NCBI GenBank assembly: GCA_002843155.1
Contig: PGZD01000025.1
Coordinates: 1 to 64,000 of the forward strand
DNA: 64,000 nt
Direction: 5' to 3'
Source: Gammaproteobacteria bacterium HGW-Gammaproteobacteria-3
Lineage (GTDB): Bacteria > Pseudomonadota > Gammaproteobacteria > Methylococcales > Methylomonadaceae
A program made the translations under genes and the position numbers. This document shows, piece after piece, positions 1-64,000 of this stretch. Below the pieces are notes generated by a model. That model made no database searches, had not been told where the DNA came from, and was given only the letters and a program-made list of their open reading frames with translations. Each line of letters starts with the position of its first letter. Within the stretch, counting starts at the first letter, position 1.

Positions 1-258
1 AACAGCAAAAAATCCGTAGTGCCAACCGACAGTAGTTAAAATTTTTAACTGATTGAAATGGCGGGGAACTTCGTTATTAGGTGACGAAGTTGGGTTAGGA
101 CGATATCCGCGTAACCCGCGATTACGGGTTAACTCACGGCTGACCGTACCCTCAGAGACACCAATAATCTCGGCGATCTTTTTATTTGTCTGTCCCGCTC
201 TCAATAAGGCGGCAATCTGGTATCGTTGTGCTTCGGTCAACTGTTTGTAGTCTGTCAT
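1..258 (-). CDS. IS30-family transposase, N-terminal part, cut by window edge
   Basis: The minus strand reads from an ATG at 258 to the window edge without a stop (86 codons visible). The first 50 or so residues match the IS30-type N-terminal helix-turn-helix: LTEAQRYQIAALLRAGQ, then KKIAEIIGVSEGTVSRELTRN, then GLRGYRPN. These transposases bind the element's terminal repeats. After about residue 55 the sequence (SSPNNEVPRHFNQLK and on) no longer resembles the usual IS30 middle region, so the copy may be truncated, chimeric or decayed. The outer end of the element probably lies between 300 and 375 (AATTGCACTTGTTAGTTGAA resembles an IS30 terminus), but its partner is outside the window. Confidence 0.7.
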   Translation of the reverse strand, partial: MTDYKQLTEAQRYQIAALLRAGQTNKKIAEIIGVSEGTVSRELTRNRGLRGYRPNPTSSPNNEVPRHFNQLKILTTVGWHYGFFAV

Positions 259-386
259 CGCTTATCCATCTTTGGTCGGATTGAGAAGGGGTGGCACTAT
301 AACAGTTGACCCCTTCTTAATCTTAATCACTCAAAATGAATTGCACTTGTTAGTTGAATCTGCGGTTTTCACCTTTATATAAAAAG

Positions 387-408
387 CACTTTTATGCGCA
401 TAAAAGTG
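387..408. repeat. perfect 22-bp palindrome
   Basis: Two 11-bp arms (CACTTTTATGC and its complement) meet without a loop. It lies between the presumed IS30 end and the MITE. It could be an operator for a dimeric regulator or part of a mobile-element end. No gene next to it explains it. Confidence 0.4.
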
Positions 409-446
409 TGCCGGGGGATTATAATGGCTTTATTTATGATCTCTAG

Positions 447-547
447 GAGCTTGTCCGGTAATTAACGTTTAACTCATTCCACATCAATATGTCGTATCTA
501 TATATATTGTGCTTAGGAAATTGAGACAGCTATTCTCGGACAGGCTC
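447..547. mobile_element. 101-bp MITE, IS5-like ends with CTAG duplication
   Basis: Imperfect terminal inverted repeats (left GAGCTTGTCCGGTAATT, right end complement GAGCCTGTCCGAGAATA, 13 of 17 matching) enclose about 65 bp with no reading frame. A CTAG tetranucleotide flanks both sides (443-446 and 548-551), as expected for the target duplication of IS5-group elements. It is too short to encode a transposase, so it would need one supplied in trans. Confidence 0.55.
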
Positions 548-620
548 CTAGGAAAACGAAGCGCGCGGCATTGGTATTGAAGGGTGAGCAGCGAGCAATG
601 CTCAAGGCACTGCCGGGGCC

Positions 621-761
621 AACAAGGACTTCACTAACTGAGGCGAGTTCTTCCACGATGACGCCGTCGCGGTGCCGATCATCGACCGGGGCATCCACCA
701 CTCGCACATCTTTATGCTGGGAGGAGAGGGCTATCGACTGAAGCAGAAAACAACGAGTTAG
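621..761 (+). pseudogene. IS21-family IstB remnant (C-terminal end)
   Basis: This frame encodes the end of an IS21 helper ATPase: NKDFTN, stop, GEFFHDDAVAVPIIDR, then HHSHIFMLGGEGYRLKQK and a terminal TAG at 759-761. The TGA at 639-641 stands where IstB proteins carry tryptophan (TNWGE), so the fragment is broken by a point mutation as well as by loss of its upstream part. The last residues keep the family's VxxxDRxxHHxxI and GxSYRLK-like signatures. The MITE lies just upstream. There is no istA. Confidence 0.7.
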
Positions 762-770
762 ACGACACAC

Positions 771-798
771 GGTGGGTCAAAATAGATGACCATTGACA
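771..798 (+). mobile_element. IS21-type right terminus
   Basis: Ten bases after the istB stop comes GGTGGGTCAAAATAGATGA followed by CCATTGACA. IS21 elements typically end in such a GGGTCAAAAT...TTGACA block. It marks the old right boundary of the element that left the istB fragment. The host sequence resumes at about 799. Confidence 0.55.
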
Positions 799-914
799 CT
801 CGTAAAAGCCATTGCAGTTTTGAAAAAAGCTGTAGCCCCTGTGCTTGCCGTTTTAGAATACCGACAATATGGACACATCGGTTCATATATCACCCTCATC
901 ACTCAGGAGCCATC

Positions 915-1493
915 ATGTCATCAGAATACCAATTGTCACTTGAACCCGTCACACTGGCCAGCGCAGGCCCGGAAGTCAAAGACACCCTGGCAGGCGCAAA
1001 AAAGAACCTGGGCTTTGTTCCCAACATGTATGGCAATATGGCCAACGCCCCATCATTGCTGAAGTCTTATTTACAAACCTATGAGTTATTCAGAAAAGAG
1101 TCCACCTTCAGCGCCGCCGAACAGGAAGTTATTTTTTTAACGCTGAGCCGGGACAATGGCTGCACTTACTGTGTCGCGGCACACAGCATGATTGCCGATA
1201 AAATGTCCGGCGTACCCGCCGACGTAACCAAAGCGATAAGAAAAGGCGAGGCCATCCAAGATTCCAAATTCGCCGCCTTGAGCGAATTTACCAGAATTAT
1301 GCAGGCAACGCGGGGACTGCCTTCAAAAAAGGCAGTCGAAGCTTTCCTCGCTGCCGGTTATTCGGAGCGGCATATTCTCGAAGTCATTGTCGGCATTGCG
1401 GTTAAAACGATGAGCAATTATTCCAATCATCTTTTTCATACCCCGGTGGATGCCGCCTTTGCCGATTGGTCATGGCAAGGCCAAACAAAATAA
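915..1493 (+). CDS. carboxymuconolactone decarboxylase / AhpD-like peroxidase-related protein
   Basis: A 192-residue all-helical protein of the CMD family (AhpD-like, uncharacterised peroxidase-related branch). The redox motif is visible at residues 83-90 (CTYCVAAH): two cysteines spaced CxxC with a histidine four residues on, preceded by the conserved acidic residues of SAAEQEV. Members act as thiol peroxidases or their reductants, and some are lactone decarboxylases. The active-site motif favours the redox role. The start at 915 is chosen because AGGAG lies at 905-909 and the family alignment begins here. A longer frame from 786 would run through the IS21 end. It stands alone, just downstream of decayed insertion sequences. 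Confidence 0.8.
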   Translation: MSSEYQLSLEPVTLASAGPEVKDTLAGAKKNLGFVPNMYGNMANAPSLLKSYLQTYELFRKESTFSAAEQEVIFLTLSRDNGCTYCVAAHSMIADKMSGVPADVTKAIRKGEAIQDSKFAALSEFTRIMQATRGLPSKKAVEAFLAAGYSERHILEVIVGIAVKTMSNYSNHLFHTPVDAAFADWSWQGQTK

Positions 1494-1740
1494 CAATTGC
1501 AGCGGTAAAAGAGCCTTGGCGCTGAATAATTTGATCCAACCACGATACGGCAAAAAGATGCCGAGCACATCCCGCCATTTCTGCATCATATTCAGGTCGG
1601 TATGCCGTGCTGAAGATTAACTCTACCTTTTCATTAAACGCATTGATTCGATTCCGGGCTACATTAAGCCCGGAATACTTTCCCGTCGGCTCACCAACAA
1701 AACGCGTATTTATCGCTCCGGCTCGATGCAATCTCGTTTT

Positions 1741-1769
1741 TTGATAAAATCCTTGAGCATAAATACAAT
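1741..1769 (+). promoter_or_regulatory. possible sigma-70 promoter for the Ktr genes
   Basis: TTGATA (1741-1746), a 17-bp spacer and TACAAT (1764-1769) make a good match. The predicted start at about 1776 would fall inside the ribosome-binding site (GGAGAG, 1772-1777), leaving almost no leader. The call is therefore tentative. The rest of the 288-bp gap 1494-1781 shows no gene. Confidence 0.35.
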
Positions 1770-1781
1770 CCGGAGAGAAAT

Positions 1782-2435
1782 ATGTCTCAGTATGCTGTCA
1801 TTGGTTTAGGCCGTTTTGGCATAACCCTGGCATTACAATTGGTTAAGATGGGCAATGATGTCATTGGTATCGATAGCGATAGAAAAGTGGTTGAGAATAT
1901 CGCCAATTCATTGACCCATGCGGTGATTGCTGACGCCACGGATGAAAACGCCCTGATCGAGCTGAGTCTCTCTTATTATGACGCCGTGGTGGTCGCTATC
2001 GGCGAAAACATGCAAGCCAGCCTGATTTGTGTGGTGCATTTAAAAAATATCGGCATTAAAAATATTTGGGTCAAGGCGACCACTGATGAGCATCATCTCA
2101 TTTTAAAAAGTTTGGGCGTCACTCGCATTATTCATCCTGAAGAAGAAATGGGCATCAGAACCGCGCGCTCGCTTTTCTATCCCATGATTCGGGAATACAT
2201 GTCACTGGGCCACAGGCAATATGTGGTGGAAATTCCGGTTTTCGAAAAACTGGCGGAAACATCCCTGGGCAATTTGTTGATTGAAGTCGAAGGCAAAGTA
2301 TTCGGCTTATTGATCAAGCGGCAGGAAAAATTATACCCTTGCCCTCATCCGGAGTTTGTCCTTGAGCAAGGCGACATGCTGATTCTGGCGGGAGACAGAC
2401 TCTCCCTGGCGGCGCTCGAGCCCCGGCTGGTATGA
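1782..2435 (+). CDS. ktrA: KtrA/TrkA-type potassium uptake regulator (RCK protein)
   Basis: A 217-residue cytoplasmic gating subunit of a Ktr potassium channel-transporter. An N-terminal RCK/Rossmann domain (about 1-140) carries the nucleotide motif GLGRFG at residues 8-13, with an acidic residue (D31) at the end of the second strand, as in NAD/ATP-binding RCK domains. A C-terminal RCK_C domain follows (about 145-217). The single RCK unit and its length are those of KtrA/KtrC, not of the double-length TrkA. GGAGAG precedes the ATG. The channel subunit gene begins 4 bp after its stop, so the two are co-transcribed. It sets the nucleotide-dependent opening of that subunit. Confidence 0.88.
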   Translation: MSQYAVIGLGRFGITLALQLVKMGNDVIGIDSDRKVVENIANSLTHAVIADATDENALIELSLSYYDAVVVAIGENMQASLICVVHLKNIGIKNIWVKATTDEHHLILKSLGVTRIIHPEEEMGIRTARSLFYPMIREYMSLGHRQYVVEIPVFEKLAETSLGNLLIEVEGKVFGLLIKRQEKLYPCPHPEFVLEQGDMLILAGDRLSLAALEPRLV

Positions 2436-2439
2436 TTCG

Positions 2440-3810
2440 ATGATCGGCCTTACCAGATTATCCCGTCATATCAAAAAAAGCCAGCTTCAGCTCACCCATG
2501 CCGTTTTTAACATCAGTCCGCCGGTCATTCTGACTTGCGGCTATTTGGGCCTGGTTGTTGTCGGCACGCTGCTGCTCAAACTTGAGGTCGCCACCTATAA
2601 AACGATCAGTTGGCTGGACGCTCTTTTTACCGCGACATCGGCGCTTACGGTAACCGGTCTGGCCGTGCTCGATACCGGGAGCGACTTTACCGTTTTCGGG
2701 CAAATGACCATCGCCTTACTGATTCAGGCGGGCGGCCTGGGTTTTATGACCTTTGCCCTTCTGACCGCGATGAGTCTGGGTAAACGAATCGGGGTTAAAC
2801 ATCAGTTGCTGGCGCTCGAGGCACTTAATCAAACCAGTTTAAGTAAAATCTGGGAAGTCGCTGCCGCCGTATTTTATTTTGCCATCACCATCGAGGCCGT
2901 TGGCTTTGTGTTGCTGACTTTACTCTGGAGCGAAGAACAGGGTTTTGAACGCGCGGCTTACGAAGCTTTTTTTTATACCCTTTCGGCTTTCAATAACGCC
3001 GGTTTCGGCTTGTCGGCGAACAGTCTGAGCCGTTATGCGGGTGACATCCCGGTCAATCTGGTTATCAGCGCGCTGTTTATTATCGGCGGCCTGGGCTTTG
3101 TCGTACTGTCGGACTTGTGGCAGGTGCGTGGCTGGAAAAAACTGCAGCTTTACAGCAAGGTCATGATCAGCGCCACAATTATTGTCAATCTCATCGCCTG
3201 GTTGTTGGTATGGCTGTTCGAACGGCAGAATCCTGCCACTCTTGGTCATTTTTCTCTGCCCGCGCAATTGACCGCCGCCTGGTTTCATGCGGTTACGCCG
3301 CGTACTGCCGGGTTCAACACGCTGCCGATCGAATCATTGACCGACTCGACAACCTTGCTGACGCTGTTATTGATGTTTATCGGCGGCGGCTCGTTAAGCA
3401 CGACCAGCGGCATCAAATTAAGCACGGCTATTGTCATTTTCACGTCAACTTATGCTTTTCTCAGAAGGCGGGATGAAGTGACCTTGATGCGCCGCTCGGT
3501 GCCACAGAATATCGTCATGAAAGCATTTGTGATCAGCGTCATTTCGCTGGGCATGGTGTTTGCCGGAACGTTGCTATTATCCGCTATGGAACATGCGCCT
3601 TTGATCGATGTGTTGTTTGAAGTCGTATCCGCCCTGGGTACGGTAGGTTTATCCAGAGGCTTGACCGGCGAGCTGTCGGATGCAGGACGGTGGCTGGTTA
3701 TGTTGTTGATGTTTGCAGGGCGTCTTGGCCCGCTGACTTTTGTTTATGTCATCGCCACCCCCAAACAGCGGCGCATTAAATATCCGGGCATGGATATTCC
3801 TGTGGGCTGA
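2440..3810 (+). CDS. ktrB: KtrB/TrkH-family potassium transporter membrane subunit
   Basis: A 456-residue inner-membrane protein built of four membrane-pore-membrane repeats. The selectivity-filter glycines can be seen in each: TVTGL, NNAGFG, RTAGFN and GTVGL. The gating-loop region rich in small residues (GGGSLSTTSGIK) lies in the third repeat, as in TrkH/KtrB. It mediates Na+- or H+-coupled K+ uptake with the preceding RCK protein. Length and partner gene point to KtrB over TrkH/TrkG. The gene meets the DUF2380 gene tail to tail with 13 bp between them. Confidence 0.9.
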   Translation: MIGLTRLSRHIKKSQLQLTHAVFNISPPVILTCGYLGLVVVGTLLLKLEVATYKTISWLDALFTATSALTVTGLAVLDTGSDFTVFGQMTIALLIQAGGLGFMTFALLTAMSLGKRIGVKHQLLALEALNQTSLSKIWEVAAAVFYFAITIEAVGFVLLTLLWSEEQGFERAAYEAFFYTLSAFNNAGFGLSANSLSRYAGDIPVNLVISALFIIGGLGFVVLSDLWQVRGWKKLQLYSKVMISATIIVNLIAWLLVWLFERQNPATLGHFSLPAQLTAAWFHAVTPRTAGFNTLPIESLTDSTTLLTLLLMFIGGGSLSTTSGIKLSTAIVIFTSTYAFLRRRDEVTLMRRSVPQNIVMKAFVISVISLGMVFAGTLLLSAMEHAPLIDVLFEVVSALGTVGLSRGLTGELSDAGRWLVMLLMFAGRLGPLTFVYVIATPKQRRIKYPGMDIPVG

Positions 3811-3823
3811 GGCCACACGCTGT

Positions 3824-4384
3824 TTATTGGTGTTTTGGATCAGAATTGCCAGCCGTTTGTTGCCGGATGGTTTGGTCAATTTGCCGGGCAAGACGGCGGA
3901 CGCCTTTAGGTGTGATCTTGTGCTGCTGACCCTTGATTTCTACTGAATAATCGGCTACCCAGCGTTGGGTTCGTGTATTGATTAAATGCGCCTTGAAATA
4001 AACAAACAAAAAACTCGCTTTATGATTGCGTCCGGTAATGATCCAATCGGCGCCGACTTTCCGGCCAAGCCCGGCAGCAATATCCGGGTGATCGAAAAGA
4101 TAACCGAAGCCTGCGTTTGCAAGAGCCTCTGACTTTGCATCAATGGCCGCTATCCTGTAATCGCCCAGTTCTACCATGGCCTTTTCCAGCAAAGGCTTAA
4201 GCGATGCCGTGCGCGCCATTTCTTCAGGATTGACGGCATTGGGCGCCAATTTGTAGGTTAAATCGTTCAGCTCAAAATCTACAATTGCGATGCTTATGGG
4301 CGCAGCATAGACACAGGCATTGAATAACTGGCTCAATAATGCAATGCGTAAAAAAATTTTAAAGTAGGCATCAAGGGTATTCAT
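3824..4384 (-). CDS. DUF2380-like exported protein
   Basis: A 186-residue protein with a hydrophobic N-terminal segment and a likely signal peptide ending near CVYAAP (residues 24-29). The mature part begins ISIAIVDFELNDLT and contains EEMARTASLKPLLEKAM and GRKVGADWIITGRNHK, the pattern of the DUF2380 family, whose function is unknown. The fold resembles outer-membrane or periplasmic lipoproteins of the curli-assembly (CsgG/TolB N-terminal) type, which also start with an AVxDF strand. Its ATG overlaps the stop of the dehalogenase gene by 4 bp (ATGA), so translation is coupled. The link between the two functions is not evident. Confidence 0.65.
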   Translation of the reverse strand: MNTLDAYFKIFLRIALLSQLFNACVYAAPISIAIVDFELNDLTYKLAPNAVNPEEMARTASLKPLLEKAMVELGDYRIAAIDAKSEALANAGFGYLFDHPDIAAGLGRKVGADWIITGRNHKASFLFVYFKAHLINTRTQRWVADYSVEIKGQQHKITPKGVRRLARQIDQTIRQQTAGNSDPKHQ

Positions 4385-5079
4385 CTGTGCTTGTTCCCGT
4401 TATTGATGTGGCAGCTTATCGCCTCAGTCAGACCGGCAAGGCTGTTCAGGGTAAGGCTTGGCTCTATTTCCCACGGATCGAAAACGGCATCGGATGAGCG
4501 CTGAATCCACACCGCTCGCATACCTGCGGCAACGGCGCCAAGCACATCGAAAGGGTTGCCCGATACCAGCCAGGTATCTGTGTTCACCGCGTTGGACCGG
4601 GTTAAAAAGTGCTCATAGACCGCAGGATGAGGTTTAAAGGTTTTGATTTCGTCAACACTGACAATAGCAATGAATAAATCCCTGATTCCGGCATGCGTCA
4701 ATAATCTTGTCACGGCATCTTCCGTGCCATTGGAAAAAGCAAACAAGCGAAACCCGGCGGCTTTTGCCTGCGTCAAGGCGGCTTTTACTTCGGCAAAGGG
4801 CGGCAAGCGACTATAGGCGTTTAAAAGTTCCTGTTTGGCCGCCTGGCTCAGCGGCGTTTTGCAGAATAAACAAGCGTAATCGAGAGCATGGCCGGTACAG
4901 ACAGCAAACGTTTCATAGCGTTGCATCAGGCCTCGGCGAAACGAATATTCAAGCTGTTTTTGCCGCCAAACGCTCGAAAACCCGGAAGCTTTATCACCCA
5001 CATGGTGTTGCAAATGTGTTTCTATGCCGCCGGTATCGATAAGCGTGCCGTAGACATCAAAAGCCAGCGTAATGGCCAT
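4381..5079 (-). CDS. haloacid dehalogenase-type hydrolase (HAD-IA)
   Basis: A 232-residue cytosolic HAD hydrolase resembling L-2-haloacid dehalogenases. The visible catalytic set is the nucleophile D8 in FDVYGTL, R39 in the WRQKQLEYSFRRGLM cap segment, S116-N117 in FSNG, K149 in KPHPAVY and D178 in SGNPFDVLGA. The WRxKQLEY segment is typical of true haloacid dehalogenases, but the physiological substrate in this host is unknown and may be a phosphate ester. The start at 5079 is preferred over 5103 because AAGGAAG sits just upstream and the family begins MxxxLAFDVYGTL. It is followed by an ATGA overlap with the DUF2380 gene. Confidence 0.82.
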   Translation of the reverse strand: MAITLAFDVYGTLIDTGGIETHLQHHVGDKASGFSSVWRQKQLEYSFRRGLMQRYETFAVCTGHALDYACLFCKTPLSQAAKQELLNAYSRLPPFAEVKAALTQAKAAGFRLFAFSNGTEDAVTRLLTHAGIRDLFIAIVSVDEIKTFKPHPAVYEHFLTRSNAVNTDTWLVSGNPFDVLGAVAAGMRAVWIQRSSDAVFDPWEIEPSLTLNSLAGLTEAISCHINNGNKHR

Positions 5080-5103
5080 ACAGCTTCCTTTTGTTTTAAA
5101 CAA

Positions 5104-5958
5104 CTATTGGTCTTCAAACACAGCGGCCAGCGTTGCGGCATCCAGAATGCGCTCACTCCATCGCTCCAACTGGAGCGTCGAGGCATCTTGTAACCGCTGC
5201 TGAGCCCAGCCAGGTAACGCGCCAAAACGCTTAACCAACATCCGGCCCAGCAACAAGCGCTCGCCTTCTTGCCGACCTTCTTGCCGACCTTCCTGCTGTC
5301 CTTCTGCAAACACGTCCTGGTAAAAGCGGGTTTGCTTGAGTTCTACATTCAAAATATCGCTTAACATTGCTCTGACCTCATCCCGCGATAGGCGGGGTAG
5401 TTTGTAAACCAGCAGGGTTTCCAATAATTCCAGCCAATCGCGCCTGCTTTCTTGAGGACTGGCGGTAATGGCGGTTTTGATGCGCGCCAGTTGCTGCGGG
5501 ATACGGGCATCATCGATTTCAATCAAGTGAATTAATTGTACACCCAGACCTTCCCCATGTTGCGGTAATCTATCGAGATAAACCACTTGGATGCGGCCGC
5601 TGTCGAAAAATTCCCGATAATGCGCGGGTTTGCCAGGGTCGCTGGCCAGATCGGGAAAAATAACCACCGCCCGCCAATCATGCAAAGGTGTGTTCTGGTA
5701 CAGATACAGCAAAATTTCACTGAGCAGGCGGGCATATATCTTGGGATCTTTTTGATATTGCACTTCGGCGAAAATCAACGGGCATTCACGCTGTTCGGCC
5801 AAAGGCATGAAGACGCCGTCAATCCGAAAAGCCGCTTGTTTCAGTTCGACCGATTGAAATCGATAAGGCGCCTTTTGGTACGCGGGAAAATCTGCCAGGT
5901 CAAAAATCAACTGTGGCCGCTGTAAAAACAGGCGATAAAATAAAGTATCGGTTTTCAA
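5104..5958 (-). CDS. DUF2887/Rpn-like putative nuclease with EGRQ repeats
   Basis: A 284-residue protein of the Rpn/PD-(D/E)XK transposase-like superfamily, DUF2887 type. It starts MKTDTLFYRLF. The probable nuclease core is D47 in FRIDGVF and E65-x-Q67 in FAEVQYQKD. A linker of tandem EGQQEGRQEGRQEGE follows at about residues 220-234, encoded by 12-bp direct repeats (around 5262-5307). A helical tail of DUF4351 type closes it (RMLVKRFGALP). Relatives are multi-copy, recombination-promoting nucleases that spread through genomes. The gene ends 24 bp before the dehalogenase start. It probably arrived as an independent unit and is not part of that operon. Confidence 0.75.
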   Translation of the reverse strand: MKTDTLFYRLFLQRPQLIFDLADFPAYQKAPYRFQSVELKQAAFRIDGVFMPLAEQRECPLIFAEVQYQKDPKIYARLLSEILLYLYQNTPLHDWRAVVIFPDLASDPGKPAHYREFFDSGRIQVVYLDRLPQHGEGLGVQLIHLIEIDDARIPQQLARIKTAITASPQESRRDWLELLETLLVYKLPRLSRDEVRAMLSDILNVELKQTRFYQDVFAEGQQEGRQEGRQEGERLLLGRMLVKRFGALPGWAQQRLQDASTLQLERWSERILDAATLAAVFEDQ

Positions 5959-6027
5959 GCTATTTTCTCTACCGTTTCCAGTTTTAAAGCCCTCGCCGCT
6001 AAAATCCGGTCGGGATAAATAAATGCT

Positions 6028-7368
6028 CTAACGCCGTTCAAATAACGCAATCGATTCCACATGCGCGGTTTGTGGAAACATGTTCATGACCCCGGCCTTG
6101 ACCAGCTTATAACCCAGTTCATTGACCAGAATACCGGTATCGCGCGCCAAAGTCGATGGGTTACAGGAGACGTAGACAATCTGCTCGGGCCGCCACCTGT
6201 TGAAATGCCGCAATACTTCCGCAGCTCCGGCCCTGGAAGGGTCGAGCAGGATTTTGTCATAACGCCGCGCCGCCCAGGGCAAATCTGAAATGCTTTTGCT
6301 TAAATCGGCGGCGTGGAATTCGACATTGTCCAAACCGTTCAAACGGGCGTTGTCCTGTGCGTGCCTGATCAGCGGCAAATCGCCTTCAACGCCGACCACC
6401 CGCCCGGCGTAGCGCGCCATGGGCAGGGTAAAGTTGCCGAGACCGCAAAACAAATCCAGCACGGTATCGTTTTCATTCAGCGCCAGCGTTTCGATGACGC
6501 GGTTGACCATTTGCCGGTTGATGGCGTAATTGACCTGGGTAAACATGGCCGGCCTGAATCTGAACACGATGTCGTGCTCCGGCAGCGCGTAAGTTGGCAG
6601 CACTTCCGGCTCGCCGTCCAGCGGCACGATTGTATCCGGGCCTTTGGACTGCAAGCACAGGCTGATGCCGTGCTGATGGGCATAGCCGCGCAGCCGTTCT
6701 TTATCTTCGGCGCTCGGCGGCTCCAGTACGCGCACCGCCAATACGCATTCATTATCACCTATCGCCACTTCGATTTGCGGGATTTTATCGCGGATGCTCA
6801 AGCCGCCGAGCATGGCCGACAAATCCATCAGCTTGTCGCCGACTAAAGGATGCATGACTTTGCAGCTTTCGATGTCAGCCAGATAAGGTTGCCGCCGTTC
6901 CCTGAAACCCACCAGCACCCGGCCTTTTTTGGCCACATATTTGACGCCCATTCGGGCCTTGCTGCGATAGCCCCAATGCGGCCCGTCCAGAGCGGGCCAG
7001 ATTTCAGGCAATGTCACTTTAGCCAGATGTTTGAATTGGTCCACCAGCAAGCCTTCTTTGATTTTGATTTGCTCGGACGAATCTACATGCTGAAAACTAC
7101 AGCCGCCGCAAACACTGTAATGCGGGCATTTTGCATCCACCCGCCGAGGCGACCGGCTCAATAATCTGACCACCCGGCCTTCGGCATAATCGCGGCGGTT
7201 ATCGGTGTAAACAAATTCCACCGTTTCACCGGGCAAGGCGGCATCGATAAAAACCACTTTGCCTTCGACATGGGCGACGCCGCGCCCGTCATGCGTCAAA
7301 GATTCTATGGTGACTTTTACCTGCGTTTCCGGCATTTTTCCGGGGCTTGATTGTCTTCGCCTGGCCAT
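6028..7368 (-). CDS. rlmD: 23S rRNA (uracil-1939-C5)-methyltransferase RlmD
   Basis: A 446-residue enzyme that methylates U1939 of 23S rRNA using S-adenosylmethionine. An N-terminal TRAM domain (about 12-72) binds RNA. The iron-sulfur cysteines are C81, C87 and C90 (CPHYSVCGGC) and C169 (ESCKVMH). The methyltransferase domain has DLFCGLGNFTLP (305-316), LDPSRAG, and the catalytic cysteine C402 in YVSCNPSTLARD. Length and all motifs fit RlmD rather than the shorter RlmC. It lies 2 bp downstream of the ydbL-like gene, on the same strand. Confidence 0.95.
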   Translation of the reverse strand: MARRRQSSPGKMPETQVKVTIESLTHDGRGVAHVEGKVVFIDAALPGETVEFVYTDNRRDYAEGRVVRLLSRSPRRVDAKCPHYSVCGGCSFQHVDSSEQIKIKEGLLVDQFKHLAKVTLPEIWPALDGPHWGYRSKARMGVKYVAKKGRVLVGFRERRQPYLADIESCKVMHPLVGDKLMDLSAMLGGLSIRDKIPQIEVAIGDNECVLAVRVLEPPSAEDKERLRGYAHQHGISLCLQSKGPDTIVPLDGEPEVLPTYALPEHDIVFRFRPAMFTQVNYAINRQMVNRVIETLALNENDTVLDLFCGLGNFTLPMARYAGRVVGVEGDLPLIRHAQDNARLNGLDNVEFHAADLSKSISDLPWAARRYDKILLDPSRAGAAEVLRHFNRWRPEQIVYVSCNPSTLARDTGILVNELGYKLVKAGVMNMFPQTAHVESIALFERR

Positions 7369-7370
7369 AC

Positions 7371-7955
7371 TTATTTCTGCTTCCAGCTACCGTTAGAAGA
7401 TTGATACCACCAGCCGCCCTGGGCATTGCCGACCCAGCGTGCGGCAAAAGTCGCCTTGATTTGCGCCGCCCATTCCGGGTGACCGTTGGCATTGGCGATA
7501 GCCTGATATAACTGGTTGCGATTGGCATTCTCGGCGGCAACCAGTTGTGTAGCCTGATTCCTGTCTTTCAACGCGACTTTACCTGCGTCTTTCATGACCA
7601 GTAACCCGTCCGCACCAATGCCGACCGCGCCTGAATCATAAAAAGGTTTGAGCGCGGGAAAGCGGCTTTGCATTTGCGCCGTCAATTTTCTGATTTCGGC
7701 CGAGTCGATCGACAAATTGGCCTGCTGGGCCTGAGCCGGCGTGATCACAACATTTAATGTCCGGTCGAGGATTTTGTATAAGGCCTGTTGCCAGTCCGAT
7801 AAACCGGCTTTGGGTTCTGTACTCTCTGCGGCAGGTTTTTGAATGTCCTGAATGATTTCATCGGCCGCTTTTTCGGCGGCGGCGGCAGGAAAATACACAT
7901 TAATGGTCACACAGGCGGTAAGCAGTAAGGCACTGTAAAGCGATAAACTTTTCAT
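7371..7955 (-). CDS. YdbL-like DUF1318 lipoprotein
   Basis: A 194-residue envelope protein. The first 15 residues form a short signal with the lipobox LLTAC, so the mature protein would be a lipoprotein starting CVTINVYFPAAAAEKAADEIIQDI. The rest (roughly 55-165) is the DUF1318 domain shared with E. coli YdbL. In E. coli, YdbL helps the lipoprotein YnbE join YdbH in a phospholipid-carrying bridge across the periplasm. YdbL there is soluble, and YnbE carries the lipid and a similar TIN beta-strand. Here one gene seems to have both parts, and no ynbE lies between it and the ydbH-like gene 13 bp upstream. The C-terminal WWYQSSNGSWK is unusual. Confidence 0.78.
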   Translation of the reverse strand: MKSLSLYSALLLTACVTINVYFPAAAAEKAADEIIQDIQKPAAESTEPKAGLSDWQQALYKILDRTLNVVITPAQAQQANLSIDSAEIRKLTAQMQSRFPALKPFYDSGAVGIGADGLLVMKDAGKVALKDRNQATQLVAAENANRNQLYQAIANANGHPEWAAQIKATFAARWVGNAQGGWWYQSSNGSWKQK

Positions 7956-7968
7956 CAGGGTCTCCGGT

Positions 7969-10050
7969 TTATTTGATAAGTACCTCGTCCGAGGCGGTGA
8001 TGCGCTCCAGACGTTTCAGTAAAACATTCCAGTCAATCCGGGTATTATAGCCGATCACATCGATTCTCGGCAGGCCGCCGCCTTTGACAATATAATAACC
8101 CTGTTGCGCAGGCGCTACTCCCATAAGTTGACAGACACCGCGATTCAGATAACAACCGAGACCGAGCCGGTCATAACCAAAAGTATCAAAAAACCGCAAC
8201 AAGGTTTGCGACAGCAAGCCCGCAGCGCCACCGCCGCCGATACTGGCCAGATTCTGCACGGCTTTTTGGCTGATGCGATGCCGGGAATCATCCTCTGACG
8301 GCGTTCCCAGCCAGGCATAAAAAGTCATCGGCCGCCAGTTTTCCAGATGCAGATCATGAACAAAACCGGATAAGCGGCCTTCGATGCCGCCGACTTTGAA
8401 TTTACCGGTCAAAGCGTCCAAATCCAGGTTATCGAAGCTGATATCGCCGTAAACTTGCGGAAAGTCGCCGAACAAACCGGATGAGGCCAAATCTTTGATT
8501 TTTATTTCGCCATCGAATACCTTGACCGTCAATTCACCGGCCAAAGTCAGTTTTTTATCGCGGTAATCGACACCGGGAATGATGCCGCTGATGCTGCCCG
8601 TCAACGGCGTCCAATCCAGGGCTTTAGTCAGTTGCGCCAAGGAAATGGACTCCACCGCGCCGATAAAATGGACATCCGGGTCAGTATCGAGGTTTGCTTT
8701 CCAGTTGAAGCGGTCAATGGCCAGATAACCGCCGAGTAGCGGCAGACGGGTTTTTTCCAGCAAGCTGAGGGTTTTTGCCTTGGCTGAAAATGACAAGCCT
8801 GACGGCCCGATAGGTATGCCTGCCACCTGTAATGCCCGCCAGGCAATAATTGATTCCCTGGTAAAACTCTCCTCCTTTGCCCAGTCAATGCGGCCCGCGC
8901 CATCCTTTAAACTGAATCGCTCCTTACCCTCGTATATATCCAGGTTGGTAAAACTTAACCCGATTTTGCTTAATGCCTGCCGATGCAGAGAAATATCGGC
9001 ATTCAAGGCTCCTTCTAGCAGCAATCCTTGAAGTGCCGTCCCAAACAGAAAAGGTTGCAGATACACTGTCGATAAAGTCTTTACATCGGTCGCAGTCAAG
9101 GCAAGATCGGCCTGCTCGACAAAGAGGCCGGGCGTTAAAACAACCGTTCCCGAACCGTTCAGAACGGCTGCCTCGGGATGGCGAAAACTGAAATAGCCGA
9201 TGTCGGCGCGCCGGAAGTTGCGGTCAACGGACCCGGCCATATTCAGCGCGAAAGGTCCCTGTGCCGCATCCAGAAACAGCGGCTCGACATACACTGCACC
9301 GCCGTTAAACTCGACACGGCTCAGCCATTGCCACTGATCTTGTTGCCGCAGCAATCTGAGCGATAGCGCCAGGCCTGCGTTCTCGGCCGCGATACGGCCG
9401 TCCAGGCTTTGCCCCGACAGTTTATTCAGCGAGGCTTTGAAGCCCAGTTTTTCTGGCCCCAAAGCCGTGCCCTGCGCGTTAAAATCAAAACTCAAAACGC
9501 CTTGACTGAGCTGATAGGCGGCGGGCAGATAAGGCCTGATGAGACGGCTGTCGATGCCCGTCGCACGCCCTTTTAAATACCAGCCGTCAGCCGCCTGGGC
9601 GCCCTCAAGCGTCATTTGGCCGCCTCCCAGGCGCAGTGGATCGAGCTGAAATTCGCTTCGCTTCGGGCGAATATGAAACGAAAAGGTGACCGACGGCGAC
9701 GCCAAGATATCGTTGTGGATTTCAGCCTGGCCTTGCCGGCAGATCATTTCGTCATCTCCCCAGCTAAAATCCAGGCACTTGACATTAATCAGATCGATTT
9801 GATTGAAAGGCGGCGGCAGCATCAGCTTTTGCGCGGTCAGGGACAAGCGGTGCGGCGGATGGGTCAATGCCGACACACTCAATACCAGCTCTTCCAGGTT
9901 AAAGCCTTGACTCTCTATCCGGCTGATGTTCAATATAACTTTATCCAGCGCTGGTGCAGCTTCTGCGGCCAGTAGTAAAACCAGGCTTGAGACGATTCTC
10001 AAAGGTTTTCGGCAAACCCTGGCCGAATCGGGTTTAACCGGGAAAAACAC
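7969..10050 (-). CDS. YdbH-like AsmA/bridge-type intermembrane lipid transport protein
   Basis: A protein of about 693 residues rich in beta-strands, ending in the YdbH/dicarboxylate-transport C-terminal domain (GLSGFVHDL, then LLSQTLLRFF and LGLGCYLNRGVCQLMG). It is expected to be anchored in the inner membrane and to span the periplasm as a lipid-conducting groove, like E. coli YdbH, TamB and YhdP. It is followed by its ydbL partner. The start is uncertain. No ATG fits; the GTG at 10050 (overlapping cysM by 17 bp) and the TTG at 10002 both give a basic N-terminus with the hydrophobic stretch IVSSLVLLLAAEAAPA. It is shorter than the E. coli protein (about 880). Confidence 0.75.
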   Translation of the reverse strand: MFFPVKPDSARVCRKPLRIVSSLVLLLAAEAAPALDKVILNISRIESQGFNLEELVLSVSALTHPPHRLSLTAQKLMLPPPFNQIDLINVKCLDFSWGDDEMICRQGQAEIHNDILASPSVTFSFHIRPKRSEFQLDPLRLGGGQMTLEGAQAADGWYLKGRATGIDSRLIRPYLPAAYQLSQGVLSFDFNAQGTALGPEKLGFKASLNKLSGQSLDGRIAAENAGLALSLRLLRQQDQWQWLSRVEFNGGAVYVEPLFLDAAQGPFALNMAGSVDRNFRRADIGYFSFRHPEAAVLNGSGTVVLTPGLFVEQADLALTATDVKTLSTVYLQPFLFGTALQGLLLEGALNADISLHRQALSKIGLSFTNLDIYEGKERFSLKDGAGRIDWAKEESFTRESIIAWRALQVAGIPIGPSGLSFSAKAKTLSLLEKTRLPLLGGYLAIDRFNWKANLDTDPDVHFIGAVESISLAQLTKALDWTPLTGSISGIIPGVDYRDKKLTLAGELTVKVFDGEIKIKDLASSGLFGDFPQVYGDISFDNLDLDALTGKFKVGGIEGRLSGFVHDLHLENWRPMTFYAWLGTPSEDDSRHRISQKAVQNLASIGGGGAAGLLSQTLLRFFDTFGYDRLGLGCYLNRGVCQLMGVAPAQQGYYIVKGGGLPRIDVIGYNTRIDWNVLLKRLERITASDEVLIK

Positions 10051-10924
10051 CGGTCGATAAATAACGGTCGCCACGATCGCAGATGATGGCGACAATAACC
10101 GCATTGTCGAGTTCGGCGGCCAATTGCAAGGCCGCAGCCACCGCGCCGCCCGATGACACGCCGCCGAAAATGCCTTCTTCGGTCGCCAGTGCGCGCATGG
10201 TGTTTTCAGCAGCAGATTGACCCACTTCGATAATTCTATCGATGCGCCCGGCATCGTAAATTTTCGGTAAATACGCTTCCGGCCAGCGCCGGATACCGGG
10301 AATTTTAGCGCCATCCTGCGGCTGCACGCCGACGATTTGTATCGCGGCATTTTGCTCTTTCAGATACTTTGATGTGCCCATGATGGTTCCGGTCGTCCCC
10401 ATCGCGCTGACAAAATGCGTGACCGCGCCTTGGGTATCGCGCCAAATTTCAGGCCCCGTGCCTTCATAATGAGCTCTCGGATTATCCGGGTTGCCGAATT
10501 GATCGAGAATTCGGCCCTGGCCTTTTTTCTCCATGGCGCGCGCCAAATCAATCGCCCCCTCCATGCTGCCTTCGGCCGGAGTCAGAATGATTTCGGCACC
10601 GTAAGCTTTCATTGACGCCCGGCGTTCCGCGCTCATATTATCGGGCATGATCAGGGTCATTTTATAGCCTTTGATCGCCGCGACCATCGCCAAAGCAATA
10701 CCGGTATTGCCGCTGGTCGCCTCGATCAAACGGTCGCCCGGTGTTATTTCGCCCCGCGCTTCGGCGTGCTTGATCATGCTCAGCGCTGGTCGGTCTTTAA
10801 CCGAACCGGCCGGGTTATTGCCCTCAAGCTTGACCAGTACGGTACTGCCGGTTGACCCCGGCAAACGCTGTAATCTGACCAAAGGCGTGTTCCCGACAAA
10901 AGATTCAATAGTGGGGTAAATCAT
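10034..10924 (-). CDS. cysM: cysteine synthase B (O-acetylserine sulfhydrylase)
   Basis: A 296-residue PLP enzyme that makes cysteine from O-acetylserine and sulfide or thiosulfate. The PLP lysine is K43 in NPAGSVKDRPAL, the substrate loop is TSGNTG at 70-75, and GTTGTIMG binds the cofactor phosphate. The length and the short N-terminus (MIYPTIESFVGNTPLVRL) are those of CysM, which lacks the CysE-binding features of CysK. The ATG at 10924 overlaps the stop of the hepT-like gene (ATGA), an odd coupling of an anabolic gene to a toxin-antitoxin pair. Confidence 0.93.
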   Translation of the reverse strand: MIYPTIESFVGNTPLVRLQRLPGSTGSTVLVKLEGNNPAGSVKDRPALSMIKHAEARGEITPGDRLIEATSGNTGIALAMVAAIKGYKMTLIMPDNMSAERRASMKAYGAEIILTPAEGSMEGAIDLARAMEKKGQGRILDQFGNPDNPRAHYEGTGPEIWRDTQGAVTHFVSAMGTTGTIMGTSKYLKEQNAAIQIVGVQPQDGAKIPGIRRWPEAYLPKIYDAGRIDRIIEVGQSAAENTMRALATEEGIFGGVSSGGAVAAALQLAAELDNAVIVAIICDRGDRYLSTGVFPG

Positions 10925-11355
10925 GAACAAAACCTGTCATCTGTCTGTTGTAATGCAATCAAGCCATTATCGGCAAACTCAAGCAAGCCGTTATAGACTG
11001 CCTTTTTTATTACCGCTCTGATGATGTCGGGCTTAATGTTGAGATAATCATGCACCAGAGCATTTCTCATGCCGATGATTTTACGCCATTCTACGTCATT
11101 GACCGCCTCAACGCCTTGCTGAGACAGTTTTTCAAACGCAACATACGCATCGGCAGGCGCCGTTTTAAACAGGACATAATTCCAATGTTTGGCGATACCG
11201 ATGCAAGCTTCTATGAGAATTTGCAAAGTACGCTCGGCGGCTCGGTACTCATAGCGGCTTAAATCACGTTGGTTAAGTATATCCGTCAAACCTTGTAATT
11301 CATTTTTCAGCTCTGCAAGATGCTCCCGCATCGAGAAAATATAAGTATTATCCAT
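10921..11355 (-). CDS. hepT: HepT-family toxin (HEPN ribonuclease)
   Basis: A 144-residue helical protein of the HEPN/HepT class. The diagnostic RX4HXY motif is present: R97, H102 and Y104 in MRNALVHDY. In characterised pairs this toxin cleaves RNA (tRNA or mRNA) and is silenced when its MntA partner adds AMP to the motif tyrosine. The start overlaps the end of the mntA gene by 8 bp. The 3' end overlaps cysM by 4 bp. All key residues are intact, so the toxin could be active. Confidence 0.85.
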   Translation of the reverse strand: MDNTYIFSMREHLAELKNELQGLTDILNQRDLSRYEYRAAERTLQILIEACIGIAKHWNYVLFKTAPADAYVAFEKLSQQGVEAVNDVEWRKIIGMRNALVHDYLNIKPDIIRAVIKKAVYNGLLEFADNGLIALQQTDDRFCS

Positions 11356-11758
11356 TGATGGTCTGCTGATGCCGGTAATGATAAAGGTAGTCTATTTCCC
11401 ATTTCGACATAATGCGTTGCTGCTCCTGGAACTGTCTGGAAGCATTTTTACTGAGCAATAATTCGCCGTTTTTCAGCACCGACATGGCAAGAGGAATAGG
11501 GGCTGCATTGATATCTAAAATACTTAATTTCCCCTCGGGCAAGTTTAATTTATTTTGCCAGTCCAAAGCGAGTAACTCCGGCCTTAATCGACGTTCAATA
11601 ACATCTTTTTCCCAGGTTTTAAAGGCAACGGCCAAATCAATATCGCTCATTGTATGCGCACTTTTTTTTGCATACGATCCGTATAGCCAGAGTAATTCTA
11701 TAGCGTCGTCCGATTTTGCCAACCGAACCAACCGGGCTTTTATCCGTTTAAAATTCAT
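11348..11758 (-). CDS. mntA: MntA-family nucleotidyltransferase antitoxin
   Basis: A 136-residue minimal nucleotidyltransferase. The GSX10DXD signature is intact: G27-S28, ten residues, then D39-I-D41 (YGSYAKKSAHTMSDIDLAV). In MntA/HepT systems this enzyme AMPylates the toxin's tyrosine and so neutralises it. It is first in the pair, as needed for the antitoxin to be made with or before the toxin. The upstream 454 bp (11759-12212) contain no other gene. Confidence 0.85.
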   Translation of the reverse strand: MNFKRIKARLVRLAKSDDAIELLWLYGSYAKKSAHTMSDIDLAVAFKTWEKDVIERRLRPELLALDWQNKLNLPEGKLSILDINAAPIPLAMSVLKNGELLLSKNASRQFQEQQRIMSKWEIDYLYHYRHQQTING

Positions 11759-12212
11759 GATTATTGTTTTTTATGAACCCGGAAATCCGACTTTTGATAA
11801 TCAGAAGACTTTGGCACTCATAGAATCGATAGCACAAATTTTCCACCTTAAGACTATACGCCGCGCGGCCAAAACTAATTGTCTGACTGCTTTCTGGACA
11901 ATACTATCATGGCGTCAATTTTGTAGAAGTGTTAATTTTTCGCCAGTTTGCAGGTTCTGAAAAATCATGCGGTAAAAATGATTGAAGCTGCCCGTATCAA
12001 AACACGACAGGGTAGCGGCTCGCGAAAAGATGACGGCATTTCACTGTTTGACGCAGTTTTTCTTTCAGATGTAATGAAAAAATAAATCTTGAATGCTCTG
12101 CTATAATTCAATCAATGCTTATGGGACAGTTAAATGTTTTGCCTGGTTTTTAAACGTATGGCTGTTTTAAATGCCCCCTCTCAATTTTCAATACTAACAA
12201 ACGGAAATCACC
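11759..12212. other. 454-bp gap between mntA and the TIGR04073 gene
   Basis: No credible coding frame or RNA gene is seen. It must hold the mntA-hepT promoter on the minus strand and, near its right end, the promoter for the plus-strand gene. The stretch 11990-12060 carries CG-rich words (GTAGCGGCTCGCGAAAAGA) with no recognised role. Confidence 0.4.
12099..12107 (+). promoter_or_regulatory. extended -10 promoter for the TIGR04073 gene
   Basis: TGCTATAAT forms an extended -10 (TG, one base, perfect TATAAT at 12102-12107). No good -35 is present, as is usual for this class. The transcript would have a leader of about 100 nt before the ATG at 12213. Confidence 0.45.
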
Positions 12213-12827
12213 ATGACACACATTCGTTTTATCGCGCCGCTATTGTTCACCGGCTTGCTGACCACATCGCCCTGGGCATTATCCCAAAGCACTTACATGA
12301 CAACCAACAGCCGCGACAGTTACGCTCTCAATGCGGTTGATTCGACCAGCTCTTTTGCTCCGGGTGGCAGTTATGGTGATAAAGTGGGTAATAAAGCGTT
12401 GAACGCATTCAGCAATTTAACGACAAGCGTGCTGGAGATTCCCAAAAACATGATTAATGTTTCCAACCAAAGCAACTTCTTTTACGGTGTCACCGGCGGC
12501 GTTTTCAAAGGCTTGATTAACATGTTGGGTCGAATGGGTGTGGGCGTTGCCGATCTGGTGACGATTCCGCTGGCGACTCGTCCCATCACCGAACCGGTTT
12601 ATGTATGGGATAATTTCGATCAGGACACTCTTTTCGGTCCGGCATTCCGTCTCGATGAGTCGCCCGAATCCGCCCCACCGGTAACGGCTGTGGAAGCTCC
12701 GGCGCCAACGCCTACTGTAGTACCGGCACCTGAACCGGCAAAAGATTATTCGCAGCAATATGAGCAAAACTACCCCAATCCCAATGAACAGTTGGATAAA
12801 TATTTCAAAAAAGAAATGATGAAATAG
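12213..12827 (+). CDS. exosortase system-associated protein, TIGR04073 family
   Basis: A 204-residue exported protein. The signal peptide runs to about residue 24 (ending SPWALS-QS). The core (about 52-130) has the family pattern GDKVGNKALNAFSNLTTSVLEIPKNM, then GVFKGLINMLGRMGVGVADLVTIP and the closing PVYVWD. These proteins occur in genomes with exosortase/PEP-CTERM sorting systems. Their function is unknown. A proline/alanine linker (about 150-178) and a short charged tail are added here. It is monocistronic, with a probable extended -10 promoter upstream. Confidence 0.75.
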   Translation: MTHIRFIAPLLFTGLLTTSPWALSQSTYMTTNSRDSYALNAVDSTSSFAPGGSYGDKVGNKALNAFSNLTTSVLEIPKNMINVSNQSNFFYGVTGGVFKGLINMLGRMGVGVADLVTIPLATRPITEPVYVWDNFDQDTLFGPAFRLDESPESAPPVTAVEAPAPTPTVVPAPEPAKDYSQQYEQNYPNPNEQLDKYFKKEMMK

Positions 12828-12861
12828 TCACGATTTGAACTTTTTCCTGATGGTGCGTCGT

Positions 12862-12957
12862 CCCGGCATAGACTGCCGGGGTTCAGGCGTCATGAATTCA
12901 AACCGACAGGCCCAGTAGAGCCTTGTATTTATAAATACCGGCAATCCATGTCGGTAT
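12862..12957. repeat. pair of REP-like hairpins after the TIGR04073 gene
   Basis: The first hairpin is CCCGGCA-tagac-TGCCGGG (12862-12880). The second is ATACCG (12935-12940) with CGGTAT (12952-12957) around a GCAATCCATGT loop. The words ATACCGGCAATCCATG resemble REP sequences found in many proteobacteria. The first hairpin could end the upstream transcript but has no T-tract. Confidence 0.45.
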
Positions 12958-12977
12958 GACGAGCAAGTCACCTCAAA

Positions 12978-13086
12978 TATACCTTTCGCACTTCAAATTT
13001 CGGCACCGCTTTAAGGAGGCGGCGGGGTGTTCGGCCCCTCACCTAACGCTAGGTGAGGGGCCGAATTCTGATCTACGATGAGTATA
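12978..13086. repeat. dispersed palindromic element, copy 1
   Basis: The left end is TATACCTTTCGCACTTC. The core is a perfect 15-bp inverted repeat at 13031-13064 (TCGGCCCCTCACCTA, ACGC, complement). The right end is GATCTACGATGAGTATA. Between the left end and the core this copy has an extra segment of about 30 bp (ACCGCTTTAAGGAGGCGG and on) that the other two copies lack. Copies 2 and 3 lie at 43568-43647 and 59807-59884. It sits in the gap before the sensor kinase gene. Confidence 0.7.
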
Positions 13087-13233
13087 CCAATGCCACATTT
13101 TCGAATGACGCTGACGGTAATTTCCAATCGTTCGCCGAAGTCTTTTATACTCTTAAACTTCAAAAGCCCCCGCTCCATATTTCTTGCACATTTGAACCTG
13201 ATAATGGCGCATACAGTCAAGGGGAATGAACCG

Positions 13234-14676
13234 GTGCATAAATCCATACGCGTCAAATTGTTTTTGACTTTTCTGCTGACGATATTGCTGGTTGTTGCCG
13301 GTATGTATATTTTCATGCGCGGTTCGCTGGATCGGGGATTTACAGAGTACATTGAAACGCGGCAACGCGTGCGGGTGGAAAATCTGATCGAGGAATTGGC
13401 TCAATTTTATGCCGATACCGGTAGCTGGGAAAAACTGGCTGGCAATAAACGCCAATGGATAGCGTTATTGACAGAATCCGATAATCATCATCACCGGCAT
13501 TCTTCGCCCTGGCTGCAAAAAGCTCTGACCGAACCGCAGGACAGATGGCCTCCGAACTGGCCCGCAATCCGCACTAACAGACCTTTCACGCCGTTAGTGC
13601 TGCGGGTGATGTTGCTGCGTGCCGATAAGTCAATTATTTTCGGGCGCCCGGAGGCGGTACCGCAATTAACTCTGCACCCTATCACAAGGCAAAATCAGGT
13701 CATTGGTTTTTTGGGCTTGCTGCCCGGTAAAGCGATTAATCAACTCGGCGAACTTCGGTTTATGGAGCGGCAAGCCAAAGCCTTTATCTGGATCGCGTTA
13801 TTGATGATCGCCCTGTCCGCAGGGCTTGCACTGTTACTGGCTTATTTACTGGGCCGACCGCTCAAGCGCATTACCGGGGCGGCCAGAGAATTGGCCGTAG
13901 GCCGTTACAACATTCGCCTACCGGTTGAATCCGGCGACGAGCTGGGACAATTGGCGCAGGACTTTAACGAGATGGCCGCCGCCCTGGAGTATTCGGAGCA
14001 GGCCAGGCGGCGCTGGGTTGCCGATATTTCGCACGAACTGCGCACGCCGCTGGCGGTATTGCGTGGTGAACTCGAAGCTTTGCAAGACGGCATACGGCCA
14101 CTGACTCTCAAGGCGGTCGATTCCCTGTTCGCTGCTGTCATGCGGCTCAACCGCCTGACCGAAGACCTTTATCAACTGGCTTTATCCGACCAAGGCGCTT
14201 TGACTTACCGAAAAACAGTGATCGACCCTTTGGCTATCCTGACAAAAGACCTGGCCGCATTGCAGCCGGAATTCGACAATAAACGGATCACCGCGCAATT
14301 AATCAACCCTGTCGCCGACACGGTCAGGATCTATGCCGACCCGGACCGATTGTCGCAATTGTTCCGAAATTTACTGACCAACAGCGTCAATTATACCGAT
14401 ACCGGCGGACGTCTGAATATCACCGTTTCGCAAAGGGAAGGCCTGTTACAGATCGATATGGCCGATAGCGCGCCGGGAGTAGCGACACAGGATCTGGTCA
14501 GATTGTTCGACCGTTTTTACCGGGTCGAAAGCTCGCGCAACCGGCATCATGGCGGCGCGGGGCTGGGTCTTGCGATTTGCAGTAATATAGTGGCGGCGCA
14601 TCAAGGGTATATTAGCGCCGAACCCTCGTCTCTGGGCGGGCTGCTTATCCATATAGAATTACCGGAACAGGCATGA
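13234..14676 (+). CDS. baeS: BaeS-like envelope-stress sensor histidine kinase
   Basis: A 480-residue inner-membrane kinase: membrane helix about 9-28, periplasmic sensor about 30-183, second helix about 185-206, HAMP about 207-258, then HisKA with phospho-acceptor H267 in DISHELRTPL. An N box (FRNLLTNSVNYT) and G boxes (GGAGLGLAIC) complete the ATPase. The periplasmic part contains a histidine cluster NHHHRH at about 84-89, a possible metal site. The GTG at 13234 is chosen because AAGGGG lies 9 bp upstream; an ATG at 13204 lacks a site. It overlaps the response regulator gene by ATGA. The Spy-like gene downstream supports the BaeS call. Confidence 0.82.
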   Translation: MHKSIRVKLFLTFLLTILLVVAGMYIFMRGSLDRGFTEYIETRQRVRVENLIEELAQFYADTGSWEKLAGNKRQWIALLTESDNHHHRHSSPWLQKALTEPQDRWPPNWPAIRTNRPFTPLVLRVMLLRADKSIIFGRPEAVPQLTLHPITRQNQVIGFLGLLPGKAINQLGELRFMERQAKAFIWIALLMIALSAGLALLLAYLLGRPLKRITGAARELAVGRYNIRLPVESGDELGQLAQDFNEMAAALEYSEQARRRWVADISHELRTPLAVLRGELEALQDGIRPLTLKAVDSLFAAVMRLNRLTEDLYQLALSDQGALTYRKTVIDPLAILTKDLAALQPEFDNKRITAQLINPVADTVRIYADPDRLSQLFRNLLTNSVNYTDTGGRLNITVSQREGLLQIDMADSAPGVATQDLVRLFDRFYRVESSRNRHHGGAGLGLAICSNIVAAHQGYISAEPSSLGGLLIHIELPEQA

Positions 14677-15380
14677 ACATGAACATGAACGCGTCAAGCC
14701 GTATTCTGATTGTTGAAGATGAAGAAAAACTGGCTGCACTGGAAGCGGATTATTTACATAATGCCGGTTTCGACACGACTATTTTAGCGGATGGCGATGC
14801 GGTCATTGCTTGGCTTAAACAACAAAACGTCGATCTGGTTTTACTCGACTTGATGCTGCCGGGTCGTGACGGCTTGTCTATTTGCCGGGAAATCCGCAGT
14901 TTCAGTACGGTGCCCATCATCATGATCACGGCCCGGATCGAAGAAATCGATCGCTTGCTGGGGCTTGAGCTGGGCGCCGACGATTATATTTGCAAACCTT
15001 TCAGCTTTCGTGAAATGGTGGCGCGGGTCAAGGCGGTACTACGGCGCTTACAGGTTCAAGGCGCGGATTATCGAAGTGAAAGCTTGTTATTGGATGCCGA
15101 CAGTTTTCGCGTATCCGCCGAAGGCCATGATATCGAACTAACCACGGTCGAATTTCAGCTTTTGCAGGTTCTCTATAAACAACCCGGGCGTATCTTTTCC
15201 CGATCGAAGTTGATGGATCTGATTTATCAGGACAGTCGCATCGTTTCCGACCGCACCATCGACAGCCACATCAAGAAACTGAGAAAAAAACTGGCCGGAT
15301 TGGCGCCCGGGCAGGAACTCATCCATTCCGTCTACGGCGCAGGTTACCGCTACGAGCCGTATCGGCAGGATGCCGGTTAA
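14673..15380 (+). CDS. baeR: BaeR-like OmpR-family response regulator
   Basis: A 235-residue DNA-binding regulator. The receiver domain (about 10-125) has the acidic pocket E15-D16, the phosphorylation site D59 (LVLLDLMLPG), the threonine of MITAR and the lysine of CKPF. The C-terminal winged helix (about 135-230) shows TTVEFQLL, GRIFSRSKLMD and the end motif SVYGAGYRYE. The start codon overlaps the kinase stop. The coding sequence opens with three ATGAAC units, so several in-frame ATGs could initiate. Its likely targets include the spy-like gene 115 bp downstream. Confidence 0.88.
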   Translation: MNMNMNASSRILIVEDEEKLAALEADYLHNAGFDTTILADGDAVIAWLKQQNVDLVLLDLMLPGRDGLSICREIRSFSTVPIIMITARIEEIDRLLGLELGADDYICKPFSFREMVARVKAVLRRLQVQGADYRSESLLLDADSFRVSAEGHDIELTTVEFQLLQVLYKQPGRIFSRSKLMDLIYQDSRIVSDRTIDSHIKKLRKKLAGLAPGQELIHSVYGAGYRYEPYRQDAG

Positions 15381-15495
15381 TTTGCACACTGTTTTCACAA
15401 TTGCTTCAAATTGTTTGCAAGTTTGGTCGTTAAAGTAGCTCCCGAGAACGGAAAAAAGCCGTTTGACCCACCCTTAAATCAATGAGAGACTAAAA

Positions 15496-15852
15496 ATGAA
15501 CAAAAAAATTGTAACATTAGCAATAATACTGGCCCTTCCCTTGACTGCAGCCGCGTGTCCTGGCGGCGACGGGGATGGATTTCACAGAAATCGAGGCGAT
15601 AGGCTGGAGCGTTTGACCCAGGAGCTGAATTTATCTACCGAGCAAAAAGATAAACTGGACGTTATTTTTAAAGAACAGCGGCAAAAGGCCAAAGCCATTC
15701 ATCAGGAAACTCGCCAGCAGATACAGGAAGTATTAAACTCGGAGCAACAGGCTCAATACGAAGCGTTAAAAAAACAACGCCACGAGCAATGGCAAAAACG
15801 CCATGATGAACACTGGAAAAACAAAAAAACACAGGGCGAAACGCAGGAATAA
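15496..15852 (+). CDS. Spy/CpxP-like periplasmic chaperone (LTXXQ)
   Basis: A 118-residue exported helical protein: signal peptide to about residue 20 (LPLTAAACP), then the LTxxQ-type segment LNLSTEQKDKLDVIFKEQ and a long charged helix with QIQEVLNSEQQAQYEALKKQ. Spy and CpxP bind unfolded envelope proteins. In E. coli, spy is a direct BaeR target, which fits its place behind the BaeSR-like genes. The C-terminus is rich in H, W, K and Q. The upstream gap of 115 bp probably holds its own promoter. Confidence 0.82.
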   Translation: MNKKIVTLAIILALPLTAAACPGGDGDGFHRNRGDRLERLTQELNLSTEQKDKLDVIFKEQRQKAKAIHQETRQQIQEVLNSEQQAQYEALKKQRHEQWQKRHDEHWKNKKTQGETQE

Positions 15853-15932
15853 CCTCGCTTTGCCGTAACCCGCAAGATTGTGGCGGCACCTAAGGATGGG
15901 GCCGCAACAACTGGAAAATAAGGAAGCCTAAG

Positions 15933-16502
15933 ATGAACTCACTGCTCCACAAAACACTGTTTTTAATGGGTTTGGTCATGCTCCTGGGACAACAACCCGC
16001 TGTTGCCGATAACCTTCGGCCATTCAATCAGGGTCGATCTCAGTCGAATCGCGCCGCGCCCAATGATAACAGGGGGCATTCCAACCGGGACAGCTCGCGC
16101 TCACGACAAGCCGCCCCGATTCAACCGTACAGACCCGTGCACGGCTCTGAACGCTCCCGTGCGGAGAATCGGACGGAAAGACATCATCAAGCCCCCGCAC
16201 CTGTCTATCAGCATTATTATCAACCCGGGCACAGGGTTTACCCCTTGCCTTACGGTTACAGCAGAATCCTGATTGATGCCGCCGAATATTTTTTTTATGA
16301 CGGTTACTTTTACCAGCCTTCCCGCACAGGTTATGTTATTGTAGAGGCACCGCTTGGCGCGATAGTGGCCGCGCTACCGGCATTACACCATAACGTTTAT
16401 TGGCATGGCCGACCTTATTATATTGTCGGCAATACTTTTTACCGCAAACATCGCAGAGGTTATGTCGTCGTGCCGAATCCAGGCATAGATTACCGGCGCT
16501 AA
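15933..16502 (+). CDS. DUF6515-type exported protein
   Basis: A 189-residue secreted protein. The signal peptide is residues 1-25 (GQQPAVADN). A disordered, arginine/serine/asparagine-rich region follows (about 27-95), then a tyrosine-rich beta domain (about 100-189) with YFFYDGYFYQPSRTGYVIVEAP and GRPYYIVGNTFYRKHRRGYVVV. This is the DUF6515 pattern, function unknown. It follows the Spy-like gene by 80 bp on the same strand, so it may share its stress control. Confidence 0.65.
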   Translation: MNSLLHKTLFLMGLVMLLGQQPAVADNLRPFNQGRSQSNRAAPNDNRGHSNRDSSRSRQAAPIQPYRPVHGSERSRAENRTERHHQAPAPVYQHYYQPGHRVYPLPYGYSRILIDAAEYFFYDGYFYQPSRTGYVIVEAPLGAIVAALPALHHNVYWHGRPYYIVGNTFYRKHRRGYVVVPNPGIDYRR

Positions 16503-16540
16503 GGAATGGACATGAAATAACTTGGGCAACGGTGCTGGGT

Positions 16541-16648
16541 TCAAGGCGTGCAAACTTAGCGATAGTGAACTATGTAACTATTTACACAAAGCGCCGCTCT
16601 TGGCTTACGCCCCTACATGCCTGTAGGCAACGCAGAAGACGGACAAAA
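16541..16648 (-). repeat. structured 108-bp dispersed repeat (partner at 35646-35760)
   Basis: Read on the minus strand this runs TTTTGTCC, then GCGTTGCCTACAGGCATGTA, GGGGCGT, AGCCAAGAGCGG, AGTTACATAG and CGCCTTG. The same words in the same order occur on the plus strand at 35646-35760. Both contain a CCTACA/TGTAGG hairpin. No coding frame is conserved between the copies. It fills the gap between the DUF6515 and Wzz genes. Confidence 0.65.
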
Positions 16649-16731
16649 AGACAAGTCAGTTGCACACGTTATAAAATGCACGCTCCTAAGTATCCGGTTT
16701 TTTAGAGTCATCCGCCCAGAGTCAAACCAAA

Positions 16732-18714
16732 ATGGAACATCGTTCGCCCGCTATTGAATTTATCAACGACTCAACGCAGCCGCGACCGCCCGTTTTCAAC
16801 CCCACGCCTTGGTTTCGTTCGCGCCGTTTTGTTATTTTCATGGCGGGGTATTTGCTCTGTGCCCTTGTGGGCCTGATCATCAATTACAGCCGTCCCGCCA
16901 TTTATCAAAGCAGCGCCACCCTTTTAACCTCGGCGATGACTGCAATTGACCAGGTGAGCGACGCCGCCGACATTCAACACGTTGCCATACAACGGCAAAT
17001 TCTGCTGGGACAGGAACTGCTCGACGAAACCTTATCGCGCCTGAACAGCACACATCCTGCAAACCAGCTCGGCATAGCCGCTATCCGGCAGATGCTGCAA
17101 GTCAAATCGGTCAGCGAAACCAATCTGGTGGAAATGTCGGCGGAAGGCCCGCAGCCTGAAATTTTATCGGCGCTGATCAACACCCTGATCGATGTTTATC
17201 TGGATGCGCGCGCGGCGGACATCGCCCAAAACAAGGACCGCACGACAGAGAATCTGAGAAATGAACTGCATGATCTGGATATTAAAATAGAAGCCGCACG
17301 GCAAGCGCTGAACCAATTTCGTAATCAACACGACATCACCTCGACACAGCGCGATGAAAACACGGCGCTGACCCGGCTGAAAGGCTTGACCACCGCTCTG
17401 AACAATGCCAGTGAAGAGGAAGTGAAAGCCAAGGCGCGCCTGGATGCCGTAAATAATGCCATCGCCCGTGGCCAGGCAGTGGTGCCGACTCAGGATCAAC
17501 GCAGTCTGGCCGACCTTGAAAAAAGACTGCAGAATCTGCGGGAAAAACTGGCCGAGTTCGATCGCCGCTACACCCGTGAATATATGGCCTTGCAACCTCA
17601 GTTGAAATATATTCCACGGGAAATCAAAAACCTCGAACATCAAATCGAGCAAATGCGCGATTACGGAAAAAATATTGTCCAGACCGATGCTGAACAAAAC
17701 TATGAAGCTGCCCGGCAGGCAGTTCAGCAAATTCGTCTGCAACTGGAAGAGCACAAACAGCAGGCGGCGGAATTCAGCGCCCGCTTTGCCGAACACGAAA
17801 CGCTGCAAACCGATCTGGCAGGATTGGAAGCCATTTACCGGCAAACCCAAGAGCGGCTGGTACAGATAGAGACTCAAAACGCCGACAGATACCCACAAGT
17901 AAGTGTCATCGAAAGGGCGTTTTTGCCGCTTGAGCCGGTACGGCCTCATTATGGCCGCGATACGCTGCTGGTGCTTGCAGGCTCTGTGCTGTTTGGCTTG
18001 TTTTGCGTCTGGATTGCCGAATTTCTGACCCGGCAACCGCCGGAGCCACAACCCGGTCTGACGCTTTCAGGACTGCATGTCTACAAAGATATTGATTTAG
18101 ACAGGCTTAAAGCCCCGCAAACGCAAACCGACAGCAAGAATTTACCACAAGATGGCAATCGGACGCTCGCACCGCCGCCGCAATACCGGGAATTAAGTGA
18201 TACCGAGTTGCAGACATTGATTGCGGCCACCAACAGCATGGGCCGTCAGCTTATCGGCTTGCTGCTGAGCGGTTTGACGCTTGAGGAGGCGGCCGCGCTC
18301 AACGCGGAAAACTTTGACCTGAGCCATAACACGATCGAAATTTCAGGCTCAAATCCGCGCGTCATCCGTATCAGCGAACCTTTAGCCGGGCTGTTTGCCC
18401 GCTACAGCGAGCCGCCGATTTGGCGGAGTCCCAAGTCCCTATCGGTCAATGACCTCGGCGCTCTTATCAGTCTGGCGGCGATCAATGCAGGCCTCCCTTA
18501 TTCCGAAGGAATAGATGCTGAAACAATCCGGCATACTTATATTATTTATCTGGTTCGGCAGGGCTTGCGACTAACCGAGCTGCCAAAACTTGTCGGTAAT
18601 TTAGCACCCGCCGAACAACTGAGTTACAAACATTATTCACCGCCAAGTCCCGGCTTCGGCTCCGAATCCATTGAATGCATCCATCCGGCAATGAATAATG
18701 ACGCGTGGTTTTAG
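16732..18714 (+). CDS. Wzz/GumC-like polysaccharide chain protein with a C-terminal recombinase-like domain
   Basis: A 660-residue protein. Residues 33-51 and 409-428 are membrane helices. Between them lie a Wzz/GNVR periplasmic domain and long coiled coils (about 170-380), and the usual proline-containing approach to helix 2 (LPLEPVRPHYG). This is the layout of exopolysaccharide co-polymerases. In place of a tyrosine kinase, residues 487-638 resemble the catalytic domain of tyrosine recombinases: LSDTELQTLI, LLLSGLTLEEAAALNAENFDL, then AETIRHTYIIYLVRQGLRL and SYKHYSPP. The first catalytic arginine (normally GLRxxE) is threonine, the HxLR histidine is replaced by glutamate, and the LGH histidine by asparagine. 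The R600-H601 pair and tyrosines 632/635 remain. It is therefore probably catalytically dead. Confidence 0.75.
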   Translation: MEHRSPAIEFINDSTQPRPPVFNPTPWFRSRRFVIFMAGYLLCALVGLIINYSRPAIYQSSATLLTSAMTAIDQVSDAADIQHVAIQRQILLGQELLDETLSRLNSTHPANQLGIAAIRQMLQVKSVSETNLVEMSAEGPQPEILSALINTLIDVYLDARAADIAQNKDRTTENLRNELHDLDIKIEAARQALNQFRNQHDITSTQRDENTALTRLKGLTTALNNASEEEVKAKARLDAVNNAIARGQAVVPTQDQRSLADLEKRLQNLREKLAEFDRRYTREYMALQPQLKYIPREIKNLEHQIEQMRDYGKNIVQTDAEQNYEAARQAVQQIRLQLEEHKQQAAEFSARFAEHETLQTDLAGLEAIYRQTQERLVQIETQNADRYPQVSVIERAFLPLEPVRPHYGRDTLLVLAGSVLFGLFCVWIAEFLTRQPPEPQPGLTLSGLHVYKDIDLDRLKAPQTQTDSKNLPQDGNRTLAPPPQYRELSDTELQTLIAATNSMGRQLIGLLLSGLTLEEAAALNAENFDLSHNTIEISGSNPRVIRISEPLAGLFARYSEPPIWRSPKSLSVNDLGALISLAAINAGLPYSEGIDAETIRHTYIIYLVRQGLRLTELPKLVGNLAPAEQLSYKHYSPPSPGFGSESIECIHPAMNNDAWF

Positions 18715-18730
18715 CGTTATCCTGAAATAA

Positions 18731-18763
18731 AAAAGCCCCCAAGATAAAACATCCAAGGGGCTT
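18731..18763 (-). terminator. rho-independent terminator of the flippase gene
   Basis: On the minus strand AAGCCCC and GGGGCTT form a stem around a 16-nt loop, followed by TTTTTTA. It lies about 130 bp past the stop of the minus-strand flippase gene and just past the plus-strand Wzz stop. The T-run is only on the minus strand. Confidence 0.65.
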
Positions 18764-18771
18764 GAGGAAGG

Positions 18772-18814
18772 GAATCAGCCCATTAAGAGGGGGAGGGGGG
18801 ATATGGGCTGATTC
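18772..18814. repeat. 12-bp inverted repeat with a G-rich loop
   Basis: GAATCAGCCCAT (18772-18783) and its exact complement (18803-18814) flank a 19-bp loop with runs of five and six G. It sits between the flippase stop and its terminator, so it would be in that gene's 3' untranslated region (as C-rich RNA). The plus strand could form a G-rich structure. Confidence 0.5.
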
Positions 18815-18888
18815 AACGTCCATTGCAGACGCGAAACTATGAGAGTGAAAACGACTTAAAAGTTCCGTAAATTTTTATATCGTTCCCA

Positions 18889-20364
18889 CTATCCACGTTT
18901 AGCCCGCAAAGGCCGAATATCGAACCAGCCCGCAATCAGTAAATAGAGAGTAAGCCCCAAGGCACCGCTTGTTGAGGCCCCCCAATGATAATAGGTTATC
19001 AAAAAATACTGGCCGCCGTATAAAAACAGCCCCAAACCAATATAGCCGGTTATTTTGCCGATATGGTAAGCCACGGGGTAAAAACGCCTGCCCAGCAGCC
19101 AGGACAGGCACACCATGAACAGATAGCTGGCCAAAGTCGCCCAGGCCGAACCGTAATAACCCCAGATGGGAATCCACGCGATATTCAGTGCGGCGGTCAA
19201 GCAGGCTCCAGCCAGGGAAACCCAGGCACCGAGGCCGGTACGGTCGGTCAATTTGTACCAGATCGACAAATTCACATAAATGCCCAGCAGCAGATTGGCC
19301 AGCAATAAAACCGGCACTACGGGGAGACCCGCACGGAAATCACGGCCGATGAAATATTTGAAAAAATCGATATACAGCGCGACCACCAGAAAAATAAACA
19401 CGCCGAACAAAACAAAATAATTCATCACCAGCGCATACGCCTGTTTGGCATCGGCCCGCCCTGCGATACTGAAAAAAAACGGCTCTCCGGCATAGCGAAA
19501 AGCCTGTACAAACAAGGTCATGAGTATCGATAATTTGTAGCAGGCGCCATAAATACCCAGCATTTGCAAATTAGTCGACAGATCATAAGGCAGCATGAAT
19601 TTGAGGATGGCGCGATCGAGCATTTCATTGACCATCCCGGCAAAGCCGATAATCACCATGGGCAGCGAATAACTCAACAAGGCGCACAAAATACGCGGGC
19701 TCAGATGAAATCGCACCGTCCTGAATTGCGGCAGCAATAACAGGCTTTTAGCAACACTGGCCAGTACATTGGACAGAAAAATATATCCGACACCAATGCC
19801 CGGATCATAAAGTCCGATGAAGGGGAGATCAGGCCAAAGCGCTTGCAGCTCCGGGCAGACCAGCAGAAAAAAAAGATTGAGACCAATCGTCAGAAAAATT
19901 TCCGTCAATTTGATGCCGACAAAACGCCAGGCGCGGTTTTCGGCGCGCAAACGGGCGAAGGGCAACGCGGTGACCGCATCCAAAGCCAGAATAATGGCGA
20001 ACCATAAAACATATTCGGGGTGTTGCGGATAATGCAGCCGATCGGCCAAAGGCTGTTTTATGAGCAGCATGGCAGCGATAAAAATCAAATTGATCAGCAC
20101 CAGAAAGCTCAAGGCGTTGGCATAAATTACTTCAGTGTCGAAGCCCTCTTTCTGACGGAATCTGAAATAACCCGTTTCCAGACCCCACACCAGCAGCACC
20201 GCGAAAAAACCGGCATAGGCGTAAAACTCCGAAACCACACCATACTCACCCGTCGAGAAGGTATAAGTATAAAGGGGCACCAATAAATAATTCAGAAAGC
20301 GGCCAACGATACTGCTGAGACCGTAAATGGCGGTTTGGGAAACCAATTGCCGAAGAGGGTTCAA
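18889..20364 (-). CDS. Wzx-type polysaccharide flippase (MOP superfamily)
   Basis: About 491 residues, with 12 to 14 predicted membrane helices. The N-terminus (LRQLVSQTAIYGLSSIVGRFLNYLLVPLYT) is that of lipopolysaccharide/exopolysaccharide flippases, which move lipid-linked repeat units across the inner membrane. It stands convergent with the Wzz-like gene, and both probably serve one surface polysaccharide. No ATG fits well. The TTG at 20364, with GGGA 8 bp upstream, starts the protein right at the conserved N-terminus. Longer frames would read through the palindrome at 20386-20417. Confidence 0.8.
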   Translation of the reverse strand: MNPLRQLVSQTAIYGLSSIVGRFLNYLLVPLYTYTFSTGEYGVVSEFYAYAGFFAVLLVWGLETGYFRFRQKEGFDTEVIYANALSFLVLINLIFIAAMLLIKQPLADRLHYPQHPEYVLWFAIILALDAVTALPFARLRAENRAWRFVGIKLTEIFLTIGLNLFFLLVCPELQALWPDLPFIGLYDPGIGVGYIFLSNVLASVAKSLLLLPQFRTVRFHLSPRILCALLSYSLPMVIIGFAGMVNEMLDRAILKFMLPYDLSTNLQMLGIYGACYKLSILMTLFVQAFRYAGEPFFFSIAGRADAKQAYALVMNYFVLFGVFIFLVVALYIDFFKYFIGRDFRAGLPVVPVLLLANLLLGIYVNLSIWYKLTDRTGLGAWVSLAGACLTAALNIAWIPIWGYYGSAWATLASYLFMVCLSWLLGRRFYPVAYHIGKITGYIGLGLFLYGGQYFLITYYHWGASTSGALGLTLYLLIAGWFDIRPLRAKRG

Positions 20365-20385
20365 AATAACTAATCCCGTATATAT

Positions 20386-20417
20386 ATACTCCGCGCGGTT
20401 ATGTTTGCGCGGAGTAT
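20386..20417. repeat. 11-bp-arm palindrome upstream of the flippase gene
   Basis: ATACTCCGCGC and its exact complement flank GGTTATGTTT. It lies about 20 bp upstream of the flippase start, so it would be in the promoter or leader. Similar CG-rich words with AGTATA occur at 40044-40068 and, as half of the structure, near 35605-35620. Confidence 0.5.
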
Positions 20418-20551
20418 AATGCAAAGTCAACGTCCGGCTCAAGTTCAGACGGCATAATCCGGCTTTGAAAAGGGCGCTCAAAAACTACGCGCCATCCTGA
20501 AGTGTTTCAGGTAACTATACAAAACCTCACTGTTTTTAGATATTAATAAAA

Positions 20552-22009
20552 ATGACTTTGGTAAATGCGAACGCTTATTTAAACCAGACAGAATCTCACG
20601 CCCTGGCGCAATGGACAGAATTGTTGCGTGATCATGAGATGCCGATATTTTCGGATACGGCGGGAAGCATCGATGCTATTTTGAACGACAGCAAAAAAGG
20701 CGCGATGGAGCTTGCGGCTGTTATTCTGCAAGACCCGAACCTGACCGCCAAGCTGTTGAAAATGAGCAATACCATTTATTACAATCCGTCCCGGCAAAAA
20801 ATGATCACGGTATCACGCGCGATTGTGGTGCTGGGTTTTAAGGTTATTCGCGAATTGACCCTGGCTTGTTCTTTTTTTGAATCCATTTTGTCGCCGACCA
20901 ATAAACAGCGCGCTAACGAGGAAATTGCCCAGGCTATCCACGCCGCAGTTCAGGCCAAGGCCATTGCGATTGCCGCCAACGACCCGTCACCCGAAGAAGT
21001 TTTCATCGCCGCCTTACTGCATAATATCGGCAGCATTTCTTTTTGGTGCTTTTCCAACGAAGAGGGCGAGCGCATACAAATGTTGATGGCGAACGAAAGC
21101 TATACAAAAGAACAGGCTGAAAAAGAAGTGTTGGATTTCAAATTATCGGAATTGGGCGTTTCGTTAAGCAACGCCTGGAATTTGGGCGGCCTGATCAAAG
21201 AATCGATTCATAAAACAAAATCAAACAAGAATGCCAGAGTGCAACAGGTTCGTTTGGGTTATGAGGTTATCGAAGCATTGAAAGAAGGCGACTCTTCAAA
21301 CAAAATGGAAACTTGTCTGAAAAAAATAGCCAGCATTACCGGACAACCGATACCCATCCTCAAACAGCAGATCCGGACCAGTACGGATGTCGCGGCTACC
21401 CTTGCCGATCATTTTGGCGCGCACGAAGCATCAATATGTATTCAACAGGAGCATCACTCCGCCCCCGTATCCGAAGCGGTAACAACGCCAACCTACGATA
21501 AAAAGCAATTGCAGTTCCAGATTATACAGGATATAGGCGCGCTATTGAGCGGTAAGATAGACATCAATGTGCTGCTTGAAATGGTACTGGAGGGTATACA
21601 ACGCGGCATTGGCATGGATCGGACTATTTTTTCCTTACTGACCACCAATAAAAAGAATCTTATCGAAAAAATTTCCCTCGGCTGGCGCAAAAATAGTTAC
21701 GCGCAAAAAATTAAATTCAACATAAGCACCTCGCCAAAGAATGTTTTTGCCAGCGGCCTGGACAATAGGCAGGGCTTGTGGCTGGACGCCGTTGCCGACG
21801 CGGCCCTTTATATAGCTTCCGACATCGATATTATCGGCAAAAATGCCTGTTTTTTAATGCCCGTGTGTGCCAACAACCAAGTCATTGGTTTGATTTATTG
21901 TGATCGTGTGCTACATCAACAGCCGCTCAACGAAGATGATTTCAATGTTTTTAAATATTTTGTCCAGCAAGCCAACATTGCGCTGACACTATACCGGATA
22001 CAGCATTAA
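20552..22009 (+). CDS. HDOD-GAF domain regulatory protein
   Basis: A 485-residue cytoplasmic signalling protein. Residues about 20-215 form an HDOD domain (ILQDPNLTAKLLKMSNT, SRAIVVLGFKVIRELTL, and the degenerate HD site VFIAALLHNIGSISFW). Residues about 330-480 form a GAF domain with FQIIQDIGALLSG and PVCANNQVIGLIYCDR. HDOD proteins lack phosphodiesterase residues and act as adaptors in motility, cyclic-di-GMP and stress signalling. No partner gene is adjacent. It is divergent from the flippase gene. Confidence 0.82.
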   Translation: MTLVNANAYLNQTESHALAQWTELLRDHEMPIFSDTAGSIDAILNDSKKGAMELAAVILQDPNLTAKLLKMSNTIYYNPSRQKMITVSRAIVVLGFKVIRELTLACSFFESILSPTNKQRANEEIAQAIHAAVQAKAIAIAANDPSPEEVFIAALLHNIGSISFWCFSNEEGERIQMLMANESYTKEQAEKEVLDFKLSELGVSLSNAWNLGGLIKESIHKTKSNKNARVQQVRLGYEVIEALKEGDSSNKMETCLKKIASITGQPIPILKQQIRTSTDVAATLADHFGAHEASICIQQEHHSAPVSEAVTTPTYDKKQLQFQIIQDIGALLSGKIDINVLLEMVLEGIQRGIGMDRTIFSLLTTNKKNLIEKISLGWRKNSYAQKIKFNISTSPKNVFASGLDNRQGLWLDAVADAALYIASDIDIIGKNACFLMPVCANNQVIGLIYCDRVLHQQPLNEDDFNVFKYFVQQANIALTLYRIQH

Positions 22010-22010
22010 C

Positions 22011-22052
22011 TCAGTTTTAATAAATGTAGCGCCTACGTCCTATGCGATTGAA
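22011..22052 (-). repeat. short dispersed repeat (partner at 34295-34337)
   Basis: On the minus strand it reads TTCAATCGCATAGGACGTAG then GCGCTACATTTATTAAA. The plus strand at 34295-34337 has the same stretch with a handful of changes (TTCAATAGCATAGACCGTAG, GCACTACATTTGTTAAA). It follows immediately after the HDOD stop. The rest of the 225-bp gap holds only an AT-rich hairpin (22095-22122). Confidence 0.55.
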
Positions 22053-22234
22053 ATAAAATAATTAAAGATCATATCGAATTTAACTTGTCTGTGCCATAAA
22101 ATTTATTTTTCAAAATTTTATGATTTCAAAATGTTAAGGCTGGGGGGTTATGTCCACGCAAAACCCGATTCAGCGACAAACCCGCCGGATTGATTTTGGT
22201 ATCATAAGGGTTTTCGTATTTTCCAGGAATCACG

Positions 22235-22717
22235 ATGTCAATCCGCAACAAACGCCAGCGTGCCAACACCGATCTCAGGCCGCACTGGATTTTGACCGCC
22301 ACTGCCGCAGCGATGCTTGCGCTTTATCTCTATCTTTGTCATTACCCGCCAGCACAATGGCGGCAGCACATTCCTGCTGTGCAACTGGGCATGATCCGGG
22401 CAATTTTTTACAGTTTGGCGATTATCGCTTTTCCCCTCACTAATTTGATTCGCCATATCCAACTGCGCCTGAATCAAACTATGCCGGGCGATAAACCGGC
22501 CAAAAGCCGTTATCTTTTTACCCTGATGATTTCAATGTTGTTTGCAGAAAGTATCGGGTTTATGGGTTTTGCGCTGTACTGGATGGGGGATGATTTCAAT
22601 ACACTCTATATCTTCTCGCTATTGTCGGCCTTGGCGATTTATTTATATCGGCCTAAAACACAAGAGTACAGGACTATTGTGCAAGCGTTGAGTGAAACGG
22701 AAAACGGCAAACCCTGA
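22235..22717 (+). CDS. small integral membrane protein, unknown family
   Basis: A 160-residue protein with about four hydrophobic segments (near 20-40, 52-70, 92-115 and 120-138) and charged ends (MSIRNKRQRANTDLR, and SETENGKP at the end). AGGA lies 7 bp upstream of the ATG. I do not recognise the family. It stands alone between the HDOD and gmk genes and appears to be a real gene by its membrane topology and ribosome-binding site. Confidence 0.6.
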   Translation: MSIRNKRQRANTDLRPHWILTATAAAMLALYLYLCHYPPAQWRQHIPAVQLGMIRAIFYSLAIIAFPLTNLIRHIQLRLNQTMPGDKPAKSRYLFTLMISMLFAESIGFMGFALYWMGDDFNTLYIFSLLSALAIYLYRPKTQEYRTIVQALSETENGKP

Positions 22718-22850
22718 GTTTCTCTGACATTGTGCTGAATCTGTCATTTTCATGACCGATAAATGTCATTAAAAGTTGAATTCGTGCGTCGGTAAATTCA
22801 AAATAGTGCCTATCATTACGCCTTATAAAATCCATTCCACCCCTTAGCTT

Positions 22851-23474
22851 ATGACTAACAACGGCACACTTTATATAATTTCGGCGCCGTCAGGAGCCGG
22901 AAAAACCAGTTTGGTCAAGCAAATGATAACCGATATCAAGCACCTGACTGTTTCAGTATCACATACGACGCGGCCACAACGTCCCGGCGAAAAAGAAGGC
23001 CGGGATTATTTTTTTATTTCGGTTGATGAGTTTAAAGTCATGCTGGACCGACAAGCTTTTCTTGAACAAGCCCGGGTCTTCGACAATTTTTACGGCACGG
23101 CACAAAAGACAGTCGAAGACAACCTGCAAAAAGGCATCGATGTCATTCTGGAAATTGATTGGCAAGGCGCCCAGCAGATAAAAAAAATACTGCCGGGAAG
23201 CGTGTCTATTTTTATCCTGCCGCCGTCAACGGCCATACTTGAGCAGCGCCTGCGCAACCGGGGGCAGGACAGCGAAGCAACCATTGCGCGCAGGATGCGT
23301 GATGCCGTCACCGAAATAAGCCATTATCCGGAATATGATTATCTGGTGGTCAATGCCGAATTTGCCGAAGCGCTGGCCGCTTTAAAAAGCATTATTCTCG
23401 CGCACCGGATGCGCATTGAAAGACAGCAGCAGGCATTGTTGCCTTTGCTTGAACAGCTTTTGGCTGACGCCTGA
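22851..23474 (+). CDS. gmk: guanylate kinase
   Basis: A 207-residue enzyme converting GMP and ATP to GDP and ADP. The P-loop is SAPSGAGKTSL near the N-terminus. The GMP-binding part has VSHTTRPQRPGEKEGRDYFF, and DNFYGTAQ and ILEIDWQGAQQI follow in the usual order. Length is standard. In many gammaproteobacteria it precedes rpoZ-spoT, but here a HdeD-like gene follows. Confidence 0.95.
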   Translation: MTNNGTLYIISAPSGAGKTSLVKQMITDIKHLTVSVSHTTRPQRPGEKEGRDYFFISVDEFKVMLDRQAFLEQARVFDNFYGTAQKTVEDNLQKGIDVILEIDWQGAQQIKKILPGSVSIFILPPSTAILEQRLRNRGQDSEATIARRMRDAVTEISHYPEYDYLVVNAEFAEALAALKSIILAHRMRIERQQQALLPLLEQLLADA

Positions 23475-23520
23475 GTCCAGGACGCCGGGCATCGCCCATT
23501 TCTAAAAAACAGGATATAAA

Positions 23521-24117
23521 ATGAATGCCAATGCAACAACCCAGGATTTCGATCATTATCTGCCGCAACGCAATTCTTTATTAATCCGTGGCTTGCTGCT
23601 CGCTTTGACCGGGGTCTTCTTGACGATTTTTTCCGTCTTCGAGCCGGATGTGCAAATCATGTCGCAATCGAGCTCATGGCTGCCTCTGGTCGCGCTGGTG
23701 ATTCTGGCCACCGGTATCATGGCCGGCTTGGATGCCTTCATATCGCGGCATTCCAAAGAGTTTTTCAGTAATTTGCAAATGGCTACTTTGGATTCAGTGG
23801 TCGGTATTTTTCTGCTCGTTGAACTGGATAAAACGGCGGAAAAAGTGATTTTGCTGGCGGCGGCTTATTTGCTGGTCAAAGGTATTTTCAGGGTATTTGC
23901 GGCCATTACCGTTAATTTTCCCCACGCCACATCGGCTACTGTCGGCGGTATAGTATCGGTTATTTTCGGCATATTGTTATGGCAGGAATGGCCCTCGTCA
24001 TCGATGTGGTTTATCTGTTTTTGTTTGAGCGCGGACATTATGATGCGCGGCTGGGCTTTAACACACTTTGGTGTTTGGTTAAGGGCATTGCACCGAAGCC
24101 GAAACCAAGCGCTATGA
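23521..24117 (+). CDS. HdeD/DUF308-like membrane protein
   Basis: A 198-residue protein with six hydrophobic segments in three pairs, as in the HdeD (DUF308) family: LLIRGLLLALTGVFLTIF, LPLVALVILATGIMAGLDAF, then VILLAAAYLLVKGIFRVFA and GGIVSVIFGILLW. HdeD is linked to acid and stress resistance in E. coli, but its mechanism is unknown. It is 46 bp downstream of gmk and ends at a strong terminator. Confidence 0.7.
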   Translation: MNANATTQDFDHYLPQRNSLLIRGLLLALTGVFLTIFSVFEPDVQIMSQSSSWLPLVALVILATGIMAGLDAFISRHSKEFFSNLQMATLDSVVGIFLLVELDKTAEKVILLAAAYLLVKGIFRVFAAITVNFPHATSATVGGIVSVIFGILLWQEWPSSSMWFICFCLSADIMMRGWALTHFGVWLRALHRSRNQAL

Positions 24118-24130
24118 ATTAAAGCGCAAA

Positions 24131-24156
24131 AAAGGCCGGAAAACCGGCCTTTTTTA
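24131..24156 (+). terminator. bidirectional terminator between the HdeD-like gene and htpG
   Basis: AAAGGCCGG-AAAA-CCGGCCTTTTTT: a 9-bp GC-rich stem with an A-tract before and a T-tract after, so it can work on both strands. It separates the convergent HdeD-like and htpG genes. Confidence 0.85.
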
Positions 24157-24175
24157 TTGGTAGCGGGCGTATGAT

Positions 24176-26092
24176 TTATAACAACCCTTGCAATAAACCA
24201 TTCAGCTTATGGACAAAAGCCGCCGGATCCTCTAATTGTCCGCCTTCGCTCAAGATGGCTTGATCGAACAGGATGTGGGTCAAATCGGCAAAACGCTGGT
24301 CGTCTTGCTCGTCTTTCATCCGGGTAACCAAAGGATGCGTTGGGTTGAGTTCGAAAATCGGCTTGCTGCCGGGCATTTTCTGCCCCGCTTCCTTCATGAT
24401 CCGCTCCATGTTCAGGCTCATGCCGTAAACATCACTGACCAGACAGGCAGGCGATTCGGTCAACCGATGGGACAGGCGCACTTCGCTGACTTTATCTTTC
24501 AATACGTCCTTGATTTGCTGGATGACTGACTCGAAGTCTTTATTGCCGGCTTCCTGTTCATTCTTGTCTTCTTCCGAATCGAGATTACCCAAATCCAGAT
24601 CGCCTTTGGCCACCGATTGCAAATGCTTGCCGTCGAATTCGGTCAGGCTGGACACCAGCCATTCGTCGATACGGTCTGACAGCAACAGCACTTCGATGCC
24701 TTTTTTGCGGAAAATTTCCAGATGCGGGCTGTTTTTAGCAGCCGAATGGCTGTCCGCCGTGACATAGTAAATTTTTTCCTGGCCCTCTTTCATGCGGCTG
24801 ACATAGTCTTCCAGCGCCACGTCTTGTGTGTCGCTGTCGGCATGTGTTGAAGCAAAACGTAACAATTTGGCAATGCGGTCTTTATTGGCATAGTCTTCAA
24901 CAGGTCCTTCCTTGATGACATTGCCAAAATTCGACCAGAAGTTTTGATATTTTTCCGCCTCGTTTTTAGCCAGATTTTCCAATAAACCCAGAACTTTTTT
25001 AACGGCTCCGGATTTGATGGTGCTGATTTGCTTGCTGTGTTGCAGAATTTCCCGGGAGACATTCAGCGGCAGGGAGTTGGCGTCGATGATGCCGCGTATG
25101 AACCGCAAATAGCGCGGCATCAATTGCTCGGCGTCATCGGTGATAAAAACTTTTTTGATGTAGAGCTTAACGCCGTGTTTGGCGTCGCGGTCCCACAAAT
25201 CAAAAGGCGCCCGTGCCGGCACATAGAGTAATAAGGTGTACTCGTTGGTGCCTTCGACCTTGCTGTGCACATAGGCGAGCGGTTCCTGAAAATCATGCCC
25301 GACATGCTTGTAGAATTCGTTGTAATCTTGCTCAGAAATATCTTGACGGGCTTTCGTCCATAGTGCCGAGGCGCTGTTGACGGTCTCTTCTTCGATTCCG
25401 GCAGGCGCGGTTTCATTGCCTTCATCGTCGGTTTCGGCAGGAATTTCCTTGTCCATGACGATGGGCAGGGCAATATGATCGGAGAATTTTCTAACGATAG
25501 CCTGGAGTCGGTAAGCCTCCAGAAACTCGTCTTCGCCTTCTTTTAAATGCAGAACAATTTCGGTGCCGCGCGTTTTTTTCTCGATGGATTCCAGTGTGTA
25601 GTCGCCCTCGCCCGCCGATTCCCAAAGTACACCGTCATCCGCGCCAGCGCCCGCTTTACGTGTTTTCAGGGTGACTTTGTCGGCGACAATGAAGGCCGAA
25701 TAAAAACCGACGCCGAATTGTCCGATTAATTCGCTGTCCTTGGCCTGGTCGCCGGTCAGGGCTTCGAAAAACTGTTTGGTGCCGGATTTGGCAATTGTGC
25801 CGATATGCTCTTGTACTTCCTGGCGAGTCATGCCAATGCCGTTGTCAATGACACTGATAGTGCGCTTTTCCTTGTCAATTTCCAGGCGAATTTTCAACTC
25901 ACTGTCATTTTCATAAAGTGCGCCATTCGATAAAGCTTCAAAGCGTAATTTGTCAGCGGCGTCGGAAGCATTGGAAACCAATTCCCGTAAAAAGATTTCT
26001 TTGTTGCTGTACAAAGAATGAATCATCAAATGCAGAAGATGCTTGACTTCCGTTTCAAAGCCAAGAGTTTGTTTTTTTGCGTCAACAGTCAT
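24176..26092 (-). CDS. htpG: chaperone HtpG (bacterial Hsp90)
   Basis: A 638-residue ATP-dependent chaperone. The GHKL ATPase domain begins [33 protein letters not shown] with the catalytic glutamate in [22 protein letters not shown] and [11 protein letters not shown] follow. Middle and C-terminal dimer domains are full length. It is a single gene, with convergent neighbours on the 3' side. A sigma-32-like promoter lies about 45 bp upstream. Confidence 0.97.
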
Positions 26093-26134
26093 GCTTGAAT
26101 TTTCCTCACTTAATTGAAAATAAACTGTACGTCG

Positions 26135-26161
26135 ATATAAGGCCGTTTAGTGTGTTTTCAA
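26135..26161 (-). promoter_or_regulatory. sigma-32-like heat-shock promoter for htpG
   Basis: On the minus strand GTTGAAA (ending at 26156) is followed after 13 bp by CCTTATAT (26142 to 26135). This resembles the CTTGAAA-N13/14-CCCCATNT heat-shock pattern. The start would be near 26128, a leader of about 36 nt. The -10 half is an imperfect match. Confidence 0.4.
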
Positions 26162-26177
26162 CCCCAGTGACGTAATT

Positions 26178-27200
26178 TTAAGCGGCGGCCATGACATCGG
26201 CGCCCGCCATAATCAAACAAATTTTCTGTAGCGTTTCCCAAGGGGAGCCTTGCCGCTGGCCTTTGATCTGGCGGTCGGCGAGAGCGCTCATCAGTATGAC
26301 TCGATCGAGCTGCTGCATTTCGAGCCGGTCGACCGCACTGTTCACCAGAGCTTTGCGTTTTTCCCAAACCTGATGCTGTTGAAAAGCCGCCGCTTTCGTT
26401 TGTCCTTGCTGCAAAGCACTTTTGATTTTTGTCAGCAGCCGCGCTTCCCGCGTTATCGCCCATAACACGACGGGCGCGGCCACACCTTCTGTTTTTAGTC
26501 CTTGTAATACTTTTACCGTTCGGCCGATGTTGCCGACAAGAAGGCAATCGGCCAGCGCAAAAACATCATAGCGGGAGCTGTCTGCGACAACCGATGCTAT
26601 AGCTTCTTCATCGAGATGGCCGGCGCCATACAAAATGTAAAGCTTTTCAATTTCTTGCGCGGCGGCCAGCAGGTTGCCTTCCAGTCGCGCCGCCAGAATT
26701 TTTATACCTTCAGGCGTGGCTGTCATGCCTTTTAGCTGTAGCCGCATTTGTAGCCAACGCAGTAACGCCGTACCTGTCAACGGCCAGACCTGAACCACCA
26801 CGCCATGCCGGTCTAGGGCTTGAAACCATTTGGATTTCAACGATGCGGACTCCAGCTTACCGCTCGTGACCAGTAAAATAGTGTCATCCGGTATGTGCCG
26901 ACAAAAGTAAAGCAAAGCCTTGCTGCCTTCTGTTCCGGGTTTGCCGGAAGGCAGGCGGCAATCGATGATTTTTTTGTCGGCAAAAATACTCAGTGATTCA
27001 GCCGCTGCGTTTATTGCGGCCCATTCAAACTGCGCATCAACAGTAACAATGTCGCGGCTGTTAAAACCTGCGTTTCTGGCGACAGCCCTTATGGCGTCGG
27101 CGGCTTCCCCCTGCTGCAGAGGCTCGTCGCCGGTTATAAAATAAATCGGCGCCAAAGTTTTTTTTAAGGCCGCGCCGAGTTGCTCGACCGTCAGGCGCAT
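26178..27200 (-). CDS. holA: DNA polymerase III delta subunit
   Basis: A 340-residue clamp-loader subunit that opens the beta clamp. The N-terminus MRLTVEQLGAALKKTLAPIYFITGDEPL is the standard one, followed by DAIRAVARNAGF and the helical collar domain (SRYDVFALADCLLVG). The ATG at 27200 is preferred to 27245, which would overlap the end of lptE and add non-homologous residues. It is third in the conserved leuS-lptE-holA operon, 7 bp after lptE. Confidence 0.92.
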   Translation of the reverse strand: MRLTVEQLGAALKKTLAPIYFITGDEPLQQGEAADAIRAVARNAGFNSRDIVTVDAQFEWAAINAAAESLSIFADKKIIDCRLPSGKPGTEGSKALLYFCRHIPDDTILLVTSGKLESASLKSKWFQALDRHGVVVQVWPLTGTALLRWLQMRLQLKGMTATPEGIKILAARLEGNLLAAAQEIEKLYILYGAGHLDEEAIASVVADSSRYDVFALADCLLVGNIGRTVKVLQGLKTEGVAAPVVLWAITREARLLTKIKSALQQGQTKAAAFQQHQVWEKRKALVNSAVDRLEMQQLDRVILMSALADRQIKGQRQGSPWETLQKICLIMAGADVMAAA

Positions 27201-27207
27201 GGCAGGG

Positions 27208-27719
27208 TCATTGCGCCGCCAAGACGGCCTGGGCGCGGTTGACAATGGTGCGTACCGCCTGTTGATACATTTCCGTCCTGATCAGATCTTCTTCGCTGTT
27301 TTTGGCGATAATGGCCTGCTGGTCATTGAAATAATCGCGCCTGATTTCGACACTTTGACGTTCAAGCAATGGCTTGCCTTTGGCGTCCTGCAACTCAAAA
27401 TCCAGCGCGTAGTCGAGTTCAAATTCGTTGGCTTTACCGGTATTGCTCAATGTCAGTACGCGCCGATCCATGCGTTCATTTGAAATCGTCACGATCACTG
27501 CCGCCTCCGCGCTTGAGCCGGCCATATCCCCCGAAGCGTTACGAATGGTATTGGCAAACTGTGTAGATAAAGGCTCAGAGGCGCCGGCCAGATATACTTT
27601 GTACAGCGGTTGGGCTAAATCAGAGCTGCCGCGTAAATGATAGCCGCAGGAGGCCAGCACCAGCAAACCTGTGAGTAATACAACTTGTTTCAATAGAGTT
27701 AGCATTCTTATAGGGGGCA

Positions 27720-27720
<1 letters not shown>
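27208..27720 (-). CDS. lptE: LPS-assembly lipoprotein LptE
   Basis: A 170-residue outer-membrane lipoprotein that plugs the LptD channel during lipopolysaccharide insertion. The signal ends in the lipobox LASC at about residue 25, followed by GYHLRGSSDL, the family signature. The body has the alternating strands typical of LptE. The ATG at 27720 overlaps the leuS stop by 1 bp (TAATG), and an in-frame ATG at 27705 is also possible. Confidence 0.9.
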
Positions 27721-30188
<2,468 letters not shown>

Positions 30189-30252
30189 TCAAAAGCGTTA
30201 GAATACAGTACACTTGTATAAATCTAAAGTCCCATTTTCAGGAGTTAAACCG

Positions 30253-30735
30253 ATGCGTGAAAATAAACTGATCGAAGCCTACAATAATCTAATGGGGCAT
30301 CTTTACGAGGTAATGGATGACGGCATTCATTCCCTGGCCGATGCTTTGGCAAAAGCCAAGGAAAAAACCAGTGAAGTAGGTGGCTTGACCCAGGAAGAGC
30401 TTAACAAGGTTTCAGACTTTGTACTCCGCGATGTCGAACATGCCGCACACGCCATCAATAAAAATGACAGCGATGATTTGTCCGAATGGCTGAAATTCGA
30501 CATCGATCTGATCGAAAATTTCGCCCTGGACGCTTTCATGAGCGTCGCCGACAAAACCAGCATCGAATTGTCGCGCCTTAAAGCCGTGGCTGAGGTCAAT
30601 ACCTATCACAGCGGCGAGATTACCAGCCCCGGAACTTTTGTTTGCGATCAATGCGATAAGGAAATCGCCTTTAAATCGACCAGCGTTATTCCGACATGCC
30701 CCGAATGCGGCGCGGAAACTTTTGTGCGCTGTTGA
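30253..30735 (+). CDS. ybeL: YbeL-like zinc-ribbon protein (DUF1451)
   Basis: A 160-residue protein: a helical N-terminal part (ENKLIEAYNNLMGHLYEVMDD), a helix rich in acidic residues, and a C-terminal zinc ribbon FVCDQCDKEI...PTCPECGAETFVRC with two CxxC pairs. The DUF1451 family's function is unknown. AGGAG at 30240-30244 fixes the ATG at 30253. Its place divergent from leuS is the same as in E. coli, an old conserved arrangement. Confidence 0.88.
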   Translation: MRENKLIEAYNNLMGHLYEVMDDGIHSLADALAKAKEKTSEVGGLTQEELNKVSDFVLRDVEHAAHAINKNDSDDLSEWLKFDIDLIENFALDAFMSVADKTSIELSRLKAVAEVNTYHSGEITSPGTFVCDQCDKEIAFKSTSVIPTCPECGAETFVRC

Positions 30736-30759
30736 TATTAGTGCTTTAAGCCTTATAAT
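30732..30759 (+). promoter_or_regulatory. sigma-70 promoter for the parA-like gene
   Basis: TTGATA (30732-30737), a 16-bp spacer and TATAAT (30754-30759). The -35 overlaps the ybeL stop codon. The leader would be about 30 nt before the ATG at 30795. Confidence 0.5.
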
Positions 30760-30794
30760 GCGGCCATTAACTATTTGATTTTACGGAGCAGACC

Positions 30795-31571
30795 ATGCGC
30801 AGGGTTATTTTCAACCAGAAAGGCGGTGTCGGAAAATCCACCATCACTTGTAATTTAGCCGCGATCAGCGCCGTTGAAGGCAAGCGAACGCTGGTACTGG
30901 ATCTCGATATTCAGGGTAACGCCACGCAATATCTGCTGGGCGATAAAGTCACCGATTCGGATCGGACACTGGCCAGGTTTTTTAAAGACAGTTTGAGCAT
31001 GAACCTTTTCGGCGGTCATGATTCCGGTCTGGAAAACATTATTCATGAAACGCCCTTTCCAAATCTTTATGTCATTCCTTCGCACCCGGAACTCGAACCT
31101 TTGCAGGCAAGGCTGGAATCCCGCTATAAAATTTTCAAACTCAAAGAAGCTCTGGAAAAGCTCGAAGGCTTCGGGGCCGTTTATATGGATACACCGCCCA
31201 TACTCAATTTTTATAGTCAATCGGCGCTTATCGCCGCCGATAAATGCCTGATACCTTTCGATTGCGATGCTTTTTCAAGAGAGGCCCTGTTCAAACTCAT
31301 GCAATCTTTGGCGGAAGTTAAGGCTGACCACAATCAGAATCTGGAAATAGAAGGCATCGTGGTCAACCAGTATCAAAAACAGGCCAATCTGCCGCGCCAA
31401 CTGGTTGACGAGCTCATCGCCCTGGGGCATCCGGTACTGGAATCCAAAATTTCACCATCGGTTAAAATCAGGGAGTCCCATAGCGAATCCAAACCTCTGG
31501 TTCACTATGCGCCCAATCATAAATTGACTGATGAATTTCGCGCCCTGCACCTGGAAATCAATCGAATTTGA
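30795..31571 (+). CDS. ParA-family ATPase (MinD-like), no partner gene
   Basis: A 258-residue deviant Walker A ATPase: FNQKGGVGKST (residues 6-16), the switch I-like LDLDIQGNATQYL, and Walker B-type VYMDTPPIL. Such ATPases position plasmids, chromosomes, chemotaxis arrays or other large complexes through nucleotide-gated DNA or membrane binding. There is no parB, parS-like cluster or other cargo gene nearby, so its cargo is unknown. GGAGCAG precedes the ATG. Relatives with this length and FYSQSALIAADKCLIPFD are chromosome-encoded orphan ParAs. Confidence 0.85.
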   Translation: MRRVIFNQKGGVGKSTITCNLAAISAVEGKRTLVLDLDIQGNATQYLLGDKVTDSDRTLARFFKDSLSMNLFGGHDSGLENIIHETPFPNLYVIPSHPELEPLQARLESRYKIFKLKEALEKLEGFGAVYMDTPPILNFYSQSALIAADKCLIPFDCDAFSREALFKLMQSLAEVKADHNQNLEIEGIVVNQYQKQANLPRQLVDELIALGHPVLESKISPSVKIRESHSESKPLVHYAPNHKLTDEFRALHLEINRI

Positions 31572-31684
31572 GAGATTGCCTGAAACAGTGCCACGACTTT
31601 AAGGATTCCGTATCCACTGTCCACCGACAAGCGGCAAGTCAAAAACACAAACCTGACTGCAACAGTTTTTTTCTACAATAAATC

Positions 31685-31712
31685 TTGACTTTAGCTTTGC
31701 CTGAAGTAGAAT
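31685..31712 (+). promoter_or_regulatory. sigma-70 promoter for the 43-residue gene
   Basis: TTGACT (31685-31690), a 16-bp spacer, TAGAAT (31707-31712). Transcription would start near 31719, giving a 57-nt leader before the ATG at 31776. Confidence 0.5.
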
Positions 31713-31775
31713 TGGTAGCTCGTTTGCTATGTATTTAGCGTTTTTTCAAAATATAAAAATATAGGTAGAACACTC

Positions 31776-31907
31776 ATGGGTGCGATCTTAGACTTGACTG
31801 AAATGTTAAAAGAACCAGCTGGCATGGTCGGCGCGATTGTCGTTATCGCAGCCGGTTACTTTCTTGTGAAATGGGTTTTTGCTGAACCAAAAGACGAAGA
31901 TAAATAA
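31776..31907 (+). CDS. 43-residue single-helix membrane protein
   Basis: A small gene of 43 codons. The product starts MGAILDLTEMLKEPAGMVG, then has one hydrophobic helix (AIVVIAAGYFLVKWVF, about 20-35) and an acidic tail AEPKDEDK. AGGT lies about 10 bp before the ATG. It has its own promoter (31685-31712) and a 13-bp-stem terminator starting 28 bp after the stop, so it is a complete and probably well-expressed unit. I do not recognise the family. The topology suggests a small subunit or regulator of a membrane complex, but that is an inference. Confidence 0.7.
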   Translation: MGAILDLTEMLKEPAGMVGAIVVIAAGYFLVKWVFAEPKDEDK

Positions 31908-31934
31908 ATTTATCTGAGTAACTTTTGTAATCGA

Positions 31935-31980
31935 GGCCGCTATCGCCAGCTTCCAGTTGGCGATAGCGGCCTTTGTTTTT
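31935..31980 (+). terminator. strong terminator after the 43-residue gene
   Basis: GGCCGCTATCGCC (31935-31947) pairs with its exact complement (31959-31971) around an 11-nt loop and is followed by TTTGTTTTT. The following gap to 32141 shows nothing else of note. Confidence 0.85.
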
Positions 31981-32141
31981 ACACTAGACCTGCATTGACC
32001 TATTATTGTCTTTAACAAAGATATAGCGTGACCGGCAGTTTTTTGTACATTTACCCGTCAATATAAAAACGCTGCCGCGCTAGGCTTCGACAAGCTAAAT
32101 ACCTTATAATTTATACACTTTTTGCTTGCATTCGTCAGCCC

Positions 32142-34052
32142 ATGTATAAATTCTTCTTCACCAAATTTCACGCGCTTTTTCTCCAGCAAGTACCCGCCAC
32201 CGGCATCGGCCTGTTCAGGCTTTTGTATGGTCTGGTCACTTTGCAGGAAATTGCTTTCCTGCTCTATTTCAATCACTTGATATTCGACCCCGTACCTTAT
32301 ATCGACATTGAATTTCCGATGATTCCTTTTTTTCTGTGTTTGTGGGGACTTTGTGCTTTTTTTATTGTCATCGGTTATCACTGCCAGCGGGCCTTGATCG
32401 CCAGCTACCTGTTTTGGCTTGTTTTTGTCCAGTTCACCCCCATGCAGCGGGATTTTGACGGCGGCTTCGATATTTTTATGACCGGCGCCGGTTTTTTTCT
32501 GATGTTCATGCCGGTTGACCGCGCTTTTGCCATTGACCGCTTACGGCTAAAACTCAGCACACCTTTTACCCATTACCGCCAATACCCCAAAGCCCGGGTC
32601 TCGGCACTGAGCTATTATTTGCCCGTGCTGATTTGCCTCGGTTTTCTTTATTTTGATTCCGCCATTCACAAGCTGTTTGCCGAACATTGGCGCAACGGCC
32701 TTGGCGCCTGGCTACCTTCTACCCAGCCCTACTACATGTCGGCCCTGGATGTTTCGTGGCTGCTCAATCAAGAATACCTGCAAAAATTTATCGGCTACAC
32801 CATCCTTGTTTTCCAGTTTACCTTCCTGTTTTTTTTCGCTCATCGCAAATTGCGCCCACTGTTCTGGGTCACAGGCGTTTCCCTGCATTCAGGCATCACG
32901 TTAATCCTGAATATTTACCCTTTTGGTCTGGGCATGCTGGTTTTTTATGTATTGCTCGTACCTTTTTCCTGGTGGCGCTGTCTGGGGCGTTATCTGCGTC
33001 CCGGGCAGCCGCTGCTGACTGTTTATTACGACAGGGACTGTCCCCTGTGTAATCGTACCGTGCTGACGCTCAATCATTTCGACCTATTGCATTGCATCGA
33101 CTTCAAAGATGCCCAAACGTATGCGCATGACTGCGTGCAACTCTCTGTTATACCACCCGATACCTTGCTAAAAGACCTCTATGCCGTGTCCGGCAAAGGG
33201 AGAGTTTATTCGGGGCTCGACACCTATATTCAGATTCTTATAAACATGCGCTATCCGGCTCTATTCGGTTGGTTGTTGAAAATACCCGGCATTTATCACT
33301 ATGCCGGAGCCAGATACCGGGCCATTGCTGATACCCGGGCACGAATCAACTGCGGGACGCAATGCGCCCCCGCCTATTCATTGCGCCTACCCAGCTTTTA
33401 TAGTGCTATTTTTGAGCCGACAGAATCACATGCCCAGTTAAAAAACACTCGCAAAATAACGAAAATATTTATCTTCCTGGTTTTTTTGCAGCTCAACAGC
33501 AGCATACATTACGGGCTCGTTTATCGGTTCGATATCGACACCCGGGGCAATACCGCCGCCCAAGCGCTGTCACAAGCCAGCAATGCGTTATTGATGGTAT
33601 CGCAGACATTTGTCGGAATCACGCCCCATGCGCTTTATCTGCACGATCATTTCGAAGGCTACGATAAACTGCTGGCCATCACCTACGTTGACCCAAAGGG
33701 AGCTGAAAAATGGCTGCCTTTCGTCAATCAGGAAGGGCGTCTTCTGGCGCCGCATTGGGGGCGCGTGCATTCGATGTGGGCCAATATAGCGGTAACACCC
33801 AATATCAATGAAGCCCGGTTGAAAAAATTCATTATGAAAATAACCGCATTCTGGGGGCATCGCTTACACCTAGATCCGGCGCAGACCCGATTCAACATCA
33901 AGCTCAAAGCCAATTCGGCGCCTTCTGTCTGGATTCATGATTTGCGCAATCTCAATTTGCACGGAACCTGGCAAACAATTGGCACGGCCCGATGGCTCGA
34001 TGGACAATTTGTGATTCACTTACCCCGTGACCTTGAGGCCCATGGAGCTTAA
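32142..34052 (+). CDS. HTTM-domain membrane protein fused to a DCC thiol-oxidoreductase domain
   Basis: A 636-residue membrane protein. Residues about 15-280 form an HTTM domain (vitamin K gamma-carboxylase-like membrane module) with GIGLFRLLYGLV, the polar MQRDFDGGFD loop and DSAIHKLFAEHWRNG. Residues about 292-390 are a DUF393/DCC domain with the name motif YYDRDCPLCNRTV (C300, C303). One more helix (about 445-460) and a soluble C-terminal region follow, ending near residue 636. DCC domains are thought to act as thiol-disulfide oxidoreductases, and HTTM proteins as membrane redox or modification enzymes. The substrate is unknown. It stands alone. Confidence 0.8.
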   Translation: MYKFFFTKFHALFLQQVPATGIGLFRLLYGLVTLQEIAFLLYFNHLIFDPVPYIDIEFPMIPFFLCLWGLCAFFIVIGYHCQRALIASYLFWLVFVQFTPMQRDFDGGFDIFMTGAGFFLMFMPVDRAFAIDRLRLKLSTPFTHYRQYPKARVSALSYYLPVLICLGFLYFDSAIHKLFAEHWRNGLGAWLPSTQPYYMSALDVSWLLNQEYLQKFIGYTILVFQFTFLFFFAHRKLRPLFWVTGVSLHSGITLILNIYPFGLGMLVFYVLLVPFSWWRCLGRYLRPGQPLLTVYYDRDCPLCNRTVLTLNHFDLLHCIDFKDAQTYAHDCVQLSVIPPDTLLKDLYAVSGKGRVYSGLDTYIQILINMRYPALFGWLLKIPGIYHYAGARYRAIADTRARINCGTQCAPAYSLRLPSFYSAIFEPTESHAQLKNTRKITKIFIFLVFLQLNSSIHYGLVYRFDIDTRGNTAAQALSQASNALLMVSQTFVGITPHALYLHDHFEGYDKLLAITYVDPKGAEKWLPFVNQEGRLLAPHWGRVHSMWANIAVTPNINEARLKKFIMKITAFWGHRLHLDPAQTRFNIKLKANSAPSVWIHDLRNLNLHGTWQTIGTARWLDGQFVIHLPRDLEAHGA

Positions 34053-34176
34053 CTCAGCCTTAACATTCCGTAATCATAAGATATTGAAAAATATGTGAGA
34101 ATACATTTTATGGCACATACAAGTTAAATTTGGCATGATTTTTAATCATTTTATTTGTTCCGAAGGCGGCTTTAAC

Positions 34177-34286
34177 CCGCACGAATGTGCGGTAGCCCGT
34201 GGCTTAAAACCACCGACTTTCAGTCGTCTTCACTTTAGTCGGCGGTTTAGTCCGCCGAAACCCAACCCACCAGCTTTAGCTGGTGG
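34177..34286. repeat. cluster of four hairpins, IS200/IS605-end-like
   Basis: Four stem-loops follow each other in 110 bp: CCGCAC-gaat-GTGCGG (34177-34192), CGACT-ttc-AGTCG (34214-34226), TCGGCGG-tttagt-CCGCCGA (34239-34258), and CCACCAGC-ttta-GCTGGTGG (34267-34286). The last is followed by TTGTTTAGTTCAA. A strong end hairpin with a TCAA-like word just 3' is typical of the right end of IS200/IS605 elements, which also encodes the guide RNA of TnpB. No tnpA or tnpB is present, so this would be a solo end or a palindrome-associated derivative. Confidence 0.45.
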
Positions 34287-34294
34287 TTGTTTAG

Positions 34295-34337
34295 TTCAAT
34301 AGCATAGACCGTAGGCACTACATTTGTTAAAGCGGGG
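34295..34337 (+). repeat. short dispersed repeat (partner at 22011-22052)
   Basis: TTCAATAGCATAGACCGTAG, GCACTACATTTGTTAAA and GGGGTT match the minus strand after the HDOD gene. It begins 8 bp after the last hairpin of the cluster. The remaining stretch to about 34470 shows no gene. Confidence 0.55.
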
Positions 34338-34470
34338 TTAAATTTTCCTGATGCTAAAGAACCTTCGGCCAAATCCAAAATTGTTATCTCGGCAATCTCT
34401 GCCGGAATGACGGATTTAAAGTCGCAAGTCGAAGATTCTTGCTGGTCGGATAAATTTTTGTCATTATTTG

Positions 34471-34499
34471 TTGCACACTGATTTTAGCCGTGATATAAA
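34471..34499 (+). promoter_or_regulatory. extended -10 sigma-70 promoter for the 37-residue lipoprotein
   Basis: TTGCAC (34471-34476), a 17-bp spacer that ends in TGA, and TATAAA (34494-34499): -35, extended TGn and -10 are all present. The leader is about 57 nt. Confidence 0.6.
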
Positions 34500-34562
34500 T
34501 TCCACCGTGCTATTCACTTAGTGCTGCAAATATAAAAATAAATTTAATTTTTGGAGGATAAC

Positions 34563-34676
34563 ATGAAAAAACTTTTATCTCTTTTGGCAATGGCTCTGAT
34601 GATCGTTGGCTTGACTGGTTGTATGGATGATCCGGACGGTTCTAAACAAAAAGTAGAATCTACTATCAGCCTGTAA
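34563..34676 (+). CDS. 37-residue lipoprotein
   Basis: A 37-codon gene: basic start MKKLLSLLAMALMIVGLTGC with a lipobox LTGC at residues 17-20, then a mature peptide of only 18 residues beginning CMDDPDGSKQ and ending STISL. GGAGG lies 6 bp before the ATG. The aspartates after the lipidated cysteine (M at +2, D at +3) do not clearly dictate sorting. It has its own promoter and terminator, so it is a complete gene. Small lipoproteins of this kind include entericidin-like peptides, but there is no sequence match strong enough to name it. Confidence 0.75.
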   Translation: MKKLLSLLAMALMIVGLTGCMDDPDGSKQKVESTISL

Positions 34677-34685
34677 ATAAATTAG

Positions 34686-34721
34686 AACCCAGCTTGTCAA
34701 CTACTGATAAGCTGGGTTTTT
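34686..34721 (+). terminator. terminator of the 37-residue lipoprotein gene
   Basis: AACCCAGCTT and its complement AAGCTGGGTT form a 10-bp stem, followed by a T-run. It begins 9 bp after the stop. Between here and radC (34872) only a small hairpin (TGTCAGC/GCTGACA, 34815-34831) is seen. Confidence 0.85.
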
Positions 34722-34871
34722 AATGACGTCTCTCCACCGTATATAAAATACGGGCATCACTCGCAACTCAAATAGCGCAAATAGCGGCTTAAGTCCCGTT
34801 CCTTTTAAGCATCCTGTCAGCGATGCTGACATCGTAGACAAATCCAAGCCTCACAACACAATAAAGCAAAT

Positions 34872-35546
34872 TCATATCAGCCCATGTTCGGCAAAAGAAT
34901 ACGGCTGGCCGTCGCCGATAATAAAATGATCCAGCACCCGAATGTCGAATAAGGCCAAAGCTTGTTTGAGCTTGTCGGTGATGTGTTTGTCGGACTGACT
35001 GGGCTCACAAATGCCGGACGGATGGTTGTGAGCAAAAATCACCGCAGCCGCGTTATGATGCAACACCCGTTTCGCCACTTCCCGGGGATAGACGCTGGCG
35101 CTATCGAGCGTCCCACGAAACAATTCTTCCAGCTTGATGACGCGGTGCTGGTTATCAAGAAATAAACAAGCGAACACTTCGTAGCTGTAGCCCCGAAGTT
35201 GCGCACTGAGGTAAGCCCGGGTAATCTCGGGGCTGGTCAACGCATCGCCGCGTTGCAGAATCTCGTTAAAATGCCGACGCGCCATTTCCAGTACCGCTTG
35301 TAGCTGGGTATATTTGGCGGCGCCTAGACCATGGCTCCGACAAAAGCTTTGCCGGTCGGCATCGAGCAGACTGCGCAACGAACCGAATTCGGCCAACAGG
35401 TCTTGCGCCATGGCCACGGCCGATTTGCCAGCGACCCCGGTACGCAAAAAAATGGCCAATAACTCGGCGTCGGTCAATGCGCCCGGCCCTCGTTGCAACA
35501 GTTTTTCCCGTGGACGTTCATCGGCAGGCCAGTCTTTTATCGCCAT
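34872..35546 (-). CDS. radC: RadC-family JAMM protein
   Basis: A 224-residue protein: a helix-hairpin-helix start ([35 protein letters not shown]) and a JAB/MPN metalloprotease-like domain with the metal motif [14 protein letters not shown] and the upstream glutamate. Once thought to act in DNA repair, its real role is unsettled. It is divergent from coaBC, the common arrangement in gammaproteobacteria. Confidence 0.93.
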
Positions 35547-35645
35547 TACTTTGCTCCCAAGTCAAAAATTAAGCTTAGAAGAATTTGGCTATACTTGCCA
35601 TAATATACTCTGCGCGGCCACATTTGCTGGTAAGCTAACTTGCTA

Positions 35646-35760
35646 TTTTGTCCGATAGCGGCGTTGCCTACAGGGATGTAGGTAAGGGGCGTGAGCCAAG
35701 AGCGGAAGCTTTGCGAAAACAGTTACATAGCTTGGGCTACGCTCAAGTTTTCGCGCCTTG
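35646..35760 (+). repeat. structured 115-bp dispersed repeat (partner at 16541-16648)
   Basis: It begins TTTTGTCC, then GCGTTGCCTACAGGGATGTA, GGGGCGT, AGCCAAGAGCGG, AGTTACATAG and CGCCTTG, in the same order as the minus strand at 16541-16648. Hairpins are CCTACA/TGTAGG and GCGAAAA/TTTTCGC. It fills most of the space between radC and coaBC, so it would be in the coaBC leader or promoter. Confidence 0.65.
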
Positions 35761-35833
35761 CTCTCGACTGCCTGTTCCCGACGCAGTCTACCGCTTACTT
35801 CCGTGTCCTTTAAATACGCAAAGGACAAAAACG

Positions 35834-37033
35834 ATTAACAAGCGAATTTTATTAGCCGTTTGCGGTGGCATTGCAGCTTACAAGTCGGCGGAATTAGTGC
35901 GTTTGCTGCGTAAACAGGGTTGTGAGGTGCGAGTGGTCATGACCCCCGCCGCAACCGAATTTATCACTCCCTTGACCTTTCAAGCGCTGTCCGGTCACCC
36001 GGTACACAGCCATTTACTGGATTCCGGTGAAGAACAGGCGATGGGGCATATTTCGCTGGCGCGTTGGGCTGATGTGCTGGTCATTGCTCCGGCCACTGCC
36101 AATACCATTGCCAAGATGAGCCATGGTTGGGCGGATGATTTGGTTTCGGCGCTATATCTGGCGGCCGAGTGCCCGGTTTTTATCGCGCCGGCGATGAATC
36201 AGGCAATGTGGCGCAAATCAGCGACCCAGACTAATATTAAGCAATGTCAGCAACAAGGCGTCATGCTCATAGGGCCCGAGCAGGGTAGTCAGGCTTGCGG
36301 TGAGATTGGCTTCGGGCGCATGTCGGAGCCGGAAACTATCTGCGAGCGCTTGCTGGAATTGGAACCATTGCCGTGTCTGCAAGGGAAAAAAATCATGATA
36401 ACCGCAGGGCCGACCCGGGAACCTCTGGATCCGGTGCGTTATATCAGCAACCGAAGTTCCGGCAAGATGGGTTATGCATTGGCGCGGGCGGCCACCGATG
36501 CGGGTGCGCAAGTGCTGCTGGTCAGCGGCCCGACCGCTTTGACGCCGCCTGAAAACAGCGAATTGATAGCGGTTGAAACCGCAGCACAAATGTATGACGC
36601 GGTAATGGCGCGCACCGCAATGTGCGATGTTTTTATCGGAGCCGCAGCGGTGGCCGATTATCGTCCGGCGCAAAATGTGCCACAAAAAATAAAAAAACAG
36701 GACGCACTGATTTCAATCAGCCTGGAGAAAACACGGGATATTCTGGCCGAAGTCGCCCAATTGCAAAGCGCGCGTCCTTTTACCGTCGGTTTTGCCGCTG
36801 AAACCCACGCGCTTGAAACCTATGCACAGGACAAATTGCGGCGCAAAAACCTTGATATGATAGCGGCTAATTGGGTCGGACGCGAGCAGGGCGGGTTTGA
36901 AAGCGAGAGCAATGCGTTGACGGTTTTTTGGCATAACGGCTGTGTGCAACTGGCCATGACCGACAAGGCGCATTTGGCACGCCAGTTAATCAGTTTAATC
37001 GCAGAGAAATTGAATGAGAAAAATACAGTTTAA
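35834..37033 (+). CDS. coaBC: bifunctional phosphopantothenoylcysteine synthetase/decarboxylase
   Basis: About 399 residues; two steps of coenzyme A synthesis. The CoaC part (1-190) is a flavoprotein with [18 protein letters not shown], the catalytic-histidine region [29 protein letters not shown] and [10 protein letters not shown]. The CoaB part has [22 protein letters not shown]. No ATG, GTG or TTG lies at the expected N-terminus. AAGGA at 35821-35825 is spaced 8 bp from ATT at 35834, which gives the standard family start [17 protein letters not shown], so an AUU start is proposed. The ACG at 35831 is the nearest alternative. It overlaps dut by 20 bp. Confidence 0.9.
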
Positions 37034-37469
37034 AATTCTGGATAAGCGTTTAGGTCATGAAATCCCTCTCCCCGAATATGCGACGCCGGGTTCAGCGGGT
37101 CTTGATTTGCGTGCTTGTCTGACCGAACCCGTGCAACTTGAACCGGGGGCAAGTTGCCTGATTCCAACCGGCATCGCCCTTCATATCGGCGACAACAACT
37201 TGGCTGCGGTGCTGTTGCCGCGTTCGGGCTTAGGTCATAAGCAAGGCATTGTCCTGGGCAATCTGGTGGGTTTGATCGACTCCGATTATCAGGGTGAGAT
37301 ATTAATATCATGCTGGAACCGGAGTGGTAGCCCTTTTACCATCGAGGTTGGTGCAAGACTGGCGCAAATGGTGTTTGTGCCGGTGGTGCGGGCAGAGTTT
37401 GAGCGTGTTGACGCTTTTGACGAAAGTGTGCGCGGCGGCGGTGGCTTTGGCCATACCGGACGGCACTAA
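37014..37469 (+). CDS. dut: dUTP diphosphatase
   Basis: A 151-residue trimeric enzyme that hydrolyses dUTP to dUMP and keeps uracil out of DNA. The five motifs are in order: [69 protein letters not shown] and [10 protein letters not shown]. Its start lies inside the coaBC end, indicating coupling. Confidence 0.97.
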
Positions 37470-37485
37470 TGCAATAGGAAGACTT

Positions 37486-40002
37486 ATGCAGCGTATATTT
37501 TTACCGTTGGCGATTCTGGCGGTGGTATTGATTTTGGTGACAGGCAGCGGTGTTTACTGGGCAACCGGAGATGCAGTGAATGAGGCGCGGCAAGAAGCAG
37601 CTTATGCTGCTACCCAAGGCGCGGCCCTGAGCATTGCGGCGCGAATCGAACAATTGAATCAGGCGCTGGCGCTGATGGCGCAAAATCGGGAAGTAATCGA
37701 AGTTTTCGTAAAAAACGACCCCGCGCTTACGACCGCAGTGGCAACGCGGCTGGAAAAGTATTTACCCGGCGCTTTAAAAATAAGATTACTCAGGCCGGAT
37801 ATTAATGAACTCGATGACCAGCATATCCCACACATGGGCTTTGCTGATCTTGACATGATCAGGGAAACAGCCAATAAAAGTCAATTAGCGGCCATTCAGG
37901 GCGATGTTGGCACTAACCGGCATTTGGCGCTGACTGCGGGCGTGGTCGTCGATGGCCGCGTCGTCGGCGTCATTCTGGCGAGTTTGAGCTATGACTTTAT
38001 TGCATCAAATCTTAAATCGGCGGCAGCACAAGACCTCTACATCCAGTTGCGGCAAGGCGGGCTTGAGCTGGCGGCGGTCGGCGACCCGCGTTTCAAAAAC
38101 CAGGAGCATGTCGAGATTAACGTTGCCAATAGTGCATGGACGATACAAGGCTGGTATACACAAGCGGCGAATGCTTCCGGGTTTGGTCTGGTGGCGGGTA
38201 TTATCGCGATATCCGGCTTATTGGGTTGCCTGGCCTTTTTTGTCGCTTACCGGAAAACGTCCGATATGTTGCGCCAGGATCAAAGCACTGTCCTGAAAGC
38301 GGTCAAAGATTTGATGACAGGCGGTGCTCACGGCAACTACCCGGTTTACTTAAGCGAAATGAGTGGCCTTATTTCAACTTTGGTGCAATTCAAACGGGTA
38401 TTGGATCATCAGGAGGATGCGATGGAACCCAATTCGTCTGATACTGCCGAATTCGACGGTTTTTTTGAAGCATCCGCTTTTTCCGTTGAGGATTTGACCC
38501 TGGATGCTGATGAGGACGCAGCGCCTGATGAAGATACCCGTCCGACCAAAGATGTCAATCCAAATTTACCTCAGGAACCGGAAGAAGTTAAAGCACCGAT
38601 TGCTCCGGATACAATCGTTGAGGAAGAAGAAAAACCTGAAATTTTCAGGGCTTATGATATTCGCGGCATCGTGGGCAAAACGCTGACCCATGAAATAGTA
38701 CACGACATTGGCCGGGCATTTGGCTCCGAAGCTAAAAAACTCAACTGCCAAACCGTGGTTATTGCCCGCGATGGGCGTAATTCAAGTCCTGACCTGTCGG
38801 ACGCCCTGGCACGGGGAATAGTCTCAACCGGCTGCGATGTGCTTGATTTGGGCATGGTGCCGACACCGGTGTTGTACTTTGTCGCTCACCATACAACAGG
38901 TCGAACCGGCGTGATGATTACCGGTAGCCACAATCCCGCCGATTACAATGGACTGAAACTGGTACTTAATGGCGAAACTTTGGCAGGAGTCCGGATTCAA
39001 GCGCTTAAAAACGTTATTGAACAACAGACTTTTACGGTTGCAAAAACCGGCAAAATCGACCAGAACAGCATGTTTGTCAATGAGTATATCGGCATGATTG
39101 CCGAAGACGTGCACTTGTCCAGACCGATGAAAGTGGTGCTCGATTGCGGCAACGGCGTGGCCGGAGAAATTGGCCCGATATTGCTTAAAACCCTGGGCTG
39201 CGACGTGATCGAACTGTTTTGCGAGATCGACGGCAATTTTCCCAATCACCACCCGGATCCCAGCAAACCTGAGAACCTGAGCGATTTAATGGCCTCGGTG
39301 AAACACTATCAAGCCGATATCGGTATTGCCTTCGACGGTGATGGCGACCGGCTTGGTATTGTTGACTCAAGCGGCAAGATCATCTGGCCCGATCGGCAAA
39401 TGATGACGTTTGCGAAGAATGTACTGGCCAGAAAACCCGGCAGTGAAATTATTTTTGATGTCAAATGCTCCCGACATTTGCCTGAACAGATTGTTAAATT
39501 TGGCGGTCGCCCCCTCTTGTGGAAAACCGGCCATTCCCTCATGAAAGCCAAACTCATGGAAACCGGAGCCAAGCTGGCTGGTGAAATGAGCGGTCATATT
39601 TTCTTCAATGACCGCTGGTTCGGTTTTGACGATGCGCTGTATTCGGCCGCTCGTATGATAGAAATCATATCGGCGGACAGCAGAACCAGCGCGGAAGTGT
39701 TCGCGGATTTTCCCGACAGCCTCAATACGCCCGAACTAAATGTTGCCATGAACGAAGGCGAAAATTTTAGCTTCATGGAAAAACTTTTAGCTACAGCCCG
39801 GTTCGAGCAGGCTAAAATAACCGACATCGATGGCTTGCGTGCCGATTTTGCCGATGGCTGGGGCTTGGTGCGGGCCTCGAATACCACGCCATCGTTGGTG
39901 CTTCGCTTCGAGGCGGATAACGAACAAGCCTTGCGCAAGATTCAGATGGCGTTTAAAACCGCGATGCAGCAAATAAAACCGGATATTGAGCTACCTTTCT
40001 GA
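37486..40002 (+). CDS. algC: phosphomannomutase/phosphoglucomutase AlgC with membrane sensor-like N-terminus
   Basis: An 838-residue protein. The N-terminal 380 or so residues have a membrane helix at 4-26, an extracytoplasmic CACHE-like segment (about 30-220), a second helix (near 222-245) and an acidic linker. The mutase begins near EIFRAYDIRGIVGKT. Its catalytic serine is in TGSHNPADYNG and the metal site is AFDGDGDRLGI. The enzyme makes mannose-1-P and glucose-1-P for alginate, exopolysaccharide and LPS. The long fused form is known in Pseudomonas and relatives. AGGAAG lies just before the ATG at 37486. Confidence 0.93.
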   Translation: MQRIFLPLAILAVVLILVTGSGVYWATGDAVNEARQEAAYAATQGAALSIAARIEQLNQALALMAQNREVIEVFVKNDPALTTAVATRLEKYLPGALKIRLLRPDINELDDQHIPHMGFADLDMIRETANKSQLAAIQGDVGTNRHLALTAGVVVDGRVVGVILASLSYDFIASNLKSAAAQDLYIQLRQGGLELAAVGDPRFKNQEHVEINVANSAWTIQGWYTQAANASGFGLVAGIIAISGLLGCLAFFVAYRKTSDMLRQDQSTVLKAVKDLMTGGAHGNYPVYLSEMSGLISTLVQFKRVLDHQEDAMEPNSSDTAEFDGFFEASAFSVEDLTLDADEDAAPDEDTRPTKDVNPNLPQEPEEVKAPIAPDTIVEEEEKPEIFRAYDIRGIVGKTLTHEIVHDIGRAFGSEAKKLNCQTVVIARDGRNSSPDLSDALARGIVSTGCDVLDLGMVPTPVLYFVAHHTTGRTGVMITGSHNPADYNGLKLVLNGETLAGVRIQALKNVIEQQTFTVAKTGKIDQNSMFVNEYIGMIAEDVHLSRPMKVVLDCGNGVAGEIGPILLKTLGCDVIELFCEIDGNFPNHHPDPSKPENLSDLMASVKHYQADIGIAFDGDGDRLGIVDSSGKIIWPDRQMMTFAKNVLARKPGSEIIFDVKCSRHLPEQIVKFGGRPLLWKTGHSLMKAKLMETGAKLAGEMSGHIFFNDRWFGFDDALYSAARMIEIISADSRTSAEVFADFPDSLNTPELNVAMNEGENFSFMEKLLATARFEQAKITDIDGLRADFADGWGLVRASNTTPSLVLRFEADNEQALRKIQMAFKTAMQQIKPDIELPF

Positions 40003-40043
40003 TTCACAAAAACATCTTACGTCATAAAAGCCGCAAAACCTGA

Positions 40044-40068
40044 CCGCGCGAAGTATAAATTCGCGCGG
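40044..40068. repeat. 9-bp-arm palindrome between algC and argB
   Basis: CCGCGCGAA and TTCGCGCGG enclose GTATAAA. It may stop transcription between algC and argB or bind a regulator. It shares GCGCGGCCAC with the region near 35611 upstream of coaBC. Confidence 0.45.
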
Positions 40069-40086
40069 CCACTACTTATTTTTTAA

Positions 40087-41976
<1,890 letters not shown>

Positions 41977-42364
41977 AGACGCTTTAGGGTTGAGTCGTGA
42001 TGGTACTGATCTTCATTTTTTATGTTCAGGCAGACCCCGAGCAAATGACGCATTTGTACTACTTGTAAATGGGATTTCCCATTTTAAGTATAGAGTATTT
42101 GATTACATCTTGCAGAATACAATTTTTCAATTGTTTCAGGTACGCTGGCTGAACCGGACCAGCCCGCTTGCCGCACAGGTAGCCTTTATTTCTGAAAGCG
42201 TCATAAAAATTCGTGGCGTTGATGTCGCTTGTTTTCAAGCATAAAGAATACCCGTGACTATACCTGATGTCGCTCTACATTCATCCTTATGCACACGGAT
42301 GATGCTCGAAGCGTTCCGGCCTGCCAAGCGATCCTTGTTCAGCAAGCTCAATCGTTCCGAATAA
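41977..42364. other. 388-bp gap between the DUF4124 gene and apbC
   Basis: No convincing gene. A 92-codon plus-strand frame (41966-42244) has no family resemblance and no ribosome-binding site. The promoter of the DUF4124 gene must lie here. It also forms the 3' region of apbC; no T-tailed hairpin was seen. Confidence 0.35.
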
Positions 42365-43456
42365 TCAGGTATTCTGAACCACGATATTGGGGAATTTACT
42401 GCTGAAATCCTTGGCTTTCAAAGCCAGCCTGGCCGTCATTTTCCGGGCTATTTCCCGGTATATCGCAGCCGCCCGGCTCTCCGGGTCGGCAACTACGGTC
42501 GGCCTTCCTGAATCGGCATTTTCCCGAATTGAAATATCCAGCGGCAACGATCCCAGCAAGGCGACCTGGTTTTTTTCAGCCATTGCCGCGCCGCCTCCGG
42601 CGCCGAAAATAGCCTCTTCATGACCGCAATGACTGCAAATATGAAGGCTCATGTTTTCAACAATACCCAAAACCGGCACGTTGACTTTTTCAAACATCCC
42701 CAGGCCCCGCTGTGCATCGATCAACGCAATGTCCTGCGGCGTCGTGACAATCACTGCGCCGCTGACCGGAATTTGTTGCGCCAGCGTCAATTGAATATCG
42801 CCGGTGCCGGGCGGCAAATCGATAATCAAATAATCCAGATCATGCCAGCGGGTTTCTTTCAGTAATTGCTGCAACGCCCCGGTAACCATCGGGCCGCGCC
42901 AAATCATCGGTTGTCCTGCGTCGATCAGATAACCGATTGAATTGGTTTGCAAACCGAACGACATTTTAGGCTGCATGGTTTTACCGTCGGCACTGTCCGG
43001 ATACCCGGACTGGCCGAGCATAGTAGGAATACTCGGGCCGTAAATATCGGCATCGAGAATGCCGACCCTGGCACCTTCCGTCGCCAAAGCCAAGGCCAGA
43101 TTGACCGCTGTGGTGGACTTGCCGACACCGCCTTTGCCGGATGCGACCGCGATAATATTTTTAACGCCCGGCAAAGGTTTCAAGCCTTGCTGAACGGCAT
43201 GTGATGCAATGGCGACAGTCACATCAATGGTAATGGCGCCAATACCTTCAAGCGTTTGCAACTGTTTTTGCAAGGCGCTTTTTAGCGCATCGGGATAGTC
43301 CCTGGCCGGATAGCCGAGTTCCAGTTTCAGGTGGACGTCAGTCCCCTCGATGTTGATAGCTTTAACCGATTTAGCCGAAACCAGATCGGTTTCAACATTG
43401 GGATCGATGAAAGTTTTTAACAGATTTTCTATGTTTGTCTTGTCAATGACTGACAT
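42365..43456 (-). CDS. apbC: iron-sulfur cluster carrier ATPase ApbC (Mrp)
   Basis: A 363-residue P-loop ATPase that carries and delivers Fe-S clusters. An N-terminal MIP18-like domain (about 8-88) is followed by VASGKGGVGKSTTAVNLALALA (deviant Walker A), DADIYGPSIPTMLG and the cluster-binding CxxC in HICSHCGHEEAIFG. Length and order are those of gammaproteobacterial Mrp/ApbC. It is monocistronic. Confidence 0.95.
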   Translation of the reverse strand: MSVIDKTNIENLLKTFIDPNVETDLVSAKSVKAINIEGTDVHLKLELGYPARDYPDALKSALQKQLQTLEGIGAITIDVTVAIASHAVQQGLKPLPGVKNIIAVASGKGGVGKSTTAVNLALALATEGARVGILDADIYGPSIPTMLGQSGYPDSADGKTMQPKMSFGLQTNSIGYLIDAGQPMIWRGPMVTGALQQLLKETRWHDLDYLIIDLPPGTGDIQLTLAQQIPVSGAVIVTTPQDIALIDAQRGLGMFEKVNVPVLGIVENMSLHICSHCGHEEAIFGAGGGAAMAEKNQVALLGSLPLDISIRENADSGRPTVVADPESRAAAIYREIARKMTARLALKAKDFSSKFPNIVVQNT

Positions 43457-43567
43457 GATAACTCCGGGTTGTAAAGATCAAGGATGAACCAAGCTTTTCA
43501 GTAGGTATTTATCATTCTACCGAGTCTTGCCATCATTCACCACAACCGAAACATCATATGTTTCCAG

Positions 43568-43647
43568 TATACACCTTTCGCACTTCAAATTTCGGCCCCT
43601 CACCTAGCGTTAGGTGAGGGGCCGAAATTTGGCTAGCAAAAGGTATA
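43568..43647. repeat. dispersed palindromic element, copy 2
   Basis: TATACACCTTTCGCACTTC, then a 20-bp-arm palindrome AAATTTCGGCCCCTCACCTA (43587-43606), GCGT and the exact complement (43611-43630), then GGCTAGCAAAAGGTATA. The outermost bases are also inverted repeats (TATAC...CTTTCGC against GCAAAAGGTATA). It lies between apbC and the PmpB-like gene. No T-tract follows. Confidence 0.75.
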
Positions 43648-43661
43648 AAATACCCTCGGAC

Positions 43662-44087
43662 TCAAACATCTCCGCCGCGAGACGGAAAAACTCTGTCAAA
43701 CACAATAAAACCGACAAACAGCGCCGCTAAAAATATAGTGGCTTCCCCTTTGCCATAACTGATACTGGCCAGAGCGGGCCCCGGGCAAAACCCCGATAAG
43801 CCCCAGCCGATACCGAACAAGCCCGCACCCAGTATTAACCTGCCATCGATACCGGTCTGTTTCGGCAGCGTCTGAGCCAGCGCGGCTGGCGCCGTGCGCC
43901 TGAACACGGCGCGAACAAGGCTCAAAGTTCCAAGAGCCCCCGCCATGACCAATGCCAGACTCGGATCCCAGGCGCCGGTAACATCCAGAAAAGCCAAAAC
44001 CTTGGCAGGATTGACCATTTGCGACACGGTCAAGCCCAGGCCAAAAACCAATCCACTGATCGAAGCCGTCAGATAGTGATAACCCAT
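43662..44087 (-). CDS. YeeE/YedE-type sulfur transporter half, DUF6691 (PmpB-like)
   Basis: A 141-residue membrane protein of four helices. It starts YHYLTASISGLVFGLGLTVSQMVNPAKVLAFLD and contains GIGWGLSGFCPGPALASISYG, whose glycine/cysteine loop (GFCPGPA) is the mark of the DUF6691 half of split YeeE/YedE transporters. Full-length members take up thiosulfate. The partner half is 12 bp upstream. Together they would make one eight-helix unit moving a sulfur species. Confidence 0.82.
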   Translation of the reverse strand: MGYHYLTASISGLVFGLGLTVSQMVNPAKVLAFLDVTGAWDPSLALVMAGALGTLSLVRAVFRRTAPAALAQTLPKQTGIDGRLILGAGLFGIGWGLSGFCPGPALASISYGKGEATIFLAALFVGFIVFDRVFPSRGGDV

Positions 44088-44099
44088 CGCAACCCCCTT

Positions 44100-44513
44100 T
44101 TAGCCATGTCGCACCCAATACACCGTAAGCGCCGCAACCACCATGAAAGTGAGTGTCGCCACCAGCGACCGCAACGATCCGCGCGCCAGACCGCAAACGC
44201 CGTGCCCGCTCGTGCAACCGCCGCCCAGGCGCGTGCCAAATCCCACCAGTACCCCGGCAAGCGCCATTTTTATGGGTGCGCTTTCGACAGCAATAGCGCT
44301 GTTACCCCCCAGCCAGCGGTACAACAGAGGCGCTGCAATCAAGCCTGCCAAAAAGCAAAGCCGCCAGCCGACATCCCCGCCTTTAAATAGCAACACGCCC
44401 GAGGCAATGCCCGAGATACCGGCATTGCGCCGATTGAAAAGCAATAATATGCCGCCGGCAAGGCCAATCAATACGCCGCCGATCAGTGCCGAATAAGGCG
44501 TGAAATTTTCCAT
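44100..44513 (-). CDS. YeeE/YedE-type sulfur transporter half (PmpA-like)
   Basis: A 137-residue membrane protein with four helices and the family loop LGGGCTSGHGVCGLARGS, where the conserved cysteines guide sulfide or thiosulfate through the pore. It is the first half of the split transporter and is 12 bp downstream of the FadL-like gene, so porin and both halves form one operon. The cargo is a reduced sulfur compound by family inference. Confidence 0.82.
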   Translation of the reverse strand: MENFTPYSALIGGVLIGLAGGILLLFNRRNAGISGIASGVLLFKGGDVGWRLCFLAGLIAAPLLYRWLGGNSAIAVESAPIKMALAGVLVGFGTRLGGGCTSGHGVCGLARGSLRSLVATLTFMVVAALTVYWVRHG

Positions 44514-44525
44514 AAAACTTAACCT

Positions 44526-45824
44526 TTAAAAGCTTCGGGACCAGGCCAGTTGCCATGAAAGCTGATACATTTCCAACTCGATGGTTTGACCGGGACTTAA
44601 TGGATTGACTCCTTTGACTGATTTTTTCGGCGAATACATGAAAGCAAAACTGACTTCATCGGAATCCCACAATTTGCGGCTGAAACCAGTAGTCAGATGC
44701 CATTGCTGGACGCCGGGCGCGGTAATATTGAACAACACCTCGGAGCTGGGAATCGGTTGGTCGCCATAACTCACACCGCCGCGTAAAGTCCACAAATCAT
44801 CCGGCTTCCACAACAAACCGAGTTTATAAACCGTCATATCCTGCCAACCGAAGCCCGCACCGTTTTTATCACCCAGGCGTGCTTGCTGCAAATTGGGCAA
44901 AAGCCGGTTGCCGACCGATTTGATTTCACTGTAGCGGATATGTTCGACATCGAAAGCCGCAGTAAATCGACTGGAAATATCCCAGGACACGCCGATATTA
45001 TAACTGTCCGGAATATCAAAATCTCCTTGCTCGGCGAACAGCCCGGAATATTCGTTGAACTTCGACATCCAGATACGACTTTTGTAAGAAACGCCAAATC
45101 GCAGCCCCTGCAATGGCTCGGCCAGAACACCCACCCTGAAACCGCCGCCAAAAGAATAGTCACGGCCTTGCTCGGATAGCTGCGCAGGATCTGCCGAAAA
45201 CGGCGCAAACGAGCCAAAACCACGCGCTTTGAAATACTGCGCGGCCAAAATAGGCGCCACACCCACCGAAAACCGGCCATCGGCAAAACTCTGGGCAAAA
45301 CTTGGTACAATAAAAACCTGCGCCAAATCGACACCGGTGCGTCCCGCGCAAAACACCCCCCGGCCTTCGCTGCCAGGCGGACAGATTGGATTCGCCTTCG
45401 GCGAAAACTCGGTGTACATGCCGCCGTTGCCGTATAACGCTACACCCACCGCCTGCGTATCACTGAGCTGCTTGCTCCAGCCCAACGTAGGTATCGGAAA
45501 ATATTCTTCATTACTGTCAAAATTTCCCGGATTGAGCGGAAACGCGCCCGGCGCCAAGGTCGGTTCGCCCGATACCGTAAAATTCCTGCGTGGACTGAAT
45601 AATTCAAGTTCGACATCCAGCCGGTCACCGACACGCACCAGCCCCGCAGGATTGACCGCACTAGCGACCGCGTCCTGGGGCAGCGCCGCACCCGCTCCCG
45701 CCATGGCTTTGCTGCGCGCGCCGTAGCCATGAGCGAAATAACCGTTAGTAGCGCCCGCCAAGACCGGAATAAACTGCAACGAAGCCAGGGCGAGCACCCT
45801 GAGTGAATGTTTTGCCAACGTCAT
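44526..45824 (-). CDS. FadL/OmpP1/TodX-family outer-membrane transporter
   Basis: A 432-residue beta-barrel protein. Signal peptide to about 24 (FIPVLAGA), then the FadL N-terminal hatch ATNGYFAHGYGARSKAMAGAGAALPQDAVASAVNPAGL with the NPAG motif. The C-terminus ends in an aromatic (SRSF), as outer-membrane barrels do. FadL family proteins bring hydrophobic compounds across the outer membrane. The ATG at 45824 has GGAG upstream and starts the signal peptide; the longer frame has no such signal. It may feed the sulfur transporter genes that follow. Confidence 0.85.
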   Translation of the reverse strand: MTLAKHSLRVLALASLQFIPVLAGATNGYFAHGYGARSKAMAGAGAALPQDAVASAVNPAGLVRVGDRLDVELELFSPRRNFTVSGEPTLAPGAFPLNPGNFDSNEEYFPIPTLGWSKQLSDTQAVGVALYGNGGMYTEFSPKANPICPPGSEGRGVFCAGRTGVDLAQVFIVPSFAQSFADGRFSVGVAPILAAQYFKARGFGSFAPFSADPAQLSEQGRDYSFGGGFRVGVLAEPLQGLRFGVSYKSRIWMSKFNEYSGLFAEQGDFDIPDSYNIGVSWDISSRFTAAFDVEHIRYSEIKSVGNRLLPNLQQARLGDKNGAGFGWQDMTVYKLGLLWKPDDLWTLRGGVSYGDQPIPSSEVLFNITAPGVQQWHLTTGFSRKLWDSDEVSFAFMYSPKKSVKGVNPLSPGQTIELEMYQLSWQLAWSRSF

Positions 45825-45936
45825 TTTGTCTGACTCCAGAATAGTGTTCAAAAAACTGAAAATATTTATTTTTATAAATACTTGAAATGGCGGCACATTG
45901 CCGTTACAAACTATCCGCCGTATCAAACCGGCCGCC

Positions 45937-45963
45937 AAAAAAAAGCCCGCCCGAAGGCAGGCT
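45937..45963 (-). terminator. terminator/attenuator upstream of the FadL-like gene
   Basis: On the minus strand AGCCTGCC-ttcg-GGCGGGCT (one G-U pair) is followed by eight T. It lies 110-140 bp upstream of the FadL start and faces the same way, so it either ends an upstream minus-strand RNA or attenuates a long leader. Confidence 0.7.
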
Positions 45964-46841
45964 AAAGCGAACAAAGCAAAACTCTGTTCTTCACTGGGAG
46001 AGCTTGACGTAACATAACTTGACAATGCGCGTCTTTGAGTAAATTTCCTTGCCGGTTTTTGGAGGCCTTAAGGCCGCAAAGATCACCCGCAACAAACTAA
46101 GCATTGCTGTTTGCATTGACGCGAACCGGCTTCATCCCGTTAGGAATGCCAAGGTCGCGTTTAGGTCAAAGACAACAGAATATAAGCATATATCATGCCA
46201 CCACAAAAAGGGCGCTAAACAGCACTGGAAAAGCCAAACTATTTCCTGTGCCAACAGCGCTATACAAACGGCTTGACACGCCAAGTTGAGCCGAAGCCTT
46301 TTGTGTATTTTTCGCTTAAAGTTTGAGATGTGCTGAAAAAACAACACCTGCTGCTGATTGCCTGTTGATTAATCAACACACTGAGCAAGGGTCGCGCGAT
46401 CGTCTGTATTTCTGCTATTATCTTCACTATCAGCCGTAAGGCCGTTTCGCCGGACCAATCAACTGTTTGACGCAATCTTTTTCGTCATTACTGTGGAAGT
46501 TCGTCATTTTGCGCTCATTATCTGTTTCTGTGATATACAAAAACTTTCATTCCCCGGGGTAATGCTGCGCTTTCATGAACGTTAGGCTATAAAACACCTG
46601 ATCAAATCTACCAGACTGCGGAAGGCGGTGGGGCAATGATTGTGGATCATTTTAGTGATAAACGGGATTCTCAAACGGAGAAGAGGGACAGCGCCAGTCA
46701 TCTGTAACAGAGACGACACCCTCTTAAACTCGATGAAAAATTGTCTGGACAATGAGGTTCACTTTACTGCAATGGGGCTACCAGTAAGCAGTTAATTTTT
46801 TTGTCATGTCCAGAGGGGTTGAATTCGTCTCTACTTGTTAC
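45964..46841. other. about 880 bp with no recognisable gene
   Basis: Only frames of 60-75 codons are seen here, none with a family resemblance or clear ribosome site. A plus-strand frame (46049-46276) has a faint look of an IS110 N-terminus (NKLSIAVCIDANRL), too weak to call. Restriction-like palindromes (GGCCTTAAGGCC near 46065) are present. Given the minus-strand terminator at 45937-45963, an RNA could start in this stretch. The fadL and the SPOR-gene 3' end border it. Confidence 0.35.
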
Positions 46842-47891
46842 TTACTGATGCGGCATGGCAATACAGTCACTATCGACCTTAATGGTAAACTCGGGGTGCT
46901 GTTGTTGCCACAATTCGCGGCTTTTTATCAGATTGTCTTCAAATTCAGGAGTAATGCTGATCCTGGCATAGAGCTTTTTGGTATTTTTAAAACGGGGCCT
47001 GACCAGCACCTGAATAGCTTTGTCGGAAAATTGCTGCTGCAGCATCTCGGCCCGCTGCTTATTTTTGAACAAGCCAAGAGAAATCTCACCTTTAAAGTCG
47101 CCTTTTCTAAACAACCAGAGATCACTTACTCCTTTCTTTTTCAGCATGTCAACATTGGCCAAAGCCTGTTCAAAGTTTTCAGGCGCGGGGTAATACACCA
47201 GATAACCCGTGACTTCCGGCTCCTCTTGTTGAACCGGTTTTATAAATTTCTCGGCAATGCCGGTCTGACGGCGCCATTGTTTTAAAAGCGCATTGTTGGC
47301 AAAGGGACCTGCCTGATAGCACAAAGCGAGCGGCTTATCCTGGGCTACATCGATTGCCTCGGGCGTTGTCACAACCGCCTGAGCGAATTCTGCGTTGCGC
47401 GAGGTCGAAGTATTCGGCAAAGCATCCTGTGCGCCGACTGTCAGAGCATTGTCAGCCGATGGCGCGGCGCTGTCCACTGCCGACAGCATGGGCAGGGACG
47501 CCTTTCCCACACGGGTCGGCTTTGCTTGGTCCCGTTGCGTTGCGCGAGGCTCATCCAGACCGGTAAGCCTGATCTCAGTATCAAGTTCCGCTCCCGGCAC
47601 AGTAACCGGATTATCCGGTAACAATTCATAAGTTTCAGCAGCGATCCGGCCTTGTACCAACTGCGTCTGAAAATAATCCGAAACAAACCTGGCTCTCTCC
47701 CTGACAACCGGGGCTTGCCAGGCTGCTTTATTTTCAAGCTTTTCCAGGGCTTCACTCACCAGCACAAGCGCCTGTAATTCAGGGTCGCGCAAATCCTGCC
47801 TAAGGTCATGCTGGACCAAGGCCCCAGTATGGTATTCCCATAAAAACAAAACGATATTGGCCAATATCACTGTCAGCGCCAGGACTTTCAC
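46842..47891 (-). CDS. SPOR-domain-containing membrane protein
   Basis: A 349-residue protein with one N-terminal membrane helix (KVLALTVILANIVLFLWEY), a long periplasmic linker rich in A, T, D and P, and a C-terminal SPOR-like domain (about 255-330: YLVYYPAPENFEQALANVDMLKKKGVSDLWLFRKGDFKGEISLGLFKN). SPOR domains bind peptidoglycan stripped of stem peptides at division sites. It is 13 bp downstream of coaX in the birA-coaX-SPOR operon, a common trio in gammaproteobacteria. Confidence 0.82.
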   Translation of the reverse strand: MKVLALTVILANIVLFLWEYHTGALVQHDLRQDLRDPELQALVLVSEALEKLENKAAWQAPVVRERARFVSDYFQTQLVQGRIAAETYELLPDNPVTVPGAELDTEIRLTGLDEPRATQRDQAKPTRVGKASLPMLSAVDSAAPSADNALTVGAQDALPNTSTSRNAEFAQAVVTTPEAIDVAQDKPLALCYQAGPFANNALLKQWRRQTGIAEKFIKPVQQEEPEVTGYLVYYPAPENFEQALANVDMLKKKGVSDLWLFRKGDFKGEISLGLFKNKQRAEMLQQQFSDKAIQVLVRPRFKNTKKLYARISITPEFEDNLIKSRELWQQQHPEFTIKVDSDCIAMPHQ

Positions 47892-47904
47892 CGGTCATCC
47901 TCGA

Positions 47905-48624
47905 TTAATTTAAAGACAATCCTTGCAACACCAGATCCGGCACGACAAGGACATCAATCCCGAAATGCCCGGCAATAATTTGAGCATCGCCGCCGGTTAA
48001 AATCAATTTCAGCGCACCGCCGGGCTGACAAACGCTATTGATCAAGCCAACGGCGGCATACAAGCTGCCGTTATAAATGGCGGCTTCTGTGGAATGGGCC
48101 AGCCCTGCCGGAAAAACCTGTGCGCTGAAAGACAGATTCGCGGTATTTTGCGCCAGGGCTTCTCTCATCGCAGTTAACCCGGGCGCGATCAGACCGCCGA
48201 GATGATGCCCTGTCGCCGCCATGACATCGACAGTAATGGCGGTTCCACAATCGACGATACACACCGCCTCTGAACATAAACGCCGGGCGGCCAGCAAGCA
48301 AAGCCAACGGTCAACGCCCAGTTGCCGAGGATATTCATAGCCATTAACGACGCCGCCGGCCGAAGCTTCAGACGTAGCCCTGAACCATGCCACTCCGGGC
48401 CACAGATCATGAGCTGCGGCTATTGCCAGGTCCAGAACGGTTTCGGAACCGACACAGGATACGGCTAACACTTCTGGCCGAGGCTGTATCCCGCGCCAGG
48501 CGGCAAGCAGTTGCTGTTTAAAAGCGCAGTCGCCATGCACTATCGGCTTACCCGCTGCCAGACCTTTTTGATCGTGCACAGCCCATTTCAAGCGCGTATT
48601 GCCAATATCGAGCAGCAGTTTCAT
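47905..48624 (-). CDS. coaX: type III pantothenate kinase
   Basis: A 239-residue kinase, first step of coenzyme A synthesis, of the CoaX type that is resistant to feedback by CoA. Motifs: LLLDIGNTRLKWAV (phosphate 1), EYPRQLGVDRWLCLLAA, and IVDCGTAITVDVM. Its ATG overlaps the birA stop by 4 bp. Together with coaBC at 35834 most of the pathway's middle is in this window. Confidence 0.95.
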   Translation of the reverse strand: MKLLLDIGNTRLKWAVHDQKGLAAGKPIVHGDCAFKQQLLAAWRGIQPRPEVLAVSCVGSETVLDLAIAAAHDLWPGVAWFRATSEASAGGVVNGYEYPRQLGVDRWLCLLAARRLCSEAVCIVDCGTAITVDVMAATGHHLGGLIAPGLTAMREALAQNTANLSFSAQVFPAGLAHSTEAAIYNGSLYAAVGLINSVCQPGGALKLILTGGDAQIIAGHFGIDVLVVPDLVLQGLSLN

Positions 48625-49613
48625 ACTACTGAAGAATTGAAACTGACTTCGCCCGAAGCAAACACCCGAAGCTCATCTTCAGCCGTTTTCAAAACAAACA
48701 ACCCTTGGTCATTGATTCCCTGCGCAATACCTTCAAGTTGTTGCCCGGACATAAACAAACGTACCGGCTGATTTTTCATGCAATCGTAACGGCGCCATTC
48801 ATCGACAAAAGCGTCCACGCCGGTACTTTCGAACTCGGCTATTACCGGCAGTAATTGATTCAAAACACAAGCGACCAGTTGATTTCTCGCCGGTGAATTC
48901 CGGCCCGTCACCCGGCTCAAATCCGTCCACGCCTGATTAATCGATGCCGCTTGTCGATGCGGTAAAAACAGGTTCAAACCTAGCCCTACAATCGCCGTAC
49001 AAGGGCCATTGACGTCACCGGATACTTCAACCAGAATACCGCCCAGTTTTTGCCCTTGCCAGTAAATATCGTTAGGCCATTTCAAACCGATACCGTCAAT
49101 CCGCTGCCGGTTTAACGCCCTGATTACCGCAACACCAACCGCCAGACTCAAGCCGGACAGCACCGCAGGGCCTTGTTGAAATCGCCACAGAATGGACAAA
49201 TAAATATTGCTGCCGAAAGGTGACACCCACGCGCGCCCTCGCCTGCCTTTACCCGCCGACTGAAATTCGGCCAGACAAACCGACCCTGACGGCGCGCCGG
49301 ACGAGGCTTGTTCAGTCAGATAATCGTTGGTCGAATTCAATATTTCGTGAATCGACAGCACCGATAGCGCCGAGCGTGCCTTTGGTGTTAATTGATCAAC
49401 AATAACATTCCTGTCCAAAAATTCCAGCGGCCGCTCCAGTCGATAACCTTTGCCGTGCACGGCGCAAAAGGCAAGCCCCCATTCGGACAGATTGCTTACC
49501 GCTTTCCAAACGGCTGAACGGCTGATTCCCAAACTATCGGCCAATACCGAACCGGAGTGAAATTCGCCATCCGCCAGTAGTGCCAGAATTTTTTTTTGGC
49601 TTTCAGAAATCAC
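48621..49613 (-). CDS. birA: biotin ligase / biotin-operon repressor
   Basis: A 330-residue bifunctional protein. An N-terminal winged helix (about 1-65: LLADGEFHSGSVLADSLGISRSAVWKAV) binds the biotin operator. The ligase centre has GKGRRGRAWVSPFGSNIYLSI and KWPNDIYWQGQKLGGILVE, and a C-terminal SH3-like domain follows (about 280-330). It forms biotinoyl-AMP and attaches biotin to carboxylases. First gene of the birA-coaX-SPOR operon. Confidence 0.95.
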   Translation of the reverse strand: MISESQKKILALLADGEFHSGSVLADSLGISRSAVWKAVSNLSEWGLAFCAVHGKGYRLERPLEFLDRNVIVDQLTPKARSALSVLSIHEILNSTNDYLTEQASSGAPSGSVCLAEFQSAGKGRRGRAWVSPFGSNIYLSILWRFQQGPAVLSGLSLAVGVAVIRALNRQRIDGIGLKWPNDIYWQGQKLGGILVEVSGDVNGPCTAIVGLGLNLFLPHRQAASINQAWTDLSRVTGRNSPARNQLVACVLNQLLPVIAEFESTGVDAFVDEWRRYDCMKNQPVRLFMSGQQLEGIAQGINDQGLFVLKTAEDELRVFASGEVSFNSSVV

Positions 49614-49630
49614 GGCATAAAAATCATCGT

Positions 49631-50224
49631 TTAAAGCTCTTTGGAATTCTCGTCCTTATTTTTTCTGATCTGCTGCATTTGTCTTTTGACAACATGCTTG
49701 ATCAACAGCTCACGATCCTGTTCTTTTATCTCGACGTAATCGACACCGACCACATGCGTAAACTGATGATCAGCCGGTTTCTTCTCGTTACAATAAATGA
49801 CTTTGCCGTAAGTCACAATCACCGCCATACAGGACACCAGTAACATTTTTATTTCCAGAAAACTGCCCACCGGCAAAGCTTCTTCACTGTCAAAAGCCAC
49901 ACCCGATGCACTGAGATTGGCATTGCGGGTATCGTTTTCTTTAAACTCCGAACCCTGCATCATCACCGCTTGCGAAATCAGATCGATTTTATTGTCGAGT
50001 AACTTTAAATAATCGGCAATATCGGGTGCGCTGCGCTCTATTCGGTTCATTATTACCCGGGATTCGTGAGCCACCATGTCCAAAGCGGCCACCAGCGAAC
50101 AATTAGCCAGCAAGTTATCACTTATCCGGCCGCTTTCATTAATAAATTTTTCATCAACTTTTTTATAATAAAGGTTGATTTCATCATCGATCCTGAAAAA
50201 CCGTCTTCTTTCTTTGTGATTCAT
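49631..50224 (-). CDS. PilZ-domain protein near the motor genes
   Basis: A 197-residue protein: MNHKERRRFFRIDDEINLYYKKV (an RxxxR-containing start like that of PilZ cyclic-di-GMP receptors), a helical middle and a PilZ barrel (about 95-185) with NANLSASGVAFDSEE, the D/NxSxxG half of the binding motif. It is 52 bp downstream of pomB on the same strand, so it may be a cyclic-di-GMP brake on the motor (like YcgR). It ends 17 bp before birA starts. Confidence 0.78.
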   Translation of the reverse strand: MNHKERRRFFRIDDEINLYYKKVDEKFINESGRISDNLLANCSLVAALDMVAHESRVIMNRIERSAPDIADYLKLLDNKIDLISQAVMMQGSEFKENDTRNANLSASGVAFDSEEALPVGSFLEIKMLLVSCMAVIVTYGKVIYCNEKKPADHQFTHVVGVDYVEIKEQDRELLIKHVVKRQMQQIRKNKDENSKEL

Positions 50225-50276
50225 TACACGGGTATCCTAAAAATTGTATTGGCGGGTTATGGCAAAATCAGTGGAA

Positions 50277-51161
50277 TCATTCCGTCTTATCCTCGTTTTT
50301 AGACTCCAGTACCATCTCTTGATTCTCCAGTTTTACCCTCGGATCGTCCTGAATCAGAACAATCTCCACTCTTCTGTTTTTGGCCCGGTTTTCAATCGAT
50401 GTATTAGGCACCAGAGGCTGGGTATCGGCATAACCTTCTATGACAAAACGTTCGGTGTCGGTGTCAGGGCTCTGAAACATAAATTGCGCTACGGTTACGG
50501 CCCGGGATGCCGACAATTCCCAATTCGAACGGTACATTTGGGTGGCGATGGGAATATCGTCGGAATGGCCCGCAACATGAACTTTGCCTTTGGCTTCGTT
50601 GACCGAAGCCGTGATTTTTTCCATGACCGGTTCAAAGCCCGCTTTAAGCACGGCACTACCGGAAGGAAAAGAACCGCTTTCATTGATGCGGATAACAATT
50701 TTCAAGTTGACCGTATCGACGGAAACCAGACCGGCGGCTATTTCCTCTTTTAACGATTCCCTGATCTTATTTGCCTGCTCCTCGATTTCTTTTAACAAAT
50801 CTTCCAATAGCTTTTTCTTGACCGCTTCGAGATCGTTTGCATCGATTTGCTCCGCCAACGTTGGCGCGTTCTGCGGCGTGGTTTGCTTGACTTCTTCCAA
50901 AGGCGTCGGCTCGGTCGGCGCGGGGGAAAAATGCTGGGCAATGATGCTGGTGCCCATTGGAATATCGTAAGCCGGGACTTCTTTTTGCACGCCGAAAGCG
51001 TTTGCCATCGAATCGGCCATTTTTTTGAATTTGACCGCATCCATGGTCGCAAAAGACAGCAGCAGCACGAAAAAAGTCATCAGCAACGACATCAAATCGG
51101 CAAAAGTAGCCAGCCACATCGGCGCACCCGCCGGCGGGCATTTAGGGCAATCATCAGCCAT
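50277..51161 (-). CDS. pomB: flagellar motor stator PomB/MotB
   Basis: A 294-residue stator subunit. The single membrane helix with the ion-binding aspartate D22 (MWLATFADLMSLLMTFFVLLLSF) is followed by a plug/linker and an OmpA-like peptidoglycan-binding domain (about 165-270: VAGHSDDIPI and NWELSASRAVTVAQF). The N-terminal CPKC is shared with Na+-driven PomB. It starts 8 bp after pomA. Confidence 0.9.
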   Translation of the reverse strand: MADDCPKCPPAGAPMWLATFADLMSLLMTFFVLLLSFATMDAVKFKKMADSMANAFGVQKEVPAYDIPMGTSIIAQHFSPAPTEPTPLEEVKQTTPQNAPTLAEQIDANDLEAVKKKLLEDLLKEIEEQANKIRESLKEEIAAGLVSVDTVNLKIVIRINESGSFPSGSAVLKAGFEPVMEKITASVNEAKGKVHVAGHSDDIPIATQMYRSNWELSASRAVTVAQFMFQSPDTDTERFVIEGYADTQPLVPNTSIENRAKNRRVEIVLIQDDPRVKLENQEMVLESKNEDKTE

Positions 51162-51169
51162 GGTTCACC

Positions 51170-51928
51170 TCAGCCTTCATCTTTTTTGCGCTTTTTGTCG
51201 GAAATATAAGAACTCAACAACGACTCCAGCACTTTGGGATTCATCCCCTCCTGAATGCCGGAGATGGTTTCCACCACCAGTTCTTTATTGGTTTTTTCGT
51301 ATAGCATGACTTTACCCAGTTTATCCACCATCGGCAAGGCAAAACAATTGGCCACCATAGCGCCATACAAGGTAGTCAGTAACGCCACCGCCATCGCCGG
51401 GCCGATACTGGCCGGATCCGACATATTCGCCAGCATCTGCACCAGACCCACCAAGGTGCCGATCATGCCCATGGCGGGCGCCAAATCGCCGACGCCTTTC
51501 CACATATCCTGACCGACTTCGTTACGGGCAATCATTTGATCGATTTCCTGAGTGAGTATTTTTTTGACAAAAACCGGATCGTGGCCATCGACCAGCAGGT
51601 TAATGCCTTTTTGCAGAAAATCATTACTGATGGTTTCGCCCTCAAGCGCCAGCAAACCGTTTTTTCTGGCAATATCGGCCAGTTTGACACCTTCTTCGAT
51701 CAGCTCATTGGGATCTTGTTTTTTATTTATGAAGGCTTTGACCAACACGCTGAAAGAGCGGAAAAAATCAGCCAGCGGAATGCGCATCAAGGACACACCG
51801 AAAGTCCCTCCAAACACGATCAACAAGGAAGGCATATTGATAAACAGCATGACATCGCCACCCGTAGCAATGGCCGCCACGATAATACCGACACCGATTA
51901 CAAATCCTACCAGGGATGCAATATCCAC
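51170..51928 (-). CDS. pomA: flagellar motor stator PomA/MotA
   Basis: A 252-residue protein with four membrane helices and the long cytoplasmic loop between helices 2 and 3. Markers: DIASLVGFVIGVGIIVAAI, MPSLLIVFGGTFGVSLMRIPL, GDLAPAMGMIGTLVGLVQML and LTTLYGAMVANCFALPM. The length and N-terminus favour Na+-type PomA. With PomB it makes the torque-generating channel of a polar flagellum. Confidence 0.92.
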   Translation of the reverse strand: MDIASLVGFVIGVGIIVAAIATGGDVMLFINMPSLLIVFGGTFGVSLMRIPLADFFRSFSVLVKAFINKKQDPNELIEEGVKLADIARKNGLLALEGETISNDFLQKGINLLVDGHDPVFVKKILTQEIDQMIARNEVGQDMWKGVGDLAPAMGMIGTLVGLVQMLANMSDPASIGPAMAVALLTTLYGAMVANCFALPMVDKLGKVMLYEKTNKELVVETISGIQEGMNPKVLESLLSSYISDKKRKKDEG

Positions 51929-52237
51929 ACATAACCTCTCATCGCACTAACGAGTTAAAAAATTCAATGCCTTGTGTTGCCAGGGCTGTTAAGCAGCTGA
52001 GCGCTAACTTTTGAGCAAAGCCCGCTCATTTAACGGCATTATCACCCTACACATTATAGATTAAAGCCAAAATAAATTTTGCCGGGTAAAGAACATATCG
52101 ATGACGTATTGTATTATAGGAAGGCATAAAAAGAAGCGCCCTCGGCTTTCCAGGGATGTTCTGCACGACGCAAGCAGCATCTGATACCTTAGCCAACGGA
52201 TGATCCAGACTTCGATTTGTTTTTTAGCGAGAGTGCC
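51929..52237. other. 309-bp gap between pomA and the CAP gene
   Basis: It holds the divergent promoters. A perfect TATAAT on the minus strand (52053-52058) could serve pomAB, but no good -35 matches at the right distance. No gene or repeat was seen. Confidence 0.35.
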
Positions 52238-53401
52238 ATGTCATTCCAACAAAAACTCGGTTTTCTTTTGAGCCTGTTGTTCGCTGCTTGTTCCGTTGCC
52301 GCATTCGATTATGGCGACCCGAGCGCAAGCGAACAGGCGCATCTGGAATCAATCAACCGCGCGCGTTTGAACCCTGTCCAGGAAGCCGGTCGCCTGGGTA
52401 TCGATTTAAATGAAGGCCTCAAGCCCGAAACCTTATCCGACACGCCTGTGCAAGCGCTCAGTTTCAATGCGCAATTATTGGATGCGGCCCGCGCGCACAG
52501 CGTAGACATGCTGAAGCGGAATTTTTTTGCGCATACTAATCCGGATGATCAAAAGCCTATCGATCGTATGCGGAGTTACGATTACGATTTTCAGCGCATT
52601 GCTGAAAATATTGGGTTCAAAGGGACATCTTCGCCATTGAGCGCGGCACAGGAAGCGCAATTTATTCTGGATTTACACGACCTTTTGTTTATCGACGAAG
52701 GTATCGGAGGCCGAGGCCATCGGCTTAATATCCTCAATCCCGCTTATCGGGAAATCGGCGTCGGCGAAGCCTTCGGCGTCTTCACCCGGAATGCCCGGGA
52801 TTTTAATGCCGCGATGCTGACCACCGATTTCGGCGTGCGCCAAGACGCAAAACCGATACTGCTCGGCGTGGTTTACGATGATAAAAATAACGATCACTTT
52901 TATACTATCGGCGAAGGTGTTGGCGACGTCGCTGTCAGCGTCGAACCGGGCGGAGCCTTTACGGATACCGCCAGTGCCGGAGGCTACGGACTGGAACTTG
53001 CCGCCGAAACCGATTACAAAGTAACTTTTTCCCATCCAGGTTATGGCCGCGTGGCAAAGCCCTTAAATCTGGTCGACCTGAATGTTAAAATGGATGTTTT
53101 ACTCAGTGAATTGTCGCAATGCGCCGTATTTAAAAACAATCAATTGCAGGTGCCTTGCGTCAGTGTCGAAGATACGGTGTTCGACGCAGAGCTGAGTGTC
53201 GAGGCGGCTCCAACGCTGAGTTTCCGCCTTGATACGGCACAAGCCAGTACGCAAATTGCGGGGGAGCAATGCGCAATTTTCCAACCGCAAACTCAAGTGG
53301 TCTCGTTTCCGTGTGTTACCGTGGGCGCGACTCAATACCGCGCCGAACTGAAATTTAACGGCACAATTTTTGAGTTACAGTCAGCCGCAGAGCTTCAATA
53401 A
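52238..53401 (+). CDS. secreted CAP/SCP-domain protein with duplicated C-terminal module
   Basis: A 387-residue exported protein: signal peptide about 1-22 (LLFAACSVAA), CAP domain about 30-190 with the cavity residues in FAHTNPDDQKPIDRM, IAENIGF and GHRLNILNPAYREIGVG, then a beta domain (about 200-290). Two related C-terminal units follow, each starting CA(V/I)F and containing PCV(S/T)V then AEL (about 295-340 and 345-387), so four cysteines could form two disulfides. Bacterial CAP proteins are secreted; a peptidase or lipid-binding role is suggested but not settled. The ATG at 52238 matches the signal peptide. Confidence 0.8.
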   Translation: MSFQQKLGFLLSLLFAACSVAAFDYGDPSASEQAHLESINRARLNPVQEAGRLGIDLNEGLKPETLSDTPVQALSFNAQLLDAARAHSVDMLKRNFFAHTNPDDQKPIDRMRSYDYDFQRIAENIGFKGTSSPLSAAQEAQFILDLHDLLFIDEGIGGRGHRLNILNPAYREIGVGEAFGVFTRNARDFNAAMLTTDFGVRQDAKPILLGVVYDDKNNDHFYTIGEGVGDVAVSVEPGGAFTDTASAGGYGLELAAETDYKVTFSHPGYGRVAKPLNLVDLNVKMDVLLSELSQCAVFKNNQLQVPCVSVEDTVFDAELSVEAAPTLSFRLDTAQASTQIAGEQCAIFQPQTQVVSFPCVTVGATQYRAELKFNGTIFELQSAAELQ

Positions 53402-53445
53402 TGGTCACCATCAAAGCTTGATAATGCAAAGCAAGGTTGTTACGA

Positions 53446-56142
53446 ATGATAAACAAAAACCCGGAAAATCCGTCCTGGCACAGCCTTGCGGCCGACAAAG
53501 TTTGTGCCTTGCTCAGCAGTTCCGAGCAAGGCTTGACTGAACACGAGGCAACGCATCGCCTGCAAAATTACGGCGCCAATAAACTGATGGCAGCCGTCAA
53601 CCGAGGCCCCATCAAGCGATTTTTCGGCCAATTTCATAATGTCTTGATTTATATCTTGCTGATTGCGGCGGGTGTGACAGCGGCTATCGGGCACTGGGTT
53701 GACAGTGGCGTGATTGTTGGCGTGGTGGTCATCAATGCCATCATTGGTTTTATTCAGGAAGGTAAGGCGGAAAAGGCGTTGGCTGCCATTCGCAATATGC
53801 TCACGCATCGGGCCATGGTGCGCCGTAATCAGAAAATCATTTCAATACCTGCCGAACAATTGGTGCCTGGCGACATAGTAACCATCGAAAGTGGCGACAA
53901 AGTGCCGGCAGATTTACGCTTGATGTCAGTGAGGAATCTGCGTGTCGATGAATCCATGTTAACCGGAGAGTCGCTGCCCGCGATAAAAAATACATCTGTC
54001 GTCGCTACCCATGCACCCTTGGGCGACCGATTCTGCATGGCCTACTCAGGTACCCTGGTCACTTATGGCACGGCATTGGGTATTGTGGTTGCGACCGGCG
54101 ATAAAACCGAAATAGGCCGCATCAGTTCGATGTTACGCACGGTTGAACAACTTGCCACGCCCTTATTACGGCAAATTGCCCGCTTTAGCCAATGGCTGAG
54201 TTTAGCCATTATCACGCTGGCTTCGGCAACTTTCGCTTATGGCTGGTATGTTCAACATTCATCAATCAAAGACTTGTTCATGTCTGCGGTCGGGCTTGCT
54301 GTAGCCGCTATTCCGGAAGGACTTCCGGCTATCATGACCATTACCCTGGCGATCGGCGTACAACGCATGGCCAGGCGCAATGCCATTATCCGGCGTTTAC
54401 CGGCAGTGGAAACCTTAGGCTCGGTCACAGTGATTTGTTCGGATAAAACCGGCACGATGACCTGCAACGAAATGACCGTTAAATCGGTGCATGTTGACAA
54501 TCATCTGTTTACTGTCGAAGGCGTCGGCTACGCCCCTCATGGCAGCTTTCAACTGGACAACCGGGCTGTATCGTTAACCGATTATCCGGATTTAAACGAA
54601 TTGATACTCGCAGGCGTTCTCTGTAACAACGCCGGTTTGGTACAAAAAGCGGGTAACTGGGTCATTCACGGTGATCCGACTGAAGGCTCGTTGATTACTT
54701 TGGCCCTTAAAGCCAAGCTGACTCCCGACTTATTGAATCAGGAAATGCCCCGCATCGATATTATTCCGTTCGAATCGGAGCATCGTTACATGGCAACCTT
54801 GCATCACGATCACAGTGCCCATGCTTTTGTTTTTGTCAAAGGGGCGCCGGAGCGTGTACTCGGCATGTGCAGCCGGCAACGTAGCAAGGGGGAAGAGATT
54901 CCCATACACCTGAAGCAGTGGCATGAAATTATGCAAACCATGGCAAGTCAGGGGCAACGTTTATTGGCGATTGCTTTCAAGCCGGTACCGGGGGCTCCTG
55001 CGCAAATTGCTTTTGAGGATATTGAGACCGGTCTGACTTTGCTCGGCATCGTCGGCATGATCGATCCGCCGCGCCCGGAAGCGGTTAGAGCCGTTCAGGA
55101 CTGCCAAAACGCAGGTATCCGCGTCAAAATGATAACCGGCGATCATGCCGTGACGGCCGCCGCGATTGCAGAACAAATCCATATCGGCGACGGTTCGGTA
55201 TTGAGCGGTGAAGAGCTCGATGCCATGAATGATGCAGAACTTACAGAAGCTATCCGCAACATCGATATTTTTGCCCGCACCAGTCCGGAAAACAAACTAC
55301 GCCTGGTGACGGCATTGCAAGCAGATGGCCAGGTCGTGGCCATGACCGGAGACGGCGTTAATGACGCGCCCGCGCTCAAACGCGCCGATATCGGCGTGGC
55401 CATGGGTAAAAACGGCACCGAGGTCGCCAAGGAAACCAGTGAAATGGTGTTGGCGGATGACAATTTTGCATCCATTGCCCACGCTGTCGAGGAAGGCCGA
55501 GGGATTTATGATAATCTGAAGAAATCCATCCTATTTATTCTGCCGACCAACGGCGGCGAGGCATTGACCGTTGTCTGCGCAATCGCCATGGGAACACAAT
55601 TACCGATTACGCCGGTGCAGATTTTATGGGTCAACATGATTACCGCCGTGACCTTGGCGCTGACTCTGGCTTTTGAGCCGCCGGAACGCAATATCATGAA
55701 ACGTAAACCCCGAAAACCGAATGAGCCTTTGCTTTCGGTATTTCTAATCTGGCGCATTGTATTCGTATCGTTGATTATTGTATCCGGCACCTTCGGTTTG
55801 TTTCTCTGGGAGCGCTCACTAGGAACCTCGATTGAGGAAGCCCGCACCGTAGCGGTGAATACGTTGGTGGGGTTCGAAATATTTTATGTATTCAACAGCC
55901 GATATTTACACAATTGCGTATTAAATCTCCGGGGCCTGTTCGGCAACCCATTGGTATGGTTGGCCGTGATCCTGCTTAGCGTTTTTCAACTGGCTTTTAC
56001 CTACTGGCAACCGATGCAGGCGTTGTTCGGCACAGTCGCCATAGACCTGCATACCTGGAAAATGATAATCGCAGTTGCAGCCAGTGTATTTATCCTGGTT
56101 GAAATCGAGAAATTTTTTATCCGTTTGTTCAAGCAAACCTGA
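53446..56142 (+). CDS. P-type cation-transporting ATPase (P2-type, Ca2+/Na+-like)
   Basis: A 898-residue ion pump. All cytoplasmic marks are intact: TGES in the actuator domain, the phosphorylated aspartate D333 in [17 protein letters not shown], and [18 protein letters not shown]. Membrane helix 4 has [10 protein letters not shown] as in SERCA. In helix 5 the NGGEA pair (N, E) is kept. In helix 6 the sequence is [12 protein letters not shown], with alanine where Ca2+ pumps have aspartate (NLVTD), so one ion ligand is lost. Substrate is therefore open. AAGG precedes the ATG at 53446. Confidence 0.88.
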
Positions 56143-56169
56143 TTGTCCGATGAAACATTCCGCCTGAGC

Positions 56170-57246
56170 CTATTCTTCAAAAATTTGTACACGCTGCGTA
56201 ATACCGCAAAGCAGTGCGTAAGGAATGGTATCGGCGGCCAACGCTATGATTTCAACCGGCAGGCCCTCGCCCCATAACGTGACCGTATCACCAACCTGAG
56301 CGACAGGTAATCCGGTCAGATCCACGCTGATCATATCCATTGACACCCGGCCGATTAACGGCGCTTTGCGGCCATTGATCAATACCGGGGTACCCGGTTT
56401 GGCATGACGGGGATAACCATCGCCATAACCTATGGCAACAATACCCATGCGTGTCGGCTGTTGACAAAGCCAGCTACCGCCATAGCCGACAGATTCCCCG
56501 GTCGCAACCGATTTGACCGCGATCAGCCGTGAATAAAGCCCCATGATGGGCGTGAGACCCAGTTGCCCGCCGGTACGCTCAGGAAAAGGCGATATGCCAT
56601 ACAACATGACACCGGGGCGCACCCATTCCGTCAACGTTTGCCGCCACCTCAAAATACCGGCCGAATTGGCGATACTGCGCACGCCCGGGTAATCGGCGGT
56701 GAGGGTGCTAAACAGTTCGAGTTGTAGCGGCGTACTGCTGCCGCTTTGATCATCGGCACTGGCCAGATGGGTCATCAGATTGATCGGCTTTTTGATGACG
56801 GGAAGCTGCATCAAGCGCTGATGGACTCCTGCAAACTCAGTCGGCTTGAAGCCCAGACGGTTCATGCCGGTATCTATTTTCAGCCAGACATTGATGCGAT
56901 CGCGCTCCAGGCTTTCGGCGAGAAGATTTATTTGCTCCCGGCAATGCACCACAGCATCCAGTTGATAACGCAAGGATGCCGCTAATTCCAGGGCGCAAGT
57001 GAAGCCTTCCAGAACGGTAATGGGCTGTCCGATACCGGCTTCCCGCAGTTTGATGCCTTCTTCGACGCGGGCGACCGCAAAAGCGTCTGTCGCGTCAAGC
57101 GCTTTGGCGATTCGAATCATGCCGTGGCCGTAAGCATTGGCCTTGATCACGGCCATGATTTTGGCGTCGGGCGCATAACGGCGCACCATGGCTAAATTAT
57201 GTCCGGCGGCTTGCAGGTTCAGCGTGGCATAGGCGGCTGGCTTCAT
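56170..57246 (-). CDS. alr: alanine racemase
   Basis: A 358-residue PLP enzyme giving D-alanine for peptidoglycan. The PLP lysine K35 is in AVIKANAYGHG, and the second catalytic tyrosine region is ESVGYGGSW. RVSMDMISVDLTGLP and TLWGEGLPV are as in the family. It is 24 bp downstream of dnaB, an old conserved pair. Confidence 0.95.
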   Translation of the reverse strand: MKPAAYATLNLQAAGHNLAMVRRYAPDAKIMAVIKANAYGHGMIRIAKALDATDAFAVARVEEGIKLREAGIGQPITVLEGFTCALELAASLRYQLDAVVHCREQINLLAESLERDRINVWLKIDTGMNRLGFKPTEFAGVHQRLMQLPVIKKPINLMTHLASADDQSGSSTPLQLELFSTLTADYPGVRSIANSAGILRWRQTLTEWVRPGVMLYGISPFPERTGGQLGLTPIMGLYSRLIAVKSVATGESVGYGGSWLCQQPTRMGIVAIGYGDGYPRHAKPGTPVLINGRKAPLIGRVSMDMISVDLTGLPVAQVGDTVTLWGEGLPVEIIALAADTIPYALLCGITQRVQIFEE

Positions 57247-57270
57247 GATCGTGCTTGTTTGCCGGGTCGT

Positions 57271-58665
57271 TTATTCATAACCGTCATCACCGTAAGGATT
57301 ACCGGCAAAATTTTCAAAACGGGTGTATTGGCCCAGAAAAGTGAGTCTGACCGTACCGATGGGACCATTACGCTGCTTGCCGATAATGATTTCGGCGATG
57401 CCCTTGTCGGGACTTTCGGGGTTATAAACTTCATCCCGATAAACAAAGACAATCACATCCGCATCCTGCTCAATACCGCCCGATTCGCGCAAATCCGACA
57501 TCACCGGACGCTTATTGGGGCGCTGCTCCAGATTCCGGTTGAGCTGAGACAAGGCGACCACCGGCACATTGAGTTCTTTTGCCAGGGCTTTGAGTCCCCG
57601 GGAAATATCGGAAATTTGCTGCACCCTGTTCTCACCGCTGGACGGCGATTGCATCAGTTGCAGATAATCCAGTACGATCAAGCCCAATTGGCCGTGTTCC
57701 CGCATCAGACGCCGGGCGCGGGAGCGCACTTCGGTGGGCGTCAGGGCAGGCGTATCATCAATGAATAATCGGGTTTCGGCCAGCATATTGATGGCCGACG
57801 TCAGGCGCGGCCATTCATCATCATCGAGTTTTCCGGTCCTGACTTTGTGCTGGTCGATTCGCCCCAATGACGACATCATGCGCATTGCCAGTGAATCGCC
57901 GGGCATCTCCATACTGAACACCGCCACCGGCTTATCGCCTTTAATAGCGATATTTTCCGCCATATTCATCGCGATGGTGGTTTTTCCCATCGAGGGGCGA
58001 CCTGCCACAATAATCAGATCGGATGGCTGCAAGCCCGAGGTCATTTCATCGAAATCGGCAAATCCGGTACCGGCGCCGGTAATCGTGCCTTCCTGCTCGT
58101 ACAGGGTTTCAATTTTATCGACCGCTTGCGCCAGCAAGGCTTTAATCGGCTTAAAGCCGCCTTGTCCACGCTGTCTTTGCTCGGCTATTTTAAATACTTC
58201 GCGTTCGGCGTTTTCCAACAGTTCGGACGTCGTGCGGCCTTCGGGATTGAAAGCAGAATCCGAAATATCGGTGCCGATATGAATCAACTGGCGCAATACC
58301 GATTTGTCCCGGACGATATTGGCATAGGCGACAATGTTGGCGGCGCTGGGCGTATCCTTGGCCAGCGTTCCCAGATAGGTGAGCCCTCCGGCCTCTTCCA
58401 ATTGTCCGGCTGAAGAGAGCGCTTCGGATAGCGTGATGACATCGAAAGGCTCTTGTTTTTCAGCCAATATTTCGATGGTTCTGAAAATCAAACGGTGATC
58501 TTTACGGTAAAAGTCACTTTCAACCACTTTGTCGCCGACTGAATCCCAGGTTTGATTATCCAGCATCAAGCCCCCCAATACCGATTGCTCGGCCTGAATG
58601 GAATGCGGGGAGACTTTCAGCGCTTCCAGCGCAAAGTCATGGTCGTAATGATAATCGTCGGACAT
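57271..58665 (-). CDS. dnaB: replicative DNA helicase DnaB
   Basis: A 464-residue hexameric helicase that unwinds the replication fork. The N-terminal primase-interacting domain starts PHSIQAEQSVLGGLMLDN. The RecA-type core has the Walker A AGRPSMGKTTIAMN, Walker B LIVLDYLQLMQ and the arginine finger-bearing DLRESGGIEQDADVIVF. No intein is present. It leads the dnaB-alr operon. Confidence 0.97.
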   Translation of the reverse strand: MSDDYHYDHDFALEALKVSPHSIQAEQSVLGGLMLDNQTWDSVGDKVVESDFYRKDHRLIFRTIEILAEKQEPFDVITLSEALSSAGQLEEAGGLTYLGTLAKDTPSAANIVAYANIVRDKSVLRQLIHIGTDISDSAFNPEGRTTSELLENAEREVFKIAEQRQRGQGGFKPIKALLAQAVDKIETLYEQEGTITGAGTGFADFDEMTSGLQPSDLIIVAGRPSMGKTTIAMNMAENIAIKGDKPVAVFSMEMPGDSLAMRMMSSLGRIDQHKVRTGKLDDDEWPRLTSAINMLAETRLFIDDTPALTPTEVRSRARRLMREHGQLGLIVLDYLQLMQSPSSGENRVQQISDISRGLKALAKELNVPVVALSQLNRNLEQRPNKRPVMSDLRESGGIEQDADVIVFVYRDEVYNPESPDKGIAEIIIGKQRNGPIGTVRLTFLGQYTRFENFAGNPYGDDGYE

Positions 58666-58693
58666 AGAGGATACGCTATAAGAAAACCGGGCT

Positions 58694-58722
58694 ATTATAA
58701 AGAGTCGGCTTTAACTTATAAA
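58694..58722 (-). promoter_or_regulatory. sigma-70 promoter for dnaB-alr
   Basis: On the minus strand TTTATA (58722 to 58717), a 17-bp spacer, TATAAT (58699 to 58694). The leader would be about 20 nt. Confidence 0.45.
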
Positions 58723-58830
58723 GTAGCCATAAAAAGATAAGGCGCTGTGAGAACAACCTGAAAAAGTCCGCTCACTTTGGTTTTTTTGTACTACAATGAA
58801 AGCGTGTCCCATAAAAACCAAACCTGAAAA

Positions 58831-59103
58831 ATGCCGGAAATCATCATTTATACATCAAATTATTGTCCCTATTGCACGATGGCTAAACGACTGCTGGATA
58901 AAAAAAACAGTCATTACCGGGAAATCAATGTCGATGCAAAACCGGAATTGAGGCAGGAGATGATGCTTAAAACCAAGCGTCGCACCGTTCCGCAAATTTA
59001 TATCGGTGATTACCATGTTGGCGGTTTCGATGATTTGCATGCCCTGGAGCGGTCGCAGCAGCTTGATTCCTTGCTGTATCCCGCGCCCATCGAGGCGGTT
59101 TAG
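58831..59103 (+). CDS. grxC: glutaredoxin 3
   Basis: A 90-residue thiol-disulfide reductase working with glutathione. The active site is C12-P-Y-C15 (SNYCPYC), with the cis-proline in TVPQIYI and the glutathione-binding GGFDDLHAL. Monocistronic, divergent from dnaB; a TACAAT box at 58792-58797 may be its -10. Confidence 0.94.
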   Translation: MPEIIIYTSNYCPYCTMAKRLLDKKNSHYREINVDAKPELRQEMMLKTKRRTVPQIYIGDYHVGGFDDLHALERSQQLDSLLYPAPIEAV

Positions 59104-59120
59104 CAAAAAAACCACGCGAC

Positions 59121-59150
59121 TATTTTCCGTCCAGCTATTTTCCGTCCAAA
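59121..59150. repeat. 15-bp tandem duplication over the PilZ stop codon
   Basis: TATTTTCCGTCCAGC and TATTTTCCGTCCAAA lie head to tail. In the PilZ gene's frame the result is LDGK-stop followed directly by a second LDGK-stop. Confidence 0.7.
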
Positions 59151-59725
59151 TAGCGCAGCCCTAAGTAAAAACCTTCAGGCGCGGTTTCCTCCGTTATCCA
59201 GCAGATTTTGGCGGTGGCTTTAATGCTGAATGACTCGGAGTCGGAATAGAGTCTGATTATTGAATTTTCCACCAGACTTGCGTCCAGCTCCTTGAGGAAA
59301 ATCATCGCGCCGTCAACCGAGATATTTTTCCCTTCAAACTCGAATCTTTTGTTTTTTGTCAGCAAAAAACCCGAAAATGAGCGCTCTTTTCGATAAAACT
59401 GGCGCTTTAACCACAAGCGATCAGCATTGTAGATCGTATCATGAAACTCAAGTCCCATCATAATGGCGCCTTGTTCCTGACGTAGCCAAATGACTTCAGC
59501 TTCGCCTGTCAGCATCAGCTCTTTGACAAAAATCTCAACGACTCTGTTTTCTTTAATATAGGTTTCAAAATCAGCATACTCGGCTAACAATCGTCCCGGC
59601 ACAACTTCAATGGAGATGCCTTGCACAGACACATCATGGCTGATGAACTCAAGCGTTTCACCGGCCATATAAAGCTGACCGGCAGAGGTGAAGTTTTTTC
59701 TGTATTCTTTTCTATCTATATACAT
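59135..59725 (-). CDS. protein with two PilZ-like domains
   Basis: A 196-residue protein. It opens YIDRKEYRKNF, similar to the RxxxR arm of PilZ proteins, and appears to hold two PilZ-like barrels: one around FISHDVSVQGISIEV and a second around FEFEGKNISVDGAMIFL, each with the D/NxSxxG-like element. It may bind cyclic-di-GMP in one or both. The ATG at 59725 is chosen over an upstream TTG. No neighbour explains its target. See the 15-bp duplication at its end. Confidence 0.7.
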   Translation of the reverse strand: MYIDRKEYRKNFTSAGQLYMAGETLEFISHDVSVQGISIEVVPGRLLAEYADFETYIKENRVVEIFVKELMLTGEAEVIWLRQEQGAIMMGLEFHDTIYNADRLWLKRQFYRKERSFSGFLLTKNKRFEFEGKNISVDGAMIFLKELDASLVENSIIRLYSDSESFSIKATAKICWITEETAPEGFYLGLRYLDGK

Positions 59726-59806
59726 AGCCCTGTTGAACCCCGGCAATTTAGAATTTCTTTATTAAATATAGCTCATTTTCAGGGGTTGAAGTTTTCAAAA
59801 CTCATC

Positions 59807-59884
59807 TATACCTTATTACACTTCAAATTTCGGCCCCTCACCTAACGCTAGGTGAGGGCCGAAATTTGATCTACGATGAGTATA
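59807..59884. repeat. dispersed palindromic element, copy 3
   Basis: TATACCTTATTACACTTC, then AAATTTCGGCCCCTCACCTA (59825-59844), ACGC, the complement minus one G (to 59867), then GATCTACGATGAGTATA. The right end is identical to copy 1, and the core to copy 2. It lies in the 314-bp gap between the PilZ and fdsD genes. Confidence 0.75.
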
Positions 59885-59962
59885 ACTGCCCTATAATCCT
59901 GCAAGGCAACAAAACCATTTGAAAATAGGGCTTACATGGCGCGGGGTATATACAAGCCTGTA

Positions 59963-59997
59963 GCTTGGCTTGGCTTGGCTTGGCTTGGCTTGGCTTG
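59963..59997. repeat. seven tandem GCTTG pentanucleotides
   Basis: A perfect simple-sequence repeat of 35 bp. It lies 43 bp past the fdsD stop, in the same gap as palindromic element copy 3. Its length does not divide by three, so in a reading frame it would be a switch, but no gene reads through it. Confidence 0.8.
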
Positions 59998-60039
59998 TTT
60001 GCAACCCGACCTACAGCTAAGGCACTATTATTGCGGAAA

Positions 60040-60264
60040 TCAAAGGCTCCTTTGCGCCGCCAGATTACGCACCGCTTCAGCCACTATCGCCATCAATTCC
60101 GTTCCGTCCTGCTGAACATAATCGATGATCTGGCGGCGCATGCGCGGCTCCCAAAAACTTTTTAAATGCTGTTCGATACCGGCGACAGCCTGAGCCTTGT
60201 CAGGTTCCGAGTTAAAGAATGCGCCGATATTGTTGGCCATTTTGATGAGATTTTGATTTTCCAT
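60040..60264 (-). CDS. fdsD: formate dehydrogenase delta subunit
   Basis: A 74-residue protein matching the FdsD family: NLIKMANNIGAFFNSEPDKAQAVAGIEQHLKSFWEPRMRRQIIDYV, with the FWEPRMR signature. FdsD is a small subunit of soluble NAD-dependent, molybdenum formate dehydrogenase, needed for activity. Third gene of the fdsA-fdhD-fdsD group, 3 bp after fdhD. Confidence 0.9.
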   Translation of the reverse strand: MENQNLIKMANNIGAFFNSEPDKAQAVAGIEQHLKSFWEPRMRRQIIDYVQQDGTELMAIVAEAVRNLAAQRSL

Positions 60265-60267
60265 AGC

Positions 60268-61113
60268 TTATGATGCAATAGTTTGATGATGTTGGAGTCG
60301 GTGGGGATAAGTATAGATGACATGGTTGTCGTTGCGGGCAAAACCGACCAGTGTCATGCCGCACTCCTGTGCCAATTTAATCGCCAGACCGGTAGGCGCG
60401 GACATAGCGGCCATCAAGGTAATGCCGACAACCGAGGCTTTTTGCACCATTTCAAAACTGGCACGGCTGGTAATCAGCAAACAACCGGCGCCAAATTGAC
60501 AGCCGCCTCGCGCCAGTGTGCCAATAAGTTTATCCAGGGCATTATGACGGCCGACATCTTCCCGAACCGTACCAATACCGTTATCCGGCGTTAGCCAGGC
60601 CGCCGCATGAACCGAACCCGTGAGTTGATTAAGCGTCTGTTTTTGCCGCATTTGCGCCAACGCGGCGGTCATGACATCGGCATCGAGGCACAGGCCTGAA
60701 CCCACCGGATGAGGTTTTCTGACGGCTTGTTCGAGTGTCGCCGCACCGCATAAGCCGCAGCCGGTACGCCCGGTCATATTACGGTCTTTGCCTGTCAGCT
60801 CGGCAAAGCGCTGTTCGGGAATGCGTATCCTGACCTCCATGCCTTTGGCGCGCGGCATGACTTTAACCGACAGCAACTCAGACGGCGCTTTGACAATTTC
60901 TTCGGTGAGACTGAAACCCAAGGCAAAATCATACAAATCCAAAGGCGTGGCCAGCATCACCACATGCGGCTTGTCGTTATAGACCAGCACCACCGGCATT
61001 TCCTCGGCGACATAGTCTTCACGTCTGGCGTGGTTCGCACCGCGCCAGCTATCGACCATGCCCTGCCTGTAACCGGATGGGCCTAAATCCAGTTCAGCCG
61101 CCCACGCATCCAT
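60268..61113 (-). CDS. fdhD: FdhD, sulfur carrier for formate dehydrogenase (FdsC)
   Basis: A 281-residue protein that transfers sulfur from a cysteine desulfurase to the molybdenum cofactor of formate dehydrogenase. The active-site loop is TGCGLCG with C119 and C122. VREDVGRHNALDKLIG and ITSRASFEMVQKA are family marks. The ATG at 61113 follows the fdsA stop by 4 bp. In Ralstonia-type fds operons this gene is called fdsC. Confidence 0.93.
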   Translation of the reverse strand: MDAWAAELDLGPSGYRQGMVDSWRGANHARREDYVAEEMPVVLVYNDKPHVVMLATPLDLYDFALGFSLTEEIVKAPSELLSVKVMPRAKGMEVRIRIPEQRFAELTGKDRNMTGRTGCGLCGAATLEQAVRKPHPVGSGLCLDADVMTAALAQMRQKQTLNQLTGSVHAAAWLTPDNGIGTVREDVGRHNALDKLIGTLARGGCQFGAGCLLITSRASFEMVQKASVVGITLMAAMSAPTGLAIKLAQECGMTLVGFARNDNHVIYTYPHRLQHHQTIAS

Positions 61114-61117
61114 GTTT

Positions 61118-63973
61118 TTACTCGTGTTCGTGAGCCACAATACGGTCTTTTAACAAGGTCTCCTGCTTGTCACTGAAATCCTGGTATTGTTTTTGCCACC
61201 GGGATGGCTCACTGACTTTGGCAACATGTACGGCTGTAACCTTATATTCCGGGCAGTTGGTCGCCCAGTCGGAATTGTCCGTGGTAATCACATTCGCCCC
61301 TGAATGCGGAAAATGGAACGTGGTGTAAACCACGCCCGGCTGAACCCGCTCGCTGATCAAAGCCCGCAATACCGTTTCACCGGCGCGGCTTTTGATACCG
61401 ACCCAATCGGCATCGTTGATACCGAGCTCTTCGGCGTCGTGCGGATGAATTTCCAGGCGGTCTTCTTCATGCCAGGCGACATTGTCGGTGCGGCGAGTTT
61501 GGGCGCCGACATTGTATTGCGACAAAATCCGTCCGGTGGTCAGAAGCAGCGGATATTTACGACTGGCCTTCTCGTCTGTCGGCACATATTCGGTCAGCAT
61601 GAACCGGCCCTGGCCGCGCACGAAATGATCGGCGTGCATGGTCGGCGTACCTTCTGGAAACTCATCGTTGCACGGCCATTGAATGCTGCCCATAGCCTCT
61701 ATTTTTGCATAACTGACGCCCGCGAATTGTGGTGTCAGGCGCGCTATTTCATCCATGATTTCAGAAGGATGCTTGTAATTCATAGGATAACCCACGGCGT
61801 TGGCCAGATCCTGGGTCACTTCCCAGTCTTCTTTGCCACCCAGCGGCGTCATGACTTTTCTGACCGGCGAAATACGGCGCTCGGCATTGGTGAAAGTGCC
61901 ATTTTTCTCAAGGAATGAAGATCCTGGTAAAAACACATGCGCGAACTTGGCCGTTTCGTTCAGGAACAAATCCTGGACAATGATGCACTCCATTTGTCTT
62001 AAAGCATGATGCACATGCTGAATATCGGGATCGGATTGGGCAATGTCCTCACCTTGAATGTACAGCCCCTTGAAACTGCCGTCTATCGCCGCAGAAAACA
62101 TATTGGGAATGCGCAAACCCGGCTCGGATTGCAGCTCAACTTTCCAGGCCGACTCGAACAAAGCACGGGTCTTGGTATCGGAAACATGGCGATAACCGAC
62201 AAATTCATGCGGGAACGAACCCATGTCACAAGAACCCTGGACATTATTTTGGCCGCGCAATGGATTGACCCCCACCCCGTCACGGCCGATATTACCGGTA
62301 GCCATCGCCAGGTTGGCGATACCGATAACGGTCGTAGAGCCTTGACTGTGTTCGGTAACGCCCAGTCCGTAATAAATCGCGCCATTACCGCCGGTGGCAT
62401 ACAGCCTGGCCGCGCCGCGAATGGCATCGGCAGGTACGCCGGTCACTTCAGCCATGGCTTCAGGGGAATTTTCCGGTTTGGCGACGAAGGTTTTCCATTT
62501 GGCAAAAGATTCGGTGTCGCAACGTTCCGAAACAAATTTTTCATCGGCCAGATCTTCGGTAACGATGACATGCGCCAAAGCCGTGACCAAGGCAACATTG
62601 GTGCCCGGACGTAATTTCAAATGATAATCGGCTTGGACATGCGGCGATTTGACCAGATCGATCGTGCGCGGATCGGCCACGATCAATTTGGCGCCTTCAC
62701 GCAAGCGGCGCTTCATCATCGACCCGAATACCGGATGACCATCGGTCGGATTGGCGCCGATGACCAAAATGACATCGGATTTTTTAACCGAATCAAAATT
62801 CTGGGTGCCGGACGATTCCCCGAAAGTGCTTTTCAGGCCATAACCGGTCGGCGAGTGGCAAACCCTGGCGCACGTATCGACGTTATTGTTACCGAAACCC
62901 GCGCGCACCAGCTTCTGTACCAGATAAGTCTCTTCATTGGTGCAGCGCGACGAGGTAATGCCGCCGATCGAGTCGCGGCCGTATTTTGCCTGAAGCTGTT
63001 TAAGTTTCTCGGCGGCAAACTCAATCGCCTCTTCCCAACTGACTTCCTGCCAGGCATCGCTGATATTATCGCGGATCATCGGTGTCGTGATCCGGTCTTT
63101 GTGGGTCGCATAACCGAAAGCGAAGCGGCCTTTGACGCAAGAGTGGCCGTGGTTGGCCTGGCCGTTTTTATCCGGCACCATGCGAATGACCTGCTCGCCT
63201 TTCATTTCCGCGCGAAACGAGCAACCCACGCCGCAATAGGCGCAAGTGGTGATGACACTGTGCTCGGGCAGGCCGTGATCGATCACCGATTTTTCCATCA
63301 GCGTCGCGGTTGGGCAAGCTTGCACACAGGCGCCGCAAGACACACACTCGGAATCCATGAAAGCCTGATTCTGACTGGGCGAAACCTTGGAATCGAAACC
63401 GCGCCCGTCGATGGTCAGGGCGTATGTCCCTTGGGTTTCTTCGCAAGCCCTAACGCAACGTGAACAGACGATACATTTGGCGGGATCAAAACTGAAATAC
63501 GGATTACTGCCATCTTTGGCCGCATCCAGATGATTTTCACCTTCATAGCCATAACGGACTTCGCGCAAACCGACAGCACCCACGGTATCCTGCAATTCGC
63601 AATCGCCATTGGCTGAACACGTCAGGCAATCCAGCGGATGGTCGGAAATATAAAGTTCTGCGATACCCCGGCGGATATTGGCCAGCTTTTCGTTTTGTGT
63701 ACATACTTTCATACCCTCGGCTACCGGCGTCGTGCAGGATGCAGGATAACCGCGCGCGCCTTCTATTTGCACCAGACACATCCGGCACGAGCCGAAAGGA
63801 TCCAGGCTGTCGGTTGCGCAAAGCTTGGGGATGTTGATGCCCGTCTCGCCAGCCGCCCGCATCACTGAAGTCCCTTCAGGCACTGTTACTTTACGTCCAT
63901 CAATTTCAAGTGTAACCAGATTCGCGGATAAGCTGGCCGGTGTACCATAATCTGTTTCATTATTGATAATCAT
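61118..63973 (-). CDS. fdsA: NAD-dependent formate dehydrogenase alpha subunit
   Basis: A 951-residue catalytic subunit. N-terminal 2Fe-2S domain (C52, C63, C66, C80), a His/Cys 4Fe-4S site (HPLDCLTCSANGDC), two more 4Fe-4S motifs (CIVCSRCVRACEE and CVSCGACVQACP), then the molybdopterin part with CAYCGVGC and the metal-ligand cysteine in ARVCHSPTGYG. It oxidises formate to CO2, passing electrons to the diaphorase subunit (fdsB, with fdsG) that should lie just beyond the window. In methylotrophs this is the last step of C1 oxidation. AGGAG precedes the ATG. Confidence 0.95.
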   Translation of the reverse strand: MIINNETDYGTPASLSANLVTLEIDGRKVTVPEGTSVMRAAGETGINIPKLCATDSLDPFGSCRMCLVQIEGARGYPASCTTPVAEGMKVCTQNEKLANIRRGIAELYISDHPLDCLTCSANGDCELQDTVGAVGLREVRYGYEGENHLDAAKDGSNPYFSFDPAKCIVCSRCVRACEETQGTYALTIDGRGFDSKVSPSQNQAFMDSECVSCGACVQACPTATLMEKSVIDHGLPEHSVITTCAYCGVGCSFRAEMKGEQVIRMVPDKNGQANHGHSCVKGRFAFGYATHKDRITTPMIRDNISDAWQEVSWEEAIEFAAEKLKQLQAKYGRDSIGGITSSRCTNEETYLVQKLVRAGFGNNNVDTCARVCHSPTGYGLKSTFGESSGTQNFDSVKKSDVILVIGANPTDGHPVFGSMMKRRLREGAKLIVADPRTIDLVKSPHVQADYHLKLRPGTNVALVTALAHVIVTEDLADEKFVSERCDTESFAKWKTFVAKPENSPEAMAEVTGVPADAIRGAARLYATGGNGAIYYGLGVTEHSQGSTTVIGIANLAMATGNIGRDGVGVNPLRGQNNVQGSCDMGSFPHEFVGYRHVSDTKTRALFESAWKVELQSEPGLRIPNMFSAAIDGSFKGLYIQGEDIAQSDPDIQHVHHALRQMECIIVQDLFLNETAKFAHVFLPGSSFLEKNGTFTNAERRISPVRKVMTPLGGKEDWEVTQDLANAVGYPMNYKHPSEIMDEIARLTPQFAGVSYAKIEAMGSIQWPCNDEFPEGTPTMHADHFVRGQGRFMLTEYVPTDEKASRKYPLLLTTGRILSQYNVGAQTRRTDNVAWHEEDRLEIHPHDAEELGINDADWVGIKSRAGETVLRALISERVQPGVVYTTFHFPHSGANVITTDNSDWATNCPEYKVTAVHVAKVSEPSRWQKQYQDFSDKQETLLKDRIVAHEHE

Positions 63974-64000
63974 AGTGAATCTCCTGGTTTACCGATTCAG

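Follow-up and report, generated by a model that had tools for sequence, protein, structure and literature searches.

The window, a stretch of 64,000 nucleotides from a genome of the Methylococcales, carries at positions 16732-18714 of the + strand an intact open reading frame of 660 residues, in which a polysaccharide co-polymerase (PCP; Wzz/Wzc/GumC superfamily) is fused to a degenerate tyrosine-recombinase catalytic domain. In the AlphaFold model, a first transmembrane helix (TM1, residues 31-53; 16822-16890) leads into a periplasmic PCP domain (16891-17949) made of an alpha/beta base and long coiled-coil helices (residues 142-200, 211-245 and 289-381). A second helix (TM2, residues 407-433; 17950-18030) is followed by a linker of low confidence, predicted to be disordered (residues 434-483; 18031-18180), and by the recombinase-like tail (residues 484-660; 18181-18711), all on the + strand. 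A preliminary description of this DNA had read the protein as Wzz-type with a degenerate recombinase domain at its end, placing TM2 at about 409-428 and an integrase pattern at 487-638. The intact frame and the profile and fold matches to both halves confirm that reading, and the recombinase helices and strands of the model span residues 490-635 approximately.

Convergent with the fusion gene and downstream of it lies a gene for a Wzx-like flippase of 530 residues (18889-20481, - strand; Pfam PF01943, E 2.5e-6, 27.6 bits and thus just under the curated cut-off of 28.2), and beyond it a protein of regulatory type with HDOD and GAF domains (20552-22009, + strand; HDOD E 3e-36). A secreted-type DUF6515 protein (15933-16502, + strand) is encoded directly upstream, preceded by an LTXXQ/metal-resistance protein and a two-component system. 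Further away, at 10921-11758 on the - strand, two adjacent small genes, judged by eye, resemble a HEPN (HepT-like, RNALVHDY) and a nucleotidyltransferase (MntA-like, GSYAKKSAHTMSDIDLAV) pair; standing beside a cysteine-synthase-like gene, they probably form a HepT/MntA toxin-antitoxin module.

The N-terminal half is a divergent member of the PCP superfamily, an assignment resting on profile and fold matches rather than on Pfam, where both Wzz (17.1 bits, cut-off 25.5) and GNVR (15.6 bits, cut-off 27.7) stay under threshold. NCBIfam TIGR03007 matches residues 30-371 at E 3e-18, and a full-length profile of 25 sequences finds both Wzc structures (E 2.5e-12) and PslE (1.2e-7). The full-length model (mean pLDDT 80.9, with a low-confidence stretch at 437-480) finds chains of Wzc and Wza-Wzc octamers as its top Foldseek matches (E 8e-9); WzzE and KpsE are matched as well, and its tail part matches XerA at 6e-6. 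So long and flexible a model superposes poorly overall, and its TM-scores are accordingly low. The AlphaFold model, Foldseek and the Wzc profile agree on the topology of the superfamily, with two TM helices flanking an alpha/beta and coiled-coil periplasmic domain. Membership of this superfamily would imply a ring oligomer that controls polysaccharide length or export. Residue counts over 53 non-identical fusions place an arginine just before TM1 (R32) in 52 of them, consistent with a cytoplasmic N-terminus, and the R/K-rich positions 434-436, right after TM2, are likewise consistent with a cytoplasmic C-terminus; we infer that the tail lies on the cytoplasmic side. Amid the disorder of the linker, a short motif at residues 443-451 (18058-18084; LTLSGLHVY in the window's protein) is conserved, with G447 in 40/53 and Y451 in 43/53, and it is possibly a docking peptide.

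The profile search of the tail against integrase families gave matches throughout. Searched alone, the tail matches XerA_Arch (E 2.4e-7) and XerD (8.7e-5) in NCBIfam, and integrases in PHROG (1.2e-5) and in the PDB (8.6e-5). With a profile of 23 tails, the best PDB match is the archaeal XerA-like structure 4a8e (E 3.9e-11), followed more weakly by IntI4, P2 Int, XerA, XerD and HP1 Int. The AlphaFold model of the tail is confident (mean pLDDT 92.3, pTM 0.89); its first 50 Foldseek matches are tyrosine recombinases throughout, with XerA (E 1.5e-7, TM 0.72 by query length) and P2 integrase in the lead. These fifty matches and the profile matches lead us to regard the fold as a genuine tyrosine-recombinase catalytic fold, so that, by profile and predicted structure, the tail is a true homologue of these domains; the structural comparison thus bore out the preliminary description rather than overturning it. 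Chance resemblance is ruled out by the E values of profile (4e-11) and fold (1.5e-7). Kinase families of Pfam and NCBIfam do not match the tail. A Pfam search of the window's protein also gives no match there, and PF00589 run over the whole genome misses it, which makes the tail easily overlooked. It is not the XerC or XerD of this genome, which encodes two separate Xer-sized PF00589 proteins (open frames of 298 and 310 residues).

Beyond the recombinase fold proper, the fusions share a specific C-terminal extension (residues 636-654; 18637-18693) with the consensus SPPxxGxxIxxIxLLHPAL, in which P652 is found in 52/53 and H651 in 42/53 and the model retains a pLDDT of 87-94. In active recombinases, the C-terminal segment beyond the tyrosine helix is swapped between neighbouring protomers.

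The catalytic residues tell of an inactivated enzyme. Aligned with 4a8e, the Arg-I position is Thr516 (18277-18279), being Thr in 30 and Ser in 15 of the 53 fusions and Arg in none; the histidine of the HxxR motif is Glu597 (18520-18522), with Glu in 31, Asp in 8 and His in none; and the LGH histidine is Asn623 (18598-18600), at a variable position where His occurs in 11/53. The preliminary description had named these three substitutions correctly for the window's protein. Tyrosine recombinases without Arg-I and the general histidine are not expected to carry out recombination chemistry. Since both residues are lost universally (0/53 for each), such chemistry is unexpected for the tail, which, judged from these alignments, is catalytically dead. 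Other positions are kept: the acidic residue after Arg-I, Glu519 (18286-18288), in 52/53; Arg543 (18358-18360), aligned with the Arg of the XerA 'KxRxVPL' strand, in 52/53; Arg-II, Arg600 (18529-18531), in 52/53; and the nucleophile position, Tyr632 (18625-18627), in 49/53, with Leu, Phe or Cys in the remaining four members. Tyr635, of the consensus YxxYSPP, is Tyr in 40/53.

Each of the 53 tails has an acidic pI (4.5-6.5, mean 5.3), and their net charge averages -6.6; the ten ordinary integrase catalytic domains that these surveys also yielded lie on the basic side (pI 8.1-11.3). Where recombinases have their N-terminal core-binding domain, the model shows disordered linker (residues 437-480). 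The tail has neither the basic DNA-binding surface nor the core-binding domain of active recombinases. The preliminary description had proposed that the tail could bind DNA and so couple capsule assembly with the chromosome; such a tether might also hold the machine at a regulatory site. The descent of the fold from DNA-binding enzymes speaks for such a tether, as does TnsF, in which a dead recombinase domain serves target-DNA recognition (PMC10293859). However, the uniform acidity and the missing core-binding domain disfavour DNA binding, and Glu or Asp in place of the catalytic histidine, adjoining the kept Arg-II, should repel the DNA phosphate. We therefore consider a link between capsule and chromosome very unlikely; the dead integrase fold kept by selection as a PCP tail stands, and binding of proteins, which the preliminary description had also listed, is a better fit.

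The main rival of a scaffold role is a sensor. A remnant pocket formed by Arg543, Arg600 and Tyr632 would bind a small anionic ligand, such as a nucleotide sugar, a lipid phosphate or a second messenger, and control the co-polymerase allosterically; the tail may also bind nucleotides, another role listed at the outset. Arg-II, R543, E519, H601 and Tyr632 are kept far more strictly than the fold seems to need, and a polysaccharide machine could profit from sensing its precursors. On the other side, the loss of Arg-I in 53/53 and the replacement of the histidine by Glu or Asp in 39/53 should neutralise an anion pocket, and the tail matches no ligand-binding family. Taken together, we hold this sensor to be unlikely. 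The conservation of Y632 (49/53) and Y635 (40/53) could also be read as a phospho-tyrosine switch, in which both residues would accept phosphate in trans from a BY-kinase, like the tyrosine-rich tail of Wzc, and PCP frames of BY-kinase size (760-800 residues) do occur in several of the same genomes. Yet Y632 takes the place of the ancestral nucleophile, within a helix that is predicted with confidence, rather than lying in a flexible tail, and four members have replaced it by Leu, Phe or Cys; a switch of this kind appears quite improbable.

The fusion is by no means confined to this genome. The tail profile detects it in 65 of the 251 Methylococcales genomes that were sampled and in 25 of 48 genera, the samples being subsets, and its open frames are nearly always about 635-840 residues long. 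Full-length homologues, 39-56% identical over nearly the whole protein, are spread over many genera of the family and order to which this genome belongs. A scan with a closer six-row alignment subset identified Methylotuvimicrobium buryatense 5G, Methylobacter marinus A45, many Nitrosospira and Nitrosovibrio strains, and single Azoarcus and Rubrivivax MAGs as carriers, and full fusions are scattered among other Gammaproteobacteria (G115, G151, G422 and G657). When the whole class was scanned with the full-length profile, a broad gap separated the fusions (E 1e-138 or better) from proteins with only a PCP or only an integrase (E 6e-23 or worse). The genome surveys yielded no stand-alone tail, the integrase-sized matches (about 300-460 residues) scoring far lower, and the plasmid collection yielded ordinary PCPs only. 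A few shorter open frames resemble gene fragments; in two genomes (G808 and G763), PCP sequence adjoins the tail but is broken by a stop or a change of frame. A frame error or chimeric reading frame in the window is ruled out by intact fusions in dozens of genomes, and the recurrence across Methylococcales on which the preliminary description had left its case to depend is established. We found no description of a PCP-recombinase fusion in the open-access literature, which is weak evidence of absence.

In quick, midpoint-rooted trees of the PCP part, the 14 Nitrosomonadaceae sequences form a single clade nested within Methylobacter-like sequences, and the tail tree agrees; the Nitrosospira and Nitrosovibrio fusions were probably acquired by transfer. 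Pairwise distances of PCP part and tail are correlated at 0.89. The simplest reading of these trees and distances would be that PCP part and tail were joined once and have since been inherited together, with lateral transfer besides. Three genomes (G005, G031 and G892; loci L043 and L042) each carry the fusion in two diverged copies.

Mean pairwise identity is 0.49 for the PCP part, 0.27 for the linker and 0.45 for the tail, and the counting-method dN/dS of close pairs is about 0.04-0.15 for the PCP part and 0.1-0.25 for the tail. The tail is therefore under constraint and, as judged from these substitution ratios, under purifying selection. That it could be a functionless, decaying relic is suggested by its evolution, in most close pairs somewhat faster than that of the PCP part, and by a single homologue without it. 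This protein of 504 residues (G011; L056:9213-10727, - strand) has a PCP part and a linker, soon after which it stops, and no tail remnant follows downstream; other genomes of its genus have the tails with the lowest scores in the order. It is a natural loss of the tail, which can therefore be lost. Against a relic stand the dN/dS values, the positions invariant across families, the confident fold, and the keeping of the tail in many genera and after the apparent transfer to Nitrosospira, so that decay is largely refuted and hardly credible. The fusion is ancient, and selection has maintained it in bacteria that oxidise methane or ammonia.

In Methylobacter- and Methylomicrobium-like loci a family-2 glycosyltransferase directly follows the fusion (a cluster found in 10 loci), often with a fatty-acid hydroxylase and a DUF2064 protein next, and 7 loci have GH17-cluster proteins close by. 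In most genomes the fusion stands outside polysaccharide clusters and its neighbours vary; a conserved operon as a guide to function was set aside for this lack of conservation. Wzy-type proteins are encoded in 12/12 fusion genomes and OPX proteins in 10/12. The window's own genome (G000) encodes Wzy-like proteins, and its contig C112 carries a separate, canonical OPX+PCP locus, so the fusion protein is an additional PCP outside that locus.

Based on the above data, we lean, with moderate confidence, towards a PCP-2-type co-polymerase in which a domesticated, dead recombinase domain substitutes for the BY-kinase as a cytoplasmic interaction or oligomerisation module. The coiled-coil part in the periplasm would form a ring together with a Wzy polymerase and an OPX partner, and the tail would hang under the membrane from its flexible linker. 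As a protein-protein module, it could pack into a ring of tails, dock a cytoplasmic partner, or both, and would govern how the co-polymerase assembles and comes apart, with neither phosphorylation nor DNA involved. This scaffold role is proposed by analogy with the dead kinases EcpK and HfsB and with TnsF, which docks TniQ. In its favour, the tail occupies the place after TM2 where Wzc has its BY-kinase; PCP part and tail are conserved as one unit and co-evolve; and glycosyltransferase, GH17 and flippase genes are among the neighbours, with Wzy and OPX in the genomes. Counting against it, the kept Arg-II and Tyr632 exceed the obvious needs of a pure scaffold, and the neighbours vary, G000 has its separate OPX+PCP locus and G011 lacks the tail. 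A bolder version, which we put forward tentatively and as rather doubtful, is that these proteins form a distinct PCP-2 class of methane and ammonia oxidisers, in which recombinase-style cyclic contacts between protomers, including the C-terminal extension, would drive cytoplasmic ring assembly and replace BY-kinase control.

If the scaffold role is true, the cytoplasmic control module of a PCP does not have to be a kinase, active or dead: the fold of an unrelated DNA enzyme was captured and kept through much diversification. The fusion would then allow nature's own test of why the BY-kinase domain matters, chiefly for scaffolding or chiefly for catalysis. It would also be a clear bacterial case of a recombinase domesticated away from mobile elements, since an enzyme that once acted on DNA seems to serve now as a structural component of a machine for polysaccharides. 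Such proteins form a hidden family, likely annotated simply as Wzz- or GumC-like, since the tail is invisible to Pfam.

Among known systems, Wzc and other PCP-2a proteins share with the fusion the two TM helices, the coiled-coil periplasmic PCP domain and a cytoplasmic C-terminal module after TM2. Their module is a P-loop BY-kinase with a tyrosine-rich tail, whereas here it is a recombinase fold without such a tail; the C-terminal BY-kinase domain by which PCP-2a proteins are recognized is absent. PslE and the XrtA-type PCPs (TIGR03007), which lack a BY-kinase, have a homologous periplasmic and TM part, but the C-terminus of PslE, considered as a possible earlier case of such a tail, gives no match to the tail profile at E up to 10 in a profile comparison. 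With XerA, XerD and P2-type integrases, the tail shares the fold, the helix order and the Arg-II and Tyr positions; it differs in lacking Arg-I, the catalytic histidine (53/53) and mostly the LGH histidine, in being acidic and membrane-anchored, and in having no core-binding domain. EcpK/EpsV of M. xanthus and HfsB/HfsA of Caulobacter likewise pair a catalytically dead cytoplasmic module with a PCP, the kinase-dead module being proposed as a scaffold that guides PCP assembly by binding alone (PMC12004946); there the module is a separate protein of kinase fold, and here a recombinase fold fused to the PCP. Finally, TnsF of Tn6022 offers an inactivated tyrosine-recombinase domain in a non-catalytic role that includes partner binding, as it still docks TniQ (PMC10293859). 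It is a transposon-encoded selector of target DNA with zinc fingers and a core-binding domain (PMC10293859), whereas the tail described here belongs to a membrane-anchored co-polymerase.
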